Shown: positions 1-64,000 of the stretch, in pieces | How the letters are laid out: each line of letters begins with the position of its first letter | Numbering within the stretch: position 1 is the stretch's first letter | Origin: Pseudobdellovibrionaceae bacterium | Lineage (GTDB): Bacteria > Bdellovibrionota > Bdellovibrionia > Bdellovibrionales > Bdellovibrionaceae | NCBI GenBank assembly: GCA_022843825.1 | Contig: JALHMX010000002.1 | Location: 124,001-188,000, forward strand | DNA: 64,000 nt | Direction of reading: 5' to 3' | Made by a program: the position numbers and the translations under genes | The notes under the pieces: model-generated | What the model saw: the letters and a program-made list of their open reading frames with translations, nothing else | What the model was told of the DNA's origin: nothing | Databases searched by the model: none

Positions 1-1
1 G

Positions 2-934
2 GCTTTAGATGGCGAAGCTATAGAGCTGTATAGAAAACTGAAGCCGCAAATCGACCTCCTTGAGACTCAACGTAAGCATGTGCTGAATGAACTATTTTTT
101 TATATTCCGGTGATTTCCGGAGTCACAGTTATAGTAACTCACAAACTGTTGTCATTAAGTCTGACCATTACGGGGATCTGCTTTGTTACGGTGATAGCAT
201 TAATTTACTTTTGGAAAACACTGGGCTATACAAAAAAATTTAAAGAGCAGATCGTAGCTGAAATATTTAAGACATTGGCGCCAGGTTCATATTATTTACC
301 AGAGCAGTATGTATCTCAGTCACTTTTTACGACCAGCGATTTGTATTCAAATTTTAATCGCTACGGAGGTGAGGACTTTGCATCAGGAAAAATTCATAAT
401 ATTGATTTTGAGTTTAGTGAATTGTGTGTGAAATATGTTAGTGGTAGCGGAAAAAACAAAACTACAAAAATAGTTTTTAATGGATTATTTTGGACGTTTT
501 CTCTTCCGCGCACATTAGGACAACGTACACTTATATTAAATGATGTCGCGGAAAGTACATTAGGTTCCCTTGTGGGACGTTTTATACAGAAAAAATTAAG
601 GCCGGGCTATGAGTTAGTTCAAGTCGAAAGCGCAGAGTTTGAAAAGAAGTTTGTTGTTTATTCAAATGATCAAATTAAGTCCAGATATTTGCTAAATCCA
701 ATAGTTATGGAAGACTTGTGTGAATTTAGGAAAAAGTATCGTGAGTCCATAGACGTCAGTTTGCAAGATGATAAACTGTTCATCGGAGTAAAGACCAATA
801 AAAATTATTTTGAACCTAGGATCTGGAATAAAGTTGTTAGCTACCAAGATATTCAAGAGATTTGCGACATTCTCAAATTGGCCAAAGATATTATTAATAG
901 TCTTGATATTAAATCAAAATTAAAAGTGCTTTAG
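2..934 (+). CDS. DUF3137-type membrane protein, 5' end outside the window
   Basis: The reading frame is open from the first bases of the window, so the start lies upstream. A GTG at 80 is in frame, but about 26 codons before it already read as a plausible charged helix, so 80 is probably not the start. Two adjacent hydrophobic segments follow (about residues 6-46 counted from 80). A soluble region comes next with an FSLPRTLG motif and a C-terminal helical part ending in an ILKLAKDI-like stretch. This matches the layout of DUF3137 proteins, whose function is unknown. It ends 6 bases from the convergent cdd stop. Family call is from recalled resemblance only. Confidence 0.7.
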   Translation, partial: ALDGEAIELYRKLKPQIDLLETQRKHVLNELFFYIPVISGVTVIVTHKLLSLSLTITGICFVTVIALIYFWKTLGYTKKFKEQIVAEIFKTLAPGSYYLPEQYVSQSLFTTSDLYSNFNRYGGEDFASGKIHNIDFEFSELCVKYVSGSGKNKTTKIVFNGLFWTFSLPRTLGQRTLILNDVAESTLGSLVGRFIQKKLRPGYELVQVESAEFEKKFVVYSNDQIKSRYLLNPIVMEDLCEFRKKYRESIDVSLQDDKLFIGVKTNKNYFEPRIWNKVVSYQDIQEICDILKLAKDIINSLDIKSKLKVL

Positions 935-939
935 GGTAT

Positions 940-1347
940 TTAAGCTAAATGCTTCGGTTCAAAGGCAAATGGAAACAATTCTGAAAACTTCATGACGATT
1001 TCTTTTTTCTCAAGATTGACCAGGGTGATCTCAGTATCTGGCGTGCAGAATTCTGCCATGACCTGACGGCACATTCCGCAAGGCGGCCACGGAGATGTTT
1101 CCTGGCTGGCGACGACAATAGATTTAATTTTAATAGGCAATAAGTTTTCACTATAGCCCTTCCAAATAGCTACGCGCTCTGCACAGACAGTTCCGCCGTA
1201 TGAAGCATTTTCAATGTTACAGCCTGAATAAATTTTTCCGTTATCAAGTTGAACTGCAGCTCCAATTTTTTTGGTGGAATAAGGGGAGTGGGCGAAGTTT
1301 CTAGCTTCGATAGCGATATCAACCAGTTTATTTTTTAAAAAGCTCAT
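940..1347 (-). CDS. cdd: Cytidine deaminase, small tetrameric type
   Basis: Hydrolytic deamination of cytidine or deoxycytidine to uridine in pyrimidine salvage; cytosolic. The 135-aa length fits the homotetrameric class. Zinc and catalytic residues are visible as CAERVA (Cys55 ligand, Glu57 proton shuttle) and PCGMCRQ (Cys90 and Cys93 ligands). Cys in place of the His of the dimeric E. coli enzyme is typical of the tetrameric type. The CNIENASYGG substrate loop is intact. The start overlaps the end of the upstream maf-like gene by 20 bases, so the two are probably co-transcribed and translationally coupled. Confidence 0.95.
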   Translation of the reverse strand: MSFLKNKLVDIAIEARNFAHSPYSTKKIGAAVQLDNGKIYSGCNIENASYGGTVCAERVAIWKGYSENLLPIKIKSIVVASQETSPWPPCGMCRQVMAEFCTPDTEITLVNLEKKEIVMKFSELFPFAFEPKHLA

Positions 1348-1921
1348 AACCGTTCCTTTGTAGAGTATTTGATAGCCACATTAATGGTAATCCTTGAATA
1401 GCCGAAAAGTCATCGCATTCAATCTTTTCAAATAGAATTATTCCATGCTTTTCAATTTTAATGCTACCTGCACAGTCCAAAGGATTGTCCAGCTCAACAT
1501 AAGATTTTAATTCTGCAGCACTTAAGCTTTTCATCGTCATCTTGGCAATATTATTATGATGTATGATTTTAGAATTAATAATCAGAGTGGTTGCTGTGAT
1601 GAGTTCGTGAGTCTTCCCTTGCATTTGGCTGAGCATCTTGATTGCGCCGTCTATCGTTTGAGGTTTCCCCAAAATTTGCCCGTTAAAGTTGACCAGTTGA
1701 TCGCCGGATACAATTACGGCATCAGGACGCAGTTTTAAAATCGATTTCCCCTTTTCATGAGAAAGGATTTCGGCAAGCTCCAAGGGGGTAACTTTTTTTC
1801 TATTAAGCTCTTGCTTGAGTAAATCTTCATCGATTAGGGGTTTGCACGTCTCAAAGCGATAGCCGAGACGATCCAGTAGCTCGGCTCGGTACTTAGAGGT
1901 ACTTGCTAGGATTAAATTCAT
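1328..1921 (-). CDS. Maf-family nucleotide pyrophosphatase, YceF subfamily
   Basis: Maf proteins hydrolyse modified or non-canonical nucleoside triphosphates to monophosphates. At 197 aa the length is normal. The N-terminus ILASTSKYRAELL carries the phosphate-binding S-T-S-x-x-R motif. SGDQ, GKPQT and the C-terminal DCAGSIKIEKHGI-type motif match the YceF subfamily (7-methyl-GTP pyrophosphatase in E. coli) more than YhdE/Maf. It sits between cdd and a receiver-like gene, overlapping the upstream stop by 4 bases and cdd by 20. Both neighbours in the nucleotide pathway fit a salvage or housecleaning operon. Substrate is inferred from subfamily motifs. Confidence 0.9.
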   Translation of the reverse strand: MNLILASTSKYRAELLDRLGYRFETCKPLIDEDLLKQELNRKKVTPLELAEILSHEKGKSILKLRPDAVIVSGDQLVNFNGQILGKPQTIDGAIKMLSQMQGKTHELITATTLIINSKIIHHNNIAKMTMKSLSAAELKSYVELDNPLDCAGSIKIEKHGIILFEKIECDDFSAIQGLPLMWLSNTLQRNGYELFKK

Positions 1922-3300
1922 AATTTAACAAGAAAACTTTCTAATCCGTATTTATACCAGGCGAGTTCATTGCGATTTTCTATAAGGAATGGAGCATCTC
2001 TTTTTTCAGTCAATGCATGCATTTCTTTTTCCGAAATCAGTGCATTTGCCTTAAGATATTTAATAATTTTTTTATTTTCTTTTAGTTGAAGGTAGACATC
2101 AAAGTCAATTTTTGTAGACGCACGAAAGCAAAGTGGATCCACTAAAAAATGTTTTTCATCTTCCGCAGGAAGTATATTAAATGGATTATCTGGCAGGTCA
2201 AAAAAGGCCAATATAGTTTTTTTATCATCAATTATTATTTCTTTATGTAATGATGATTTTTCTCTGATCGCTGTATAAATATCTTTATCTTGAGGCACTA
2301 TCACAGTAAGCACGGGCGATTGAAAGAGTTCATAGTTAACGCCCTCGCTAGATTGTCCCTTATGATAAAATGCTGTAAGTTCCTTAGCCCATGTTGTTAA
2401 CGCAGGCTCAGCTTCATCTTTTTGTATTTCCCATTCGGATTGTAAAATGACGACTCCAGAGCAATCGACAGATTGAACCAAAACTCCATAGGAGGAGTTT
2501 GTTTTTTCAGTTGAGGCATTCTCTTTCAATGTTTCAATTACTTCTATAAGCTCAGGCTTAATTTTATTTTCAAAAATTTGACTGGCGGCATGTTTTTGCC
2601 CATCGGATATTTTAGAGTAGTGGGCTCGGGAAAATTGAGCGTAGGGTTTTTCAGAAGTTAGATCAGTAACGCTATCGAAAAAAGGTTTTTCGCTTCGCTC
2701 TTCTATTATGTCGTCCACTAACATGACTGTTGACCCGTTGGCCGCCGCGACTAATTCAGCCAGTTTTTGCCCCTTGCTGACGTAGATCTGTTGGGGTTGG
2801 CCAGGTGACTGTGAATTTGATGTTACATTAATTGTATCGCTAGCGCTTTTATGTGAGTGAGCCATATTGGTTTTCTGAGTTTTTTCATGACCGGCTTCCT
2901 TTTCGTAGCGCGAAATTAGCCGTTGTACAGAAGGGCCAGAAATGGGCGGTAAAAGTTTAATTGGAGCATCGACCTGTAATAGTCGACTGGTGTCGGACGT
3001 CGAAGTCGAAGTGATAAAAGGAATGACGAGTATTTTGTTTTCAGGGTCGTTCTCTTGAACTTGCAAGAGTAATTCAGGAACGTTGATGCTGGTGTGATCC
3101 CAGGCCACAAATAAATAGTCGGGCTTTAAGTTTTTAATTTTTTCAACGGCTTCACTCAGTTCAGATGATACCCCTATCGTAAAATCCCGACGACTAAGAT
3201 ACATCTCTAATGACTTGGTGTTATACTGAGAGTTTTTTACAAAAAATAATTTTTTTTGATCGTCTAAACCCGTGTTTTTTAAAGCTTTTTCTTCGGCCAT
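1918..3300 (-). CDS. Protein with degenerate receiver-like N-terminus, function unknown
   Basis: 460 aa, first gene of the cdd operon. Residues about 15-130 have the alternating pattern of a response-regulator receiver: a KLFFVKNS first strand, a YLFVAWDH strand at the phospho-acceptor position, and PIKLLPP resembling the conserved Lys-Pro turn. The acidic pair expected after the first strand is missing, so phosphorylation is doubtful. A low-complexity linker rich in Ser, Gln and Lys follows (about 135-175). The C-terminal 280 residues match nothing I recognise. No membrane segment or signal peptide is seen. It starts 44 bases from the divergent folE2. Confidence 0.7.
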   Translation of the reverse strand: MAEEKALKNTGLDDQKKLFFVKNSQYNTKSLEMYLSRRDFTIGVSSELSEAVEKIKNLKPDYLFVAWDHTSINVPELLLQVQENDPENKILVIPFITSTSTSDTSRLLQVDAPIKLLPPISGPSVQRLISRYEKEAGHEKTQKTNMAHSHKSASDTINVTSNSQSPGQPQQIYVSKGQKLAELVAAANGSTVMLVDDIIEERSEKPFFDSVTDLTSEKPYAQFSRAHYSKISDGQKHAASQIFENKIKPELIEVIETLKENASTEKTNSSYGVLVQSVDCSGVVILQSEWEIQKDEAEPALTTWAKELTAFYHKGQSSEGVNYELFQSPVLTVIVPQDKDIYTAIREKSSLHKEIIIDDKKTILAFFDLPDNPFNILPAEDEKHFLVDPLCFRASTKIDFDVYLQLKENKKIIKYLKANALISEKEMHALTEKRDAPFLIENRNELAWYKYGLESFLVKL

Positions 3301-3344
3301 AGTTAAAACTTACATTATTATGAATTGTATGTTAAGTCAGAAAA

Positions 3345-4250
3345 ATGAAAAATGAGCTAAATGTGACCGATACCCAGTTGAAAGGCAGCCTAAAGATAAG
3401 CTCTGATGAACAATCAGTGGCTGGCAGCAGTTATATCGGAATTGATTGGGTTGGAATGTCCAAGATTCAGTCCTGCATTTTGGATCAGGGTCATTTAATT
3501 CCGGCTGAATTAGATATGCATGTCAGCTTACGTTCCGGATATAGAGGTATACACATGTCTAGGTTGTATGCTTTGCAAATGGAATCGATTGTAGGGAAAC
3601 CCTTAAGTACAACATTGTTGAATAAAATTATAAGTAAGTCTGTAGCCACTCAAGAGGGAATTGCCGAAAAAGCTCGTCTGAAAATCAAATACAGCTACCT
3701 TCAAAAAACGCTTTCATTAAAGTCTAAGTCGGAAGGATTTCGTGTTTATCCAGTAGAAATTGTAGCTGAGGGCGATGCATCGGGTTTATCTAAGGTACAT
3801 ACGCGTTTTGAGATTTTATATTCAAGTACATGTCCTCAATCGGCTAAATTATCTAAAGAGTACTTTAAAAAAGAGATGGACACTTCAGAGGCTTTAGAGA
3901 AATGGTATCGTTCGAATGATATTTTTCCAGCTACGCCGCATGCACAACGCAGCCGTATGACGGTTGAACTTGTGACTTTAAAAAACGTGGACTTGGACAT
4001 TCCGGGATGGATTTCTTTAGTTGAGGAACGATTACAAACAGTTGTCCAGACTGCAGTTAAGAAAAGTGACGAGATGGAGTTTGCTCGCCTTAATGCTGAA
4101 AATCCTATGTTTTGTGAAGATGCCACGCGAATGATTGCTGACGTTTTAAGCGGATATGCTGACATCCATGGCTTTCGGGTTACCGCAGAGCATTTGGAAA
4201 GTTTGCACCCGCACGATGCTTACAGCCAGATCAGTCGAAATTGTAATTGA
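3345..4250 (+). CDS. folE2: GTP cyclohydrolase FolE2 (type IB)
   Basis: Converts GTP to 7,8-dihydroneopterin triphosphate, the first step of tetrahydrofolate and queuosine precursor synthesis. FolE2 is the alternative enzyme that works with several divalent metals and replaces zinc-dependent FolE in many bacteria. Supporting motifs are VGMSKIQ near the start, RGIHMSR (residues 67-73), STCPQSAKLS containing the conserved Cys, and NPMFCEDATRMIADVL near the end. The 301-aa length fits. The next gene is a Fur-family regulator 31 bases downstream; FolE2 is often controlled by Zur in other bacteria, so a metal link is plausible. No zinc-type folE is visible in the window. Confidence 0.93.
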   Translation: MKNELNVTDTQLKGSLKISSDEQSVAGSSYIGIDWVGMSKIQSCILDQGHLIPAELDMHVSLRSGYRGIHMSRLYALQMESIVGKPLSTTLLNKIISKSVATQEGIAEKARLKIKYSYLQKTLSLKSKSEGFRVYPVEIVAEGDASGLSKVHTRFEILYSSTCPQSAKLSKEYFKKEMDTSEALEKWYRSNDIFPATPHAQRSRMTVELVTLKNVDLDIPGWISLVEERLQTVVQTAVKKSDEMEFARLNAENPMFCEDATRMIADVLSGYADIHGFRVTAEHLESLHPHDAYSQISRNCN

Positions 4251-4262
4251 TATTCATTATCG
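4248..4262. promoter_or_regulatory. Candidate Fur box upstream of the Fur-family gene
   Basis: The 15-mer TGATATTCATTATCG matches the 7-1-7 Fur box TGATAATnATTATCA at 12 of 14 defined positions. It overlaps the folE2 stop codon and lies 20 bases before the regulator's ATG, where it would suit autoregulation. Match is by eye against the E. coli-type consensus; binding is inferred. Confidence 0.5.
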
Positions 4263-4281
4263 TTTGATCTACTAATACTCC

Positions 4282-4827
4282 ATGAGAAACACTCGCTCTG
4301 CTGCGGATTTATCTCCGTTGGAATATACGCCGATTTTGCCTCAACACATCGAAGCCCAAAGTGTGCTTACGGCTGAGTACAATCAAATCGATGACTTTAA
4401 AAAAACAATTCGATCTATGGGGTTAAAAGTTACGGATCAGCGTTTAGTGATTTTAGGTTGTCTGTACGATAATCAGTCCTCTCGTTCTGATCGCCATATT
4501 ACCGCCCAGGCACTATTTGAATTATGTCATCGTAAGGATCCATCTATAGGATTTGCTACGGTATATCGATTTTTACGCGAATTGACCCAGCATCAATTAG
4601 TCACAGAAGTTCGAATGGGAGGGCAGTCCTCTCGTTATGAATTGGCGACCAAAGAGCATCACGATCATATTACTTGCACGCAGTGCGGTGATATCAGAGA
4701 GTTTGAAAATGAAAAAATCGAAAAACTTCAGCAACAGGTCGCTATACAATTTGGTTTTAAACTGACGGGACATATCCTAGAATTGTACGGCGTATGTCCA
4801 AATTGCCAAAAAAAATCAAATCTATAG
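4282..4827 (+). CDS. fur: Fur-family metal-dependent repressor
   Basis: 181 aa. An unusual 45-residue N-terminal extension precedes the winged-helix domain, which shows LKVTDQRLVIL, HITAQALFELC and SIGFATVYRFLRELTQ. The dimerisation and metal domain has HHDHITC followed by CTQCG and CPNCQKK, giving the metal-site His-Asp-His and two CxxC structural zinc motifs. These features favour Fur but do not exclude Zur or PerR. The gene follows folE2 by 31 bases, carries a candidate Fur box upstream and overlaps the uvrA start by 34 bases. The gene symbol is for the family; the sensed metal is not proven. Confidence 0.85.
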   Translation: MRNTRSAADLSPLEYTPILPQHIEAQSVLTAEYNQIDDFKKTIRSMGLKVTDQRLVILGCLYDNQSSRSDRHITAQALFELCHRKDPSIGFATVYRFLRELTQHQLVTEVRMGGQSSRYELATKEHHDHITCTQCGDIREFENEKIEKLQQQVAIQFGFKLTGHILELYGVCPNCQKKSNL

Positions 4828-7454
4828 ATTCATCTTTTACCGAAGGTATAGTTATACGTGGTGCGCGTGAACATAACCTAAAAGATATCTCATTAACTAT
4901 CCCACGTAATAAAATCACCGTGCTTACAGGTCTTAGTGGGTCTGGAAAATCTTCTTTAGCTTTTGATACTGTGTATGCAGAAGGGCAGCGTCGCTATGTT
5001 GAAAGTTTATCAGCCTACGCCCGTAATTTTTTAGAGCAACTTAAAAAACCAAATGTAGATTCGGTCACCGGATTAAGCCCAGCTATTGCTATTGATCAAA
5101 AAACTGTGGGATTAAATCCTCGATCAACGGTGGGTACAATTACCGAGATTTATGATTATTTGCGTCTATTATTTTCTAAGGTAGGAACGCCATTGTGCCC
5201 CACGCATAAAGTTCCCGTAAGTTCGCAGACGCCGCAACAGATTGTGGATGATATACTTAAAAAAGGCACCGGTGAAAAACTTTTTATTATGGCACCGATG
5301 GCAGAAGGCAAAAAGGGTGAGTTTTTAACAGAGTTTCAAAAGTGGTTTAAAAAAGGTTTTGTAAAAGTAAAAGTTGATGGCGAAGTTTTCGAGCTTGAGA
5401 AACTAGTGGCCTCTTCCAAAAAACTGGCGAAGACTAAAACTCATCACATTGATCTGGTGGTAGATCAAGTCATTTTAAAAGAAGGGCTTCGGCACCGCTT
5501 ATCTGAAAGCATTAATACAGCTTTGTCTTTGACTGGTGGACGAATTGTTATTGAAACAGTTAAGGGCGAACGAACAAATTACTCTATTCATTCAGCTTGT
5601 CCGGTGTGTGGATTTAGTTTTCCTGAAATGGAGCCACGGTATTTTAGTTTTAATAACCCCCGTGGAGCTTGCGTGACTTGTAATGGTTTAGGAACATTAG
5701 ATCTTGTTGAAGAAGAGCAATTTTCAGAATCAGATGTGGGAGCGCGTAAATTAGATAGGGTTAAATACACGTATAAAGGAAAGAAGTCCTCAGTATCGGA
5801 ATCCGACGATGCAGAAGAGGAAAACGAAATGTTGATAACGGCCTGCCCGGATTGTCATGGTGCACGCTTAAAGCCAGAAAGTTTAAATGTATTTGTACAA
5901 AATAAAAATATTGCACAGATGTCTGAGATGTCGATCCTTGAGTTGCATCAGTTTCTGGAAAAAATGAATTGGAACGAGCGATGCAAAATTATTGCCGAAA
6001 AAATCAATAAACAAATTACAGATCGTTTAAGTTACTTGGAGCGCGTCGGCACATCATACTTATCGCTTTCGCGCCCGGCAAGTACATTGTCTGGGGGAGA
6101 AGCTCAACGCATTCGATTAGCATCGCAAGTTGGATCGGCTTTGATTGGATGTATGTATGTTATGGATGAGCCTAGTATCGGGCTGCACCCGCGAGATCAT
6201 CATCGCTTATTAGAAATTATTCAGGAACTTAAAAACCGAGGTAACACCATTATTTTAGTTGAACATGATGAAGACACCATACGATCAGCAGATTTTGTGG
6301 TGGACTTGGGACCTCGCGCAGGGAAGCTGGGCGGGGCGATTATGGCGCAAGGCACACCGGAAGAATTAATGGAGAATACTAACTCGTTAACCGGTGCCTA
6401 TTTGTCTGGTCGGCAAAAAATTCCAACGCCCAAAAAACGACGCGCTGGTAATGGAAAGTATATTAAGGTGACTGGGGCAACCGGCAATAACCTACAAGAC
6501 GTTAACTTCGCTATTCCATTGGGAAAATTTTCTTGTATTACAGGAGTATCAGGAAGCGGAAAATCAACTTTAATTATTGATACGTTATATAAAGTTTTGG
6601 CAAAATATTTTTATAAAGCACATGTCTTTCCCGCTGCATATAAAAAAGTTGAAGGTTTAGAGCATATTGATAAAGTCATTGATATTAATCAGCGCCCCAT
6701 AGGTCGGACGCCGCGCTCTACGCCGGCGACATACGTAGGACTTTTACCGCTTATACGAGATTTGTATGCATCTCTGCCTGATAGTAAGCTCCGCGGATTT
6801 AGTCCAGGTCGCTTCAGTTTTAACGTCAAAGGTGGTCGTTGTGAGACTTGCATGGGTCATGGTCAAATAAAAATGGAAATGCATTTTTTATCTGATGTTT
6901 ATGTCACGTGCGATGTCTGTAATGGAAAACGCTATAACCGTGAAACATTACAAGTAAAATTTAAAGATAAAAATATTGATGATGTTTTGCAAATGAATGT
7001 AGAGGAAGCCGTAGAATTTTTTAAAAACCATTCACATATTCATCGCAAACTTCAAACTTTGCAAAAAGTTGGGCTAGACTATATGACCTTGGGGCAATCT
7101 TCAACAACCCTATCTGGTGGAGAAGCTCAGCGCGTAAAGCTGTCGAAAGAACTTTCTAAGCGAAGTACAGGTAAAACTTTATATATTTTAGATGAACCCA
7201 CGACTGGTTTGCATTTTGATGATGTCAGAAAATTAATAGAACTAATTCATGAGTTAACGGATCAAGGAAACACAGTGCTGGTGATTGAACATAATATGGA
7301 AGTGGCAAAAACAGCAGATCACATAGTTGACATGGGACCAGATGGTGGAATTTATGGCGGGCGCATAATTGCTGAAGGCACGCCTGAGGAAATAGTTAAA
7401 AATAAAAAAAGAAATAAAAGTATTACGGCGGATTATTTAGAAAGAGTTATGTAG
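4794..7454 (+). CDS. uvrA: UvrA, excinuclease ABC subunit A
   Basis: DNA damage-sensing ATPase of nucleotide excision repair, loading UvrB. Two ABC modules are visible: GLSGSGKSS (residues 46-54) with STLSGGEAQRIRLASQ and MDEPSIGLHPRD, then GVSGSGKSTL with TLSGGEAQRVKLSKEL and LDEPTTGLHFDD. The UvrB-binding domain (about 125-250) and zinc-binding CPVCGFSF, CVTCNGLG, CPDCHG, CETCMGHG and CDVCNG cysteines are present. At 886 aa it is shorter than the usual 940. The missing part is mostly between CNGLG and CPDCHGARL, where about 50 residues of the insertion region are absent. The start lies inside the upstream regulator gene. Confidence 0.97.
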   Translation: MSKLPKKIKSIDSSFTEGIVIRGAREHNLKDISLTIPRNKITVLTGLSGSGKSSLAFDTVYAEGQRRYVESLSAYARNFLEQLKKPNVDSVTGLSPAIAIDQKTVGLNPRSTVGTITEIYDYLRLLFSKVGTPLCPTHKVPVSSQTPQQIVDDILKKGTGEKLFIMAPMAEGKKGEFLTEFQKWFKKGFVKVKVDGEVFELEKLVASSKKLAKTKTHHIDLVVDQVILKEGLRHRLSESINTALSLTGGRIVIETVKGERTNYSIHSACPVCGFSFPEMEPRYFSFNNPRGACVTCNGLGTLDLVEEEQFSESDVGARKLDRVKYTYKGKKSSVSESDDAEEENEMLITACPDCHGARLKPESLNVFVQNKNIAQMSEMSILELHQFLEKMNWNERCKIIAEKINKQITDRLSYLERVGTSYLSLSRPASTLSGGEAQRIRLASQVGSALIGCMYVMDEPSIGLHPRDHHRLLEIIQELKNRGNTIILVEHDEDTIRSADFVVDLGPRAGKLGGAIMAQGTPEELMENTNSLTGAYLSGRQKIPTPKKRRAGNGKYIKVTGATGNNLQDVNFAIPLGKFSCITGVSGSGKSTLIIDTLYKVLAKYFYKAHVFPAAYKKVEGLEHIDKVIDINQRPIGRTPRSTPATYVGLLPLIRDLYASLPDSKLRGFSPGRFSFNVKGGRCETCMGHGQIKMEMHFLSDVYVTCDVCNGKRYNRETLQVKFKDKNIDDVLQMNVEEAVEFFKNHSHIHRKLQTLQKVGLDYMTLGQSSTTLSGGEAQRVKLSKELSKRSTGKTLYILDEPTTGLHFDDVRKLIELIHELTDQGNTVLVIEHNMEVAKTADHIVDMGPDGGIYGGRIIAEGTPEEIVKNKKRNKSITADYLERVM

Positions 7455-7460
7455 GGCTAT

Positions 7461-8597
7461 CTAGCTACGCACATCGGGCAAGGGTTTGAACATTTCTTTT
7501 AACTCTGGAACTTGCATTGGCATTTTTTCTAAAGCTTTGATCCACGTCTCTGGAGTTTCCATACACAGAAAAATATTTAGATCGCTATTCAAAGATTTAA
7601 GTTTTTTATACATAAAACTAAACATTTCTGATCTTAACCCTGCATCATAGCGCAGCTTTCCGCCTTCAGAAGGAAACATTTCTGCCTGATTGACTAAAGA
7701 ATCAAAACCAAATCGTTCCCGCATTAAATGGCGCTGTTCGGGCTGAAAGCGCAGAGACCCAATGGATATGACTTGAATATCACGCGCCGAAAAGTTTTTG
7801 GCTAATTCTTCTGCTAAGTAGGAATAGTTTTCTTTCCAGTTTTCATGATAAATCATGGGATCTATATGAAAAGCTACGCGGTAGCCAGCATCACGACATT
7901 TTTTAGCGGCACTTAGGCGCTCTTCAAACCGTGCTGTCCCATGCTCTTCTGAATTAATCACAAAGGGTGGGTTGATTGACCAGCTTACAACTATATTTGC
8001 AGCCCCCGGAATATCGATAAACTGTTCAACACAGTCTGATTTTGTTTTGAACTCTAGAATCCAGCGGGGGTACTGCTTAAAAAATTTAATTAAACGTCGA
8101 GAGTATAAGGTCAAAATGTCCAATGATAATGAATCGATAATTTCACCAGTTCCAACGCGAAAAGGTTGGTCAGGATGTTTATCTGCTATGGCTTTAAGTT
8201 CGTTTAAAGCATCTTCGATGTTGACGTATATTTTTGTAATTTTAGAATTTAAATAGCTTTGCAAATAGCAGTAACTACAATTCATATTGCATTGGCTTCC
8301 CAGATTCAAAACAAAGTAATTACAACAGGTCAGAGATTTTTTTTGCGTGGCTCCTGGACAGCGTTTAAAAAACTGTCCTTTAAATGTAGTTAACAGCAAA
8401 GTTTTTTTAGATGCATTGAACTCTTCAGCACTCATTTGTACATTTTTTTTCGAGTTATTTTTATCCAAGCTGTTTTCACTATCAATAAAATGAATAATAT
8501 CAGCGGGGTATAGCGATTGAACTCGCTGACTAACTTCAGAGTTACAAGCTGACTGATCAATATAAATTGTATCAAATATTGGAAGTAGGAAACTCAT
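7461..8597 (-). CDS. SPL-family (spore photoproduct lyase-like) radical SAM protein
   Basis: 378 aa. A radical SAM cluster motif CNMNCSYC places the [4Fe-4S] ligands at Cys103, Cys107 and Cys110. It is followed by YLQSYLN, FRVGTGEIIDSL, VVSWSINPP, and AGYRVAFHIDPMIYHENW, which resemble spore photoproduct lyase. That enzyme repairs the thymine dimer of UV-irradiated spores. No sporulation genes are seen, so the role may be repair of UV lesions or an unrelated radical reaction. It shares a 4-base overlap with the upstream gene on the same strand and ends 6 bases from the uvrA stop, so two possible DNA-repair genes converge here. Confidence 0.85.
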   Translation of the reverse strand: MSFLLPIFDTIYIDQSACNSEVSQRVQSLYPADIIHFIDSENSLDKNNSKKNVQMSAEEFNASKKTLLLTTFKGQFFKRCPGATQKKSLTCCNYFVLNLGSQCNMNCSYCYLQSYLNSKITKIYVNIEDALNELKAIADKHPDQPFRVGTGEIIDSLSLDILTLYSRRLIKFFKQYPRWILEFKTKSDCVEQFIDIPGAANIVVSWSINPPFVINSEEHGTARFEERLSAAKKCRDAGYRVAFHIDPMIYHENWKENYSYLAEELAKNFSARDIQVISIGSLRFQPEQRHLMRERFGFDSLVNQAEMFPSEGGKLRYDAGLRSEMFSFMYKKLKSLNSDLNIFLCMETPETWIKALEKMPMQVPELKEMFKPLPDVRS

Positions 8598-9154
8598 TTC
8601 TGAAGCTCCGTTTGGACGCGCTCTAAAGCCGAGACAGCTTTAACTAAATCTGCTTCGGATGTTATAAACATTTTAAGCTCTACCCCGGCGCGATCTCCAC
8701 GTCGCTCAAATTTAACTTTAGAACCATAAGGCCATGGAAGTGATAACATTTTTTTTTCTAAATTTTGATCTCGCTGCTTGGTTAATGGATAACGAATCTC
8801 TGTTAAATGCTTGATCCATGAAGGGGTGGCATCTGTTTTTTCAAATATTCGCGCAGTGGAATTCTTATAGTTTGGCATATGTACTATTTCTGCGATCAAT
8901 TCCAACACTTTTATCCCATCGGAGTAAGAGGGCTTCAGGACTGTGAACTTTTGAAGAGCCTGGACCAGCACATTAAGCTCCTCATAAGTTCTAAATAAAC
9001 TTATAAAGGGCAGCTCAGTGGGAGGGGCATTTTTGGATTCTAACCAAGCGGCTAGAAGCTCTGGACTTTTAGACATAATCCTAATTAAAGCATTTCCTCG
9101 ATTTTGGCAATAATCTTTGGCAAGACTGTTATGATTTTGGTAAGATTTAGACAT
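8594..9154 (-). CDS. Conserved-looking protein of unknown function, coupled to the SPL-like gene
   Basis: 186 aa from the ATG at 9154. I prefer this over a longer frame starting at 9214 because GGAG lies 8 bases before it. The sequence is Leu- and Lys-rich and apparently cytoplasmic. Its C-terminal 50 residues (KFERRGDRAGVELKMFI, then a helix) could be a small alpha/beta domain. No catalytic motif is recognised. Its stop overlaps the radical SAM start by 4 bases, so the two proteins are probably made together and may act together. The ATG overlaps the ATG of the divergent HAD-like gene. Confidence 0.75.
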   Translation of the reverse strand: MSKSYQNHNSLAKDYCQNRGNALIRIMSKSPELLAAWLESKNAPPTELPFISLFRTYEELNVLVQALQKFTVLKPSYSDGIKVLELIAEIVHMPNYKNSTARIFEKTDATPSWIKHLTEIRYPLTKQRDQNLEKKMLSLPWPYGSKVKFERRGDRAGVELKMFITSEADLVKAVSALERVQTELQK

Positions 9155-10253
9155 GAAATATTCTCCAGATGAATTACGACGAAGTGGGCCTTTGAAGCCG
9201 ACTTCTGAAAGCATAGATGTTATTTGTTATAGCTATTGTGAAGACTTAGACATTACTCAGTTTTCAGAGATTTATATTTGGGATCTAGATAAAACTTATC
9301 TAGATACAAAAATCGATTCACTTAAGGGCTTATTATCCACGGTGTTTGAAAAATCCCTGACCAAGAAAAATATACCAGGAGCATCGGGATTGCTGAAGAG
9401 CATTTCGCGCTATCGCAAGAAACACTTTGAGGAAGATGTTTTTCCACTGTTTTTCGTTTCAGCATCTCCGCCGCAAATGGAGTCAAAAATTTATGAAAAA
9501 TTTCAGTTGGATGGCATTGCGCCACTAATGATGTTTTATAAAGATAATCTAAAAAATTTAGTGCCTTCAAAATTTCTTTTTTTGAAAAAACAAATAGGAT
9601 ACAAATTGCAGGCCTTGCTGCAATTAAGAGTGCAGTTAGATAATGAAGTAAAAATGATATGTTTTGGTGACGATTCTGAGTCAGATGCAACAGTGTACAG
9701 TTTATTTTCAGATATTTGTTCTCGTCGAATGACTCAGCAGGCATTGATTAAACTTCTGGATCGATTTGGAGTAACGAATAGTCAAATCGATGAAATTATA
9801 CGGTTGCAAGGATTAACTCCTGTGCAGGACCCCATAGACAAGATTTATATTAATTTAGCAACTGACACTGACCCGCAATATTATATTAAGTACGGCCGCC
9901 GTTGCATGGCTACCTACGATTCTTTTCAGATCGCTTTGGATTTAGTGCAAGATCAGCGTTTATCGCTTGAAGAGCTGGGACATATTATTGCTGAATTAAA
10001 AGTAAAATTTGGATTCACTCCGTATATGTTGGCTAAGTCTTTCGAGGATTTGGTTAAAAGAAGAATTTTAGGCTTAGCTTCTTATGAAATGATTTTGCAT
10101 TATCTCATCGAGCAAAAAATTGTCTCTCAATCGTGGAAGTGCCAAGTTCAGCCATTGCGTGAAAAGCGGGTTGAAAATGGAAAAGTTTATGAGCTTGAAG
10201 GCATCTTTGAGCCTTGGGTCCAAACGGACATTGATTATTTAAATGAGTACTAG
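9153..10253 (+). CDS. HAD-like phosphatase-type protein
   Basis: 366 aa. Haloacid dehalogenase motifs are visible: DLDKT (motif I, Asp44 and Asp46), FFVSASPPQ (motif II Ser), KFLFLKK with a following Lys (motif III) and CFGDDSESD (motif IV). The arrangement resembles the APP1 phosphatidate phosphatase catalytic domain (DUF2183), but the substrate is not known. The C-terminal 150 residues are helical and unassigned. The ATG shares two bases with the divergent gene's start and has only a weak ribosome site; TTG at 9192 is an alternative. The stop abuts a perfect palindrome that probably ends transcription. Confidence 0.8.
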   Translation: MKYSPDELRRSGPLKPTSESIDVICYSYCEDLDITQFSEIYIWDLDKTYLDTKIDSLKGLLSTVFEKSLTKKNIPGASGLLKSISRYRKKHFEEDVFPLFFVSASPPQMESKIYEKFQLDGIAPLMMFYKDNLKNLVPSKFLFLKKQIGYKLQALLQLRVQLDNEVKMICFGDDSESDATVYSLFSDICSRRMTQQALIKLLDRFGVTNSQIDEIIRLQGLTPVQDPIDKIYINLATDTDPQYYIKYGRRCMATYDSFQIALDLVQDQRLSLEELGHIIAELKVKFGFTPYMLAKSFEDLVKRRILGLASYEMILHYLIEQKIVSQSWKCQVQPLREKRVENGKVYELEGIFEPWVQTDIDYLNEY

Positions 10254-10308
10254 AGGTACCAGTTCCCTTTTGGTATTGCGACGCAATACCAAAAGGGAAC
10301 TGGTACCT
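10254..10308. repeat. 55-bp perfect palindrome between convergent genes, REP-like and probable bidirectional terminator
   Basis: Two exact 27-bp arms (10254-10280 and 10282-10308) flank a single A. The arm begins AGGTACCAG and continues CCCTTTT. It fills the whole gap between the HAD-like stop (TAG 10251-10253) and the FecR-like stop (TAG on the minus strand, using 10307-10309). The pattern AGGTRCCAG-N4-CTTTT is shared with the palindrome at 50450. As RNA it would form a 27-bp hairpin in either direction. Confidence 0.85.
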
Positions 10309-11110
10309 ATTCAAACTTCAAAGGGAAAACTGTCGTAATGGATTTACCTGCAAAAGCAGGAAACTTAGTGCGCAAAACAACTTCTTTTAAGCAGGCTAGA
10401 AAATAGCTTTGATTAAGGTCTGACTTGGCTACATCTACAGTTTGAACTTTACCTGTATTTAAAATTTCAAAAGACAGTAAAACTTGTCCATGAGCTTGCT
10501 CTTCCTTTTGTATAAGCTGTCCGTAACATCTAAAGAAATCATTTTTTTTATTATTCAGGATTTCTTCGATTTTAGCCTGTGATAAAGTGTCACGACTGTC
10601 TGCTAAATTGACATTTTCTTTTCTTAAGGCGCCCATATTGTCGTTAGTTAATACGTAATCCAAAGCTGAAAGCTGCCGGCCTTCTTTTCTGATCCAAAAA
10701 TGCACTTTTTGCTGATCAGGTTTGTCTCCTAAATCTTCAATCACAAGTTGGCCTTCGCGAATTGTCAGTGTAATTATGCCTTCGGTATTTTCTTCAAACA
10801 AGATCACGGAATTTTCTAGGATTTTTATCTCTGCGTTGGAATCAACCAATTTGACTAGGGTTGAAGATTGACCTTCAGTTTTAATAAGATCTAAATTTCT
10901 AATGCTTGCTTTAGACTGCAACTGCGCGCTATCGGATTCTTCGACACCTTCGACAAATGAAGAGCCATTAACTTCAATAACAGTAGCTAAAGTTTTTTTA
11001 CCTGACAGATCAAGAGATCTATTGGGAATAACTAAAGCCACAATCACCAGAATTACACCAGCTATAATTAGACCCGGAGTAAGCCAATTGCGGAGAGTTG
11101 CAAATTTCAT
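10307..11110 (-). CDS. Membrane-anchored FecR-like protein with AgmX/TonB-like C-terminus
   Basis: 267 aa. A single membrane segment (about residues 12-30) leaves the rest in the periplasm. Residues about 40-130 resemble a FecR domain: a beta-rich run including a VKLVDSNAEIKILENS-type strand pair. The C-terminal 90 residues (FFRCYGQL, then GQVLLSFEILNTGKVQTVDV and a final FPLKFE) resemble the AgmX/PglI or TonB C-terminal fold found in deltaproteobacteria-like gliding proteins. Function is unknown; a role in envelope complexes or signalling is inferred. It begins 3 bases after secG and is probably in the same operon. Confidence 0.75.
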   Translation of the reverse strand: MKFATLRNWLTPGLIIAGVILVIVALVIPNRSLDLSGKKTLATVIEVNGSSFVEGVEESDSAQLQSKASIRNLDLIKTEGQSSTLVKLVDSNAEIKILENSVILFEENTEGIITLTIREGQLVIEDLGDKPDQQKVHFWIRKEGRQLSALDYVLTNDNMGALRKENVNLADSRDTLSQAKIEEILNNKKNDFFRCYGQLIQKEEQAHGQVLLSFEILNTGKVQTVDVAKSDLNQSYFLACLKEVVLRTKFPAFAGKSITTVFPLKFE

Positions 11111-11113
11111 TAA

Positions 11114-11455
11114 CTACTTATTCGAGCTCTCGACAGGAGCGCCAGCAGGTGGAGCTGTTTCAGAAGCGGCTGGAGTTGTAGGAGTCGGCAGAGCGCCGTT
11201 CATTAAACTTCCATCAATAACTGATTTTGTTGAGTTTTTGTAGGCAATAGCGATGGCTACACAAGTTACTAAAATAAGTACTGAAAGCACCTTAGTCATA
11301 GTCACTGCGAGCGAAGCCCCGCCGGTTGCGCCTAAAACCGAACTCGATGATGTTTGAGATGAAAACATTCCCCCGCCCTTGGAATCTTGTATCAAGGCTA
11401 AAATAACTAATCCGATGCAGGCAAGTATGTGGACTATTCCTAAAAACGTTAACAT
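11114..11455 (-). CDS. secG: SecG, preprotein translocase subunit
   Basis: Auxiliary subunit of the SecYEG channel. 113 aa from ATG 11455, chosen because GAGGAG lies about 5 bases upstream; a TTG at 11467 has no such site. Two membrane segments (about 3-22 and 52-71) flank the conserved loop LIQDSKGGGMFSS, the hallmark of SecG. A Pro/Ala-rich tail of about 35 residues follows. The FecR-like gene follows by 3 bases. The usual neighbour in many genomes, tpiA, lies 5 kb away in another operon. Confidence 0.93.
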   Translation of the reverse strand: MLTFLGIVHILACIGLVILALIQDSKGGGMFSSQTSSSSVLGATGGASLAVTMTKVLSVLILVTCVAIAIAYKNSTKSVIDGSLMNGALPTPTTPAASETAPPAGAPVESSNK

Positions 11456-11630
11456 AGGGCTCCTCAAATTTTTGTACTAAGACTTAAAGACAACCAACTT
11501 AAACTAAAAACTCTTAAATCGTCTAGAACTAAAAATAACTTCTTGAGATTAAGCTATTTTAGGCAGTTTTTACTCGTTACGCACCGTTTAATGATGACAA
11601 AAATCAACGATTAAGCGATACCTATCACCT

Positions 11631-12266
11631 ATGTTTTTTGTGGTCTTTGAAGGTATAGATGGCTCTGGTAAATCAACGTTGATGAAAATGCTCGATCAGC
11701 ATTTGAAAGATCTTTCATTTTCTACAATCATAACCCGTGAGCCTGGTGGCACAGAGATTGGTGATCAACTTCGAGATCTTATTCTTAAAAAAACGGCGCA
11801 ACCGCCAACACCACGGACAGAACTTTTGATGTATCAGGCCAGTCGCGCACAGCATGTGGATTTAGTCATTCGACCTGCGCTGGAAAATAAAAAATGGGTT
11901 TTGTGTGATCGCTTTTCAGCAAGCTCAGTAGCTTTCCAGGGTGGGGGGCGTGGGATTTCGGAAGAGCAAGTGAAATGGTTGAACAATTTTTCTACGAACA
12001 ACCTTGAGCCACACTTAACAGTTTTACTGGATCTGTCGATTGAGGAGTCTCATAAAAGACGCTCTCAACGCTCCCATCAAACAGGTGCAGTCGAAGATCG
12101 AATAGAGTCCGAAAAGGAAGAGTTCCATGAAAGAGTTCGCCAATCCTTTTTAAAGCAAGCGAAGACCTCAAACAATTGGCTAGTTTTAGACGCTACTCAA
12201 TCTCCTGAAAAGTTATTTCAAATTTTAATTCAAAATCTTAAAGACCGGTCTTGGGTTTTAAAATGA
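11631..12266 (+). CDS. tmk: Thymidylate kinase
   Basis: Phosphorylates dTMP to dTDP using ATP. 211 aa, normal length. The P-loop FEGIDGSGKST lies at residues 6-16. TREPGG, the CDRF motif and the lid region with SQRSHQTGAVEDRIE are present. The ATG is in the expected place just before the P-loop. The stop TGA overlaps the ATG of holB (ATGA), giving translational coupling. First gene of a run tmk-holB-tatD-gap-pgk-tpiA; the tmk-holB-tatD order is common in bacteria. Confidence 0.97.
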   Translation: MFFVVFEGIDGSGKSTLMKMLDQHLKDLSFSTIITREPGGTEIGDQLRDLILKKTAQPPTPRTELLMYQASRAQHVDLVIRPALENKKWVLCDRFSASSVAFQGGGRGISEEQVKWLNNFSTNNLEPHLTVLLDLSIEESHKRRSQRSHQTGAVEDRIESEKEEFHERVRQSFLKQAKTSNNWLVLDATQSPEKLFQILIQNLKDRSWVLK

Positions 12267-13231
12267 TACAAGATCAAATTCAGGGACATCTAACACAGAT
12301 AAGTCAACTTAATGAAGCAATTGATCGCAATCATTTGCCTCATGCCCTTTTGTTTGTTGGACCTGAAAGCATTGGTAAACAGAAAGTAGCCTGGGCTTTG
12401 GCTCAAAGGTTATTGTGCGAGAATAATATTGAAAACTTGAAACCTCAAGCCTGCGGGCTGTGTCCGTCGTGTATGAGAGTCACGAAGCAGCAATCAGAAA
12501 ATGTGATGCTGATTAAACCAGATGGACAAAATATTAAAATCGATCAGGCGCGCGAGATCATTCAATTTCTTTCTTTAGGTAATTTTGGACGGAATCGTAT
12601 AATTATTATTGATCAGGCCCATCTTATGAATCCTCAGGCCGCCAATGCTATTTTGAAAATTCTAGAAGAGCCTGCTGAGCAAGTTTATTTTATTTTAATC
12701 GCGCCGGAAGCAGAGGCGGTGATGTCGACTATTCGTTCGAGATCACAGGTTATTCGATTTTCTGCTTTAAGCATTGATGAACTGAAGTCACTCAAGCCTG
12801 GCCTTTCAGAATGGATTTATAAGTGCAGTCGTGGGCAGTTGGCAGCAGTAAGTAGTTTAAGTGATGAGGATGGAACAAGTAAGCGATTGCAAAGTTTTGA
12901 ATTATTAGAAGCATTTTGGACTGATGCTGAATTTTTAATGAAGCAGGGCCACCCGTGGAGAACTGCAGTTAAAGATAGGGAAGAAGCGCAGAGCTTAGTT
13001 AAAAGTTGGATTCTTATCATGAGAGACGTTTTAGTTTTTAAAATGGGTCAGTCCGATAAAATATTGAACATTGATCAAATTGAAAAAATAAAGACTCTAG
13101 CCTTTTTAGAAAATTCAAAAATTAATGCATTTGTTTCGCAATTGTTTAAAATCGAAAAAGAAATTCAAGGCTATATGGATAGTATTTTGCTGATAGAAAG
13201 TTTGTGGGTACAACATGCTCGACTGGATTGA
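12263..13231 (+). CDS. holB: DNA polymerase III delta' subunit
   Basis: Clamp-loader subunit of the replicase. 322 aa from the ATG at 12263, which overlaps the tmk stop; a TTG 12 bases upstream is less likely. NHLPHALLFVGPESIGKQKVA carries a modified P-loop at about residues 24-42. A zinc module uses CENN, CGLCPSC. The RFC-type KILEEPAEQVYFILIA and SRSQVIRF sequences are clear. Delta' does not hydrolyse ATP in well-studied species, so the P-loop change is not alarming. The end overlaps the tatD start by 17 bases. Confidence 0.93.
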   Translation: MIQDQIQGHLTQISQLNEAIDRNHLPHALLFVGPESIGKQKVAWALAQRLLCENNIENLKPQACGLCPSCMRVTKQQSENVMLIKPDGQNIKIDQAREIIQFLSLGNFGRNRIIIIDQAHLMNPQAANAILKILEEPAEQVYFILIAPEAEAVMSTIRSRSQVIRFSALSIDELKSLKPGLSEWIYKCSRGQLAAVSSLSDEDGTSKRLQSFELLEAFWTDAEFLMKQGHPWRTAVKDREEAQSLVKSWILIMRDVLVFKMGQSDKILNIDQIEKIKTLAFLENSKINAFVSQLFKIEKEIQGYMDSILLIESLWVQHARLD

Positions 13232-13994
13232 TATTCACTGTCATTTAGATCGATTGGAAGGCGGCCCAGAGGCGGCCTTAAAGCTGGCAAAATCAGTTGG
13301 TATTTCAAAAATTATAACTATCGGCACTGAGCCGGAAGACTTGCAGACCGTTATTGATTTAGCACAAAAATTTTCTCCAGATGTTTATTGCACAATTGGC
13401 GTTCACCCCCATGAAGGAGTTAAATACACCGATGAAGTGGGACAATTTCTGTTAACGAACGGCCCACGACCTGAAGTCGTGGCCATTGGCGAAATCGGTC
13501 TAGATTATTATTATACTCATTCGCCGCGTTCAGAGCAGATTGAGGCCTTTGAGAAGCAGCTAGAAATTGCCGAAAAGCTGGATCTTCCCGTTGAAATACA
13601 TACGCGTGATGCCGAGGAGGACACGATCAGCATACTTAAAAAATATCAAGGCCGTGTCAAAGGCGTTATACATTGTTTTACTGGAACCGATTGGCTGGCT
13701 CGACAAGCTTTAGATGTAGGATTTAATATTTCGATTTCAGGAGTCGTGACCTTTAAAAACGCTCAAAGCCTAAGAGATATCGTTAAGGATATTATTCCTT
13801 TAGATCGACTGCATGTTGAGACCGATGCGCCTTTTCTATCGCCAGTACCTCAACGAGGCAAGAGCAACACCTCAGCTTATATGATACACACCGCGCAACT
13901 GGTGGCGGACTTAAAAGGTGTATCGATGGATGAGCTAGCCTCGACAACAAAACAAAATGCTTTAAAATTATTTAAAAAAATTAATTGGAATTAA
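13215..13994 (+). CDS. tatD: TatD-family metal-dependent hydrolase
   Basis: TIM-barrel nuclease or deaminase-like hydrolase of the YcfH/TatD family. 259 aa. Metal-binding motifs are DIHCHLDRL at the start, GVHPHE, GEIGLDYYY, EIHTRDAEEDT, VIHCFTG, and HVETDAPFLSP. A 3'-5' DNA exonuclease role has been shown for E. coli TatD; the YcfH subgroup, which is usually next to holB, is less clear. Gene order supports the YcfH assignment. The gene is followed at 15 bases by gap with its own AAGGAG site. Confidence 0.92.
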   Translation: MLDWIDIHCHLDRLEGGPEAALKLAKSVGISKIITIGTEPEDLQTVIDLAQKFSPDVYCTIGVHPHEGVKYTDEVGQFLLTNGPRPEVVAIGEIGLDYYYTHSPRSEQIEAFEKQLEIAEKLDLPVEIHTRDAEEDTISILKKYQGRVKGVIHCFTGTDWLARQALDVGFNISISGVVTFKNAQSLRDIVKDIIPLDRLHVETDAPFLSPVPQRGKSNTSAYMIHTAQLVADLKGVSMDELASTTKQNALKLFKKINWN

Positions 13995-14008
13995 AATAAG
14001 GAGTAGTT

Positions 14009-15010
14009 ATGGGTAAGATGAAAGTTGGAATTAATGGTTTTGGACGTATTGGCCGAGTTTTTTTTCGTGAAGGATTTGATAAGCTCGATATTGTTGGAAT
14101 TAATTCATTAGATTCTTTGGAAGGTATTGTCCATTTATTAAAGTACGACTCTTCTCATGGGATTTTTGATGCTGACATTACTCATGACGATAAAAATTTA
14201 ATCGTTAATGGTAAAAAAATTCCCGTCAGCAACACCCGAGATCCACTTCAGATTCCATGGAAAAATTGGGGTGTTGATTTAGTTATGGAATGTACGGGTG
14301 CCCTTAAAGGTAAAGCTGATTATCAGAAACATATAGAGGCGGGCGCTCGTAAAGTCATGGTGTCAGCGCCGGCCGATGGGGTGGATTTAACTGTTGTGTA
14401 TGGTATCAATCACACACAATATGACTCTGAAAAGCATACTTTTTTATCTAATGCGTCTTGCACCACCAACTGCCTAGCGCCCATAGCAAAAGTACTTCAT
14501 GAAAACTTTTGCGTGGTCAGCGGAACCATGCTTACTGTGCATTCCTACACTAACGATCAGAAAATATTAGATGCGCCACACAAAGATTTGCGACGGGCTC
14601 GTTCTGCTGCGGTATCAATGATACCCACTACAACAGGAGCTGCAAAAGCAGTGGGTATAGTATTACCAGATTTAAAAGGAAAAATTGATGGACTATCAAT
14701 TCGCGTTCCCACGCCAAACGTTAGTGTGGTGGATTTTACCTTTAATTCAGAAAAAGAAATGACAGTGGCTTCTGTCAACGCGGCTTTAAAAAAAGCCGCA
14801 GAAGGCAGCCTTAAGGGAGTATTGGCTTTTGAAGAAAAAGAATTAGTCAGTATTGATTTTAATGGCAATCCACATTCTTCAATTGTGGACAGCAAAACAA
14901 CTATGGTTGTTGGGAATAAGACGGCTAAAGTTTTATCTTGGTATGATAACGAAGTAGGATTTTCTAATCGTATGGTCGATATGGCTTTATATATGATGGA
15001 GAAAAATTAA
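14009..15010 (+). CDS. gap: Glyceraldehyde-3-phosphate dehydrogenase
   Basis: Oxidises glyceraldehyde-3-phosphate to 1,3-bisphosphoglycerate with NAD. 333 aa. The N-terminal Rossmann motif is INGFGRIGRVFFRE. The catalytic Cys lies in SNASCTTNCLAP and the phosphate-binding THSYTNDQ-type motif follows. The C-terminal SWYDNEVGFSNRMVD is standard. AAGGAG at 13997 supports the ATG at 14009. pgk starts on the base after this stop, so the glycolytic genes form one transcript with tatD upstream. Confidence 0.97.
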   Translation: MGKMKVGINGFGRIGRVFFREGFDKLDIVGINSLDSLEGIVHLLKYDSSHGIFDADITHDDKNLIVNGKKIPVSNTRDPLQIPWKNWGVDLVMECTGALKGKADYQKHIEAGARKVMVSAPADGVDLTVVYGINHTQYDSEKHTFLSNASCTTNCLAPIAKVLHENFCVVSGTMLTVHSYTNDQKILDAPHKDLRRARSAAVSMIPTTTGAAKAVGIVLPDLKGKIDGLSIRVPTPNVSVVDFTFNSEKEMTVASVNAALKKAAEGSLKGVLAFEEKELVSIDFNGNPHSSIVDSKTTMVVGNKTAKVLSWYDNEVGFSNRMVDMALYMMEKN

Positions 15011-16234
15011 ATGTCAGATGGATTAAAAGGCATAAAAACTATTCGTGATTTTGAGCTTAAAGGTAAAACTGTATTTTTAAGACTCGATTTGAATGTGCCC
15101 ATGGATAACGAGGGAAAAATTACTGATGAGAATCGAATCAAAGCCAGTCTTCCTACGATTAAGCACTGCCTAGAGCAAGGCGCAAAACTGATTATTGCCT
15201 CGCATCTTGGTCGACCAAAATCTGCGAATGATAAACAGTACTCTATGGAGCCCGTGGCCCGACGCGTGGGAGAACTTTTAGGGGTTGAAGTTGTACTGAT
15301 GGAAGAGCCTAGCTCTGAAGGGGTGAAGCACATCTTATATGGTCCAATGAAAAGCCAAATTATCTGTTTGGAAAATTTACGCTTTGATGAAGGTGAAACT
15401 GAAAACAGTTCTGAACTAGCTCAGAACTGGGCCTCCTATTCCGATATTTATATTAATGATGCGTTTGGTGCTTCTCATCGCGCACATGCAAGCATCGTCG
15501 CTTTTCCAGAGCTTATGCCTAAAAAGGGAATTGGATTTTTAATAGAAAAAGAAATTAAAATGCTGGATGGTTTATTTGATCGTCCTGAAAAGCCTTACGT
15601 GGCCGTTTTGGGCGGGGCGAAGGTGTCAGATAAAATTCCCGTCATTGAAAAGCTGATGAACTTAGTCGACGGCTTCGTCATCGGTGGGGCTATGGCCTAC
15701 ACATTTTTAAAGGCCCAAGGAGTTTCGGTTGGTAAATCCAAAGTAGAGACGGATAAAGTAAAATACGCCAAAGAGATGATTCAACGTATAGAGGCCCGCG
15801 GAAAAACCCTACTTATTCCAATCGATCACGTTGTGAGCCAATCTTTTGATGATACAAAAAGTGTTAGAACAACTAAAGATACAAAAATCGAAGAAAATGA
15901 AATGGGATTGGATATTGGACCACAAACTATTCAACTCTTTTCAAAGTACTTAGCTGGGGCAAAAACGATTTTTTGGAATGGTCCTATGGGTGTTTTTGAA
16001 ACCAAAGAATTTTCAAAAGGGACTTTTGCCATTGCAGAAGCGTTAGCCAATAATTCAGGTTTAAAAATCGTGGGCGGAGGGGACTCTGCAGCAGCGGCAG
16101 AGATTTCAGGCTTTGCAGATAAGATGAGTCACATTTCTACCGGGGGCGGAGCTAGCTTAGAGTATTTGCAAGGCGATCGGCTTCCAGGTTTAGAGGTTTT
16201 AAGAGCCCGCAAGCAATCGGAAACCATGCCATGA
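15011..16234 (+). CDS. pgk: Phosphoglycerate kinase
   Basis: Transfers phosphate from 1,3-bisphosphoglycerate to ADP. 407 aa. Hallmarks are VFLRLDLNVPMD, IIASHLGRPK (substrate-binding Arg), LENLRFDEGE, NDAFGASHRAHAS, VLGGAKVSDKI, and the nucleotide-binding GGGDSAAAAE and STGGGASLE. The start immediately follows the gap stop with no spacer, and the stop overlaps the tpiA ATG (ATGA). It belongs to the gap-pgk-tpiA glycolytic module. Confidence 0.97.
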   Translation: MSDGLKGIKTIRDFELKGKTVFLRLDLNVPMDNEGKITDENRIKASLPTIKHCLEQGAKLIIASHLGRPKSANDKQYSMEPVARRVGELLGVEVVLMEEPSSEGVKHILYGPMKSQIICLENLRFDEGETENSSELAQNWASYSDIYINDAFGASHRAHASIVAFPELMPKKGIGFLIEKEIKMLDGLFDRPEKPYVAVLGGAKVSDKIPVIEKLMNLVDGFVIGGAMAYTFLKAQGVSVGKSKVETDKVKYAKEMIQRIEARGKTLLIPIDHVVSQSFDDTKSVRTTKDTKIEENEMGLDIGPQTIQLFSKYLAGAKTIFWNGPMGVFETKEFSKGTFAIAEALANNSGLKIVGGGDSAAAAEISGFADKMSHISTGGGASLEYLQGDRLPGLEVLRARKQSETMP

Positions 16235-16968
16235 GTAAAAAAATTTTCGCGGCGAATTGGAAGATGCATAAAACCCCTCAGCAAGCAGCTGAGTTTGCAA
16301 AGAATTTTTTAACGAAAGTTAAGGATGACTTTTTCAACCACAACGAAGTCATGATTTTTCCACAAAATTTTTCATTAGCAGCCATAGCAACAGAATTTAA
16401 AAACAGTAAAGTGCAATACGGTCCACAGCAGATTCACACTGAGCTCAAAGGCGCATTTACCGGTGAAAACTCATTGGAATTGGCCCAGGCCATAGGGGCA
16501 CAGATTTGTTTAATTGGGCATAGCGAACGCCGACAGTTTTTTCATGAAGACCACACAGCTATCAATAAAAAGGTTAAACTCTGTTTAGAAAAAAATATAA
16601 CTCCGATACTCTGTTTTGGTGAGACCCTAGAAGATCGCCAAAGTAATCAGACTTTTGATGTTTGTTTTAAACAGCTTGATGAAGCCCTTACGAATATAGA
16701 CACTTCAAAACGCTTAGTTTTAGCTTACGAACCGGTTTGGGCCATAGGAACGGGACAAGTCGCGACTTCAGATCAAGTCAAAGAAGTGCACGAAAAAGTC
16801 TTCCAAAAAATGCAATCTAGCAGCTTTAAAAATTTCCAAATTCTTTATGGTGGAAGCGTTAAAGCGGATAACGCTAAAGAACTAATTGGCATTCCTCATG
16901 TTGATGGCTTTTTGATTGGTGGGGCTTCGTTAGAGGTCGATAGTTTTTTAAGAATATGCTACCTTTAG
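16231..16968 (+). CDS. tpiA: Triose-phosphate isomerase
   Basis: Interconverts dihydroxyacetone phosphate and glyceraldehyde-3-phosphate. 245 aa, normal. FAANWKMHK has the active-site Asn and Lys. LIGHSERRQ supplies the catalytic His, YEPVWAIGTG the catalytic Glu, and ILYGGSVKADNA and LIGGASLE the phosphate-binding loops. Starts within the pgk stop. A short hairpin with a T run follows the stop, so this is the probable end of the tmk-tpiA transcript. Confidence 0.97.
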   Translation: MSKKIFAANWKMHKTPQQAAEFAKNFLTKVKDDFFNHNEVMIFPQNFSLAAIATEFKNSKVQYGPQQIHTELKGAFTGENSLELAQAIGAQICLIGHSERRQFFHEDHTAINKKVKLCLEKNITPILCFGETLEDRQSNQTFDVCFKQLDEALTNIDTSKRLVLAYEPVWAIGTGQVATSDQVKEVHEKVFQKMQSSSFKNFQILYGGSVKADNAKELIGIPHVDGFLIGGASLEVDSFLRICYL

Positions 16969-16987
16969 AAAGGGCCAAGCCTTTTTT
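16969..16987 (+). terminator. Weak hairpin and T run after tpiA
   Basis: AAAGG and CCTTT pair across a 6-base loop and are continued by three more T residues. The stem is short, so the call is tentative. Confidence 0.4.
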
Positions 16988-16988
16988 A

Positions 16989-17459
16989 CTATTCGAATAC
17001 GCAACTGTACCTATAGTCGTTAGGGCTACTTAATTTTTTTGATTGTAGTAGTGATGGTTCGAATTTGTAGGAGATAACTTTTTGCATTTTGTCCAGCTTA
17101 ATTTCGAATGATCCAAAGGTATACATATGAGTCGTTTTTCTAGCTTCACCCCAATTGAAGAATTTTTTAGGTAGTGTTGTGAATGTAGTTTCATCGGAAT
17201 TGCCTACGGGGTAATTCTGAAATAATTCAATAGTTTTGCTTTTTCGTCCAATTGGAGAATCAAAAGTAACATCTAATCTGGTGATCGTATTTTTATTAGT
17301 TGACTTAACCCAGTAACTATTAATTTTTAACTCACATTTTTTTTCAGGCTCTAAATAAACATAGCCATAATAGATTTTCTTTGCACCGACAGCATTATTT
17401 TGTTGAGCATATACAGCGCTAGAGATAAACACCAATAAAGTTAAAAATATCTTTTTCAT
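16989..17459 (-). CDS. Small exported protein, function unknown
   Basis: 156 aa. A clear Sec signal peptide (MKKIFLTLLVFISSAVYA, cut before QQ) implies a periplasmic or secreted location. The mature part is rich in Lys, Thr and beta-type residues and contains two Cys (in KKCEL and YSCVF), which could form one disulfide. No family is recognised. It has its own promoter region to the right and converges on tpiA. Confidence 0.75.
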   Translation of the reverse strand: MKKIFLTLLVFISSAVYAQQNNAVGAKKIYYGYVYLEPEKKCELKINSYWVKSTNKNTITRLDVTFDSPIGRKSKTIELFQNYPVGNSDETTFTTLPKKFFNWGEARKTTHMYTFGSFEIKLDKMQKVISYKFEPSLLQSKKLSSPNDYRYSCVFE

Positions 17460-17794
17460 TTATATAATCCTTCTTTTAAAGCCATGTGTTATGATTGAGC
17501 ACTTAGTGTGCCAATTCAAGATTGACAAAATATGTAGTTACATCACATCTATAGTTTTAATTTTGAAGACTGCACTGACAATAACTTTGACAAGTGACCG
17601 TTTTTTGTTTCTAAAGACCACCATTTATTTTGTAAAGATGTCGGCAAAAAACTTTAACTTACAAAAAGAGTTTGACGTCTTATAGTGAGACAGTTGGGTA
17701 TAAGCGCATTTATTAGGTATTAAATCAAAAATAGGCTCATTCGCGTGGTCAACAAGTTGCAATGCTTCAGTACGGATACTACAAGGAGCATTTT
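17460..17794. other. 335-base region without a convincing gene
   Basis: Lies between the divergent exported-protein gene and the small zinc-ribbon gene. A 64-codon frame at 17491-17685 starts with ATG but has no ribosome site, and its sequence looks like chance Thr/Leu/Ile runs. Several TTGACA-like hexamers occur (for example near 17520 and 17587), without a well-spaced -10. Probably holds two divergent promoters. Confidence 0.5.
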
Positions 17795-18061
17795 ATGAAA
17801 CAAAGCCTGCCGAATTCAGATGTTATTATGCATATTCGTCGTTGCCATGTTTGCGATCATATTACGGAAAGTGCTCAGGCGCATATTGAGAAATGCGGAT
17901 CCTGCGGTAAAGGACTGGTGCCTTATTTGTTCTGTAAGGATGTCGGCGTTGATGAATTAACGTCAGATTTTAGATCGGTCAATGTCGACTCAAATCATAT
18001 AAGCCAGATTTTACGCTCTGAGTATCCCCCAATCTTCGGAATCAGCTTGTATTGGTCATAA
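17795..18061 (+). CDS. Small zinc-ribbon-like protein
   Basis: 88 aa from the ATG at 17795, preceded by AAGGAG at 17783-17788. This start is better than an upstream in-frame ATG at 17762. Two Cys pairs, CHVC and CGSC, are spaced about 20 residues apart, typical of a small zinc ribbon. A Cys (LFCKD) also follows. No other domain is seen. It lies 20 bases before ilvA and may be co-transcribed. Function is unknown. Confidence 0.75.
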   Translation: MKQSLPNSDVIMHIRRCHVCDHITESAQAHIEKCGSCGKGLVPYLFCKDVGVDELTSDFRSVNVDSNHISQILRSEYPPIFGISLYWS

Positions 18062-18081
18062 CTTCGCAATAAATTAAGGTT

Positions 18082-19287
18082 ATGAAAGTAACCTTGCAAG
18101 ATATTCAAAATGCGCATCAAGCGATTCATTCGCACGTTAATAAGACCATATGTGATTATTCACTTTCGATATCTCGCCTAGTGAGCAGCGAAGTTTTTTT
18201 GAAACTAGAAAATACACAACGCACGGGCAGTTTTAAAATTCGTGGTGCAACCAATAAAATGCTCAGTCTTACCAGCGAGGAAAAAAAACGCGGCGTTTTA
18301 GCGTGTTCTGCGGGTAATCATGCACAAGGGGTAGCCTTAAGTTCTAGGATCAGCGGTGTAAATGCGACGATCGTAATGCCTGTGAATGCTCCGCTGGCTA
18401 AAGTGGAAGCGACTAAGGCGTACGGTGGCCAGGTTATTCTTAAAGGGAGTAACTTTGATGAGGCAAAAGAGTCTGCTTTGGAGATTGAAAAAGAGCAGGG
18501 CTTGGTCTTTATTCATCCTTATGAAGATGAAAAGGTTATCGCGGGTCAAGGCACCACTGCATTAGAGGTTTTAGAGCAGGTTAAAGATTTAGACGCTCTG
18601 GTCGTTCCAGTTGGTGGTGGTGGACTCATCAGTGGGATGGCGATTGCGGCAAAAGGATTAAATCCTAAAATTAAAATTATTGGTGTCCAGGTGGATACCG
18701 TAGACACCATGTCCCAGCTGTTTAATAATAAAAAATATAAAACAGTTGATAAGTCATTTTCTACCTTAGCAGATGGGATTGCGATAAAAAAACCCAGCCA
18801 AATTATGTATGACAATTTCATCTCAAAATATGTGGATGAAATGGTAACGGTTTCTGAAGGGCAAATTGCAGAAGCTATGGTGTTCTTATTAGAACGCGCT
18901 AAAACAGTTTCCGAAGGGTCCGGGGCCGTGGGGGTAGCTGCAGCCTTATCAAAGAAGATATCCTTAGGTAAAAAGACTTGCATCATTATCAGTGGCGGCA
19001 ATGTAGATTTAAATATGGTTTCAGGTGTTATCCAGCATGGTCAGTTTCAAAGGGGCCGTCTTTGTGAACTATCTGTTATTGTTCCTGACATTCCTGGAAG
19101 CTTAAGCCGACTCACACAAATTATGGCGGACAATCGAGCGAATATTTTAGAAGTGCACCACGACCGTATTGGTCGCGAGCTAGGCATGAAAGAAACTAAA
19201 ATTGATTTTGTTATTGAAACTATTAATCATGAGCATATTGAAACTATAAGAAAAATTATTGAAAAATCAGGCGCACGCCTAGGCTAG
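18082..19287 (+). CDS. ilvA: Threonine ammonia-lyase (threonine dehydratase) with ACT domain
   Basis: PLP enzyme converting threonine to 2-oxobutanoate and ammonia, the entry to isoleucine synthesis or threonine catabolism. 401 aa. The PLP Lys lies in SFKIRGATN, phosphate binding in VVPVGGGGLISG, and SAGNHAQGVA is diagnostic. The C-terminal 75 residues start LSVIVPDIPGSLSRLTQIM, an ACT domain. The single ACT domain matches the shorter TdcB-like or YbiW-like form (about 400 aa) and not the 514-aa E. coli IlvA. SIMPL-domain gene follows at 10 bases. Confidence 0.93.
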   Translation: MKVTLQDIQNAHQAIHSHVNKTICDYSLSISRLVSSEVFLKLENTQRTGSFKIRGATNKMLSLTSEEKKRGVLACSAGNHAQGVALSSRISGVNATIVMPVNAPLAKVEATKAYGGQVILKGSNFDEAKESALEIEKEQGLVFIHPYEDEKVIAGQGTTALEVLEQVKDLDALVVPVGGGGLISGMAIAAKGLNPKIKIIGVQVDTVDTMSQLFNNKKYKTVDKSFSTLADGIAIKKPSQIMYDNFISKYVDEMVTVSEGQIAEAMVFLLERAKTVSEGSGAVGVAAALSKKISLGKKTCIIISGGNVDLNMVSGVIQHGQFQRGRLCELSVIVPDIPGSLSRLTQIMADNRANILEVHHDRIGRELGMKETKIDFVIETINHEHIETIRKIIEKSGARLG

Positions 19288-19297
19288 AGGTTATAAA

Positions 19298-20002
19298 ATG
19301 AGATTTACAAGCAGTGTTGTTTTAGCAATTGCAATTATTGGGTTTGGATACTTTGTTGGTAGCGGAATGAAAAACTTTAATCGTAGTGAAAGAGTTATTT
19401 CAGTGCGGGGACTTTCTGAGCGCGAGGTTATGTCTAATCTGGGAGTACTAAAAATTAATTTTAATGTTTCATCAGATCGTATAGATGAGGTAAGGAAGCT
19501 ATTGCCGGAGTCGCAAAAACATATCGTGGATTTTTTGACCCAATGTGGATTCGATGCGGCTGAGATTACTCGTTCGTCAAGTATTAAGGACCGGCAAGCC
19601 CAAGATTATGGAGGCGATAAGGGAAACCGATTTGTGGCCTCAGGACAGTTTTCCGTAACGACTCAAAAAGTTGAGATCGTTGAAAAATGTGATCAAAAAA
19701 TTGATGAGTTATTAAAGCTAGGAATAGTGATCACCAGTAATCAGGCTGAATTTTTCTTTACCGATCTTAATCAAATTAAACCAACTATGCTGGACGAGGC
19801 CACTAAGAATGCGCGCGAGGCGGCACAGGGCTTCGCAAAATCAATGGGAGTTGGTGTGGGAGAAATGAAATCTGCATCCCAAGGTGTATTCTCAGTGGAC
19901 AACACCGTCGATGGTGGAACTTCCTATGAAATGGGAATGCCTCGGTCATCCTTGAAAAAAAACGTGCGCGTTGTAACTCAGGTTGAATTTTATATTGACT
20001 AG
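19298..20002 (+). CDS. SIMPL-domain (DUF541) exported protein
   Basis: 234 aa. A single N-terminal hydrophobic segment (about residues 5-23) acts as signal or anchor. RVISVRGLSEREV and the pattern KNVRVVTQVEFYI at the end are typical of SIMPL/DUF541, periplasmic proteins of unclear role. In E. coli YggE, the relative, reduces oxidative stress. The gene runs with ilvA (10-base gap), and its stop overlaps the stop of the convergent HyuB-like gene by 4 bases. Confidence 0.85.
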   Translation: MRFTSSVVLAIAIIGFGYFVGSGMKNFNRSERVISVRGLSEREVMSNLGVLKINFNVSSDRIDEVRKLLPESQKHIVDFLTQCGFDAAEITRSSSIKDRQAQDYGGDKGNRFVASGQFSVTTQKVEIVEKCDQKIDELLKLGIVITSNQAEFFFTDLNQIKPTMLDEATKNAREAAQGFAKSMGVGVGEMKSASQGVFSVDNTVDGGTSYEMGMPRSSLKKNVRVVTQVEFYID

Positions 20003-21234
20003 ATTTTCCATAAAAAGGCGATTTCATCGTCTTTTTTCAATTCAAAACTGCCATGCTTTACGGGCTGCTTGTTTATTTTTATCCAGCGTTTCGAATGATC
20101 TTCCTCAGAGCAGATTCCACGAAGATGTATGCGCACGGGTTGCTCTGAGTTAAAAATCAAACTGGCCTTATATTCGCCATCAACACTTTGTAATACCTTT
20201 TGTTTAAAAAAACTAAGACTTTCAAAATGAATTCGAGAGTTTGATAAGAAAATTAAGTTCGTTTCATCTTTAGAATTCATTTGCAATAAATGAGTCGAGT
20301 AAAGCGAAAACTTTTTGTCTTTCTTTTTAGTTTGAGAATTAATCTGCGAAAGATTAAATCGCATCATTTGGCGGATCATTTTCTGTAATTCGAAATTAAA
20401 TTCACCCAACTTGTGGGCTGTAGTTACAACTGATTTAGGAGGTAAAATTAACTTTATATGGTCCAGCATTGGTTGCGACAAGTATTTCTCTAAGTTGTAG
20501 TATTTACTGAACTCTATAATAAGCCCGCTTTCCACAACATGAGAAGCGCAAGACAAATTGTTGGGTTGAAAGAAGCTTGTTCCTGAAAAATCAACTTTAA
20601 AAAAACGGGCATTTTGTTTTTCGTCGACTTCAACTTTAAGCTTAATATTTACATTGTCCTTGTATTTATAGGAAAGTTCACTTTGCCCAAAAGACTTGGC
20701 TTCAAAGTGTTTGATAAAAATATTTTTACAAACTAAAAACCACTGTCTTTGAAAAGTATCATCAGAGGCTACTTTAATAAAATCTGAAAATTTGTTTATA
20801 GTTTCAAACTTATGGATTTGTTCATTAAAAAATGTGGCATATTTTTCTTTGTTGGGTTGAGAATCAACCAGGGCTGACCATACAAATGCATTTGTTCTTT
20901 GTTTTTCCAATAGCGGAGTTAGTGGAATCTTAAAATCAATTAGAAAAAAATCCACATCCCAAATAAGAAAAAGGTTTGGACTAAGGCAACTTATAAAATA
21001 CACTCGAGACAAAGACGTGCCGCCATTTTCAGGGTCATTCGATATCAGCACATCTCCAATGGATAGGGATAAATATTTTTTAGCTATTTGAAATAAAACT
21101 AGTCTGCTCGTGGTGGTCTTAAAAGGGTCGGCGTCTTTTGAAAAAAGAAGCTCACCTTTAGCATTAACTAACGATGCATTTTGTAAATGGCTAATAATCG
21201 AGCTAAACTTATGCGACTCAAGATGTGAAATCAT
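19999..21234 (-). CDS. Diverged HyuB-like (hydantoinase B/oxoprolinase) protein
   Basis: 411 aa, shorter than the usual 520-580 aa of HyuB. The resemblance is local: GDVLISNDPENGGTSLSRVY near residue 60 resembles the HyuB GD-x-x-x-x-NDPY-x-GGTH motif with His replaced by Ser. VDFSGTSFFQPNNLSC resembles the HyuB DFSGTS-x-Q motif. The ATP-grasp-independent hydantoinase family cleaves 5-oxoproline or hydantoins. Loss of the motif His and lower length make catalysis uncertain. It overlaps the HyuA-like partner by 4 bases, as in true hyuAB pairs, which strengthens the assignment. Confidence 0.65.
   Translation of the reverse strand: MISHLESHKFSSIISHLQNASLVNAKGELLFSKDADPFKTTTSRLVLFQIAKKYLSLSIGDVLISNDPENGGTSLSRVYFISCLSPNLFLIWDVDFFLIDFKIPLTPLLEKQRTNAFVWSALVDSQPNKEKYATFFNEQIHKFETINKFSDFIKVASDDTFQRQWFLVCKNIFIKHFEAKSFGQSELSYKYKDNVNIKLKVEVDEKQNARFFKVDFSGTSFFQPNNLSCASHVVESGLIIEFSKYYNLEKYLSQPMLDHIKLILPPKSVVTTAHKLGEFNFELQKMIRQMMRFNLSQINSQTKKKDKKFSLYSTHLLQMNSKDETNLIFLSNSRIHFESLSFFKQKVLQSVDGEYKASLIFNSEQPVRIHLRGICSEEDHSKRWIKINKQPVKHGSFELKKDDEIAFLWKI
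20013..20037 (+). terminator. Hairpin terminator for the ilvA-SIMPL operon, inside the convergent gene end
   Basis: AAAAGGCGAT and ATCGTCTTTT (20013-20022 and 20026-20035) pair at 9 of 10 positions (one G-T wobble) across the loop TTC, with extra T residues. It lies inside the last codons of the gene on the other strand. Confidence 0.6.
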
Positions 21235-22532
21235 GCATTTTCCTGAGGTTTAATTTGTGAAAATATAGCGTCCGTCCAACTAAAGCTGTGATCAGCAGTG
21301 GCTAAAAAAGACATATTTCCAATACATACTGAATTTTCTGGAGTGCACCCTAAGCGATTAATATCAAATTTAATAAGTTCCTGTATAAATTCTTTGATAT
21401 CATTGTGCTTCAATGTCTTACTTTCAGACTTTTGTCCGTGTTCTAAAACCTTAAATTGCGATTGAATTTTACTTTCGACATTAGGGCTAAGTAAAGAGGG
21501 AAATAATTTAGCTAAAGAAACCTGTTTTTTTAAATCGGAAAAGAACACATCTAGTATTAAGGATTTAACCCCTCGGCCTGCCGCCATGGGGCCAGGCTCA
21601 CTGGCCATAGGCTGCTTAGAGAACTGCAAAAATGAATTTTCATCGATCATGATTTCCGTCAATGGGTGCAGTGCAAGCTTTGTATTTTCAAAGTGTGGAC
21701 GACTAATTTTGCCCCAAGGGCTGTCCCAGTAGGATTGAATATTTTTTTGCAGCACCATCCAGTTCTCAGTATCTAAATAGATAATTTTTTTGACATCATT
21801 TTTAAAATGACAATGCCCTAAGAAGTCCTCAGAACTAAAATAAAGCTCGCAGTTTTCAATTTCAGTCGTAAATGCTTTATTGATCCAAAAATGAATATGA
21901 GCATCAGGGAAAGGATCGTGAATTTCTTTAAAGAGTTCTTCTTTTGTGCCTTCAGTGCCTGCATTTAATAAGATTCGTCGAATAGTATTAAGGTTTTCAG
22001 GATCAGAGGCAGAAAAAATCTTGAACTTTTTTTCTTGAAAATATTCTTTAATGAGTTTTATTTTATTTTCTGATATAATTGTGCAATCTAAATTAATAAC
22101 AACTTTATTGGCTTCTGGATTAACTTTTCGAGTGCGTTCAAATTCAGTATTTAAGACATGGACGAGTTCATCAATTTCGGCTTTAGAATCAATCGAAATA
22201 ATCAATGATGAGGCCGCCAAAGAAAAACGCGAAGTGTTCTCCATCGTATAATTGTTTTCCAAGCCTTTGTGTGTAACTTGGATAACGCTTCCGCCTAGTC
22301 TAAACGTTTTTAGACGCTCAAGATAACGACAGACTGTGTAAATTGAAGTAACTTCAGTATTAGATGCAGCTAGCTCAGAACTTAAAGAGATGAGGGCATT
22401 TTTGAGCGATACTTGAGGAAGGAAAATTTGCTTTGAAAAAATAGAGCTATTATTCAGATCGCGGACTTCAATCTCACAATACGTTTCACCGATAAAAAGA
22501 GCTAAATTAGCTTGTGTCTTATGAGCAGTCAT
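21231..22532 (-). CDS. Diverged HyuA-like (hydantoinase A/oxoprolinase) protein
   Basis: 433 aa from ATG 22532; an upstream frame reaching 22685 would run into hisC and is rejected. The main support is EPGPMAAGRGVKSLILDVFF near residue 320, resembling the HyuA DPGPACYG motif followed by the D-A-N segment. The N-terminus FIGETYCEIEV could be the HyuA actin-like first strand, but the usual D-x-G-G-T is absent. Typical HyuA is about 690 aa, so this is much shorter. The low match makes it a weakly supported call. It diverges from hisC with 43 bases between. Confidence 0.55.
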   Translation of the reverse strand: MTAHKTQANLALFIGETYCEIEVRDLNNSSIFSKQIFLPQVSLKNALISLSSELAASNTEVTSIYTVCRYLERLKTFRLGGSVIQVTHKGLENNYTMENTSRFSLAASSLIISIDSKAEIDELVHVLNTEFERTRKVNPEANKVVINLDCTIISENKIKLIKEYFQEKKFKIFSASDPENLNTIRRILLNAGTEGTKEELFKEIHDPFPDAHIHFWINKAFTTEIENCELYFSSEDFLGHCHFKNDVKKIIYLDTENWMVLQKNIQSYWDSPWGKISRPHFENTKLALHPLTEIMIDENSFLQFSKQPMASEPGPMAAGRGVKSLILDVFFSDLKKQVSLAKLFPSLLSPNVESKIQSQFKVLEHGQKSESKTLKHNDIKEFIQELIKFDINRLGCTPENSVCIGNMSFLATADHSFSWTDAIFSQIKPQENA

Positions 22533-22575
22533 AATAGTTTGTGCAGTGTAAAGTTCTATAGGAAAAAGGTCAAAC

Positions 22576-23697
22576 ATGAAAGTTTCCGCTGAGATTTTAA
22601 ATCTAGTTCCGTATAAGCCTGGAAAACCCATAGGAGAAACCCAGCGCGAGTATGGTTTAACAGAAGTGCATAAGCTGGCAAGCAATGAGAACCCATTGGG
22701 CCCAAGCCCAAAAGTGATTGAGGCTCTACTTGCAGCTTTAAAACAACAGAATTTGTACCCAGACCCATCTTGTTATGATTTAGTTAAAAAAATTTCGGAG
22801 AAGTGGAATGTTCCCACATCCCAAGTGGCCATAGGGAATGGGTCCAATGAGATTATTGATTTATTGATTCGTATTTTTTGTGAGCCTAATGATGCAATAC
22901 TCACATCCCAAGCCGCTTTTGTAGCTTATCAGGTTTGTGCTCAGGCCGCACGAGTTAAAGTCAGAACTGTTCCATTAAGATCAGATTTAACGATAGATCT
23001 TAAAGGATTGGCGGATCATTTTTTTAGGAATCCTACAGCTAATATTCGGATTATTTTTATACCTAACCCGAATAACCCCACCGGCACATCGGTTGGCGGC
23101 GAAGAGTTGGATGAGTTTTTAGTAAGGCTAGGAAACCGAGACGATGTTCTGTTAGTTTTTGATGAAGCCTACACTGAATATGTAAGAAGTCCTAAATTCA
23201 AAGCGGCGTCTCAGTTTTACCAGAACTACTCAAACGTCATAGTCCTTAAAACATTTTCCAAAGTGTATGGAATGGCCGGCTTACGTTTAGGAGTAATCTT
23301 AGCTCCAGAATATGTTTTAGAGTTTTACAATCGTGTCAGAAATCCGTTTAATGTGAATGATTTGGCTCAGGTCGCAGCTACGGCGGTATTAGATGATGAA
23401 ACCTACATCCAACAATCCCAGAAGCTGACTTGGGAAGGGTTGGATTATTTTTATAAAGAGCTGACGCGGTTACAACTTCCGTTTGTGAGGTCAGATGCTA
23501 ACTTCGTCTTATTTGATACTCAACGAAATGCAAATATATGCTTCGAGAATTTGCTTAAAAAAGGGATTATTTTAAGGCCTGTGGGTAATTACGGATTTCC
23601 CACGCATTTAAGGATGACTGTTGGTAAAGCACCTGAGAATAAAAAAGCTATTGAAGCAATTGAAAAAATGCTGACGGAAGTCCCTAAAATCAGCTAG
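22576..23697 (+). CDS. hisC: Histidinol-phosphate aminotransferase
   Basis: PLP aminotransferase of histidine synthesis converting imidazoleacetol phosphate to histidinol phosphate. 373 aa. YGLTEVHKLASNENPLGPSP is the HisC N-terminus. The PLP Lys lies in LKTFSKVYGMAGLRLG; FIPNPNNPTG and DEAYTEY are further cofactor and substrate motifs. HisC-like enzymes also serve phenylalanine or tyrosine transamination, so substrate range is not fixed. No other his gene is in the window. cmk follows 11 bases downstream. Confidence 0.9.
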   Translation: MKVSAEILNLVPYKPGKPIGETQREYGLTEVHKLASNENPLGPSPKVIEALLAALKQQNLYPDPSCYDLVKKISEKWNVPTSQVAIGNGSNEIIDLLIRIFCEPNDAILTSQAAFVAYQVCAQAARVKVRTVPLRSDLTIDLKGLADHFFRNPTANIRIIFIPNPNNPTGTSVGGEELDEFLVRLGNRDDVLLVFDEAYTEYVRSPKFKAASQFYQNYSNVIVLKTFSKVYGMAGLRLGVILAPEYVLEFYNRVRNPFNVNDLAQVAATAVLDDETYIQQSQKLTWEGLDYFYKELTRLQLPFVRSDANFVLFDTQRNANICFENLLKKGIILRPVGNYGFPTHLRMTVGKAPENKKAIEAIEKMLTEVPKIS

Positions 23698-23708
23698 GGT
23701 GTTATTCC

Positions 23709-24365
23709 ATGGGTTATGTAATCACAATCGACGGTCCTGCGGCTTCCGGTAAATCATCAGTCAGTCGAGAACTATCAAAAAAATTAGGAGTGCCTTGGGT
23801 TTCTACTGGGGCTTTTTATCGTGGTCTTGCCTATGTAGCGCAACAATTAAAAACCGACTTAGATAATCCTGTCGCTTTATCGGAATTATGTTTTTCATCA
23901 TTTTGGAAAATTGTTTTAACCAGCGAAAATACTCAAGTATGGTTTGAGGGTAAAAATGTGACTGATAAAACTTCGCATGAAGATGTTGGAAACATTGCCA
24001 GCAAGATCAGTCATTTTCCAGAAGTGCGACAATCCTTACTTGATCATCAAAGAAACTGTGCTGTGGAAAACATAGGGCTTATAGCCGAAGGTCGGGACTG
24101 TGGCACAGTAGTTTTTCCACGAGCAGAGGCGAAAATATACCTTACTGCTAGATCAGCCGATCGGGCCACACGGCGAGCACAGGAGTTGGGTTTAGATAAA
24201 AGTGTCCTAGAAGCTCAGCAAAAACAAAGAGATATTCAGGATTCAACTCGTAAAGTGGCTCCTATGCAGGTTCCTGATGAGGCCTTAGTTATTGATACCA
24301 GTGAATTATCGCTAGATGACGTTGTTGGTAAAGCCTACCAGTTTATTCAGCAAAAGCTAAAGTAA
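23709..24365 (+). CDS. cmk: Cytidylate kinase
   Basis: Phosphorylates CMP and dCMP. 218 aa. The P-loop IDGPAASGKSSVSREL lies at residues 7-22. PWVSTGAFYRGLAY is the CMP-binding region, IAEGRDCGTVVFP and the RDIQDSTRKVAPM lid are typical. cmk followed by rpsA is a widely conserved order and both are seen here, with rpsA having its own promoter in the 121-base gap. Confidence 0.96.
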   Translation: MGYVITIDGPAASGKSSVSRELSKKLGVPWVSTGAFYRGLAYVAQQLKTDLDNPVALSELCFSSFWKIVLTSENTQVWFEGKNVTDKTSHEDVGNIASKISHFPEVRQSLLDHQRNCAVENIGLIAEGRDCGTVVFPRAEAKIYLTARSADRATRRAQELGLDKSVLEAQQKQRDIQDSTRKVAPMQVPDEALVIDTSELSLDDVVGKAYQFIQQKLK

Positions 24366-24395
24366 GATTACAGGTATTTTACTCTGAAAACTCTC

Positions 24396-24424
24396 TTGAC
24401 CCATTTCTTAAAAACCCGTAGAAC
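24396..24424 (+). promoter_or_regulatory. Candidate promoter of rpsA
   Basis: TTGACC (24396-24401) and TAGAAC (24419-24424) are separated by 17 bases. This is the best sigma-70-type pair in the cmk-rpsA gap. A GGGAGGA ribosome site follows at 24464. The 5' leader would be about 55 bases long. Confidence 0.5.
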
Positions 24425-24486
24425 AGCTGTTCAACCTTAGAGTTCCAAGAGGATTCTTTGCGTGGGAGGAAAGAAAAAAACAAAAC

Positions 24487-26277
24487 ATGAATAAAACGAT
24501 AAGCAAGAGCCAAAAAGAAAAAATGTCCGTACTAGCAATGCTAGATGCTGAGGATTCAACGATCCCGGCAAACCCAGGTTTTAATGCGAAAGCAGATACC
24601 ACGGGAGAGTTTGAAACTATGTTTCAGGCTGCAACACAAGACCAAGACTTCCGCGTGGGTGACGTCGTCACTGGTAAAGTGGTTGAAGTTCAATCAGACT
24701 ATGTATTGGTTGATATCAATTACAAATCTGAAGGGTTGATTCCTATCAACGAATTTAGAATGGTTGAAGGAGTACGCCAAGTTAACGTGGGCGAAACGAT
24801 TGAAGTACTTATCGATCGTATTGAAAATGAAAACGGCATGGTCTCTTTGTCTAAAGACAAAGCGGATATGTTAAGAGCTTGGACTGATATTTCTAAAGCT
24901 GCTGAAAACGAAGAAATCATTGAAGGAACGGTGATTGCTAAGGTTAAAGGTGGATTAAGTGTAGATATTGGCGTTAAAGCTTTCTTACCAGGTTCACAAA
25001 TCGATTTGCGTCCAGTACGTAATATGGATGTTTACTTAGGTAAAAAATATAAATTTAAAGTTATTAAGTTTAACAAAAAACGTGGAAACATCGTTCTTTC
25101 TCGTCGCGCTATTTTAGAGAGTGAGCGAGACAGTCTTAAGGCTCAAACGGCAGACACTATGCGCGAAGGAGCTACAGTAACGGGTTTAGTTAAAAACATT
25201 ACTGATTATGGAGCTTTCATTGACCTTGGTGGAATCGATGGATTACTTCATATTACAGACATGAGCTGGGGACGCATTAAGCATCCTTCGGAAGTGATTT
25301 CAGTTGGACAAGAAATCCAAGTTAAAATCTTAAAATATGATACTGAAAAAGAACGAGTAAGCTTAGGAATGAAACAATTAACTGACGACCCATGGGTTCA
25401 AGTTGCAGCTCAGTTTCCAATCGGCTCTAAAGCTAAAGGAAAAGTCGTTTCTGTGGCTGAGTACGGCGCATTTGTAGAATTAGGAAATGGTATTGAAGGT
25501 TTAATCCATGTTTCTGAAATGTCTTGGACTAAACGTGTAAAACACGCCAACCAATTAGTACAAGTCGATCAAGAAGTGGATGTTCAAGTACTAGCTATTG
25601 ACTCAGAAAATCGTCGTATCAGCTTAGGCATGAAACAACTTCAAACTAACCCATGGTTAGAAATGAAAGAGTCTTATCCTCCTGGAACTATCATTGAAGG
25701 TGAAGTGAAATCTATCACAGACTTCGGTGTGTTTGTTGGCATTGAAGAGGGCATTGACGGGTTAGTGCATATTTCTGATTTCTCTTGGACCAAACGTGTA
25801 AATCATCCTTCGGAAATGTTCACTAAAGGGCAAAAAGTTCGTGCGGTTGTTCTTGGTGTTGACACTGAAAATGAAAGATTTTCTTTGGGCGTTAAACAAT
25901 TAGAGTCAGATCCTTGGTCACAAATTGAAAACAAATATGGTATTGGAACTCAGCATGAAGTTAAAGTAACCAAAGTTGTTGATTTCGGTGTATTTGTTGA
26001 GCTTGAAAGTGATATTGAAGGTTTAATTCATATTTCTGAGCTAACAACTGAAAAAATAGGCTCTATTGAAGAGTTTATCAAAATTGGATCTACGATCAAA
26101 GCTGAAGTGATCAGTATCGACAAAGATGCACGAAAAGTAGGCTTGTCCTCTAAGTTAATCACTTTACGCGATCAAAAAGCGAATGTGGATGACTACGCTA
26201 AAAAGGCGGCTACGACATCTAAAACTAGCTTTGGAGATATTTTTGGTGATCAATTAAAGGGGCTTAAAAAAGATTAA
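24487..26277 (+). CDS. rpsA: 30S ribosomal protein S1
   Basis: RNA-binding protein that brings mRNA to the ribosome. 596 aa. Six S1 repeats can be read: the first two are divergent (from about residues 55 and 140), and later ones start with motifs such as VKNITDYGAFIDLGG and VVSVAEYGAFVELG, each followed by GLIHVSEMSW or GLVHISDFSW. The ATG is 16 bases after the GGGAGGA, longer than usual. The extended gap may be relevant as S1 regulates its own translation in E. coli. A strong terminator ends the gene. Confidence 0.97.
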   Translation: MNKTISKSQKEKMSVLAMLDAEDSTIPANPGFNAKADTTGEFETMFQAATQDQDFRVGDVVTGKVVEVQSDYVLVDINYKSEGLIPINEFRMVEGVRQVNVGETIEVLIDRIENENGMVSLSKDKADMLRAWTDISKAAENEEIIEGTVIAKVKGGLSVDIGVKAFLPGSQIDLRPVRNMDVYLGKKYKFKVIKFNKKRGNIVLSRRAILESERDSLKAQTADTMREGATVTGLVKNITDYGAFIDLGGIDGLLHITDMSWGRIKHPSEVISVGQEIQVKILKYDTEKERVSLGMKQLTDDPWVQVAAQFPIGSKAKGKVVSVAEYGAFVELGNGIEGLIHVSEMSWTKRVKHANQLVQVDQEVDVQVLAIDSENRRISLGMKQLQTNPWLEMKESYPPGTIIEGEVKSITDFGVFVGIEEGIDGLVHISDFSWTKRVNHPSEMFTKGQKVRAVVLGVDTENERFSLGVKQLESDPWSQIENKYGIGTQHEVKVTKVVDFGVFVELESDIEGLIHISELTTEKIGSIEEFIKIGSTIKAEVISIDKDARKVGLSSKLITLRDQKANVDDYAKKAATTSKTSFGDIFGDQLKGLKKD

Positions 26278-26309
26278 TTTTTAGCCTTGTGCGTGATAAC
26301 TGAATCTTA

Positions 26310-26340
26310 AAAAAGGGGAGCCGGCTAGGTTCCCCTTTTT
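26310..26340 (+). terminator. Strong rho-independent terminator after rpsA
   Basis: A 13-bp stem (one G-T wobble) AAAAAGGGGAGCC / GGTTCCCCTTTTT with a 5-base loop GGCTA and a five-T tail. Confidence 0.9.
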
Positions 26341-26365
26341 ATTTGCGCTGTTTGAGCCACGCATC

Positions 26366-26394
26366 TTGTATCAACTCTAAATTTTATCTATCAT
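26366..26394 (+). promoter_or_regulatory. Candidate sppA promoter
   Basis: TTGTAT (26366-26371) and TATCAT (26389-26394), spacer 17 bases, upstream of the sppA start. Both elements are imperfect. Confidence 0.35.
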
Positions 26395-26424
26395 TTACGT
26401 ATCTTTAGTAACATGGAAGGTTTT

Positions 26425-27378
26425 ATGAAAAAATGGTCATTTGGGCGCAAATTCTTAGTTTTTATGATAGTTGGTTTTTTTGCACTCGTGGTGCTTCGAT
26501 ACATGACAAAAACAAAAGTTGAACAAGTTGAATACGGAGTGAGTAGTTCTAAGAATGAAATTCTTAATCTGGAAATTAATGGAGTTATCATTAACGGAAA
26601 GAACTTTTTAAAAAAACTAAAAAAACATAAAAACGATTCTAAAATAAAGGCCTTCGTCATTGATATTACTTCTCCAGGTGGGGCGGTGGGTCCGTCTCAA
26701 GAAATTTATTACGAACTTATTCGCACTAAAAAAGAAACTAAAAAGCCGGTTGTTTGTGTTTCCACCAGTTTAATCGCCAGCGGAGGATATTACGCAGCCT
26801 TAGCTTGCGATAAAATTTTAGTGGCACCGGGGGCAATGGTCGGTTCAATTGGTGTAATTATGAATTTTGCAAATTTAGAAAAACTTTATGAATTTGCAAA
26901 AATTCAACGATACACAATCACATCGGGCAAATACAAAGACTCAGGGGCTGAATACCGTCCTATGCGCGACGATGAAAGAATGCTTTTCCAAGACATGATT
27001 GATGAGGTCTATAGTCAATTTAAAGAGGCCGTAAAGTCATCGCGCAATTTAAGCGATGAAGTTGTAACAACATATGCTGATGGGCGGGTTATGACGGGTT
27101 CTACCGCAGTTAAATTAAAATTTGCTGATGCTGAAGGAACATTTGAAGATGCAGTACGAACGGCTGCTCAGATGGCTAAATTAGGAGATGATTATAAAGT
27201 CGTTAAACCGACCAAGGAAAAAGGGTCTTGGTTTCAGTTTATTATGGATGATCGAGATGAAGACGAGCTTAATATTACTGAAGCCGTAAACATCTTTTCT
27301 CCGTCAGCTTGGATTAACAGTTTGTTTAAGGCAGAACTTTTAAATCAGCCTTTATATTTAATGCCAGGGCTGATGTAG
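26425..27378 (+). CDS. sppA: Signal peptide peptidase SppA (S49 family)
   Basis: Membrane-bound serine protease that degrades cleaved signal peptides. 317 aa from ATG 26425, preferred to 26413 because AAGG lies 6 bases before it. One membrane anchor (about residues 9-26). The catalytic Ser119 lies in LIASGGYYAA and the general-base Lys169 in TSGKYKDSGAEYR, the short form with one Ser-Lys dyad. PRM-type DDERMLFQ and DGRVMTG are conserved. The HIT gene starts 2 bases after its stop and the rhomboid gene overlaps next, so an envelope-protease cluster is formed. Confidence 0.93.
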   Translation: MKKWSFGRKFLVFMIVGFFALVVLRYMTKTKVEQVEYGVSSSKNEILNLEINGVIINGKNFLKKLKKHKNDSKIKAFVIDITSPGGAVGPSQEIYYELIRTKKETKKPVVCVSTSLIASGGYYAALACDKILVAPGAMVGSIGVIMNFANLEKLYEFAKIQRYTITSGKYKDSGAEYRPMRDDERMLFQDMIDEVYSQFKEAVKSSRNLSDEVVTTYADGRVMTGSTAVKLKFADAEGTFEDAVRTAAQMAKLGDDYKVVKPTKEKGSWFQFIMDDRDEDELNITEAVNIFSPSAWINSLFKAELLNQPLYLMPGLM

Positions 27379-27379
27379 T

Positions 27380-27976
27380 GTGAAAAAGGCAAAGACACCT
27401 CAAAAAAACGGTGAAGCTAAAATTAGTTTTTTAAATTTAGATCGTCACGTTTGGCCGTTGGAAAGAGATGTATTTTTTCGTCCAGCGCGCTTAAAATATG
27501 TTAGGAAACTAATTAAGAAAAAGGGCTGCGTTTTTTGCGAGAAGGTCATTGATAAAAAAGAGAGTCTTTGCGTATTTAAGTCTAAGTACTCACAAATTGT
27601 AGTTAATAAATTTCCCTACAATAGCGGGCATCTGCTTATTTTGCCGCGACGCCATTGTGGAGACTTATTAGATTTGTCTCAAGCGGAGTATGCCGACTTG
27701 ATGGAAACCTTAAAGGAGGCCGTTACCGCTGTGATCGATATCTATAATCCACAGGGTTACAATATTGGATTAAATAATGGCACAGCAGCCGGTGCAGGTA
27801 TTCCTGACCATTTGCATTTTCATTTGGTTCCTCGCTGGAGTGGAGATTTAAACTTCTTCCCACTTATTGCGGAAACTAAATTAGTCGTAGAAAATTCTAA
27901 AGATACATTTAGTACCTTTGTGAAGTATTTTTCAAAGAAATATGGCAAAAAAATAAAAAATATGGAGGTCAGATGA
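27380..27976 (+). CDS. HIT-family nucleotide hydrolase/transferase
   Basis: 198 aa, GTG start one base after the sppA stop. The histidine triad HLHFHLVPRW (about residues 138-147) carries the nucleophilic His. The Cys-containing GCVFCEKV region near residue 55 and PYNSGHLLILPRRH are typical of the Ap4A phosphorylase-like or Hint/Fhit group. Activity on dinucleoside polyphosphates is inferred. The stop TGA overlaps the rhomboid ATG. Confidence 0.88.
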   Translation: MKKAKTPQKNGEAKISFLNLDRHVWPLERDVFFRPARLKYVRKLIKKKGCVFCEKVIDKKESLCVFKSKYSQIVVNKFPYNSGHLLILPRRHCGDLLDLSQAEYADLMETLKEAVTAVIDIYNPQGYNIGLNNGTAAGAGIPDHLHFHLVPRWSGDLNFFPLIAETKLVVENSKDTFSTFVKYFSKKYGKKIKNMEVR

Positions 27977-28716
27977 GTACTTTCCGGATGACGCCTTTTA
28001 CTCCAGTGGCGAAAAGACTGGCGATTTCCATATTGGTTATTTGGTTTTTCCTGCAGGTCATAGTTGGCGGATTATTTAAAATTAATTTGACGCAGTCTTT
28101 AGCTTTGTATCCGGCCCAGGTGATTGAAAATTTCTATGTATGGCAATTGTTCACATATATGTTTCTTCACGCGATGTCGCCGTTTCATATTATCTTTAAT
28201 ATTTTAATGTTGTATTTTTTTGGTTCAGAATTAGAAAGACATTGGGGTTCTCGATTTTTTACTTTTTATTATTTTGCCTGTGGTGTAGGGGCTGCAGTTC
28301 TGTATTGTTTGGGGATAGGTGTTTATGCGGCCTATACCTCTATGCGCACACCGTTGATCATTCCAGTCGTTGGGGCCTCAGGTGCTTTGTTTGGTTTGCT
28401 TCTCGCGTACGGAATTATTTTTGCCGAGCGCGTGATTTACTTTATGGGTATGTTTCCCTTGAAGGCGAAATATTTTGTACTTATTGCAGGGGCGATTGAT
28501 TTTGCCTCGTTATTGACCTCAGGCGTGGCGGGGACAGAAGTTGCCTATTTGGCTCACCTCGGCGGGATCGTCTCCGGCTATATCGTTCTTAAGCTGCATA
28601 CGATGCTTAAGCTGCGCCAGGTAACGAGTAAGATAAAAAAGAAAAACAGCTCACTACGATTGGTCATAGATAATGAGAAAGCTGATAAAGAAGACGGCCC
28701 AAAGTACTGGAATTAG
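27973..28716 (+). CDS. Rhomboid-family intramembrane serine protease
   Basis: 247 aa with about six membrane segments. The catalytic Ser136 lies in VVGASGALFGLL and His195 in AYLAHLGGIVSG; both are intact. HAMSPFHIIFNILMLYFFG matches the conserved L1/TM2 region. Rhomboids cleave membrane-protein helices at or within the bilayer; the substrate here is unknown. The gene follows the HIT gene with a 4-base overlap. In predatory bacteria rhomboid and secreted protease numbers are relevant, but no direct link is seen. Confidence 0.93.
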   Translation: MSTFRMTPFTPVAKRLAISILVIWFFLQVIVGGLFKINLTQSLALYPAQVIENFYVWQLFTYMFLHAMSPFHIIFNILMLYFFGSELERHWGSRFFTFYYFACGVGAAVLYCLGIGVYAAYTSMRTPLIIPVVGASGALFGLLLAYGIIFAERVIYFMGMFPLKAKYFVLIAGAIDFASLLTSGVAGTEVAYLAHLGGIVSGYIVLKLHTMLKLRQVTSKIKKKNSSLRLVIDNEKADKEDGPKYWN

Positions 28717-28769
28717 CTGGATTTTTGTGTTAGAACTGGTATTTAGTCTAAGTCATTAAAGGAGTTTAT

Positions 28770-28946
28770 ATGTCATTAAATAAAGCTGTGGAAAATTTAA
28801 AGTTCGATATGCGTCTGTTGGATTTGAATCTAAGACTAGGTCGAATTACCCAGGCTGAACATGACCAGTATGTTAAGTCTTTAGAGAATTTAGAATCGGA
28901 AGCGGTAAATCTTGATATTGAAGGTAACAACACCGATTCAAATTAA
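28770..28946 (+). CDS. 58-aa conserved-style small protein, SHOCT-like
   Basis: Not in longer-gene lists because it is under 60 codons. ATG at 28770 follows AAAGGAG at 28758-28764, the stop is TAA at 28944-28946, and a terminator follows. The protein is acidic, with the pattern LDLNLRLGRITQAEHDQYV resembling the SHOCT short-helix motif (small C-terminal oligomerisation domain, LKELKDKGLITEEEF-like). No signal peptide. Function is unknown; position between rhomboid and fliL gives no clue. The RBS, terminator and codon use make a real gene likely. Confidence 0.75.
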   Translation: MSLNKAVENLKFDMRLLDLNLRLGRITQAEHDQYVKSLENLESEAVNLDIEGNNTDSN

Positions 28947-28984
28947 GAAATACCCTTATTTTGTCTAACTGTCGTACAGTAAAG

Positions 28985-29009
28985 GCCTAAAAGTATTTAG
29001 GCTTTTTTT
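28985..29009 (+). terminator. Terminator after the 58-aa gene
   Basis: GCCTAAA / TTTAGGC stem with a 4-base loop AGTA followed by a run of T residues. Confidence 0.85.
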
Positions 29010-29088
29010 ATATCTTCATCCAAAAGATCGACCATTACTTAAGTCTAAACATTGCTTCTCCGATATAGAATTCAGCGGAGATTTGATT

Positions 29089-29565
29089 ATGAGTTCTAAG
29101 ATTAAACCTATTTTGACTGCGTTCCTGGTCCTAATAAATCTAAGCGTTCTAGGCGTAGGTTCATATTGGGTTTATATATCAACTGTGGGTTATGAGTCGC
29201 CGGAAATGACTGAGCAGTCGCTGCGTGATATTGCGAGTTTACCAGAGCATCTTAATGAAGGTCCAATGGTTTATACCATGGACAAGTTTGTCGTCAATTT
29301 ATCAGGTCAGCCTAAGCGAACTATACGTCTACAAGTTAATCTAGATATGATGAGTGCTGAATCTTTTGAACAAATTATGGATTCGGAAAACCGTGCGCGT
29401 GCCCGTGACAGCATAGTTCGTATTCTTAATGAAAGAACTTTTGATGAGCTTGAAAGTATTCAAGGAAAGCTGTTCTTGAAAGATCGAATCGTACAAGAAG
29501 TAAATCGTGTTTTAAGAGTAGGATTAGTTAAGGATGTTTACTTTACTGATTTCGTTATGAACTAA
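29089..29565 (+). CDS. fliL: FliL-like flagellar basal-body protein
   Basis: 158 aa from ATG 29089, which has GCGGAG 8 bases upstream; a TTG at 29083 is rejected. One N-terminal membrane segment (about 8-27) and a periplasmic domain ending VKDVYFTDFVMN, the conserved FliL C-terminus. FliL interacts with the stator and aids flagellar torque or swarming. No other flagellar gene is in the window, so it may be a second paralog or an isolated fliL. Convergent with the next gene, sharing 4 bases. Confidence 0.82.
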   Translation: MSSKIKPILTAFLVLINLSVLGVGSYWVYISTVGYESPEMTEQSLRDIASLPEHLNEGPMVYTMDKFVVNLSGQPKRTIRLQVNLDMMSAESFEQIMDSENRARARDSIVRILNERTFDELESIQGKLFLKDRIVQEVNRVLRVGLVKDVYFTDFVMN

Positions 29566-30335
29566 CGCTTGTTTTTATAAAACTTGTAACCGATATATCC
29601 GACAACGGCGATAATAATAAAAATCAAACCTAAGAATAAATTGTTACCCAGCAGTCCACTGCCTTTTCCAGCATTCATTCCGTGGCCATCATCGGCTGTT
29701 AATAAATCAGCAGGCATAGCTTGTCCGATTCCAGCTCCGAGCATTTCATTAGATCCATGCAATGGCCCAGATTCTGGTCGTGAGGTTAAATCTTTAGCTG
29801 CTATGACGCGCAAAGATTGGATCGTTTTCATAAAGTGAGTTGAATGTTTTGCATAGTATTTCGAGTGCGCACTGAAGGTCACAAGAATAGCAATTTTATC
29901 TTTGATGGTAGCTAAATAGCGGGTGTAATAGTTTTGAACTTCGCTATTTGCGTGAAGTGCATCCAACCATTTTTGATCACTCACAGAGTATTCTTTTGGT
30001 GGAATTGTTATCGTTGACATCATTGAGCTGCCATTTTTTAGTTTTAGTGAAATGGGTTTGCTTAAGTGTTCGATATAAACAGGAAAAGTATCACTTGGTC
30101 CAGCCTCTTTGGCGGTTAAAATTATAACTGCTTCTTTTGCTTCTTGCGGATCTTCAGAGCGACAAACCCACTCAGATTGCTCAGTCTTGCATCTCCAGTT
30201 GTCTTGAATTTCGAAAGAAATATACGCATTTTTAAAAGTGCGAGCTTGGGCGTCATTAGAGCTAAATATTGAAATAAAAAAAAGCAATATAAAAGAAAAA
30301 ATAAAATAGGCTCGTCTTGATTCGCAGAAACTCAT
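29562..30335 (-). CDS. Exported protein with C-terminal membrane anchor, function unknown
   Basis: 257 aa. A signal sequence (residues about 10-31, ending before AQARTF) is followed by a mixed beta region with two Cys (NWRCK, WVCRS) that may form a disulfide. A Gly-rich segment near 195-225 precedes a second hydrophobic segment (about 226-248) and a basic tail. The layout resembles a GlyGly-CTERM-like anchor or simply a C-terminal tail anchor. No domain is recognised. The stop overlaps the fliL stop by 4 bases. Confidence 0.7.
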   Translation of the reverse strand: MSFCESRRAYFIFSFILLFFISIFSSNDAQARTFKNAYISFEIQDNWRCKTEQSEWVCRSEDPQEAKEAVIILTAKEAGPSDTFPVYIEHLSKPISLKLKNGSSMMSTITIPPKEYSVSDQKWLDALHANSEVQNYYTRYLATIKDKIAILVTFSAHSKYYAKHSTHFMKTIQSLRVIAAKDLTSRPESGPLHGSNEMLGAGIGQAMPADLLTADDGHGMNAGKGSGLLGNNLFLGLIFIIIAVVGYIGYKFYKNKR

Positions 30336-30399
30336 GTTGCATCACCTCATGTTCAGCCTATAGTATACTCTTACCAGATATTTTATCAAAGAGGTATTT

Positions 30400-31293
30400 A
30401 TGCTAAATTTTTCGCAACTCCAGACTTTCGTCATGGTTGTATCTGAGGGAAGTATGACTGCAGCGGCAGATAAATTATTTTTAACTCAGCCCGCAGTCAG
30501 TCAGCAAATGAAAAACCTAGAAGATGAATTAGATGTTGAACTTATCGTTCGAGGGTCAAAGCAAATTAAAACCACTGTTCAAGGTGAGATGCTTTATGAG
30601 TACGCCAAAAAGATATTAAGTTTAGTTCAGCAAGCAGAGATTTCAATAAAATCAGTTGGGGCACAGCTTAAGGGATTGCTGCGTATCGGGACATTAAATT
30701 CAATCGGTCTGCATTTAATGAGTCCGGCAGTGAATCGGTTACTAAAATATAATCCTGATTTTAAAATAAAAGTTGAGTATGCTCCTGGAAATGAGATTCT
30801 TAGACAGTTTGAGAACAATGAGCTAGATGTTGTGGTGTTGCCAGAAACGCATATTAATACCAATACTATTCCCTCCACACAGACAGAAGTTTTTATGAAG
30901 GAAGAAATGTGGTTAGTAGGGCCTGGCAAAGATCAATTTTATCCCAGCACTTTGAGTCTGAAAGAATTAAAAAAAATACCCTATGTTCATTTTTCAAAAG
31001 AGCTTCCTGATTTTGATAAAAAATTGCGTGACGGCACAGGCGTGTTGCCCGCGATATTTGAATCGTCAAATGTGGGAACCTTAAAGCGTGTGATTGAAAG
31101 CGGTTTGGGTATTGGGTTTTTACCGGCTCATTCGGTAAAAAAACAAATTCGCGGTGGCCGCCTTAATCGCATTCAAGTCAGTGATTTTTCTTACCAATTA
31201 AATATTTTATATATGTACAAGAAAGATACTGAAGTTTCAGACACTGCAGATATTCTTTATCACGCCCTGATCGGCGACCAGCAACGGAACTAA
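30400..31293 (+). CDS. LysR-family transcriptional regulator
   Basis: 297 aa. The N-terminal winged HTH FSQLQTFVMVVSEGSMTAAADKLFLTQPAVSQQMKNLEDEL starts at residue 3 and is followed by a periplasmic-binding-like effector domain (about 95-290) with GLLRIGTLNSIG. Targets are not indicated by the neighbourhood: the upstream gene is divergent, and the next gene converges across a REP-like element. Effector is unknown. GAGG precedes the ATG at a short distance. Confidence 0.9.
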   Translation: MLNFSQLQTFVMVVSEGSMTAAADKLFLTQPAVSQQMKNLEDELDVELIVRGSKQIKTTVQGEMLYEYAKKILSLVQQAEISIKSVGAQLKGLLRIGTLNSIGLHLMSPAVNRLLKYNPDFKIKVEYAPGNEILRQFENNELDVVVLPETHINTNTIPSTQTEVFMKEEMWLVGPGKDQFYPSTLSLKELKKIPYVHFSKELPDFDKKLRDGTGVLPAIFESSNVGTLKRVIESGLGIGFLPAHSVKKQIRGGRLNRIQVSDFSYQLNILYMYKKDTEVSDTADILYHALIGDQQRN

Positions 31294-31350
31294 AAGGGGT
31301 CAGGCTCCCTTTCTTCACACAGCGCATCCAAGGTCAGGACCTGGCGCCTT
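31292..31350. repeat. REP-like degenerate palindromic element between convergent genes
   Basis: Fills the space between the LysR stop and the pyruvate-dikinase regulator stop. Left part forms an AAAGGG/CCCTTT hairpin around TCAGGC (31293-31312). The right part (31330-31350) carries GGTCAGGACCTGGCGCC. Read from the right end, GGCGCCAGG resembles the GGTGCCAGG core of the 50450 element; CAGGCTCCCTTTC in the left part resembles CAGGCTACTTTTC of the same element. The arms are not complementary to each other, so this appears to be a diverged or composite copy. Probably also the bidirectional terminator. Confidence 0.6.
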
Positions 31351-32208
31351 CTAAAACAATACTGAATTCGGTAATCCTAAGCGATTTGCAATAACCCGTA
31401 CAATTTCGCTGGCCGTTTCTTCCAAGGCGCGCTCTGTGACATTGAAGACGGGCCAGCGTTTGTTTTGTTTGAAAAGATTTTCGGCGTATTCAATTTCTTG
31501 CATAATCAGGCTTAATGAGGCGTATTCTCCGCCAGAGTCCTGTCCAAATTTTTCTAAGCGATTTTTTCTAATTCTTTGTAATGAGTGAATGTCTATTATT
31601 AGTCCTACAATTTTTCGCTGATCGATTTTAAACAATTGTTCAGGCAATGGAGTGTTTAGCACTAAGGGGATATTAGCTACTTTCCATCCTTTGTGGCTTA
31701 AAAATATTGATAATGGGGTTTTGCTGGTCCGGCTAATCCCCACCAGCACGATGTCGGCTTTATCCAATTCGTTAGTGGTTTTTCCGTCGTCGTGTCTTAC
31801 CGTATATTCAATAGCCTCGATGCGTTTAAAGTAGGAGTCATCTGTTTGTCGTAAGGCCCCGGCGCGGCTGGCAGAGGGCACTCCAAAAAAATCGTCTAAA
31901 GTAAAAATGAGTGGACCCAAAAGATCTGTTGAAGGAATTGATTTTTCCGCACAGACTTCTGAGATTTTTTTTCGAAACCCAGGGCTTGCGAAGGTATGAG
32001 CTATCATGCCGCGCTTTTCAAAGCACTCATCAATGATTTTTAAAATACTGTCTTCAGATCTTAAATTTTTACTGCGTATAATATTAATCTCTTGAGCTGC
32101 ATATTGGACTAAAGCTGCGCGAACCATGGTGGAAGCGGTTTCCCCGGTTCCATCTGACAGGATATAGATCGTTTTCTGTGAAGAGATAGAGTTTTTGTTT
32201 TCTGCCAT
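31351..32208 (-). CDS. Pyruvate, phosphate/water dikinase regulatory protein (DUF299)
   Basis: Bifunctional kinase/phosphorylase that switches PEP synthase or pyruvate phosphate dikinase off and on. 285 aa. YILSDGTGETASTMVRAAL is the typical N-terminus. The ADP-binding P-loop GISRTSKTPLS (residues about 153-163) is clear. It links the gluconeogenic pyruvate-to-PEP step to ADP level. The partner dikinase gene is not in the window. It starts on the base before the stop of an unknown upstream gene. Confidence 0.93.
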   Translation of the reverse strand: MAENKNSISSQKTIYILSDGTGETASTMVRAALVQYAAQEINIIRSKNLRSEDSILKIIDECFEKRGMIAHTFASPGFRKKISEVCAEKSIPSTDLLGPLIFTLDDFFGVPSASRAGALRQTDDSYFKRIEAIEYTVRHDDGKTTNELDKADIVLVGISRTSKTPLSIFLSHKGWKVANIPLVLNTPLPEQLFKIDQRKIVGLIIDIHSLQRIRKNRLEKFGQDSGGEYASLSLIMQEIEYAENLFKQNKRWPVFNVTERALEETASEIVRVIANRLGLPNSVLF

Positions 32209-32712
32209 TTAAAGTGAATAGTTAATTAAAGATTTTTGCAAAGACTCCATCAGCATTTTATTCCAAAGCTCACCTTTTTTTGAGAATACGACGAAAGCCA
32301 CATCGGTTTGAACACGCACTAAGTGACATTGCATTTTGCTTGAGTCTACCAAACCATCTATTTTTATTTTTTTCAAAAATGTTTTAGCATCTGTTTTATA
32401 GACGTCAAATAGTGGAACTGGTGGTATTTTTAGTTTGATGCGAGTCTCAGAGCAATCATGGCAGTTTCCATTGAAGAACACAGACTGCAGTAGATCTGTT
32501 TGAAAAAAAAGTCCGAGTTCAAAAAAAGGAGCCAGTCGAGAAAACAAAATAACCCAGTTGGGGTCAATATTCTGAAAATAACCGATATTTTCTATCAGCT
32601 TGTGATTGCTCTCTACTTCAAAACTGCTTTTTTCAGATAAAAAGGAAAAGTGTTCAAGGATCATTTCAGGTTCGAAAAGATTTTCAATTTTGTTTAAGAT
32701 AATGTTTTTCAT
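32209..32712 (-). CDS. Protein of unknown function in the nrdR-nusB group
   Basis: 167 aa from ATG 32712, which I prefer over an upstream frame starting at 32751. Contains a CHDC pair near residue 85 and a C-terminal half rich in Lys/Leu; no membrane segment. No family is recognised. The stop adjoins the start of the dikinase regulator, and nusB is 89 bases upstream, so these genes probably form one transcript. Confidence 0.7.
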   Translation of the reverse strand: MKNIILNKIENLFEPEMILEHFSFLSEKSSFEVESNHKLIENIGYFQNIDPNWVILFSRLAPFFELGLFFQTDLLQSVFFNGNCHDCSETRIKLKIPPVPLFDVYKTDAKTFLKKIKIDGLVDSSKMQCHLVRVQTDVAFVVFSKKGELWNKMLMESLQKSLINYSL

Positions 32713-32801
32713 GACCTTAAGTATAGTAAGGCCGTAAAATGTTGTGGACAATTATTCAAATTTTAAAAATGAACTAGATCAACGCCTAGTCTTGAAGTCA
32801 G

Positions 32802-33203
32802 TTAGGCCCGATCATTTCGCACGATTTGATCTAAAATTCCATTCACAAAGGCCGCTGAGTCTTGTGTTCCGTAGATTTTAGCAATCTCGATGGCCTCATT
32901 GATAACAATTTTAGGTTCTATAAGTTCTGCAGCAAACAGCATTTCGTAGACTGCACTTCGAAGTATATTGCGGTCTACAGAAGCCATTCGATCTATTTTC
33001 CAGTGTAAGCTGGCAGCCTGCATGCGAGCATCAATTTTTTCTTTATTGGCCTGAACTCCTTTAACTAAAGTTAAAGTGTAATCCATAATACTGCTTTCAA
33101 TTTTCTTTTCGAAAAGAGAAGCCATTTCATTGATTGAAACCTCAGGTGTGAATTCAGTTTGAAATAATATCTGCAGGGCGAGTTCGCGCGATTTTCGTCT
33201 CAT
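32802..33203 (-). CDS. nusB: NusB, transcription antitermination factor
   Basis: RNA-binding component of the NusB/NusE antitermination complex of rRNA operons. 133 aa. RRKSRELALQILFQTEF is the typical N-terminus and the fold ends with ILRSAVYEMLF, ..NEAIEIAKIYGTQDSAAFVNGILD. The start overlaps nrdR by 50 bases, indicating coupling. nrdR-nusB neighbourhood is common in bacteria, usually with ribE between. Confidence 0.95.
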   Translation of the reverse strand: MRRKSRELALQILFQTEFTPEVSINEMASLFEKKIESSIMDYTLTLVKGVQANKEKIDARMQAASLHWKIDRMASVDRNILRSAVYEMLFAAELIEPKIVINEAIEIAKIYGTQDSAAFVNGILDQIVRNDRA

Positions 33204-33753
33204 CAGTTTTTCCAGTTTCAGTCAGTGAAGTCAGTTTTTGTTGTTGCTGTGTAGGTGCATTTTGAGCTGTTAACGAAAGCTGTGGGCCATTTGAGTCGAC
33301 CAGATCTACAAGTTCATCGCCTTCAAGTTTTTCTACAAAATCTTGAACGTCTTTAAACGTTCGATACACACTTGCAAAGCGAATATAAGCCACGTCGTCT
33401 AATTGCTTAAGTTCGGCCATCAATCGGCGACCAATAATTTTGGCCGCAATTTCGCCTTCTCCGCGAGTGATAACCCAAGAAGAAATTCTTTCAACAATGT
33501 TTTCTAGCTGATTTAAAGAAACTGGTCGCTTTTGACAAGCGGCCTGCAGGCCACGCAATATTTTTTCTTTATTGTAAGGTTCTCGACGCCCATCTTTTTT
33601 TATAACAAAGGGATAGTTCAGCATCACAGTTTCTAAAGTTGAGTATCTTGATTTACACGACAAGCATTCGCGACGGCGACGAATTCCGCTATCTTTTTGA
33701 ATGCGGGTATCTAAAACTTTATCTTCGCTGTGGCCGCAAAAGGGGCATTTCAT
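33154..33753 (-). CDS. nrdR: NrdR, ribonucleotide reductase repressor, with C-terminal extension
   Basis: Represses ribonucleotide reductase genes in response to ATP/dATP ratio. 199 aa, about 45 residues longer than the usual 150. N-terminal zinc ribbon MKCPFCGH with CLSCKSRYSTLE and RRRREC-like RRRRECLSC arrangement, then an ATP-cone (VIKKDGRREPYNKEKILRGL). Extra C-terminal residues are Gln-rich (QQQQK) with a charged tail; this segment overlaps nusB and may simply be read-through sequence conserved for coupling. No NrdR box was searched for in the window. Confidence 0.95.
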   Translation of the reverse strand: MKCPFCGHSEDKVLDTRIQKDSGIRRRRECLSCKSRYSTLETVMLNYPFVIKKDGRREPYNKEKILRGLQAACQKRPVSLNQLENIVERISSWVITRGEGEIAAKIIGRRLMAELKQLDDVAYIRFASVYRTFKDVQDFVEKLEGDELVDLVDSNGPQLSLTAQNAPTQQQQKLTSLTETGKTDETKIARTRPADIISN

Positions 33754-33875
33754 GTGACGTCCAGTTATAACTAAGGTTTGAGTTTCTCGCTAAAAGTTAA
33801 GTTATGGGAGCACTAAGGTCGGGTCAAATTAAAAATAACATAGGAATAAGCTCAATAGGTTATTAAAATGGAGAG

Positions 33876-34694
33876 ATGAAAAAGAATGCACCACGAGAGT
33901 CACTCCGAAGTTTAAAAGTTAGTTTTAAATCAGTTTTTATTCGCAGCGTCCTTGTGGCGTTAACCTTAGGATTCAGTCTCGACACTCTGGCAAGTGCTCC
34001 TAAAGTTGGCAGAGCGGCGGCGGCGCGCTACTTTGAAAATGAGCGCAGGAACGCGGGGCGCACAAATACTCCAAACGGGCCCATATTCTATGATCCTTAC
34101 GAAGACAGTACGACTCGGCCAAATCGCAGAACAGCTTCTGCGCCCGAACAAGCATCGGAGCCTCGAAATGTGGCGCAAGAGGAAAAGTCATATTCTTCAT
34201 CATCCAGCTATGTTTCGGAAATGCACTATATGTCATTAGGTTTTGGAACTTTTTCTGAGGCCACCGCCTTTGAATGGGGGAAGGATGGGCGCGAGGAAAA
34301 AATAGGTAAGTGGGGCGTTGAGCTTTCCTATCGACTTCTCGAGCAAGAATATCTTTTCGATGAGTCCTTGCGTATAGGATACTACGAATATAAACCCGTG
34401 GATCAACGAAGTACAAAACTGAGCTTTATGTATATGATTACCTTTCCTGAGGCCACATCGAAGTTTCCTTTGTATTTTGGTGGTGCTGCCGGATTAGGTG
34501 TTTTTATGGAGCAGCTGAAGGGTGAGTCCGCGATATCGTTTGATTACCAACTTTTCCTAGGGGTGCGACTTTTCAATGTATTTGATAGTGTAGGTTTTTA
34601 TGTTGAAGGTGGGATGAGAAATCATTTGCATCTGGCCAGCGATGGGCAAGTGAATGGGACGTTTCTTTCACTAGGAACAGTCTTTACTTTCTAG
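33876..34694 (+). CDS. Exported beta-barrel-like outer-membrane protein
   Basis: 272 aa. An N-terminal signal peptide with a long n-region (cut after LASA near residue 42) precedes a low-complexity Arg/Asn/Thr stretch (about 45-110). The C-terminal 160 residues show alternating hydrophobic strands and end FLSLGTVFTF, with a terminal aromatic residue as in small OM barrels. Locally GC-rich (around 34000-34150). Function is unknown. It starts 123 bases from the divergent nrdR start and 29 bases before the rsmB-like gene. Confidence 0.65.
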   Translation: MKKNAPRESLRSLKVSFKSVFIRSVLVALTLGFSLDTLASAPKVGRAAAARYFENERRNAGRTNTPNGPIFYDPYEDSTTRPNRRTASAPEQASEPRNVAQEEKSYSSSSSYVSEMHYMSLGFGTFSEATAFEWGKDGREEKIGKWGVELSYRLLEQEYLFDESLRIGYYEYKPVDQRSTKLSFMYMITFPEATSKFPLYFGGAAGLGVFMEQLKGESAISFDYQLFLGVRLFNVFDSVGFYVEGGMRNHLHLASDGQVNGTFLSLGTVFTF

Positions 34695-34722
34695 TTATTA
34701 AAAGACATGTTATAAAATTCAC

Positions 34723-35910
34723 GTGAAACTACATTTCCATCTCATTCAAAAAATTGTTGAAGTTCTTGATCAAATTTTTCTTGAGCATAAATATGCGGAT
34801 AAAATTTTAGAAAAAACGTTTAAGTCGAATCGTCAGCTGGGTGCACGAGATCGTAAATTTTTTGCAGAAACGGTCTACGAGATCATTCGTCATTATCGTT
34901 ACTATTCAGAAATAATGAAGTCGGAAGAAAGCTTTGATTTGGTGGTCGCTCATTTAGTTAAAACGCGAGGAGATCTGCCTGACTGGATCGAATTCGCAGA
35001 GTTTGATTTTGAAAAAATAAAAAGTCGCTTTAAATATAAATACGACGATCAAGTTCTGCATTCCTATCCAGACTGGCTTCATAAACTAGGACAGCAGGAG
35101 TTTGGAGCAGAGTGGCTTGAGCTTATGAAGGCCCTTAATCAGCAAGCCCAAGTTTATTTGCGAGCGAACACATTAAAAATTACAAGAGAAGAGCTTCAAG
35201 CTGAGCTTTTAAAAGAAGAAATTGAAGCAAACCCTGTTCCAGGATTCGAAAGTGCTCTGGTTTTAAAAGAGCGTAAAAATGTTTTTATCACGCAGTGTTT
35301 TAAAAAAGGTTTCTTCGAAGTCCAAGATGCCTCGTCTCAGTTGATAGCTCCGCTGCTGGGCGTAGCCGCAGGGCAACGTGTGGTCGACGCTTGCGCCGGA
35401 GCTGGCGGCAAAACATTGCACTTAGCCGCTCTGATGAAGAACAAAGGCAAGATTATTGCCATGGACATTCACGAATGGAAATTGAAAGAACTTAAGAAAA
35501 GAACAGCTCGTGATGGCGTGGATATTGTCGAAACCAAAATTATTGAATCGACGAAAACTGTTAAACGCCTAGAAGAAAATTTTGATCGTGTGTTATTGGA
35601 TGTTCCTTGTTCCGGCTTGGGAGTTTTACGAAGAAATCCTGATTCGAAGTGGAAGCTTTCTATGGATGAAATCAACAGACTGATTGAGCTGCAAAAAGAT
35701 ATTTTAACCGATTACTCTAAAATGTGTAAGCCCGGCGGCTCTATGGTCTACGCCACCTGCAGTATTCTAAATCGTGAAAACGAAGAACAAGTAAAATGGT
35801 TTTTAAATTCAGAAGCGGGAAAATCCTGGGAGCTTATTAAAGAAATTCGTGTGTGGCCGCATAAAGAGGGCTTTGATGGATTCTACGGCGCTTTGTTGCA
35901 GAGGAAGTAA
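34723..35910 (+). CDS. rsmB: RsmB/NSUN-type 16S rRNA (cytosine-C5) methyltransferase
   Basis: SAM-dependent RNA m5C methyltransferase, probably of 16S rRNA position 967. 395 aa, GTG start. SAM-binding DACAGAGGKTLHLAALM (about residues 221-237), the catalytic motif DVPCSGLGVLRRNPD and the second Cys in YATCSILNRENEEQ are all present. A short NusB-like N-terminal RNA-binding domain is visible (LDQIFLEHKYADKIL...). Member of the RsmB/NOP2 family; RsmF-type assignment is possible. Confidence 0.87.
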   Translation: MKLHFHLIQKIVEVLDQIFLEHKYADKILEKTFKSNRQLGARDRKFFAETVYEIIRHYRYYSEIMKSEESFDLVVAHLVKTRGDLPDWIEFAEFDFEKIKSRFKYKYDDQVLHSYPDWLHKLGQQEFGAEWLELMKALNQQAQVYLRANTLKITREELQAELLKEEIEANPVPGFESALVLKERKNVFITQCFKKGFFEVQDASSQLIAPLLGVAAGQRVVDACAGAGGKTLHLAALMKNKGKIIAMDIHEWKLKELKKRTARDGVDIVETKIIESTKTVKRLEENFDRVLLDVPCSGLGVLRRNPDSKWKLSMDEINRLIELQKDILTDYSKMCKPGGSMVYATCSILNRENEEQVKWFLNSEAGKSWELIKEIRVWPHKEGFDGFYGALLQRK

Positions 35911-36124
35911 TTAAGAATCCCCATCGTACTTTAATAGATTCAATATTCTAACTTATTTAACTGAGAGTTGTTTATAGCTAATGGTTTTTTATCATTTTTT
36001 GCCTTTATAAGCAAAAGAGGGTCGTTTTACATTCAGCTATCGTCTTGCAGTTTTATTCTTTGTATTTATATTAATAAAAATTTAAAAAAAATCAAGTTAA
36101 ATACTTGCAATTACTAAATAATAT

Positions 36125-36153
36125 TTGACTCTTATAATAAATTTTAATATACT
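36125..36153 (+). promoter_or_regulatory. Strong sigma-70-type promoter, RAYT, predicting a leaderless transcript
   Basis: TTGACT (36125-36130), spacer of 17 bases, TATACT (36148-36153). The expected start of transcription (about 36160) falls at the ATG at 36161. No ribosome site is visible. A leaderless mRNA is therefore predicted; the pairing of both hexamers and the spacer are as good as any in the window. Confidence 0.55.
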
Positions 36154-36160
36154 GCCCCTT

Positions 36161-36724
36161 ATGAATCAACTTAATCTTATTCCACAAAGAGATCTTCGCT
36201 TAATCAAGGCCTACAGCTTTGGTGGGATTACGTTGAAGAAACGTCGAAAAACGGCCAGGCCCTTAATTGAAGGCTTAGTTCATCACGTGGTGTTTAAATC
36301 AAGCAAGGCTTCAGGAAAACTTTCATTTTACCATCATAAGGGGTTGGTGAACGGATTACTAAAGGAGCGTGCAAAGAAATTTTATATCGAGATTTTGGAT
36401 TTTGTGAATATGGGGAATCATCTGCACTTAAAAGTTCGATTTAAGGATAGAAAACGCTTTCAAAATTTTTTACGAACCTTTTCGGCGATATTGGCGCGCA
36501 AGATTACAGGAGCGCACAGATCGAAATCATTCGGTAAATTTTGGGATGGACTGGCTTTCACGCGGGTCCTGATCAGTAAGATTGAGGAGCTAGGCTTAAG
36601 AGGCTATTTTGAAGGAAATCACCGACAACGTGAATTGGGATATGCTGAGCGCGAGACGTATCTTAAACAGTTTAACCAGTTTATTTACAGATTAAGGCAA
36701 AGAAAAGCGAAGACTGTGAGCTGA
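36161..36724 (+). CDS. REP-associated tyrosine transposase-like protein (RAYT, Y1/HUH fold)
   Basis: 187 aa from the ATG at 36161; a TTG at 36125 only makes a less likely longer form since it is the -35 box. HUH metal motif NMGNHLHLKVRF (His87 and His89) fits the IS200/IS605 Y1 or RAYT nuclease superfamily. GKFWDGLAFTRVL is the RAYT-like motif (usually FW..GFFDRVI). The catalytic Tyr is not certain; Tyr149 in LRGYFEGN is a candidate. No flanking inverted repeats or direct repeats are visible, so it is not an intact mobile insertion sequence. Three REP-like palindromes lie elsewhere in the window. It is preceded by about 250 AT-rich bases. Confidence 0.8.
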   Translation: MNQLNLIPQRDLRLIKAYSFGGITLKKRRKTARPLIEGLVHHVVFKSSKASGKLSFYHHKGLVNGLLKERAKKFYIEILDFVNMGNHLHLKVRFKDRKRFQNFLRTFSAILARKITGAHRSKSFGKFWDGLAFTRVLISKIEELGLRGYFEGNHRQRELGYAERETYLKQFNQFIYRLRQRKAKTVS

Positions 36725-36727
36725 GTT

Positions 36728-37648
36728 CTAATACTGCCAGGGAAACTTGGAAAAATCACGCGGGCGTTTTTCCACAAAGGAATTTCGTCCTTCGACGGCT
36801 TCATCAGTGCCGTAGGCCAGGCGTGTCGCTTCTCCAGCAAAAAGTTGTTGTCCGACTAAGCCGTCGTCAATCATGTTAAATCCAAATTTAAGCATGCGAA
36901 TTGCTGTCGGTGATTTGGTGTTCATTTCTTTGGCCCATTCAAGGGCGGTGTTTTCTAAATCAGCATGAGGAACAACTTCGTTGACCATTCCCATTTGATA
37001 GGCGGTTTCTGCAGAGTAATTTCGGCCTAAGAAAAATATTTCCCGGGCCTTTTTTTGTCCCACTTGTCGCGCAAGGTAGGCCGAGCCATAACCTGAGTCA
37101 AAGCTGGCCACATCGGCATCAGTTTGTTTAAAAATAGCGTGCTCTTTCGAAGCCAGCGTAAGATCACAAACAACATGCAACGAGTGCCCTCCGCCCACAG
37201 CCCATCCTGGCACTACGGCCATCACTATTTTTGGCATAAAGCGAATCAGGCGTTGAACTTCTAAAATATGTAGTCGGCCGAGTTTGGACAAATCGACTTT
37301 ACTTTTTGTTCCATTTTCATCCGTGCCTTCATATTTATAGCCATCTTTACCGCGGATGCGTTGATCGCCTCCAGAGCAAAAAGCCCAACCGCCATCTTTT
37401 GGCGAAGGCCCATTTCCGGTGATAATCACAACGCCGACATCCGCACTGATACGAGCATGTTCTAAGGCGATGTATAATTCATCCACAGTTTTCGGGCGAA
37501 AGGCATTCCTTACTTCTGGTCGATTAAAGGCAATGCGAACAGTCCCTTGATCTTTAGCACGATGATACGTGATGTCTTCAAAGTTAAAATCTGGAACTTC
37601 GAGCCATTTTTCAGGATTAAAAATATCTGAGACTTTTTTTGTTGCCAT
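36728..37648 (-). CDS. menB: 1,4-dihydroxy-2-naphthoyl-CoA synthase
   Basis: Crotonase-fold Dieckmann cyclase of menaquinone synthesis. 306 aa from ATG 37648, chosen because the preceding frame lacks family sequence. AFNRPEVRNAFRPKTVDEL, GNGPSPKDGGWAFCSGGDQRIRG and VPGWAVGGGHSLHVVCDLT are standard. QTDADVASFDSGYGSAYL has an Asp at the position that distinguishes bicarbonate-independent MenB (as in Mycobacterium) from the E. coli type. The C-terminus RDFSKFPW is conserved. No other men gene is nearby. It is divergent from lgt with 63 bases between. Confidence 0.93.
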   Translation of the reverse strand: MATKKVSDIFNPEKWLEVPDFNFEDITYHRAKDQGTVRIAFNRPEVRNAFRPKTVDELYIALEHARISADVGVVIITGNGPSPKDGGWAFCSGGDQRIRGKDGYKYEGTDENGTKSKVDLSKLGRLHILEVQRLIRFMPKIVMAVVPGWAVGGGHSLHVVCDLTLASKEHAIFKQTDADVASFDSGYGSAYLARQVGQKKAREIFFLGRNYSAETAYQMGMVNEVVPHADLENTALEWAKEMNTKSPTAIRMLKFGFNMIDDGLVGQQLFAGEATRLAYGTDEAVEGRNSFVEKRPRDFSKFPWQY

Positions 37649-37711
37649 ACAAAGTAGATAGCATTGAAATAATGACAGATCAAATTTAATTCCGTTAGCG
37701 TAAGAGGTTGT

Positions 37712-38779
37712 ATGGTTCATGATTTAAGTCCTTTTATATTCAAGATCACAGAGACTTTTGGTCCTCGCTGGTATGGTTTTTCTTATTTGCTGGGTTTTGT
37801 TCTTGCTTACATCATTGTCTCTTGGCTAGCTAACCGACAACAGGCAGGGTTAACGCGCGAACAAGTTTCTGATTTTGTCACTTATTGTGCTTTTGGCACG
37901 ATGATCGGTGGACGTTTAGGGTATTGTATTTTTTATGACCCAGAGCTTTTTTGGTCCACCAGTTGGAATTTTCCTTTTTGGAAAGTTTTAGCAGTGCACG
38001 AAGGGGGAATGGCCAGCCATGGGGGCATCATTGGGATAGTGATGGCCTGTTGGCTGTACGGACGGAAACATCGGATTAACTGGGTCTACTTGTTAGACAT
38101 AGCCGCCATTGCCGGACCGATCGGTGTTTTTTTTGGGCGTATTGCAAACTTTATTAATGGTGAATTAGTAGGTCGTATTGCGCCGGCAGATTTTAAATAT
38201 GGAGTTAAATTTCCTACGGATATTGCAAATTGGCCCGCTTATGAATTTGACCGTCTGGGAACTTTAGGCCCGGTTGTTGAAAAAATAAATGTTGATAGTT
38301 CGAGGTGGTTAGAGCTTCTTGGCGCTTTTAGAACAGATATGGCCGCTCGTGATGAAGTCTATAGTATCTTAGGTCGAATAGTTTATGAAATACAGCACAA
38401 GAATATTGCTGTGAAAGAGGCCATTGCGCCGTTATTGGATTATCGCTATCCGTCGCAATTATTCGCCGCGGCCACAGAAGGTCTGTTCACCTTTTTAATA
38501 TTATTTTTTTTAGCGCGTAAATCACACAAGGCGGGTTTTATCGCAAGCTCATTTATTGTTTGTTATGCCGTGGGCAGGATATTTAATGAGATGTTTCGCA
38601 TGCCGGATATTCAAATTGGATTTCAGCTGTTGGGACTAACACGGGGTCAATGGCTTAGCGTCGGTATGTTGTTTATTGGATTAGTGATGATGTTTTACTG
38701 GAATAGGACTCAATCTCAAACGATATACGGTTGGATTCGCGGAGAACACGTCAAGCTGGGCACACGTAAGTTAAGATAA
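37712..38779 (+). CDS. lgt: Prolipoprotein diacylglyceryl transferase with a long insert
   Basis: Adds diacylglycerol to the lipobox Cys, first step of lipoprotein maturation; needed for the several lipoproteins in this window. 355 aa, longer than the typical 290. WYGFSYLLGF, GGRLGYCIFYD, HEGGMASHGGIIG and GRIANFINGELVG are conserved; essential-type Arg and Glu in YAVGRIFNEMFRMPD are present. An insert of about 75 residues separates GELVG from YPSQLFAA, where E. coli has His-Pro-Ser-Gln and this protein has Tyr in place of His. The ABC gene begins on the next base. Confidence 0.94.
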   Translation: MVHDLSPFIFKITETFGPRWYGFSYLLGFVLAYIIVSWLANRQQAGLTREQVSDFVTYCAFGTMIGGRLGYCIFYDPELFWSTSWNFPFWKVLAVHEGGMASHGGIIGIVMACWLYGRKHRINWVYLLDIAAIAGPIGVFFGRIANFINGELVGRIAPADFKYGVKFPTDIANWPAYEFDRLGTLGPVVEKINVDSSRWLELLGAFRTDMAARDEVYSILGRIVYEIQHKNIAVKEAIAPLLDYRYPSQLFAAATEGLFTFLILFFLARKSHKAGFIASSFIVCYAVGRIFNEMFRMPDIQIGFQLLGLTRGQWLSVGMLFIGLVMMFYWNRTQSQTIYGWIRGEHVKLGTRKLR

Positions 38780-39463
38780 ATGAAGAATTTTTTGCAAGTT
38801 AAAAATCTTAAGTTTTCATTTTCAAAGTCTAAAGATAAACCAATTATTTTTATTCCTGACTTTAGTCTTCAATCAGGACAAAAAATATTTCTGCATGGAC
38901 CAAGCGGGTGTGGAAAAAGTACTTTCTTAGAAATTATATCTGGTGTGGTCGGCGCAGATGAGGGCGAAGTGATTATTGCAGAGCAAGATTTGCAAACTCT
39001 AACGCCAACTCAAAAAGATCGGTTTCGCTCTGAACATATAAGTTATATTTTTCAAAGTTTTAATTTAATTCCTTATTTAAATATTTTTGAAAATATCACT
39101 TTGCCTTTATATTTTAAAAAAAGTCATAAAAGCTTTAAAGATGTTCAAAGTGAAGTGGAAACTTTGTGCCGCAGACTTGGAATTTTAAACTTGCTCAATC
39201 AATCCGTAAGTCAGCTCTCCGTTGGACAACAACAACGGGTCGCTGTAGCGCGAGCCTTAATCAGCAGACCGCAACTTATTTTAGCCGACGAGCCTACATC
39301 AGCATTGGACTTTGATCACCGCGATCAGTTTCTTAAACTTCTCTTTGAAGTGTGTTCTGAAAAAAATATGACTTTAATTTTTGTCAGTCATGACCACTCG
39401 TTAAAGGCACTTTTCGATCAGGCGATTGCGTTTAAAGATATTAATCGAATGGATTTAATATGA
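38780..39463 (+). CDS. ABC transporter ATP-binding protein, LolD/MacB type
   Basis: 227 aa. Walker A HGPSGCGKST (about residues 36-45), Q-loop YIFQSFNL, signature QLSVGQQQRVAVARAL and Walker B LILADEPTSALD are all intact, with the H-loop FVSHDHS. The family energises permeases of the MacB/LolC (type VII) group. The permease follows with a 4-base overlap, and lgt is immediately upstream. Together with the His-rich permease it resembles the zinc-regulated ZrgBC-like pairs of Pseudomonas and Vibrio; that substrate is inferred. Confidence 0.9.
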   Translation: MKNFLQVKNLKFSFSKSKDKPIIFIPDFSLQSGQKIFLHGPSGCGKSTFLEIISGVVGADEGEVIIAEQDLQTLTPTQKDRFRSEHISYIFQSFNLIPYLNIFENITLPLYFKKSHKSFKDVQSEVETLCRRLGILNLLNQSVSQLSVGQQQRVAVARALISRPQLILADEPTSALDFDHRDQFLKLLFEVCSEKNMTLIFVSHDHSLKALFDQAIAFKDINRMDLI

Positions 39464-40701
39464 TTTTTTTAAAACTCGCTTTTAAATCTATTCGCAATCG
39501 TTTGTTTATTACATCTTTAACCGTAACGTCGATTGCATTGAGTGTATTTTTGTTATTGTCCGTTGAAAAAACGCGTCGCTTGGCGCGCGATGGATTTACC
39601 AATGCCATCAGTCAAACGGATTTGGTCGTCGGTGCTCGTACAGGCCCGTTAAACTTAGTTCTATACTCCATATTCAACATGGGAAGTGCATCGAATAATG
39701 TTTCTTGGAAAACTTATCAAGAGATTAAGAATGATCCAGCGGTGGATTGGGTTATTCCTTATTCACTGGGCGACAGTCACCGCGGTTTTCGCGTGGTCGC
39801 AACGGATGAAAACTTTTATAAATACTATCGATTTCGCAGTGACCAACAGGTAGAGTTCTTAGAGGGAAAAGCGGCGCAGACGACCTGGGACGTAGTTATC
39901 GGTTCCCAGGTGCAAAAAAAATTAAAATACAGTTTGTCTGATGAAATTATAGTTACCCATGGTGTAACTAAAGGAGAGGGCGTAGTAAAACATGATGATA
40001 AGCCTTTTCGTGTCGTAGGAATTTTAAAACCAACCGGTACTGCGATCGATCAGACCGTTTACATCACGCTTCAAGGTATGGTCGCTATGCATGAAACCGA
40101 AGAGTCCCATGCACACCACGACCACGATCACGATCATGAAATACATAATGGTGATATCAGCGCTTTTTTCTTACGAGCAAAAGCGAGAACTCAAACTTTA
40201 AGTCTACAACGCAAAATTAATGAATATACCCAAGAACCCTTAACCGCCGTGATCCCTGGAATGGCTTTGGCAGAGTTATGGAACGGACTATCGCAAGTTG
40301 AAACAGTTCTGCAGATTATATCAATCATGACCCTAGGCATTGGGTTGGTGGCGATGCTGGGCACCTTGCTAGCTAGTTTAAATGAGCGTCGACGAGAAAT
40401 GTCTATTTTGCGCTCGCTAGGCGCAGGGCCAAGTCATGTTGCTTTGTTGTTGGTTTTTGAAAGCTTTATACTGACTTTGCTAGGGGTTTTATTAGGAGTA
40501 GTGCTGCAGTTATCATTATTTTACTTTTTAGCAGGATGGTTAGAAAAGGCCTTTGGTTTTTATTTTTTTGGAAGCTCATTAGCTCTGTCTGAGGTCGGCT
40601 ATCTTATAATAATTTTATTGGCTGGTGCCATGGTGGGATTAGTCCCCGCTGTAAAATCTTCGCGGGCCGCTTTAAAAGATGGTTTAACTGCTAAAATTTA
40701 A
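39460..40701 (+). CDS. MacB/FtsX-type ABC permease with His-rich periplasmic loop
   Basis: 413 aa. One N-terminal membrane segment, a large periplasmic domain (about 45-275) and three C-terminal membrane segments, with FtsX-type sequence RRREMSILRSLGAGPSHV. NAISQTDLVVGARTGPLN, GSASNNVSWKTY and IPYSLGDSHRGFRV resemble the permeases next to DUF2796 (ZrgA/PA4063-like) proteins. A His/Asp-rich stretch runs from about residue 211 to 229 (SHAHHDHDHDHEIH), suggesting metal binding, probably zinc. The substrate is inferred and the solute-binding partner is not identified. Confidence 0.85.
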   Translation: MIFLKLAFKSIRNRLFITSLTVTSIALSVFLLLSVEKTRRLARDGFTNAISQTDLVVGARTGPLNLVLYSIFNMGSASNNVSWKTYQEIKNDPAVDWVIPYSLGDSHRGFRVVATDENFYKYYRFRSDQQVEFLEGKAAQTTWDVVIGSQVQKKLKYSLSDEIIVTHGVTKGEGVVKHDDKPFRVVGILKPTGTAIDQTVYITLQGMVAMHETEESHAHHDHDHDHEIHNGDISAFFLRAKARTQTLSLQRKINEYTQEPLTAVIPGMALAELWNGLSQVETVLQIISIMTLGIGLVAMLGTLLASLNERRREMSILRSLGAGPSHVALLLVFESFILTLLGVLLGVVLQLSLFYFLAGWLEKAFGFYFFGSSLALSEVGYLIIILLAGAMVGLVPAVKSSRAALKDGLTAKI

Positions 40702-40765
40702 GTATTTGAGTTCCCAAAGTTGGGCCTTTGTGTTAGCAAGTAGGTAACAATTTAAGGGAGATAAC

Positions 40766-41062
40766 ATGAGAAAATTTTTAGCTTTAGTGGTTGTTGTAGT
40801 AGGATTCCAATGGGCGCAAGCTTGTCCTCAAATGGAAGCTCAAATTGCAGGAAATATTACAGAAATAAAAGAAAATCAAAATGCTCAAGATTGCTTAGTT
40901 CGTATCAAGTTCACAAGTTTTCAATCCCATGCGCTATGCCCTATTGATATAGAGGACGCTATCAAATCAGAAATCAGAACTGATCGATGTGACTTAAAAG
41001 TTGGAGATTATGTCGCTACGTATTTAGTATCTAAAAAGTGGGTACTTTTTTTAGAAAACTAA
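40766..41062 (+). CDS. Small exported Cys-containing protein
   Basis: 98 aa. Clear signal peptide (MRKFLALVVVVVGFQWAQA, then CPQ). The mature part has four Cys in total, enough for two disulfides, and ends in a beta-rich segment. GGGAG-type site before the ATG. Position after the His-rich permease could mean co-expression, but a 64-base gap separates them and no family is known. Function is unknown. Confidence 0.7.
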   Translation: MRKFLALVVVVVGFQWAQACPQMEAQIAGNITEIKENQNAQDCLVRIKFTSFQSHALCPIDIEDAIKSEIRTDRCDLKVGDYVATYLVSKKWVLFLEN

Positions 41063-41077
41063 GTTCTGGATTTATAG

Positions 41078-42373
41078 ATGGCAGATTCATTCTTTAAACG
41101 CACTTACGAGTTAACTAAATTATCTTTAAAAGTGGGTTTTAAGGAATTGCGTTCTAAAGACATTAAATCACGAATTGACCAAGCTAAAATGATCACCGAG
41201 ACCTTATCGCAGATGAAGGGCGCGGCGATGAAGGCCGGGCAAATGTTAAGCCTTGAGTTGGATGACTATTTTCCGCCAGAAGCAGTACAGATTATCAGTC
41301 AGCTACAGAGCAGCGGCACAGCAGTCGATTTCAAAACTATAGAATCTGTTTTAAAAAAAGAATTGGGTGCTGAGCGATTTCAGCAACTTCATGACATTGC
41401 AACCAAGCCCGTGGCTTCGGCCAGTATTGCTCAAATTCATACGGCCGTTTATAAAGATCAAAAAGTGGCTTTGAAAGTACAACATCCCGGCGTAGCTAAA
41501 AGCATAAATTCCGATGTGGCCTTACTTAAAAAATTGGCTCAAGGTTTTTGTGCCATGACCAATCGAAAGATGAACTTGAATCCTTTATTTGCCGAGATGA
41601 AAGCTGTTCTTTTGCAAGAAGTTGATTTTGAACAGGAAGTTGAGTTTTTAAAAAAATACAAGAAACATTTGCAAACCATCACCGCCGAAGACCAAAAATA
41701 TTATTCTCCTGAGCCGATCACAGCCATGAGCACCAAAAAAGTAATTACCATGTCCTGGGAAGAGGGGCTGGGTATTCAAAAATGGTTAGAGACATCACCA
41801 AGCCTTAAGAAAAAAGAAAAATTAGCTCATCTGATTCTAAATTTATACTGCCACGAATTCTATCATTGGGGTTTGGTGCAAACGGATCCTAATTTTGCCA
41901 ATTTTCTTGTGCGTGAAGAAAAAGGTGATGTGGGATTAGTATTATTGGATTTTGGTGCGACCAGAGAATATGAAAAAGCATTTCGGCTTCAGTACAAAGG
42001 ATTAATTAAAAGCGTCTATGAGCAAGATTTTCCGGAGCAAATTATTCAGAAAGCGGTGGATTTTCAATTGATAGATTCGCGCGAGGATGAGGAAACTAAA
42101 GCCTTGTTTATTGATTTAATGAATTTAGCGGTAGAGCCTTTTTTTACCTCTCAGAAAAAAAGTAAGTTTAACTTTGATGACCGCGACTACAACACGCGAA
42201 CTAAAGAACTTACGCGTAAATTTGTAACCAGTTTAAAATATTCGGCGCCACCACACCGACTGCTGTTTTTACACCGCAAGTTGGGTGGCATGTCCTCGTT
42301 ACTTAAAAAACTAGACGTCGGTTTGAATTTAGCTCCGTATTGGGAAATTATTTTTAAAGATTACTCAGATTAA
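41078..42373 (+). CDS. ABC1/UbiB-family atypical kinase
   Basis: 431 aa. The KxGQ motif MKAGQMLSL (residues about 51-59) and the AxxAS-type ASASIAQIH that replaces the usual glycine-rich loop are hallmarks. The VAIKVQ-equivalent KVALKVQHPG and the DFG motif LLDFGATREYE are present. UbiB supports ubiquinone synthesis in E. coli; in a menaquinone organism such as this one appears to be, the role may be lipid or quinone homeostasis. No C-terminal membrane segment is visible. It follows a small exported-protein gene by 15 bases. Confidence 0.9.
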   Translation: MADSFFKRTYELTKLSLKVGFKELRSKDIKSRIDQAKMITETLSQMKGAAMKAGQMLSLELDDYFPPEAVQIISQLQSSGTAVDFKTIESVLKKELGAERFQQLHDIATKPVASASIAQIHTAVYKDQKVALKVQHPGVAKSINSDVALLKKLAQGFCAMTNRKMNLNPLFAEMKAVLLQEVDFEQEVEFLKKYKKHLQTITAEDQKYYSPEPITAMSTKKVITMSWEEGLGIQKWLETSPSLKKKEKLAHLILNLYCHEFYHWGLVQTDPNFANFLVREEKGDVGLVLLDFGATREYEKAFRLQYKGLIKSVYEQDFPEQIIQKAVDFQLIDSREDEETKALFIDLMNLAVEPFFTSQKKSKFNFDDRDYNTRTKELTRKFVTSLKYSAPPHRLLFLHRKLGGMSSLLKKLDVGLNLAPYWEIIFKDYSD

Positions 42374-42474
42374 GACATATTACCTTATAACGAATTATTT
42401 CCGTATTATATTCAATAGGTTATGGCCTAGAAGTTACATTTGACCTGCCTGCCACAGGAGTTTAATCTATAAGT

Positions 42475-43431
42475 ATGTATAAGCATAAACTGTTAAAAAT
42501 GGCGTCAGGGATAGTATTGGCAACACTTTTTATTTCGACTTCGGGCTGTAATCCAAAGATAGAGGAAGAGTACGATTTTGATACAGACGTAGAGATGATT
42601 CAAATGTTTGCGGATTCGTTTGCATCGATTGATGAAAGCGGTGGGAAGACCAGTGGGAATATCACCGGTATATCACATCCTACCGGTGATGAGAAATTTT
42701 ATGCTCGTATTCATAAAACCGACACCTTTACCGCACGCTTAATGAACGACTTGTTTATTCCCAAAAGCTATGCGACGGCCTGTGCGGCCACTCTTTTTAA
42801 TAGTTGTTCAGGTGGTAAGAAAGTTCGCGCCTTTGCTGGTTGTACTGTTCCTGGGCCTACGATAAATAACGTGGCGACCCAGGGAACTCTGGTGGGATCT
42901 ATTGAGTTAACATTTACTGGAACAGAAGTGGCTAGCTGTGAGATACCAGTTAATGGCGATGCAGTAGCCCGAGTTCCTAATTATACTTTAACGGGTTTGC
43001 GTAAAGCGACTTTTAAAGTTTCTACACCATCAACTGGCCAGTTAGTTACGCGAATAGGTGGTTCTTCTTTTACTTATGACAATGCAGGTATTAGACGAAC
43101 CGTAACCAACAGTGAAGATGATGTGGTTTTTGATATGACAACCAGTACGACATCCTCAATGGTGATTACGGGCCAAATTCGAGATGGTCGTACTCTAGCT
43201 AGCGGTGGAATTTTAGTGGCCGATGCTGTTAATGGCAGATCATGTACTTTTACTATTTCGTCTCCGGTGTCATGGACAGCGGCTTGTAATTGTCCTACAG
43301 CAGGTGAATGGACAGCGACCTGTACGGACTCAACCAATATCAATGTGATATTTGGTACGACCTGCGGAGAAGTCACTTACACCACAGGATCTGGTTTTAA
43401 ATCCACTATTTTAGATCGCTGCCAGCAATAA
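42475..43431 (+). CDS. Putative lipoprotein, function unknown
   Basis: 318 aa. Signal peptide with a lipobox (STSGC, Cys about residue 26) after a hydrophobic stretch. The rest is Thr/Ser- and Gly-rich with many Cys (at least nine) and beta-type sequence, suggesting an extracytoplasmic disulfide-rich beta domain. AGGAG lies 14 bases before the ATG, longer than usual. No family is recognised. The stop overlaps the next gene's ATG (TAATG). Confidence 0.75.
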   Translation: MYKHKLLKMASGIVLATLFISTSGCNPKIEEEYDFDTDVEMIQMFADSFASIDESGGKTSGNITGISHPTGDEKFYARIHKTDTFTARLMNDLFIPKSYATACAATLFNSCSGGKKVRAFAGCTVPGPTINNVATQGTLVGSIELTFTGTEVASCEIPVNGDAVARVPNYTLTGLRKATFKVSTPSTGQLVTRIGGSSFTYDNAGIRRTVTNSEDDVVFDMTTSTTSSMVITGQIRDGRTLASGGILVADAVNGRSCTFTISSPVSWTAACNCPTAGEWTATCTDSTNINVIFGTTCGEVTYTTGSGFKSTILDRCQQ

Positions 43432-44324
43432 TGAAAATATTAATAACCGGAGCATCGGGACTTATCGGGAAAAAACTGATTTCAATTTTGCGTCAACAAG
43501 GTCACCAGATTAATGTGACCGCCAGAGATAAAAATAAATATACTGATTTACCAGCAGCTTCAGTTTTCCAATGGGATGCCATTGATAATCCAGATTTTCC
43601 TTTAAAAGCCATCGCGGGTTGCGATGCTATTATTCATTTGGCAGGTTATCCCGTCGCCGAAAAAAGATGGACTTCTGAAGTAAAGAAAAAAATTTTAGTA
43701 TCCCGTGTGCGCGGCACCCAACAGATTGTTCAAGCTTTGGAAAAATTAAGTTCGCAAGATAGGCCTCAGGTCTTCCTTTCCGGCAGTGCCATTGGGTTCT
43801 ATGGCGATAGAAAGCAAGAAAAGCTTTCTGAGAACTCCCCACCAGGCGATGATTTTTTGGCCGGTGTGGTGACCGATTGGGAGCAAGAAGCTGTAAAGGC
43901 CATAAAGTTAGGGGTTAGAACGGTGTTGCTTCGAACAGGCGTCGTTTTGTCTTCAGAAGGTGGAGCCTTAAAAAAAATGCCTCCGGTGATTATTGGTTCT
44001 GGGCAAAATTTTATAAGTTGGATTCATATTAAGGATTGGGTTCGCTTAGCGACGTATCTTATGGAGAACGAAAGTTGTACGGGAGCCTTTAATTTGGTTT
44101 CACCCAAGCCAGCGACTCAGTCCGATTTTGCCAAGGCGCTGGCCAAGGCCAAAAAATTTCCCTTGGCACTATGGACGCCCTCTTTTTTATTAAAAATTGG
44201 AGCCGGGCAGATGTCAGAAATGCTGATGGCCTCGCAAAAAGTTTATCCTGAAAAAGCCCTAGCCGCGGGGTTTAAGTACGACTTTAGTGATCTAGATTCA
44301 GCTTTAAAAGATATTTATTCATAA
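43431..44324 (+). CDS. TIGR01777-family NAD(P)-dependent epimerase
   Basis: 297 aa extended short-chain dehydrogenase, YfcH/SulA-type. KILITGASGLIGKKLISIL is the N-terminal Rossmann motif. GCDAIIHLAGYPVAEKRW, SGSAIGFYGDR, RTGVVL and ISWIHIKDWVRL match this family. The catalytic Tyr is present in GFYGD. Substrate is unknown. It is coupled by a 1-base overlap to the lipoprotein gene. Confidence 0.9.
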   Translation: MKILITGASGLIGKKLISILRQQGHQINVTARDKNKYTDLPAASVFQWDAIDNPDFPLKAIAGCDAIIHLAGYPVAEKRWTSEVKKKILVSRVRGTQQIVQALEKLSSQDRPQVFLSGSAIGFYGDRKQEKLSENSPPGDDFLAGVVTDWEQEAVKAIKLGVRTVLLRTGVVLSSEGGALKKMPPVIIGSGQNFISWIHIKDWVRLATYLMENESCTGAFNLVSPKPATQSDFAKALAKAKKFPLALWTPSFLLKIGAGQMSEMLMASQKVYPEKALAAGFKYDFSDLDSALKDIYS

Positions 44325-44371
44325 GCTTTTTTTGGAAGGTGTCTAAGATATTGACAGCTTGATAGTCTAGG

Positions 44372-44388
44372 AGTCTCTATATGAGACT
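44372..44388. promoter_or_regulatory. Short perfect inverted repeat upstream of the exported-protein gene
   Basis: AGTCTC / GAGACT flanking TATAT. A TTGACA (44351-44356) lies upstream, but no well-placed -10 is seen. Possible operator; low confidence. Confidence 0.3.
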
Positions 44389-44444
44389 TCAGCTTGGCAT
44401 TTTTATCGCAATAAAGCCTGAGTACAAAACTATAAGGAGTTATT

Positions 44445-44795
44445 ATGAAGTATTTATTAGTGGTAGCAATGACAGTGGCAGCAACATCTTTTGCGACAGC
44501 AGGAAAAGTTTGTACTTTAAAAGACGTGCGAGCAGCTCAAAACCAAGCTATTAAAATCGATCTATCTAAAAATGGCAAAAACAGTGGGTTTGCAAATACT
44601 ATGAGATCAGTGGAAAACCCAAAGGAAATTCAAACTTATGAAGAAAACGGGCAAACTATCGTAAGAGGATCAGCATTTTATTATACGAATAAAGAATACA
44701 AAATTGAAGAGGGCTTCAGTGTTCATTTAAAACTTGATGGTAATTGTAAATTACAAGCCTACGAACTTGTCGAAGACGTCGTTTGTCATAGATAA
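44445..44795 (+). CDS. Small exported protein, function unknown
   Basis: 116 aa. Signal peptide (MKYLLVVAMTVAATSFATA) followed by a small, basic, beta-type domain with Cys near its two ends (GKVCTL and VVCHR), possibly disulfide-bonded. AAGGAG precedes the ATG. A strong terminator follows. No family recognised. Confidence 0.75.
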   Translation: MKYLLVVAMTVAATSFATAGKVCTLKDVRAAQNQAIKIDLSKNGKNSGFANTMRSVENPKEIQTYEENGQTIVRGSAFYYTNKEYKIEEGFSVHLKLDGNCKLQAYELVEDVVCHR

Positions 44796-44826
44796 TATTT
44801 TTTAGTAAAATAAGTTTAAATAAAAT

Positions 44827-44852
44827 GCCTCAGTAAAAACTGGGGCTTTTTT
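44827..44852 (+). terminator. Terminator after the exported-protein gene
   Basis: GCCTCAGT / ACTGGGGC stem (one G-T wobble) with a four-A loop and six T residues. Confidence 0.88.
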
Positions 44853-45804
44853 ACGTTAACCGCTTGTTCATGTAGGGAATGTATAAAAAAGGAAATAAGG
44901 CCATAACCACCATCACCGAGTATCCAAAGGGCATTTCGCGGTGGCCCGGTTGTTCGCTAAGATCTTGAAACGGTATTGAGGCTTTCATATGGTGATGAGA
45001 GTGTAGACCTAAATTAAAAAGATGAACATTTGTCGCCACAGAAGCCGTGTCCCAGGCATGATGAGCTTTAACGGCGCTGTAAAGGCCATCTTCATTTTTA
45101 GATCTGAGTAAGCCGTAATGCTCGATATAGTCCACAGTTTGCAACAATGAAATGGCAAATAGGGAAGCTATCCACCAACCACCAAGAACTTTTGGTCCGA
45201 ATACAAAATAAATAATCACACTTAAAATTAATGATAATAGCCAATAAGCCAGAACTTTCTGTTTTGCGATAGTCCAAGCTCCACGCAGGACGCCAATATA
45301 GGTTCGAACCCAAAAGGTGTAGATCCATTCATTTTTGCGAGCAGTCGCCGGATCATGTGGGGTTGCGACATTCTTATGATGACCGTAGACATGCTCAATA
45401 CCCCAGTGTGCAAAGTTACATAAGATTAAGTTCCATACACCTAAAGCGCGATAAATTTTTTGCCTTCGGTGAACCAGTTCATGTGCTGAAGTAATTCCAA
45501 AAGCTCCAATCAGGACTCCCATTGAAATGCTTAGCCCCAAAAGTTCTAACCAAGTTGTGGCCTTTTGCATTTGGAAAAATGAATAGAGTAGGCAAGGCGT
45601 TAATATAAAAGGAGTTAGTACAAGCGATGCTGTTCCCCAATTTGATTTATGCTGGGCGGGATTAAATTTTTTGTTTTTTGTTAAGATTTCAATAATGGGA
45701 ATACATACAAATAAAATAAGTGTAGCAATCCACACAAAATTTCCCATCAGATAAAAACCATACATGCTTACAGCTAGTGTAACATATGGAAAAAAGTAAA
45801 TCAT
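44851..45804 (-). CDS. AlkB-like alkane monooxygenase/fatty acid desaturase family protein
   Basis: Integral-membrane diiron oxygenase. 317 aa, shorter than the usual 400. Eight-His motifs are visible: HELVHRRQ (residues 108-115), EHVYGHHKN (137-145), and HSHHHMK near 270, with DYIEHYGL. Several membrane helices fit. Related enzymes hydroxylate alkanes or act on fatty acids; the shorter length and absence of rubredoxin or regulator nearby leave the substrate open. Divergent from the TrhA-like gene. Confidence 0.82.
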   Translation of the reverse strand: MIYFFPYVTLAVSMYGFYLMGNFVWIATLILFVCIPIIEILTKNKKFNPAQHKSNWGTASLVLTPFILTPCLLYSFFQMQKATTWLELLGLSISMGVLIGAFGITSAHELVHRRQKIYRALGVWNLILCNFAHWGIEHVYGHHKNVATPHDPATARKNEWIYTFWVRTYIGVLRGAWTIAKQKVLAYWLLSLILSVIIYFVFGPKVLGGWWIASLFAISLLQTVDYIEHYGLLRSKNEDGLYSAVKAHHAWDTASVATNVHLFNLGLHSHHHMKASIPFQDLSEQPGHREMPFGYSVMVVMALFPFLYIPYMNKRLT

Positions 45805-45945
45805 AATTGAATCCTCAAAATTGACCTCTTCCTTAAGTTTAGCTTTGTCAGTCTAAAAACTCAACACTCAGGATTAGAGTTAACCTGGACTATAGTCCGA
45901 ATCCCTCTGCTTTACATTTAGAGCCCCCCTGGCCATAATAATTAA

Positions 45946-46602
45946 GTGAGCACAGCCAAGAAACAAAGATCTTTTCATGAACGGCCGCTTTTAAGGGGGC
46001 ATCTTCATCAAGCGGCCTTTTTTGTCGCCTTAGGCGCTAGCATAATGTTGGTTGTTAAAAGTACGGCTGTATTGACCTTTATAGCCAGCTCAGTTTTTTC
46101 TTTTGGATTATTACTGATGTTAGCAACAAGTTCTTTATATCATCGTAAGTATTGGAATCCGCGCCAGTATCAAATTATGAAAAGAGTAGATCATTCAGCT
46201 ATTTTTGTTTTGATTGCAGGAACATTTACGCCCGTTTGTCTGTTAGCATTGAAGCCTGAACAAGGAAATACATTATTAATTATCATATGGATCACTGCTG
46301 CTGCGGGAATTTTAAAGTCTATTCTTTGGGTAAAAGCTCCTAAGGCCTTAAGTGCTCTCATGTATGTTCTGATGGGTTGGATGGTATTGCCGTATTTAGC
46401 AGATTTAAAAGAGGCCTTAGGCTGGATGCAAATTCTATTACTGTTTCTGGGTGGGCTGGCCTATATGTTGGGCGCAGTTTTTTATGCCTTACGCCGTCCT
46501 GACTTATTTCCCACTATTTTTGAACATCACGAACTTTTTCATTTGCTGACTATTGTGGGCGCGGCGCTACATTTCAGTGTCATTTATTCGTTAATCAATT
46601 AA
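45946..46602 (+). CDS. Hemolysin III/TrhA-family membrane protein
   Basis: 218 aa, GTG start. Seven hydrophobic segments with the PAQR-type motifs: TSSLYHRKYW, MKRVDHSAIFVLIAG and HHELFHLLTIVGAALHF, containing the putative zinc-binding His residues. E. coli TrhA affects membrane energetics and fatty-acid composition. The gene ends inside the convergent YhhN gene by 8 bases. Hemolytic activity is not implied. Confidence 0.88.
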   Translation: MSTAKKQRSFHERPLLRGHLHQAAFFVALGASIMLVVKSTAVLTFIASSVFSFGLLLMLATSSLYHRKYWNPRQYQIMKRVDHSAIFVLIAGTFTPVCLLALKPEQGNTLLIIIWITAAAGILKSILWVKAPKALSALMYVLMGWMVLPYLADLKEALGWMQILLLFLGGLAYMLGAVFYALRRPDLFPTIFEHHELFHLLTIVGAALHFSVIYSLIN

Positions 46603-47230
46603 TTTTTTTTCGCGTTAACACAGACGCGGTAATAAATCCTTGTGCCATGTAGTAAAGGGGTAGAATCCATATAGCGATATAAAAAGATCGATAGGAAAAT
46701 TTATTTACGGCAATCAATGTATCAGAAATTACAAACAAAAAAGCACCGATAAGCGCCCACTTGGCTTTGGAGTTTTTGTCACTAAGCCAAACATTGAAAG
46801 CTAAACCCAACATCGTGGAAATCGCCAGAGTATAGGCGATCACTGGAATTTTTAGATCAGAACTTACTCCGGTTGAGACGGAAGCATAAATACCTAAACC
46901 TATCAGGTAGGAAACAAAAGACTTCAAGTTCAAGGTTTTTTTTCGTTTATAGAACGCAACAATATAAAACACATGAGCTATGAAAAAGCTGCTGAGGCCA
47001 TGAATGAAATACTGCTGAGGAATGATCAGAAAAAGATCGCCGATCATGGAGAAAAATAAACCTAAAAGAATTAATGTTCGATCAGTGGAGGGTAAGCCTC
47101 GAAACCAAAGCCAACACATCATAACGATTATCGGTAGAGGTTTTAGGATCCACAACTGACTGCGATCGTGCTGCTGAAAATAAATGGCCATAGCTGCGAA
47201 AACAGCTGCAATTAATATGAAAATCCGCAT
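46595..47230 (-). CDS. YhhN-family membrane protein (lysoplasmalogenase-like)
   Basis: 211 aa with about seven membrane segments. FFSMIGDLFLII, HGLSSFFIAHVFYI and GAFLFVISDTLIAVNKF match the YhhN family, whose animal member TMEM86 hydrolyses lysoplasmalogens. Substrate in this bacterium is not known. Convergent overlap of 8 bases with the upstream TrhA-like gene; divergent from the GMC oxidoreductase. Confidence 0.85.
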   Translation of the reverse strand: MRIFILIAAVFAAMAIYFQQHDRSQLWILKPLPIIVMMCWLWFRGLPSTDRTLILLGLFFSMIGDLFLIIPQQYFIHGLSSFFIAHVFYIVAFYKRKKTLNLKSFVSYLIGLGIYASVSTGVSSDLKIPVIAYTLAISTMLGLAFNVWLSDKNSKAKWALIGAFLFVISDTLIAVNKFSYRSFYIAIWILPLYYMAQGFITASVLTRKKIN

Positions 47231-47279
47231 TCTTTAAGTTTAACATAGTAAAAAATGAAAAGTATATTAGAATTTATCT

Positions 47280-48848
47280 ATGAATGCAGCAGAAGAAAAA
47301 ATGTATGACTTCGTGATTATTGGCAGTGGCTTCGGAGGATCCGTTTCAGCGATGAGACTAGCTGAAAAAGGATATAGCGTGGCTATACTTGAAGAAGGTC
47401 TGCACTGGAATGAGAAAAATTTCCCCAAAACGAATTGGAATATAAAAAAGTTTTTGTGGTTTCCGCTGTTCCGCTGCTTTGGATTTCAAAGCTTATCTTT
47501 TTTAAAAAATTTAATGGTCTTGCATGGCAAAGGAGTTGGAGGCGGTAGTTTGGTGTACGCTAATACTTTAATGCGTCCATCCGAAAAAATTTTTAACTCA
47601 GACTTGTGGCCAAAGAATGTGAATTGGAATCAAGAATTAGATCCTCATTTCAAAAGGGTCCAAAAAATGTTAGGTGTGACCACCAATAAAATGTTTTTTG
47701 ATGCGGAAAAGGCTTTGGCTGATGTGGGTAACAGACTAGGGGTGGGCGACACTTTTCATCCTACAGAAGTAGGCGTGTATTTTGGTCAGCCAGGAGTTGA
47801 AGTTCCGGATCCGTATTTTAATGGTGAGGGTCCTCCGCGCGCGGGCTGTGTCGGATGCGGCGGCTGTATGGTGGGTTGTCGTTATAATGCAAAAAATATG
47901 TTAACTAAAAATTATTTATGGTTCGCGCAGAAATGTGGTGCCCGTATTTTTGCGGATACTAAAGTCCGCAAAATTGAAAAAACAGACGACCACTATACAG
48001 TGCAAACAGTAAAAACCACTTCTTGGACTAAGCTAAAGAAACAAAACTTCCGAGCGCGTAAAGTGATAATCGCTGCAGGGGTTTTAGGCACTGTTAAAAT
48101 ATTGTTAGAAAATAAGTTAAAATATAAAACATTAAGTCAAATTTCAGATCGCCTGGCGCAAGATGTTCGAACAAATGGAGAATCGCTATTAGGCGTAACA
48201 ACTTTTGATGATAATATCGATTTTTCTAAAGGTATTGCAATTGGTGCAGCCATTCACCCAGATGCGAATACTAAAATTGAAACAGTGAAGTATTCTGAGG
48301 GCAGCAGCTTTATGAGAATTTTAGCCGTGCCCCTGACTGAAAATGGAACTGTTCTAACACGTCCAATTAAAATGTTGATAAAGTTCAGCATAAATTTGCC
48401 GTTGTATATAAAAATTATTTTTCGCAACAACTGGTCTAAAAGATCGGTTATTTTGTTAGCGATGCAAGATATCGACTCCAAAATAAGTTTATATTTAAAA
48501 AGGCGGTGGTTCTCCAATGGACTTTCTAGTCGCAGCGAAGGAAATCCGGCACCCTCATTTATTCCGATTGCACAAGCAGCCGCTACAGAAATGGCGCAGT
48601 CAATTCAGGGCGTAGCGCTGAACTCAGTTACTGAAGTGGTGCTGTCATCCGCCACGACAGCTCACATTCTCGGAGGATGCTGTATATCTGCATCGCCAGA
48701 AAGTGGAGTGATCGACACCAACCATCAAGTGTATAATTATCCCGGCTTATACGTTTGTGATGGAAGTGTTATACCTTCTAACTTGGGGGTTAACCCAAGT
48801 CTTACTATATCTGCTTTAGCGGAAAGATTTACTGAGCAGTTTCCTTAA
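47280..48848 (+). CDS. GMC-family FAD oxidoreductase (cholesterol oxidase-like)
   Basis: 522 aa. FAD-binding DFVIIGSGFGGSVSAMRLAE at residues about 10-29. GKGVGGGSLVYANTLMRP is the GMC signature, and GCVGCGGCMVGC is a Cys-rich motif typical of the cholesterol oxidase-like branch. Catalytic His-type HILGGCCISASPE and NPSLTISALAERF at the end are also conserved. The substrate, likely a sterol or other alcohol, is not known. The stop overlaps the M4 protease stop by 4 bases. No signal peptide is seen. Confidence 0.88.
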   Translation: MNAAEEKMYDFVIIGSGFGGSVSAMRLAEKGYSVAILEEGLHWNEKNFPKTNWNIKKFLWFPLFRCFGFQSLSFLKNLMVLHGKGVGGGSLVYANTLMRPSEKIFNSDLWPKNVNWNQELDPHFKRVQKMLGVTTNKMFFDAEKALADVGNRLGVGDTFHPTEVGVYFGQPGVEVPDPYFNGEGPPRAGCVGCGGCMVGCRYNAKNMLTKNYLWFAQKCGARIFADTKVRKIEKTDDHYTVQTVKTTSWTKLKKQNFRARKVIIAAGVLGTVKILLENKLKYKTLSQISDRLAQDVRTNGESLLGVTTFDDNIDFSKGIAIGAAIHPDANTKIETVKYSEGSSFMRILAVPLTENGTVLTRPIKMLIKFSINLPLYIKIIFRNNWSKRSVILLAMQDIDSKISLYLKRRWFSNGLSSRSEGNPAPSFIPIAQAAATEMAQSIQGVALNSVTEVVLSSATTAHILGGCCISASPESGVIDTNHQVYNYPGLYVCDGSVIPSNLGVNPSLTISALAERFTEQFP

Positions 48849-50350
48849 AGTCTTATCCCGACGATCTTAAATGCAGCGATAACGTCTGCTGTTGGATAAC
48901 CTAAGTCTTTTGCGGACGCTAAAACACCTTTAGCCCCGGAAACAAAGTCAGTATTGGCTGTCCAGTAGTTACGATTGGCTTTAACGAAGATATCAAAGGC
49001 TTTTTTGGTGTTCCAACCTGGAGTTGTCGCCAACATATAGAAAGCTTTATTGAAAATTCCACTGCTGTAGTGAACATTCATGCCAGGGATATAAATACTT
49101 ATATGGCTGATCGACTTTTTGTCTTTAGTCGGATCTGCAAGATATCGTAGAGCTTGTCCTTCGGCCTTAAAAATTTCTGCGCCGATCTCAAAATCATTTT
49201 TTGACCGAGCATAGTATTCAGCAGCCTCTCCAGCCATATCAGAAAAGGATTCGTTAATACCGCCTGATTGATTTCTATAAATCAGACCTGAATTAAACTC
49301 AGTAAACCCATGCGCTACTTCGTGGGCCGATACATCTAAGGAAACAAGTGGATAGAATTTATTTTTTCCATCACCGAAGACCATGGATTGCCCATCCCAA
49401 AAAGCATTTTCATATTCATGAGTATAATGAACTTTCATGACTAATTTTTTGTTTAAAGGGTGAATTTGATACCAATTTTGAAACATATCTAAGATAACGC
49501 CTGCAAAATAGTGGGCATCATTCATAGGGCCATAAGCGCCATTGATCATTGGCAATACGCTTTCCGAGCACGAGAAAGCATAAGCGGCCACTTGCCAAGT
49601 TGTGTGCTTCAGATCAATGGTTTTATTGCGAGCAGTTTCCATGACGCAATTTTTTTCATCCTCGGTAGTTACTTGGGATACCTCTAAGTGAGGATGTTCT
49701 TTGCCGTAAGTATACTTTCCCGTTTTTAGATTTCCGCCGTCTCCGGTCGCACTATGAGTGTTTGTCGTTAAGCCTTCCATATTAAGCAAAAGCTGCCCCG
49801 TTCGTGCATCAATAACTTGAGTCGGGCGAGTAGGGTTTCCTCCAGAAAGAGTGTCCGCAAAAAATGAAACCACATAGGCCAAATGTCCCTTATGAGTCTC
49901 CTCATCGATATAAATCCGCAAATTGGATTGGACTGATTCATACTTCCAATCTGATCTTAGTAGAGATTTATTTTGATGGTTATTTCTAAAAAAGTTTTTC
50001 GCTAATTCTAAGGCGTGATCAGCATTGAATGCCGGTTCAATTACTTGCACATCGCTGTCTAAGTCTTGAACCATAACTCCGTTAAGATTCGTAATTTCTT
50101 GACCTTTGGTTGCAACTGCAATTTGTTGAGGCCAAATTTGAACTCCACGATAGGTTTGATAATATCGGGTATGAGTTTTACCTAAGTCCTCGTGCACGGA
50201 CCGTACTGTTAGCTCAGTATCTCGATGAGATTTAAGAATATCGACAGCACTTTTTGTGGTGATATCGGTTAGACTGAGGTTTGTCAGGCGAGCGGCGTAT
50301 GATGTACTGATCGCAAACGTGCAAAGCGCTAGAATGAAAATCCTTTTCAT
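48845..50350 (-). CDS. Secreted M4 (thermolysin-like) metallopeptidase
   Basis: 501 aa. Signal peptide (residues 1-19) then a FTP/PepSY-type propeptide (about 25-190) and the M4 catalytic domain. Zinc ligands are His343 and His347 in SAHEVAHGFT, and Glu367 in GGINESFSD; catalytic His427 lies in NVHYSSGIFNKAFYML. All key residues are intact, so activity is expected after removal of the propeptide. In a predator this could digest prey protein. It starts 155 bases left of the palindrome-terminated LolC/E-type gene. Confidence 0.95.
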   Translation of the reverse strand: MKRIFILALCTFAISTSYAARLTNLSLTDITTKSAVDILKSHRDTELTVRSVHEDLGKTHTRYYQTYRGVQIWPQQIAVATKGQEITNLNGVMVQDLDSDVQVIEPAFNADHALELAKNFFRNNHQNKSLLRSDWKYESVQSNLRIYIDEETHKGHLAYVVSFFADTLSGGNPTRPTQVIDARTGQLLLNMEGLTTNTHSATGDGGNLKTGKYTYGKEHPHLEVSQVTTEDEKNCVMETARNKTIDLKHTTWQVAAYAFSCSESVLPMINGAYGPMNDAHYFAGVILDMFQNWYQIHPLNKKLVMKVHYTHEYENAFWDGQSMVFGDGKNKFYPLVSLDVSAHEVAHGFTEFNSGLIYRNQSGGINESFSDMAGEAAEYYARSKNDFEIGAEIFKAEGQALRYLADPTKDKKSISHISIYIPGMNVHYSSGIFNKAFYMLATTPGWNTKKAFDIFVKANRNYWTANTDFVSGAKGVLASAKDLGYPTADVIAAFKIVGIRL

Positions 50351-50449
50351 ATCTATACTCCTTTAATATGGTTTTATTATAGTGTTAGGGATTAAGGGCT
50401 TTTATGCACAGAAAAGCCGCAAAGTGTAGTTGAATCACGACTTTTAGTT

Positions 50450-50504
50450 AGGTGCCAGGCTACTTTTCGGAACACAGTGCGTTCCGAAAAGTAGCCTGGC
50501 ACCT
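50450..50504. repeat. Palindromic REP-like element downstream of the LolC/E-type gene
   Basis: Two exact 24-bp arms (50450-50473 and 50481-50504) around a 7-base loop. Each arm begins AGGTGCCAGGCTACTTTTC. It shares AGGTRCCAG-N4-CTTTT with the 10254 element. The right end touches the stop of the 50506 gene (TAA on the minus strand), so it would terminate that gene before the M4 protease promoter. Confidence 0.85.
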
Positions 50505-50505
50505 A

Positions 50506-51720
50506 TTAGTTTTTCTGTTTCAACAAAATAGCCGGCTGAATATTTAAAGTCGATTTAGCGGGTAAGTAGCAGCCGATCAAGGCCAACGCACCAGAAACTA
50601 AGATAACTATTCCGACAAAATTAAGATCAACATAGGCGGGAATGCTGGCATCATAATAAATATGCGGCAAAACATGTAATGGGTTTTTTTCGATATAATA
50701 GCTTATCCCCGTTCCCAATAATGTTCCCACCGTCACAGCTGATAAAGAAATCCACAGGCCCATTTTCATAAAAAGAATTAAAGTCTTTTTTTCGGATAAG
50801 CCCAAAGTTTTAATAATCGCAATATCACTTTGCTTTTGAGACATGATAAGAGCCAAGACTGTTAAAACAGAACTAGAGGCAATGAGCCCCGCTAATCCTA
50901 AGAATATTCCAATCATCGTTTTTTCCATGAACAGTGCAAAAAATAAACTGGAATTTTTTTCCTTCCAGGTCTCTACGCTTTTAAATTCATGGACTTTTAA
51001 TTTTTCAACGATTGAGTTTAGGTAGGCATCGCTTCTTAGCCATAAGTGGTAACCAGAAACTTTAGATAAACTTTTATTAAAAGACTTTAATGTGAGCTCG
51101 CGATTGAAAAAAATATTTTGACTGTCAATATCAGGCAGATCCGATGCGACGATCTTTTGAACCTTAACTTTTTCAAAAAGTGGGCGTTCCATTTGACTAA
51201 GAAGCAAGGTTTCAATGGGTATTAAGGTGACCTCATCGCCTTCAAGAAGTCCCAGCGCGCGCGCTATATCTATACCAACGGCTATTTGATTTTCTCCTAA
51301 AGTACTTTCGAAATCATTTTCGTAAGGATCTTTTTTTCGCAAGGAAAGAAGTTTGTCATTCCAATAATTAAAGCCCTCTTGATTGTAGCCTATGGCATTA
51401 ACCCCGCGAAACTGGCCATCTACTGTGCGAATGATTAGATCATATAAATCAAAACGCAATTGATGATAGTCCTTGGAATCTGCTAATAAAAAATCTGCAT
51501 TACTGTCTTTAAACACAGCAGTAATATTAGGATCTAGCGCCATAATGCGTGTTTGAATATTCTTGTTCATACCGTTCATGACGAAAAGTACAATTAAAAA
51601 AAACATGACACTTAAAAGCACTGCAAAAAATGATAAAAAAGAAATTCTTCGCATTAGGGATCCTGAGCGCGGCGAAAAAATTAGTTTTTTAAGAAAAAAT
51701 AGACTTAGCGAATTTTTCAT
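50506..51720 (-). CDS. LolC/LolE-type ABC permease
   Basis: 404 aa. One N-terminal membrane segment (about 24-47), a long periplasmic domain and three C-terminal segments; MSQKQSDIAIIKTLGLSEKKTLILFMKMG is the FtsX-domain sequence. LolC/E carries lipoproteins from the inner membrane to LolA. The upstream gene (41 bases away, same strand) encodes an ATPase-like protein that has lost ATPase motifs, so the working partner may be a different ATPase (for example the intact one at 38780 or another elsewhere). Substrate is inferred. Confidence 0.82.
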   Translation of the reverse strand: MKNSLSLFFLKKLIFSPRSGSLMRRISFLSFFAVLLSVMFFLIVLFVMNGMNKNIQTRIMALDPNITAVFKDSNADFLLADSKDYHQLRFDLYDLIIRTVDGQFRGVNAIGYNQEGFNYWNDKLLSLRKKDPYENDFESTLGENQIAVGIDIARALGLLEGDEVTLIPIETLLLSQMERPLFEKVKVQKIVASDLPDIDSQNIFFNRELTLKSFNKSLSKVSGYHLWLRSDAYLNSIVEKLKVHEFKSVETWKEKNSSLFFALFMEKTMIGIFLGLAGLIASSSVLTVLALIMSQKQSDIAIIKTLGLSEKKTLILFMKMGLWISLSAVTVGTLLGTGISYYIEKNPLHVLPHIYYDASIPAYVDLNFVGIVILVSGALALIGCYLPAKSTLNIQPAILLKQKN

Positions 51721-51761
51721 GGATGCATTTATTGTGACTTAAAGATGCAAGAAAGAAAACA

Positions 51762-52487
51762 CTAAAAATGGCTGGCTTTTTTAGTGGAAGTATCCTCATC
51801 AATATAAATAATGCCATCTTCGATATAAATGGTATTGTGACCGATATGACGCATAGCTGTTGGGTGATGATTGGTCATAAAAATATGACGTAGGTGACCG
51901 CGGCGCTGTTGCATTTGCACGTAATCTAAAAAGCATAACCATTGAGCTTCATCCAATCCAGAAGCGGGATCCTCTAATACCAAAACTTGCTTAGTTTGTT
52001 GTTCATCAGAGGCTGCGCTTTTAATCAGATAGGCCAGCTTTTGATAACTATAAGATAAGCCTTTTAGCGGGCGATCAGCCTTTTCAGTTAAATCAAAATA
52101 GTCTAATACAAAATCATATTCAGCTTTGCCTAAATCTTTTAATAAGACTGACTTTAAAGTGTCTTTTTGTCCTGCGCGAAAAGTTTCAAAATAGCATCCC
52201 ATGCTTTCGCGTGGATCAACTTGGCTTTCTGGGGTAAAGACACTTTCGTCATTCCATAAGACGCGACCACTGGTTGCGCCCTCACGCCCTGCCATTAGCT
52301 TTAAGAACAAAGTAGCTACTTGAGGGTTTGAAGATTCAATTAACAAAACAGCGTCGGTAGGAAGATTATAATCAACAGCTGATAAAATAGGGTCATGAAA
52401 AGAAGAAACTCTTAAGGTGACGTTTTCAAGTTTAATTTCATTCACTTCTAAATAGTTTTTTTCATCAAATGCGTGTCGTTTTCCCAT
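51762..52487 (-). CDS. ABC ATPase-like protein lacking catalytic motifs
   Basis: 241 aa, aligned with ABC ATPases along its length. At the Walker A position the sequence is LIESSNPQVATLFLKLMAG, with the nucleotide-binding Lys replaced by Val. The Q-loop reads CYFETF, the signature LSYSYQKLAYLI instead of LSGGQ, and Walker B VLVLEDPASGLDE has Glu-Asp in place of Asp-Glu. The H-loop TNHHP is retained. It is therefore probably unable to hydrolyse ATP. Position before a LolC/E-type permease suggests a structural or regulatory subunit. Degenerate gene or frameshift is unlikely because the frame is intact. Confidence 0.8.
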   Translation of the reverse strand: MGKRHAFDEKNYLEVNEIKLENVTLRVSSFHDPILSAVDYNLPTDAVLLIESSNPQVATLFLKLMAGREGATSGRVLWNDESVFTPESQVDPRESMGCYFETFRAGQKDTLKSVLLKDLGKAEYDFVLDYFDLTEKADRPLKGLSYSYQKLAYLIKSAASDEQQTKQVLVLEDPASGLDEAQWLCFLDYVQMQQRRGHLRHIFMTNHHPTAMRHIGHNTIYIEDGIIYIDEDTSTKKASHF

Positions 52488-52528
52488 GGTCTTCTATCGG
52501 ACAAAGGGGATTGTAGCTGAAGAGTGCT

Positions 52529-53113
52529 CTAGATATTTAGATACTCAGCTAGACTAAGGATGTAGTAAAAAAGGGTTTTGGCTACTTCAGAAGCTAAACC
52601 AGGAAAACCTGACTCTGGGCGGGCATTAGGCAAGGTCAGTTTTTTAATAACTAATGTATCTGGGTAAACCATTTTAAACACTGAATAGGCCCGATGCATA
52701 TGCACTTGCGAGGTTATTAACATTACATCGCGGCACCGAAGTCCTTCAACTAAACTAAGGCTATGTCGAGCATTTCCAAAAGTTGTTTCAGATCTTTTTT
52801 CTAAGTAGATATCATTTAGATTTACTTCAGGATAGTAAACTGAGTAGGGAAACAGTTCGATCATGCGAGCGTCTTTGTAAACGCCGGATACAATCAGTTT
52901 TTTAATTCGCTGTTGTGCTAAAAGTTCAAACCCCTCACGCAAACGACCTACGGCCCCAGTAAGTACAACCCCGCAATCAGCTTTAGATTCAGAATTAGTC
53001 CAGAGATTTTCAGGTTCAGACATAACCTGATTAGTTTTAATGTAAACAAACGCAAAAAAAAGAATAATTAAAGCGGCTAACAGAGCGCGCTTCTTCTTAA
53101 GTTGCATCATCAA
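52529..53113 (-). CDS. YdcF/SanA/ElyC-family protein (DUF218)
   Basis: 194 aa. One N-terminal membrane anchor (about 8-26). DCGVVLTGAVGRLREGFELL is the DUF218 core, with IVSGVYKDARMIEL and NTFGNARHSLSLV-like ERSETTFGNARHSLSLVEG motifs, and LITSQVHMHRAYSVFKMV. Relatives act at the envelope (for example ElyC in peptidoglycan assembly and undecaprenyl carrier steps). The start overlaps the stop of ridA by 4 bases. Confidence 0.85.
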   Translation of the reverse strand: MMMQLKKKRALLAALIILFFAFVYIKTNQVMSEPENLWTNSESKADCGVVLTGAVGRLREGFELLAQQRIKKLIVSGVYKDARMIELFPYSVYYPEVNLNDIYLEKRSETTFGNARHSLSLVEGLRCRDVMLITSQVHMHRAYSVFKMVYPDTLVIKKLTLPNARPESGFPGLASEVAKTLFYYILSLAEYLNI

Positions 53114-53496
53114 GCGTTCTTATGGGCGATGATCTCAATTTCTACGTTAACACCCTTAGGTAGACCTGCCACCGCAACGGTTGAGCGTGCTGGCGGGTTG
53201 GCCGGAAATTTTTTAGAATAAATTTCGTTTACTGTGGTGAAATCATTCATTGAAGTTAAAAAAATTGTGGTTTTAATAATGTTTGAAAAATTCATATCAG
53301 CTTGCTTAAGCACGGCTTCGATATTTGATAAAACCATTTCAGTCTGAGTTTTAATATCGCCAGTAAAAACTTCTTGGGTTTGTGGGTTAATTGAAATTTG
53401 TCCTGAGCAGTACAGCATATCATTCAACAAAACCGCCTGTGAATAGGGGCCTACGGCTTTAGGGGCATGGTCTGTATGTATAATTTTTTTTGGCAT
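53110..53496 (-). CDS. ridA: RidA-family enamine/imine deaminase
   Basis: Hydrolyses reactive 2-aminoacrylate and related enamines formed by PLP enzymes such as threonine dehydratase. 128 aa, normal. KAVGPYSQAVLLNDMLYCSGQI is the family N-terminus and PARSTVAVAGLPKGVNVEIE carries the active-site Arg. ilvA is 35 kb away, so the link is functional and not by operon. Its stop overlaps the DUF218 gene start. Confidence 0.94.
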   Translation of the reverse strand: MPKKIIHTDHAPKAVGPYSQAVLLNDMLYCSGQISINPQTQEVFTGDIKTQTEMVLSNIEAVLKQADMNFSNIIKTTIFLTSMNDFTTVNEIYSKKFPANPPARSTVAVAGLPKGVNVEIEIIAHKNA

Positions 53497-53521
53497 ATTC
53501 TAATCCTTTTAATTGAAAATG

Positions 53522-54019
53522 TTAGAAGTAAAAAATAATTCCCGCTTTAAGCGGGTGATCTCCAACTGTGCGTGTGCGGGTTTCTTTATATGAGGCCAAG
53601 CCGACTCCGCCTTCAAAGGAAAAGCCTAAGTTTTCTAATCCTGTCAGAAAAAATTCAGCACCGATAAGTACATTCAGCTCGAAACCATTCTGTTTTTCAA
53701 CCGGGTCTTCTAAGTTAACGATGGCCAATTGCCCCGCGGTATAAAAATGCAGATTTGTCTCGTGAAAAATAACATGACGAAGGCCCGCGTTGACCTGCAT
53801 TTTAGAGTAATCTTTTTGAGTATCAAAACCTAATCCACCAAACAGGCCAAAATTTTCATTCACATTATAAATCGCTGCCAGCGATGGGATGCTCTGGGTG
53901 GTATTATCTTTAATGCCAATTCCTAATCTTTGAGGCATAGGTTTAGCCCCAGCATTAAGCGAAACAACTGTGGCTATAATAAAACCTAATAAATATAAAA
54001 TGTGCGCTTTTTTATTCAT
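53522..54019 (-). CDS. Small outer-membrane beta-barrel-like protein
   Basis: 165 aa. Signal peptide (cut after NAGA near residue 25). Alternating amphipathic strands with LGFSFEGGVGLASYKETR and a terminal GIIFYF aromatic residue suggest an 8-stranded OM barrel. Family not identified. Encoded just upstream of ridA on the same strand. Confidence 0.7.
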   Translation of the reverse strand: MNKKAHILYLLGFIIATVVSLNAGAKPMPQRLGIGIKDNTTQSIPSLAAIYNVNENFGLFGGLGFDTQKDYSKMQVNAGLRHVIFHETNLHFYTAGQLAIVNLEDPVEKQNGFELNVLIGAEFFLTGLENLGFSFEGGVGLASYKETRTRTVGDHPLKAGIIFYF

Positions 54020-54128
54020 ATTACCTCTTTAAATAGACCCAAAATTAGCGATTCCTTATTTTGACACTGGATTTTTCATTTACAAGCTTTAGATCATCAT
54101 TGACACTACGTTTATATTTGGAGGATTT

Positions 54129-54794
54129 ATGAAGAAGCTAAGTTGGACTCTATTTACAGTTTGCTCGCTTTTTTTTACAGCAGCTTTCGCTTATAAAACG
54201 ACGATTACGCATCAAACTTCAGACACTGTTTTTGAAGATGTTAAAATAGCGTCCTCTTCAAAGTTGGAAACGTCCACAGGGCATATTGAACTTAAGCCAG
54301 TTAATTATGGTATTCGCAAAAAGAAAGTTTTTGGTTTAGCGACCGTAAGGGTCTATGTTGTTGAATTCCTAGCCGCAGCGCCTAACCTGCTTAACAAAAG
54401 TGAAGACAAAATTCTATCATCGTTAAAGAGTGCCGGTTCAGTTCAGTTTCGTCTAACCATGTCACGTGACCTTGCAGGAAGTAAAATTGTTGAGTCTTTT
54501 AATGAGGCTTTGGCCGTAAACTCAGTAGATACTCAAAATCTATCACCTGAGCTTAAGCAGTTGATGGCGGAGCTTTCATCTGTTTCAGAGTTTAAAACTG
54601 GCGATACTTTTAGCTTGCTGGCTTCATGGAAAGACGTCGCTGAAGGCAATGCCACTCTTTATATCCAAAAGCCTGACGGCCAAGTAAAAACCATCACTGG
54701 TCAAGAGCAGTTTGTGATGGATCTATTCTCTATTTGGTTTGGAAAGCCGGCGGACGACAGATTGGGCGCATTAAAAAAAGTTTTACTAAAATAA
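54129..54794 (+). CDS. Chalcone isomerase-like exported protein
   Basis: 221 aa with a signal peptide (MKKLSWTLFTVCSLFFTAAFA). YGIRKKKVFGLATVRVYVVEFLAA and the end MDLFSIWFGKPADDRLGALKKVLL match bacterial chalcone isomerase-like proteins (a lipid-binding beta fold of unclear catalytic role). GGAGG precedes the ATG. The next gene follows 9 bases later and is also exported, so the pair is probably an operon. Confidence 0.8.
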   Translation: MKKLSWTLFTVCSLFFTAAFAYKTTITHQTSDTVFEDVKIASSSKLETSTGHIELKPVNYGIRKKKVFGLATVRVYVVEFLAAAPNLLNKSEDKILSSLKSAGSVQFRLTMSRDLAGSKIVESFNEALAVNSVDTQNLSPELKQLMAELSSVSEFKTGDTFSLLASWKDVAEGNATLYIQKPDGQVKTITGQEQFVMDLFSIWFGKPADDRLGALKKVLLK

Positions 54795-54803
54795 AGGAAT
54801 AAA

Positions 54804-55331
54804 ATGAAAGTATCAGTATTCTTAACACTCATCTTTTCAGCGACGATGGCTTTTGCCAGTCAAAACTTAAATCATATTGGATGTTACTATCGCCACACGC
54901 CATCGGGCTGGAATGTTCAGCAAATTTTTATATCTAAGGCGGCTTTTAATTTGGCCGAAGGTGAGGGCAAAGGATTAACTCGCGGTTGGACCGGTGGAAA
55001 GCCAGTTCCGCCTAATTATGGTTATTGCACACGGATGGTTGGGACGAACGATGACAACGCTGTGGTGATCGAAAGTCTTCATTACCAAGCAAAAAGTTTT
55101 AGTTTCGCCACCTTTACCGATGACTGTCTGCTGATCGGAACAGAAGTAGAATTGATTTCTAAAACCAGTTCGCTCGTACAACGAGGAAATTTCTCGCAGT
55201 TAGAAAGCGAGTGGGCTCCACCACATGTGGATAAGATACAAATTAGAGAGTACTTTCCATTGATCGAAGAAATGGATAAGTTGAATGAAATAAGCGCGCA
55301 AAAATGCGCAGAATTAATGCCTACAGAGTAA
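54804..55331 (+). CDS. Exported protein with four or more Cys, function unknown
   Basis: 175 aa. Signal peptide (MKVSVFLTLIFSATMAFA). Four Cys (GCYYRH, GYCTRM, DDCLLI, QKCAEL) could form two disulfides. Basic N-terminal domain and acidic C-terminus. No family is known. It follows the chalcone-isomerase-like gene by 9 bases and precedes the tRNA promoter. Confidence 0.7.
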   Translation: MKVSVFLTLIFSATMAFASQNLNHIGCYYRHTPSGWNVQQIFISKAAFNLAEGEGKGLTRGWTGGKPVPPNYGYCTRMVGTNDDNAVVIESLHYQAKSFSFATFTDDCLLIGTEVELISKTSSLVQRGNFSQLESEWAPPHVDKIQIREYFPLIEEMDKLNEISAQKCAELMPTE

Positions 55332-55353
55332 GCTTCAGTATTTTGATTAGTCC

Positions 55354-55382
55354 TTGCCAGAGCAATAGGGTTTGATTATAAA
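55354..55382 (+). promoter_or_regulatory. Promoter of tRNA-His
   Basis: TTGCCA (55354-55359), 17-base spacer, TATAAA (55377-55382), 14 bases upstream of the tRNA. Confidence 0.6.
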
Positions 55383-55396
55383 TTATAAGCCTTTGT

Positions 55397-55473
55397 GGCG
55401 GCCATAGCTCAGTTGGTAGAGCACCGGATTGTGATTCCGGTTGTCGCGGGTTCAAGCCCCGTTGGTCGCCCCA
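55397..55473 (+). tRNA. tRNA-His (anticodon GTG)
   Basis: Folds as a full cloverleaf: the extra G at -1 (55397) facing C73, acceptor GCGGCCA/TGGTCGC with one G-T pair, D-arm GCTC-GAGC, anticodon stem CCGGA/TCCGG with loop TTGTGAT (GTG anticodon), T-arm GCGGG with TTCAAGC. The CCA end is encoded (55471-55473). The G-1:C73 pair is diagnostic of tRNA-His. A T-rich tract follows. Confidence 0.97.
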
Positions 55474-55543
55474 ATTTTTTCTTTTCGTTTTTGCGCTTTT
55501 TTTCTATATTTTCGAAAATGAATCATATGATCCTTTTCTGTTA

Positions 55544-55768
55544 TTAAAATGGATTTAGGGCACGACCTGGATTTCTCATGCAATAATCAAAATAATATCG
55601 ATAATCGTCGTAATCAGCTGCGGCAGCCTCATACCCACCGGCCCAGTCACTACAAGCACCGATACTCATCGAATATAATCCACTAAAATCAGGCATGGCT
55701 GAAGCAGTACTTGAAAAAGCTGCAGTCATTGCACAAACGATTAATAATTTCTTAATAAGTTTACCCAT
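55544..55768 (-). CDS. Very small exported protein
   Basis: 74 aa. Signal peptide (about 24 residues, MGKLIKKLLIVCAMTAAFSSTASA) leaves a mature 50 residues rich in Tyr, Asp and Ala with two Cys (GACSDW and YCMRN), which may form one disulfide. No family is known. GGGG-type site precedes the ATG. It is downstream of tRNA-His on the other strand. Confidence 0.65.
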   Translation of the reverse strand: MGKLIKKLLIVCAMTAAFSSTASAMPDFSGLYSMSIGACSDWAGGYEAAAADYDDYRYYFDYCMRNPGRALNPF

Positions 55769-55985
55769 AATAATCCCCCTTTTGAACCCTTGACCCTTTT
55801 AAAGCAAGTGCAAAGCCAAGGCTTAAATCTGAATTAACTGATTTTAAAGTTATAAAACTGACAATCTCAAAAATAGATTCATCTTAATTTGAGACAAGCG
55901 CACGCTCAATTTGGATCAAATTTCTTTTAAACTTAAATCAATGCATTTGATCTGCACTATAATCAACTGTGATATAACTGTTGAA

Positions 55986-57071
55986 TCAACTGACGCTGTC
56001 TGAGGCTTCGACATGTCTTAAGTAGTCCACACAGGATTTATAATCTCCCTTAAATTGAATGGTCACTTGTCGACGCTCAAGACTGCCTAAATACATAGGA
56101 TCATAATAATAGACCAAAAGTTTTTCTATCCACTTTTTGTTGGAACTGAGATCTCCTGAACTTAAAAAATCTTCTTCTGAATTTTGTAAAAGCATGGTCA
56201 ACTCTTGCGTTCTTAATGCACCCAATTTTTTAGAAATGCCTTTAATCGCATTTTTGTAATAAGTATAAAGTTCTTTTTTCCCTAAAGATGAATTCAGTAT
56301 ATAATCTTGAAAAATATTATTGATTCGATTTTCTAGTGCTTCCTCGATCCATATCACCGGAGAGGCGCGCATTTTATTAAAAAAAACATCAGGGATAGCG
56401 CATCGGCCAATCATACGGCTTTCATCTTCAAGAAGTATCGGCAACTTTTGTTTTGTAGTCTCAGTCATTAACAACGATACTGATAGATAGTTTTCAAAAT
56501 TGATTTGCGAAGGTTGCTCTGTGGATATGCGGCCAAAAGCTGATCCCCGGTGTTGGGCCAGATATTCAAGATCAATGCATGAACAAAAACTTCTTGTATC
56601 ATTTAGAAATTGTGTTTTACCCGATCCGGTTTTTCCGGACACCATCAGAAACGGGTAGGACTCGGTAAATCTTTTGAGTTCATTTATTAAAAAATTGCGG
56701 GCGCTTTTGTAGCCCCCCTGAATCAGGGGTCTATCGATGCCAGCTTCCTTGATCCACTGTTGAGTGATCTGCGATCGTAGTCCGCCTCGAAAACAATAAA
56801 TCACTGAATTTGGGTTTTGTTCTATAAAATCTATCCAAGTTTGAACACGCTTTTCTTTTGTTTCTCCAGAAACTAATTGATGTCCTAATTCAATGGCGGC
56901 TTCGCGTCCTTGTAGTTTATATGTAGTCCCAACCAGGGCTCTTTCTTCATCGTTTAAAAGGGGAAAATTAATTGCCCCGGGCAAATGCCCTTGGTTAAAT
57001 TCAATCGGCGCGCGCACATCGATAAATGTGGTTTTATCTAAAAGTAAGTGGCGCAGTTGATCGCTATTCAA
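55986..57071 (-). CDS. mnmH: tRNA 2-selenouridine synthase
   Basis: Replaces sulphur of 2-thiouridine in the wobble position of Lys, Glu and Gln tRNAs with selenium, using selenophosphate. 361 aa. Rhodanese domain (residues 1-125) with the catalytic Cys93 in YCFRGGLRS; then a P-loop GKTGSGKT (about 146-153) domain, the normal two-domain layout of YbbB/MnmH. Overlaps selD by 8 bases; the two form a complete selenouridine pathway pair. Confidence 0.93.
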   Translation of the reverse strand: MNSDQLRHLLLDKTTFIDVRAPIEFNQGHLPGAINFPLLNDEERALVGTTYKLQGREAAIELGHQLVSGETKEKRVQTWIDFIEQNPNSVIYCFRGGLRSQITQQWIKEAGIDRPLIQGGYKSARNFLINELKRFTESYPFLMVSGKTGSGKTQFLNDTRSFCSCIDLEYLAQHRGSAFGRISTEQPSQINFENYLSVSLLMTETTKQKLPILLEDESRMIGRCAIPDVFFNKMRASPVIWIEEALENRINNIFQDYILNSSLGKKELYTYYKNAIKGISKKLGALRTQELTMLLQNSEEDFLSSGDLSSNKKWIEKLLVYYYDPMYLGSLERRQVTIQFKGDYKSCVDYLRHVEASDSVS

Positions 57072-58113
57072 AGATAACAGCCTTACTTTGTTGTGATTCG
57101 ACTTGGCCGATTAGGGATGTTGCAGGGAAAGCCTTTTTTAATGAGTTAAGAATGGAGGTGCTGAATTGTGGATCCACACATAGCAGTAGCCCTCCGCTGG
57201 TTTGCGGATCGTGAATCAGCAGGTTTTGCAATTTATCAAGCGCGGTCACATCTAAAAAATCTTTGGTGTAATCGGCATTACTACGATGGGCTTTAGTTAA
57301 AAATTCCTGTTCAAGGCAATTCAAAGCTTTAGAAAAAGTGGGTAAAGAGTTTCTGTTTATCTTTAAGCTCACTTCGCTGGCGCGCGCTAACTGCATCGCA
57401 TGCCCAGAAAATCCAAAACCAGTTATATCCGTCGCCGCATGAATTGCCGAAAGCTGCTCTGATGATAAATAATCAATAACGTTGTTAATTTGCGCCATAC
57501 TTAAGATGGCTTCCATAATTTCATTTTCACTTAAGGCTTGTCGCTTTAAGGCTGCAGTCATGGTGCCGGTACCCAATGGCTTAGTCAGGATAACATGATC
57601 GCCGGGCTTAGCCCCTGCATTGGTCCACATTTTTTTCGGATGAACATAACCAGTAACGGATAGACCAAATTTTAAGGTGTCGTCATCGATAGAATGCCCA
57701 CCCACAAAATTAGCTTTAGCTTCACTGACTTTATCACTGGCTCCCTGCATGACATCGACGATCACAGAATCGGGCATCGTGGCCAAAGGAAAAGCTAAAA
57801 TTCCCATGACTGTTTTTGGTCGGCCTCCCATGGCATAAACATCACTTAAGGCATTGGCTGCGGCCACCGCACCAAAAAGTTTGGGTGTGTCTAAAATAGG
57901 GGTAAAAAAATCCAACGTCTGCACTAAGGCGATATCCTCGGTGACTTGGTAAATGCCCGCATCATCGAAAAGTCGGCCATCTACAAGTAATTCTGGGTGA
58001 GCTTTGGGAAACTGAACTTGATTTAAAATTTTACGTAATTCAGTGGCGGCCACCTTCGCGGCGCATCCGCCTTTTTGCACAGTCTGAGTTAAAGGTAAAA
58101 AATCATTTTTCAT
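57064..58113 (-). CDS. selD: Selenide, water dikinase
   Basis: Makes selenophosphate from selenide and ATP. 349 aa. The active-site loop is QKGGCAAK with Cys17 and Lys20, the Cys form (not selenocysteine). LVQTLDFFTPI, GHSIDDDTLKFGLSVTGYV and the ATP-binding ITGFGFSGHAM are conserved. It is the first gene of selD-mnmH, so selenium is probably used for tRNA modification. selA/selB and tRNA-Sec are not in the window. Confidence 0.95.
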   Translation of the reverse strand: MKNDFLPLTQTVQKGGCAAKVAATELRKILNQVQFPKAHPELLVDGRLFDDAGIYQVTEDIALVQTLDFFTPILDTPKLFGAVAAANALSDVYAMGGRPKTVMGILAFPLATMPDSVIVDVMQGASDKVSEAKANFVGGHSIDDDTLKFGLSVTGYVHPKKMWTNAGAKPGDHVILTKPLGTGTMTAALKRQALSENEIMEAILSMAQINNVIDYLSSEQLSAIHAATDITGFGFSGHAMQLARASEVSLKINRNSLPTFSKALNCLEQEFLTKAHRSNADYTKDFLDVTALDKLQNLLIHDPQTSGGLLLCVDPQFSTSILNSLKKAFPATSLIGQVESQQSKAVIFE

Positions 58114-58222
58114 CGTTACTATCTCCGCTCTAGTGAATGTATACCTATTTTTTTACTAACAATCACTAATTAGTTAACGGGCGGCAATTGACTCGTATAA
58201 ACTTATAAATCACACTATCGGC

Positions 58223-58708
58223 ATGAATAAAAAAGAGCTTATCCATCAGTTCATACTTCTTATAGAGGAAACATTGTCCTTAGCAATTGAGTCGCAAAAA
58301 AATACGGTGGATTACGTTATAGATGAAGATAATAAGCCTGAAAACCAGTATGATACCCGGGGGCTGGAAGCGTCCTATTTGGCGCGCGGGCAGGCGGAAC
58401 GCGTGGCTGAATTAAAAGAATGTCTTAACGATTTTAAAAATGCTGTAGTTAGAAATTATACTGAAGATACACCCCTGGGACCTACCGCGCTGGTGGAAGT
58501 AATGTCTTTAAATTCAGAAGAAACTAAAACTTTTTTCTTTATGCCTAAAGGAGGCGGATTAACTTTAAACTATGTTGAGAGGCAAATTCAAGTCGTAACC
58601 GCTTCAAGTCCTATCGGACAAGCGCTGGTTGGACAAAAAGTCGGTGAAATCATTCGGTATCGGGCGAGAGATAGAGATCATGAATATGAAATACAGGCTG
58701 TTTACTGA
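58223..58708 (+). CDS. GreA/GreB-type transcription elongation factor-like protein
   Basis: 161 aa. N-terminal helical region with a possible coiled coil (about 30-75), and a C-terminal GreA/GreB domain with VVTASSPIGQALVGQKVGEIIRY. Gre factors rescue backtracked RNA polymerase; acidic tip residues (DED in about 35) are a partial match. Could be a GreA paralog or a Rnk-like protein. The stop overlaps the next convergent gene by 7 bases. Confidence 0.85.
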   Translation: MNKKELIHQFILLIEETLSLAIESQKNTVDYVIDEDNKPENQYDTRGLEASYLARGQAERVAELKECLNDFKNAVVRNYTEDTPLGPTALVEVMSLNSEETKTFFFMPKGGGLTLNYVERQIQVVTASSPIGQALVGQKVGEIIRYRARDRDHEYEIQAVY

Positions 58709-60492
58709 AGTAAACGGGGACTAATAACAAAAGATTCGTAGGTCTGCGGATAAGTGACGGAGATCTGTTCTAACTGGCTGGTCAGCACAGAGAAGGAATT
58801 AAACTTCATTCCGTAACAATCCACAGAGTTTATTTTATTCGGTATTTTATAATTGAGTACGATATCCGTTATAGAGCCTATCAAAGTTTTTTGATAATTT
58901 TGAATAAGTAATTTATCCACATGCATTGGTCCACCGTAAGGTCCGCTTCCTAAAGTTTCGCCTTCTCGGACTAATATTAATACTTCGAAATCAGCTCTTA
59001 AAAGTTCATCTTGAGTTTGGACTTGTAGCTGAACTTGGAACTGATCACTTTCATTGGCAACATAGGAATTAATCAGTGGGTAATCACCTAAAGCACTAAG
59101 GGGTTGAAGATTTTTAAAGGTAACATCCATAGAAGTTTGTCCTGCTTGTGCATTCCCATTAATTTGAGACACCACAGGACGTGACGGATAGCTGAGATAA
59201 AATTTATCTTTAGAATATAAGGTGACATTATAAAGCTGTAAATTCAGCGTCACCACAGAGTGGGGAACTTGGTAGGAAACAGAAACTTTATGGCGGCTTT
59301 TATCGACTTTTATGACACTGCAACGGCTTGCAGAAATTGTTTTCACCGGAGATGCTCCGTTGACCCACGGCCAGTCTTCAGAAGTCAGCTGCGCCATACA
59401 TCCATCAATGGGTAATTGGTTGCTATCTTCAACTTCAAATTCATAGTTTAAGACCGTTCCAGGCTCGGCCGTCTTATGTGGTAGCGAAATAGGCTTTAAG
59501 GTAAAAATTAAACCTTCTGCCATCTTAATAAGGTCATCGTCTGTACTAAATCCAAGATGACTGACATTTATCTGAACAGTTGGTGTTAATTTATCCCAGT
59601 TAGTTGCGTTCATTTCTTGGGGATAAATAAATTGGACAACCGCAGTCAGAAGCATCTTCTTAGGATAAGTGTTTTTCAAGCCCGTCATCACTGATCCACA
59701 TTGATTATGCACTATAGCTGTTCCATTAAGAGTCATGGTTTTTTCTTTTAAACGAAACTGAGAAATGTGCCAGCGCGGTTTTTCAACCTTTTGCTGAATC
59801 ACCATATCCCAAGCATTATCACAAGGTAGGGTCACAACGCTTTGGGCAGGAACAGCATTGAACAGTCGATCATCTATTTCACTAGATATCGCGGACCAGT
59901 GCATAGGGCCTTCAGCATTAAAAACATTTAAAGAAACATTTTTTTGAGAAACCATTCCTTGGGCTGAGGAAAGGAATTTAGATTTAAAATAAGTGGCTAT
60001 GTAACTACCAATTTGATCAGGCCATCGTTCATTAGTATCCGTGATCCCCAGATGATGAACCAGTTCATGCACTAAAATACCGACATAAAATTCGTAATCA
60101 TAGGGCACGCCTTGCGATCGCTCTATACGATCAAGGTTAAAATAGATAATAGATCCAGGCGTCAATCCTGTCATGGCTACGCGATGGCTTTCTTCGAGAT
60201 CGGTGTTAAAATCAAATTCATTTTCGTGTTTAAAAATTAACTGACTTTGCCACGCCTTAACGTCGAAGTCTGATTCAGATGGAACCAGCTTTAAAAGTTG
60301 GCTGATAAGGGCCTGATACTTAGGGTTTCCGCAGTTATCTTTATCTTGCGAGCAAGAAAACAAAACTGTCGATAGGTTTTGCCACACCCAACGGATGCGT
60401 TTTTCTGACAGATTCTTGCCGGCAATTTCAGTGGTTTCCGCAGAAGCAGACAATGAGACTAGAAAAAGGAATATAAAAGCAAAGTATTTCAA
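58702..60492 (-). CDS. Exported HExxH-type protein, probable metalloprotease, of the TIGR02147 locus
   Basis: 596 aa. Signal peptide (MKYFAFIFLFLVSLSASA). A zinc-protease-like motif HELVH (residues 142-146) lies in YVGILVHELVHHLGITDTNERWPDQIGSYIATYFKSK-type sequence. The later Asp and Glu residues could supply a third ligand, though none is certain. After about residue 200 the protein is beta-rich with internal Cys (DGCM, SRCS, YGCM region). The N-terminal 170 residues align with the next upstream gene, which has lost these His/Glu residues. Third gene of the operon, overlapped by 4 bases. Substrate unknown. Confidence 0.72.
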   Translation of the reverse strand: MKYFAFIFLFLVSLSASAETTEIAGKNLSEKRIRWVWQNLSTVLFSCSQDKDNCGNPKYQALISQLLKLVPSESDFDVKAWQSQLIFKHENEFDFNTDLEESHRVAMTGLTPGSIIYFNLDRIERSQGVPYDYEFYVGILVHELVHHLGITDTNERWPDQIGSYIATYFKSKFLSSAQGMVSQKNVSLNVFNAEGPMHWSAISSEIDDRLFNAVPAQSVVTLPCDNAWDMVIQQKVEKPRWHISQFRLKEKTMTLNGTAIVHNQCGSVMTGLKNTYPKKMLLTAVVQFIYPQEMNATNWDKLTPTVQINVSHLGFSTDDDLIKMAEGLIFTLKPISLPHKTAEPGTVLNYEFEVEDSNQLPIDGCMAQLTSEDWPWVNGASPVKTISASRCSVIKVDKSRHKVSVSYQVPHSVVTLNLQLYNVTLYSKDKFYLSYPSRPVVSQINGNAQAGQTSMDVTFKNLQPLSALGDYPLINSYVANESDQFQVQLQVQTQDELLRADFEVLILVREGETLGSGPYGGPMHVDKLLIQNYQKTLIGSITDIVLNYKIPNKINSVDCYGMKFNSFSVLTSQLEQISVTYPQTYESFVISPRLLQ

Positions 60493-61328
60493 AACAGCCC
60501 TCGGCTTTGCATCGAAACAAAATTAAATTGTGTTTTATCAATAACAAACTGAGCAGAGACTTCTCTGAGGTAATAGTCAAAGCCACAGGTTATTTTAATG
60601 TAAAAATTCATTTGAATTCGAACTTCATCCTTTGCTGTCGCGCTTTCGGAGGTTGCAAAAGAGGGTTCTAATATTTTCAAGGCCTTAAGATTTTGCATGT
60701 CACAGTGAGACTCCATTAAAACGCCTTCAGTTAAATCGATAAAAGAAAAATCTTTAGAGGTCAGAATGAGTTGATCTGTGTTATCTGCAGATGACCAGGC
60801 ATAACTTCTTAAGATCTCTTTGGATTTAAAATAGGCCGTGCTGGATGAAACAAACTTATCAGTAGCTGTTTCAACTCTGCGAATTAAGCTGTCTAAATGC
60901 GTTTTAGTCGTACTATCGGTTATGTCAGTTATGTGGCTAGCCAGTTGACGAACGATAAGTCCGTAGGCCTCGCTTAAAGTGAGGTCGCGCTTTCGCTGCT
61001 CAGACAACATAGAAAGCATTTTGCTGTTTACATAAATGATACTACCAATTTTTCCCTCAGAAAAAAGAAGTGACGTATACTGTTCATTAAAAACCAGGCC
61101 ACCTTTTTCAGAAGGCACCGCCATCAATAAATTGAGCAAAATTTCAGTTTCACTAGGCGCTATAGTTTTATCATGTGTTTTTAGATGCAAAAGCCATTCG
61201 CCGTAAGATTGATAAGCAATCTGCAAATTGTATTCTGAAAATCCACCGCCATTACCAACGTGAATACCCTTGACTTGTCCTTGCGATAAAGTGGTGAATA
61301 GGATGATTAATGCGAATATATATCTCAT
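60489..61328 (-). CDS. Exported paralog of the HExxH protein with the zinc motif lost
   Basis: 279 aa. Signal peptide (about 19 residues). The region 60-170 matches residues 60-172 of the downstream 596-aa protein: LLMAVPSEK/LLKLVPSES, GSIIYVN/GSIIYFN, YGLIVRQLASH/YVGILVHELVHH and AYFKSK/TYFKSK. At the HExxH position it has RQLAS (residues 127-131), so all three His/Glu are replaced. It is probably a pseudoenzyme, a binding partner or an inhibitor-like subunit. It overlaps both neighbours by 4 bases. Confidence 0.72.
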   Translation of the reverse strand: MRYIFALIILFTTLSQGQVKGIHVGNGGGFSEYNLQIAYQSYGEWLLHLKTHDKTIAPSETEILLNLLMAVPSEKGGLVFNEQYTSLLFSEGKIGSIIYVNSKMLSMLSEQRKRDLTLSEAYGLIVRQLASHITDITDSTTKTHLDSLIRRVETATDKFVSSSTAYFKSKEILRSYAWSSADNTDQLILTSKDFSFIDLTEGVLMESHCDMQNLKALKILEPSFATSESATAKDEVRIQMNFYIKITCGFDYYLREVSAQFVIDKTQFNFVSMQSRGLF

Positions 61329-62155
61329 GTTAGTTCCTCGTCTTGTAGCAGATTAAAAAATTGCAATGTTAAGCAATATAATTTTTCTTTTTTTATTTTA
61401 GGTGAACGACTTGCTGAATTTAAATTTTTATCTAAATAACGAAGAGCCAACGTTTTAATGTCCGCCATGATATTTTCCACCTCTGAGGAGGGAAGAGCCA
61501 CTATCGTCGATGAAGCAAAGCGTTTATTCATGGGTTGCTCATCCAAAGCCGCTTTTGCTTTGGTGATCATTTGCTTGTGAAACTGTCGAATGGCCAGCGA
61601 TGAAACGCCATCGCCCATACGGTGTGATTGATTGCTTTCAAAGATACCATCAGAGTTCTTTTTTATCAGTTCAAGTTTAACTAAGCGTTGGATGGCTTTG
61701 TTCATTTCAGAGGGTTTTATACCCAGAGCCTTAGCCGCTTTGGTGACAGAGCTGTATTTGGTGGCATTGATACTCAGAAGCTCTATGTAGGCTAAATGGT
61801 ACCAGTTGGAAACAATTTTAAACTGGTCCAGCGAAATCGAATGCATCTGTGCCGATAGACGGGATTCGATTCGAACTTTAAGTTCTTGTTTCGTTTCCTG
61901 GTCCTTACATCGTTCAAGTTGAATAAGGTCTATCCAGTGATTTCTTTGTTCTAAATTTAATCCTATAGCTTTGCTTAGTGAAACAATACGAGCATCTGAA
62001 ATTTTGAGTCGACCACGCAAGTAATCATTTAAGGTCGATACACTTAAAGACAAATCCCGGGCAAAGGCCCTTTGAGAATAAGCTTTGCGCCGAGCCATAC
62101 GATTTTGTAACTCATTGCTGAGATAATCTGTATGTTTACTTACAAATAAATCCAT
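61325..62155 (-). CDS. TIGR02147-family regulator (DUF4423)
   Basis: 276 aa. An N-terminal HTH lies near residues 28-55 (RAFARDLSLSVSTLNDYLRG), similar to a Cro/C1-like HTH, with the C-terminal domain of TIGR02147. The family is known in Fibrobacter and Bdellovibrio; targets are unknown. It is the first gene of an operon with two exported proteins, and repeated boxes lie between it and the divergent operon, giving a likely binding region. Confidence 0.85.
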   Translation of the reverse strand: MDLFVSKHTDYLSNELQNRMARRKAYSQRAFARDLSLSVSTLNDYLRGRLKISDARIVSLSKAIGLNLEQRNHWIDLIQLERCKDQETKQELKVRIESRLSAQMHSISLDQFKIVSNWYHLAYIELLSINATKYSSVTKAAKALGIKPSEMNKAIQRLVKLELIKKNSDGIFESNQSHRMGDGVSSLAIRQFHKQMITKAKAALDEQPMNKRFASSTIVALPSSEVENIMADIKTLALRYLDKNLNSASRSPKIKKEKLYCLTLQFFNLLQDEELT

Positions 62156-62230
62156 AGCACCGTTTTACTTCGGCTGACGTCATAGTCAATGCCTTTATAA
62201 TCCCGAGTAAGACTTTGTAAAATGTCTACA

Positions 62231-62250
62231 CCGAACACTTCCGAACACTT
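62231..62250. promoter_or_regulatory. Tandem box of two CCGAACACTT units
   Basis: CCGAACACTT occurs twice in perfect tandem (62231-62240, 62241-62250). A related copy (62318-62337) lies 87 bases right, giving two 20-base boxes in the gap between the TIGR02147 operon and the divergent lipoprotein operon. Probable operator, possibly for the TIGR02147 protein itself; binding is inferred. Confidence 0.55.
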
Positions 62251-62317
62251 TTTATAAGGTCTAAAAACGATTTAAACACCAGTGGCTGCGAAGATGTTCT
62301 GCATTTTTTTAATTTTA

Positions 62318-62337
62318 CCGAACACTTCCGGACAGAC
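62318..62337. promoter_or_regulatory. Second box, one exact and one varied unit
   Basis: CCGAACACTT (62318-62327) followed by CCGGACAGAC, which matches the unit at 6 of its first 7 positions. The second unit forms a dyad with TCCGG at 62340-62344 (CCGGA...TCCGG). It lies 71 bases before the lipoprotein ATG. Confidence 0.5.
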
Positions 62338-62407
62338 ATTCCGGCGACGGGCTATCCAAACAAACTTTTTTAAAATACGAATACTAAAAAACAACAAAAG
62401 GAGTTTT

Positions 62408-62929
62408 ATGAAAAAAATAAATTTACTGTGCATGCCACTGGCGTTTTTTATTTTCGCTGGCTGTGATGTGAAAAGCGAAAATGCAGAAGCCCCCGTTGCG
62501 GCGAAGCAGATCATCAACCCGAATGATCAGTATTGGTCAATTGAATCTAAAAGCTGCGATGGTGTGCCCTTAACAATGTTAGGCTCGGAACGCATCAGGC
62601 TTTCAGATGGAGCATTTATCCATGGCTATGTAACAAAAGTCACGCTGACGGACATTTGTATAGATACGGACGCCTACTACAGAGTTATTGAAAAGTATGA
62701 TGCTAACACCGAGATTTACAATGAAACGTCCAGTCTTATGAGCGAAAAGAAAAGAATCATTTGCTACAATCAAAATACCGGAGACAAGCTTTCAGAACAA
62801 ACAGTAGACGTTCCTTTTCAAACCCACAAGCTACTGGTTAACGTCAATCAAGATGCAGGCACGATCAGCCTTTATAACACCAGTCAATGTAATGGATTAC
62901 TCACTTACTCAGTTAAACTTTCACCATAA
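62408..62929 (+). CDS. Lipoprotein divergent from the TIGR02147 operon
   Basis: 173 aa from ATG 62408 (AAAAGGAG upstream). Lipobox FAGC after a hydrophobic segment (Cys about 19). The mature domain is beta-rich with five further Cys (two of them in VKSENA region-free parts: SKSCDG, TDICID, RIICYN, SQCNG). No family identified. First of a three-gene envelope group; probably controlled with the repeated boxes. Confidence 0.75.
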   Translation: MKKINLLCMPLAFFIFAGCDVKSENAEAPVAAKQIINPNDQYWSIESKSCDGVPLTMLGSERIRLSDGAFIHGYVTKVTLTDICIDTDAYYRVIEKYDANTEIYNETSSLMSEKKRIICYNQNTGDKLSEQTVDVPFQTHKLLVNVNQDAGTISLYNTSQCNGLLTYSVKLSP

Positions 62930-62940
62930 AGGATATGAAT

Positions 62941-63561
62941 ATGAAAAAAGTAAAAAACATAACTCTAGCAATTTTAATAGCTCAGTTGATTGGATTCTCT
63001 GCGTTGGCATCCGATAAAGCTTCGACGCAAAGTAACTACGCTGTTTCGCCAATCGTTGGAACAACGGCGTATGCTCTTGAAAACACGTCTCTTCAAAACA
63101 CTTCTAAAGGGGGTATTACTTTCGGTATAGCCCTTCAAAAGGTGATCGATAACTACTGGGAACTGGAAGGCGGCATCAATTACTTTGAGACCTTTTCACA
63201 ACTAACAGGAATAGTGCCGACATCAATAGAAGTTAAAAATTTAGGAATTCTGCTTAAATCTAAGTACTACTTCAACAAACAAGAAAATGAAGTCTATAAC
63301 TTTTATTTTACCGGCGCCTTAACGCCAAGTTTTGTTTTATCTTCTAAGGCAAAAAATGATATTGCGGATACCGATCTTATGTCTGACACCAATAAATTAG
63401 GTCTATTTGCTAATCTGGGTGTGGGGACTGATATTAATTTTGATGGAGGAAAAGTCAATGTCGATTTGACTTACAGTCGCGCTTTAAATCAATTTAACCA
63501 GAATATTGATGGTGCTTTTGCCGGTTGGCAACTTGCAGCCGGATATTCAATCCAACTTTAA
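62941..63561 (+). CDS. Small outer-membrane beta-barrel protein
   Basis: 206 aa from ATG 62941, which has AAAGGA at a better distance than the ATG at 62935. Signal peptide (cut after ALAS). Alternating beta strands and a C-terminal QLAAGYSIQL suggest an OmpW/OmpA-like barrel. Encoded between two lipoproteins. Function not known. Confidence 0.75.
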   Translation: MKKVKNITLAILIAQLIGFSALASDKASTQSNYAVSPIVGTTAYALENTSLQNTSKGGITFGIALQKVIDNYWELEGGINYFETFSQLTGIVPTSIEVKNLGILLKSKYYFNKQENEVYNFYFTGALTPSFVLSSKAKNDIADTDLMSDTNKLGLFANLGVGTDINFDGGKVNVDLTYSRALNQFNQNIDGAFAGWQLAAGYSIQL

Positions 63562-63570
63562 GGGGAACAA

Positions 63571-64000
63571 ATGAAAACAAAATTATTATTACTCATGATG
63601 ACCTCAACTTTTTTATTAAGCTGTGCAGGCTCGCGTAAAGTAGAAGTCGCAGAAATTAAAACAGTGCGCAGCTTTGCTCTAACTAATTTTAGTGCCATGT
63701 TGCCGTCTTCGGCTTTAAGCAGCAATGCTGCGGTAAAAAACTCAGAAGATATAGATCAGATGTACGAAGCGCTAAATCAAAAGCTGTCTAGTTTTTTAAA
63801 AGCCAAATCGATAAAAAGATCAGCCTTGGTGGCTAACGAACACTATGTGAAAGCTTATGATGGAACCATGAAGGGATTTCAGAATAAAAATATTGATATG
63901 TCTTCTATGCGATATGAAGTTGTGCAAATCATGGATAGCGAAAGTATGCGCCTATTGGATACCACAGGACGTGATCAGTTGATGAAGGCACTTAATGTTG
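63571..64000 (+). CDS. Lipoprotein, 3' end outside the window
   Basis: At least 143 residues, open at the right edge. AAGGGG lies shortly before the ATG at 63571. A lipobox LLSC (Cys about residue 18) follows a hydrophobic segment. The visible sequence is helical and Lys/Ser-rich with no family match. Third gene of the operon divergent from TIGR02147. Confidence 0.75.
   Translation, partial: MKTKLLLLMMTSTFLLSCAGSRKVEVAEIKTVRSFALTNFSAMLPSSALSSNAAVKNSEDIDQMYEALNQKLSSFLKAKSIKRSALVANEHYVKAYDGTMKGFQNKNIDMSSMRYEVVQIMDSESMRLLDTTGRDQLMKALNV

Follow-up and report, generated by a model that had tools for sequence, protein, structure and literature searches.

A TIGR02147-type regulator, an exported HExxH protein with its predicted inactive homologue and a divergent envelope operon around tandem-repeat boxes in a Pseudobdellovibrionaceae bacterium

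Gene content of the locus

The window, i.e., the whole stretch of 64,000 nucleotides analysed here, ends with two divergent gene groups separated by an intergenic region with repeated boxes. The following features were identified:

58702-60492, minus strand: ORF of the HExxH protein, 596 aa, TTG start; exported, zincin-like, with a beta-rich C-terminal half; NGGG motif lost
60489-61328, minus strand: NGGG-motif protein ('RQLAS' protein), 279 aa; exported; VGNGGGFSE follows the signal peptide
61325-62155, minus strand: TIGR02147/DUF4423 regulator, 276 aa; HigA-like helix-turn-helix (HTH) and winged HTH domains
62231-62250, minus strand: box 1, reading AAGTGTTCGGAAGTGTTCGG in minus-strand orientation; direct tandem repeat with a 10-bp period, some 75-95 bp ahead of the ATG of the regulator
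62318-62334, minus strand: box 2, reading TGTCCGGAAGTGTTCGG in minus-strand orientation; some 75-90 bp ahead of the ATG of lipoprotein 1
62408-62929, plus strand: lipoprotein 1, 173 aa, FAGC lipobox, ATG start
62935-63561, plus strand: outer-membrane beta-barrel protein (OMP); member of PF13568 (30.9 bits, cut-off 27)
63571-64000, plus strand: lipoprotein 2, 232 aa, running beyond the window end

The sequence-only reading of this DNA had described a minus-strand operon of a TIGR02147 regulator, an RQLAS protein and an HExxH protein with four-base overlaps, and the ORF coordinates confirm it: the HExxH and NGGG ORFs share TTGA (60489-60492), and the NGGG ORF and the regulator share ATGA (61325-61328). 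Its divergent operon of a lipoprotein, an outer-membrane barrel and another lipoprotein is likewise borne out by the ORFs and, for the barrel, by the PF13568 match. A longer reading of lipoprotein 1 from a GTG at 62282 is unlikely; a lipoprotein gene occupies the same place in a related locus (L091). Beyond the minus-strand operon, selD and mnmH (2-selenouridine tRNA synthase; 55986-58113 of the window) overlap in an operon-like manner, the KGGC motif of SelD having Cys, and a GreA-like protein (58223-58708) scores 28.9 bits against the GreA profile, far below its cut-off of 139.

The regulator and its family

The regulator belongs to TIGR02147 (101.9 bits, cut-off 50, covering positions 12-270 of the 272 of the profile) and to PF14394 (DUF4423; 94.1 bits, cut-off 30). 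Its AlphaFold model (pLDDT 82) comprises a HigA-like HTH domain, a CadC/CzrA/MarR-like winged HTH domain and helices including a short helical tail, and consists of DNA-binding domains and helices only. Pheromone regulators of the RRNPP/Rgg type carry a C-terminal TPR peptide-binding domain and are accompanied by a short propeptide gene. This assignment was rejected for the present locus: the regulator is modelled as an HTH and a winged HTH with a short helical tail, the proteins coupled to it have ordinary lengths and no short propeptide was found.

The genome of the window has four TIGR02147 matches, and a single genome of this group of bacteria can contain as many as about 35 members of the family. 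A second member (L026:15324-16184) lies 5 kb past the window's regulator near diaminopimelate-type genes, where it diverges from a small lipoprotein and stands without a coupled exported gene. Full-text searches of the open-access literature, in which absence is no proof, returned no paper on TIGR02147 and a single paper mentioning DUF4423, which lists Bd3700, a DUF4423 protein of Bdellovibrio bacteriovorus, among the proteins upregulated in growth inside prey (PMC12546842). No operator, partner or target of any TIGR02147/DUF4423 member was found in the open-access literature searched.

The exported HExxH protein and its homologue

Neither of the two exported proteins nor their relatives matched any Pfam or NCBIfam family, known peptidase families included, above cut-off. 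In the alignment of 18 homologues of the HExxH protein, C47, C54, F87, T108, N119, H142, E143, H146 and D159 are invariant, so that the HExxH residues H142, E143 and H146 are conserved throughout, as expected of a zincin. This pattern suggests a metalloprotease-like protein, a putative protease; D159 may, at a guess, provide the third metal ligand, other residues being found there in some relatives. The whole-chain model has a pLDDT of 60 and its fold-search lists were filled by the beta-rich domain, while a PDB-sequence profile search with the HExxH alignment gave chance-level matches only.

In most relatives of the HExxH protein, one chain of about 300-370 aa combines an N-terminal V.NGGG..EKN motif with HELGHH. 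In the window and at three related loci (L029, L030 and L031), two genes occur instead of one: one with HExxH and without NGGG, the other with the N-terminal glycine motif. The NGGG protein aligns over its full length with the single-gene HExxH family (BLAST E 2e-10 against a member; E 1.1e-12 against the family profile) and has RQLASH aligned with the HELGHH of the family, i.e., the catalytic motif has lost all three of its residues. The earlier suggestion of an inactive paralogue thus holds for the 279-aa protein: paralogy of the two exported proteins of the window is clear through intermediates, and the NGGG protein is, as judged from this alignment, an inactive homologue that retains homology over the catalytic domain with a destroyed metal site. 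Duplication followed by complementary loss of HExxH and of NGGG appears to have given rise to the two genes. The gene order and the complementary motifs suggest that their products work as a pair.

Gene order in related genomes

Of the 60 genomes searched, 15, including that of the window, encode a relative of the HExxH protein. Almost every one of these relatives is immediately preceded by a TIGR02147 gene, in many cases with an overlap of four bases. When a species-representative collection was scanned with the HExxH profile alone, a TIGR02147 gene lay directly upstream in 17 of 18 loci, some of which are the same records as in the 60-genome set; the profile was built from a closer subset of the alignment, the full 18-sequence alignment being too diverse. 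In a FastTree phylogeny of 99 regulators, the window's regulator falls into a clade of ten rows with an SH-like (local) support of 97, within which the gene order is kept across genera. An NGGG..E-type partner lies directly downstream in nine of the ten, and in the tenth (L045) a small gene separates the regulator from the NGGG gene. A large relative of the HExxH protein is encoded nearby in nine of the ten as well; in two of these (L141 and L143) it lacks the HExxH motif.

These neighbourhoods bear on the possibility of a toxin-antitoxin-like or otherwise selfish module, which is suggested by the close structural match between HigA and the HTH of the regulator. The coupled partners, however, carry signal peptides and no toxin family was matched, unlike in a HigBA-type pair, and the gene order of the clade is kept across genera; we consider such a module very improbable.

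On the plus-strand side, lipoprotein 2 occurs in 8 of the 141 genomes of the order, counting its own. At three loci (L029, L030 and L091) a relative of it is transcribed divergently from a TIGR02147 gene, and the NGGG and HExxH genes lie across the divide, so that the search of TIGR02147 neighbourhoods proposed with the sequence-only reading did recover the same divergent pair. At five other loci (L140, L045, L149, L031 and L159) the divergent gene encodes a different lipoprotein (type B; CQTVPYQ..AR.VKRKP), among them L140, whose regulator is 53% identical to that of the window. The OMP of the window is 32% identical (E 2e-30) to the OMP beside a type-B lipoprotein in L178, and both kinds of envelope operon therefore have an OMP in common. 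The regulator is not always present where the envelope operon is found. An obligate partnership of lipoprotein 2 with TIGR02147 was rejected, as several of its relatives lack an adjacent TIGR02147 gene; a PDB-sequence profile search with lipoprotein 2 gave chance-level matches only.

Tandem-repeat boxes

The 10-mer CCGAACACTT occurs at 62231, 62241 and 62318, so that the 10-bp tandem repeat is perfect in box 1 and imperfect in box 2 (CCGAACACTTCCGGACA, 62318-62334). Of the two 20-base boxes announced by the sequence-only reading, both are present, but the second is imperfect and the recognition unit is better described as a tandem 7-mer, TGTTCGG-N3-TGTTCGG, a direct repeat with a 10-bp period. 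Single copies of CCGAACACTT with one mismatch are not rare in the window, whereas the tandem CCGAACACTTCCGNACA with up to two mismatches is confined to the two boxes in the whole 2.4-Mb genome, as is TGTTCGG-N3-TGTTCGG with up to one mismatch. Across regulators, the distance from box to start codon is mostly 60-110 bp, which fits repression and activation alike.

The pattern derived from the window only, at a threshold of at least 12 of 14 positions, was found upstream of 12 of 102 regulators, as compared with 2 of 271 control stretches and none of 102 shuffles; with the window itself, a duplicate and a close pair counted among them, these 12 correspond to about nine independent loci. Among 23 loci, all chosen around regulators, every one of the 12 matches outside the window that reach this threshold sits at a promoter, belonging either to a TIGR02147 operon or to a nearby gene for an exported protein. 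One of them precedes a lipoprotein-regulator operon (L143). At L146, one box is found at each of two divergent starts, as in the window, and at L147 one box (L147:9634-9650, G072:C127) precedes a gene for a 1549-aa exported protein that adjoins a boxed TIGR02147 operon, the promoter of the regulator itself having three half-sites in a row.

Direct repetition was also recovered without any motif assumption: a lag of 10 was the strongest (18 of 77, 4.9 expected) and a lag of 6 was weaker (11, 4.4 expected). When variant half-sites were allowed, 14 regulators scored at least 12 and no shuffle did so, and the best sites were perfect pairs of the same variant (TGTCCGG, TGTACGG, TGTTCCG or TGTTCGA, each twice). 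Both halves thus change in concert, the constraint expected from two copies of one DNA-binding domain. TGTCCGG is the variant at L140, TGTACGG that at L091 and TGTTCCG that at L147. In the presumed recognition helix (SRxSE), L147 and L031/L020, which share TGTTCCG, both carry Arg at a position taken by T, S, A or N in the regulators with CGG-type boxes. The boxes are very probably a binding site of the TIGR02147 regulator. The sequence-only reading had named a lack of conservation of boxes or gene order in related genomes as evidence against it; both proved to be conserved, the boxes recurring upstream of the closest regulators with co-varying halves.

Conservation has its bounds. L029 and L030 keep the gene order and have no box at 12 of 14, L134 is a member of the regulator clade without a box, and most TIGR02147 genes outside the clade have no such box, so that a single box for all TIGR02147 genes is unsupported. 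In three single-gene loci (L012, L013 and L017), a TGTTCCG-rich element is conserved some 48 bp ahead of the regulator; it has only one clear half-site and may be a related operator.

Two other explanations of the boxes have to be weighed. A coincidence of gene neighbourhood and boxes might be invoked, given that the single 10-mer with one mismatch is not rare in the window, but it hardly deserves credence in the face of conservation across genera and families and of half-sites that co-vary. Alternatively, the boxes could be genuine sites of a different DNA-binding protein, for instance LexA or some other global regulator, with the TIGR02147 gene as just one of its targets. The box at L184 (13 of 14; L184:6997-7013, G029:C74) would suit such a protein, as it precedes an operon of an OMP and a type-B lipoprotein and the 9 kb examined contain no TIGR02147 gene, though action of a regulator in trans is possible there. 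The LexA box is palindromic; the boxes described here are direct and not inverted repeats, which speaks against LexA. Moreover, genome-wide matches with up to one mismatch are restricted to the regulator locus in three genomes (G000, G010 and G036; not so in G031), and the box differs from locus to locus even within one genus (L140, L045 and the window), as would be expected for a dedicated regulator. We regard control by another protein as unlikely and favour the TIGR02147 protein as the one that would bind the boxes.

Proposed working of the locus

The most probable interpretation, held with good though not full confidence, is that of a self-contained local regulatory locus, in which the TIGR02147 protein would bind the boxes and jointly set the expression of the exported-protease operon and the divergent envelope operon. 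With its HTH and winged HTH domains, it would recognise the tandem TGTTCGG-N3-TGTTCGG boxes, one placed ahead of its own operon and the other ahead of the divergent lipoprotein-OMP-lipoprotein operon. As a box stands in front of each operon, both sets of exported proteins would be switched together and the regulator would set its own level. In the periplasm or on the cell surface, the metalloprotease-like HExxH protein may cooperate with its inactive homologue. The original proposal, in which a single TIGR02147 regulator controls two divergent sets of exported proteins, is thus consistent with the conserved gene order and the conserved, co-varying boxes, at the level of comparative genomics.

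Exported partners are a wider feature of the family. Of about 100 TIGR02147 genes, 70 have a close downstream ORF, with a signal peptide in 63 and a glycine-rich NGG-like motif in 45 of these 70; the corresponding figures for ordinary close gene pairs in the same DNA are 132 and 11 of 257, all assignments being made by crude pattern and hydropathy tests on a non-random sample of TIGR02147 genes. A separate set (L049, L050, L051, L053, L055 and L057) is coupled to lipoproteins in which [TS]GNP just after the lipobox replaces the NGG motif, and yet another set, itself conserved, stands without a partner.

Many paralogous TIGR02147 genes remain paired with an exported protein, often one with an NGG motif; this and the four-base overlaps might also indicate a signalling system, in which the NGGG/HExxH pair is a sensing arm that detects or processes an outside signal and relays its state to the regulator. 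Nevertheless, no obvious relay protein is encoded in the locus and the regulator, as modelled, would have DNA-binding domains and helices only; we find a sensing role rather unlikely and retain joint regulation of two exported sets as the preferred reading.

More speculatively, and with somewhat more doubt than conviction, one may envisage in the Bdellovibrionales a large unrecognised family of modules, each a TIGR02147 regulator translationally coupled to an exported partner with an N-terminal glycine/asparagine motif (NGG, or TGNP in lipoproteins) and provided with its own tandem-repeat operator. Many surface- or prey-acting protein sets per genome could then be switched independently, and the split into active and inactive enzyme would be a trait of the window's branch. 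A specific candidate operator with natural co-varying variants and conserved exported targets makes the TIGR02147 family directly testable, and the locus offers a route to reading out many uncharacterised exported proteins of predatory bacteria.

Comparison with known systems

By curated cut-offs, the regulator belongs to the same family as Bd3700 and the other TIGR02147/DUF4423 proteins, from which the window's locus differs in having a predicted operator and predicted targets. Its two DNA-binding domains are predicted to fold like the HTH of the HigA antitoxin and the winged HTH of CzrA, CadC and MarR, but unlike those proteins it joins both domain types in one chain, and its partner gene, unlike that of HigA, is not a known toxin. 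The exported protein resembles zincin metallopeptidases in its HExxH on a predicted helix, invariant in its family, and differs from them in matching no known peptidase family above cut-off. Finally, the arrangement recalls divergent autoregulated loci of the LysR and MarR types, in which a regulator and its target operon diverge across shared operator sites; in contrast to these, the predicted operator of the window is a 10-bp tandem direct repeat, and the regulator is also coupled to an exported pair of its own.
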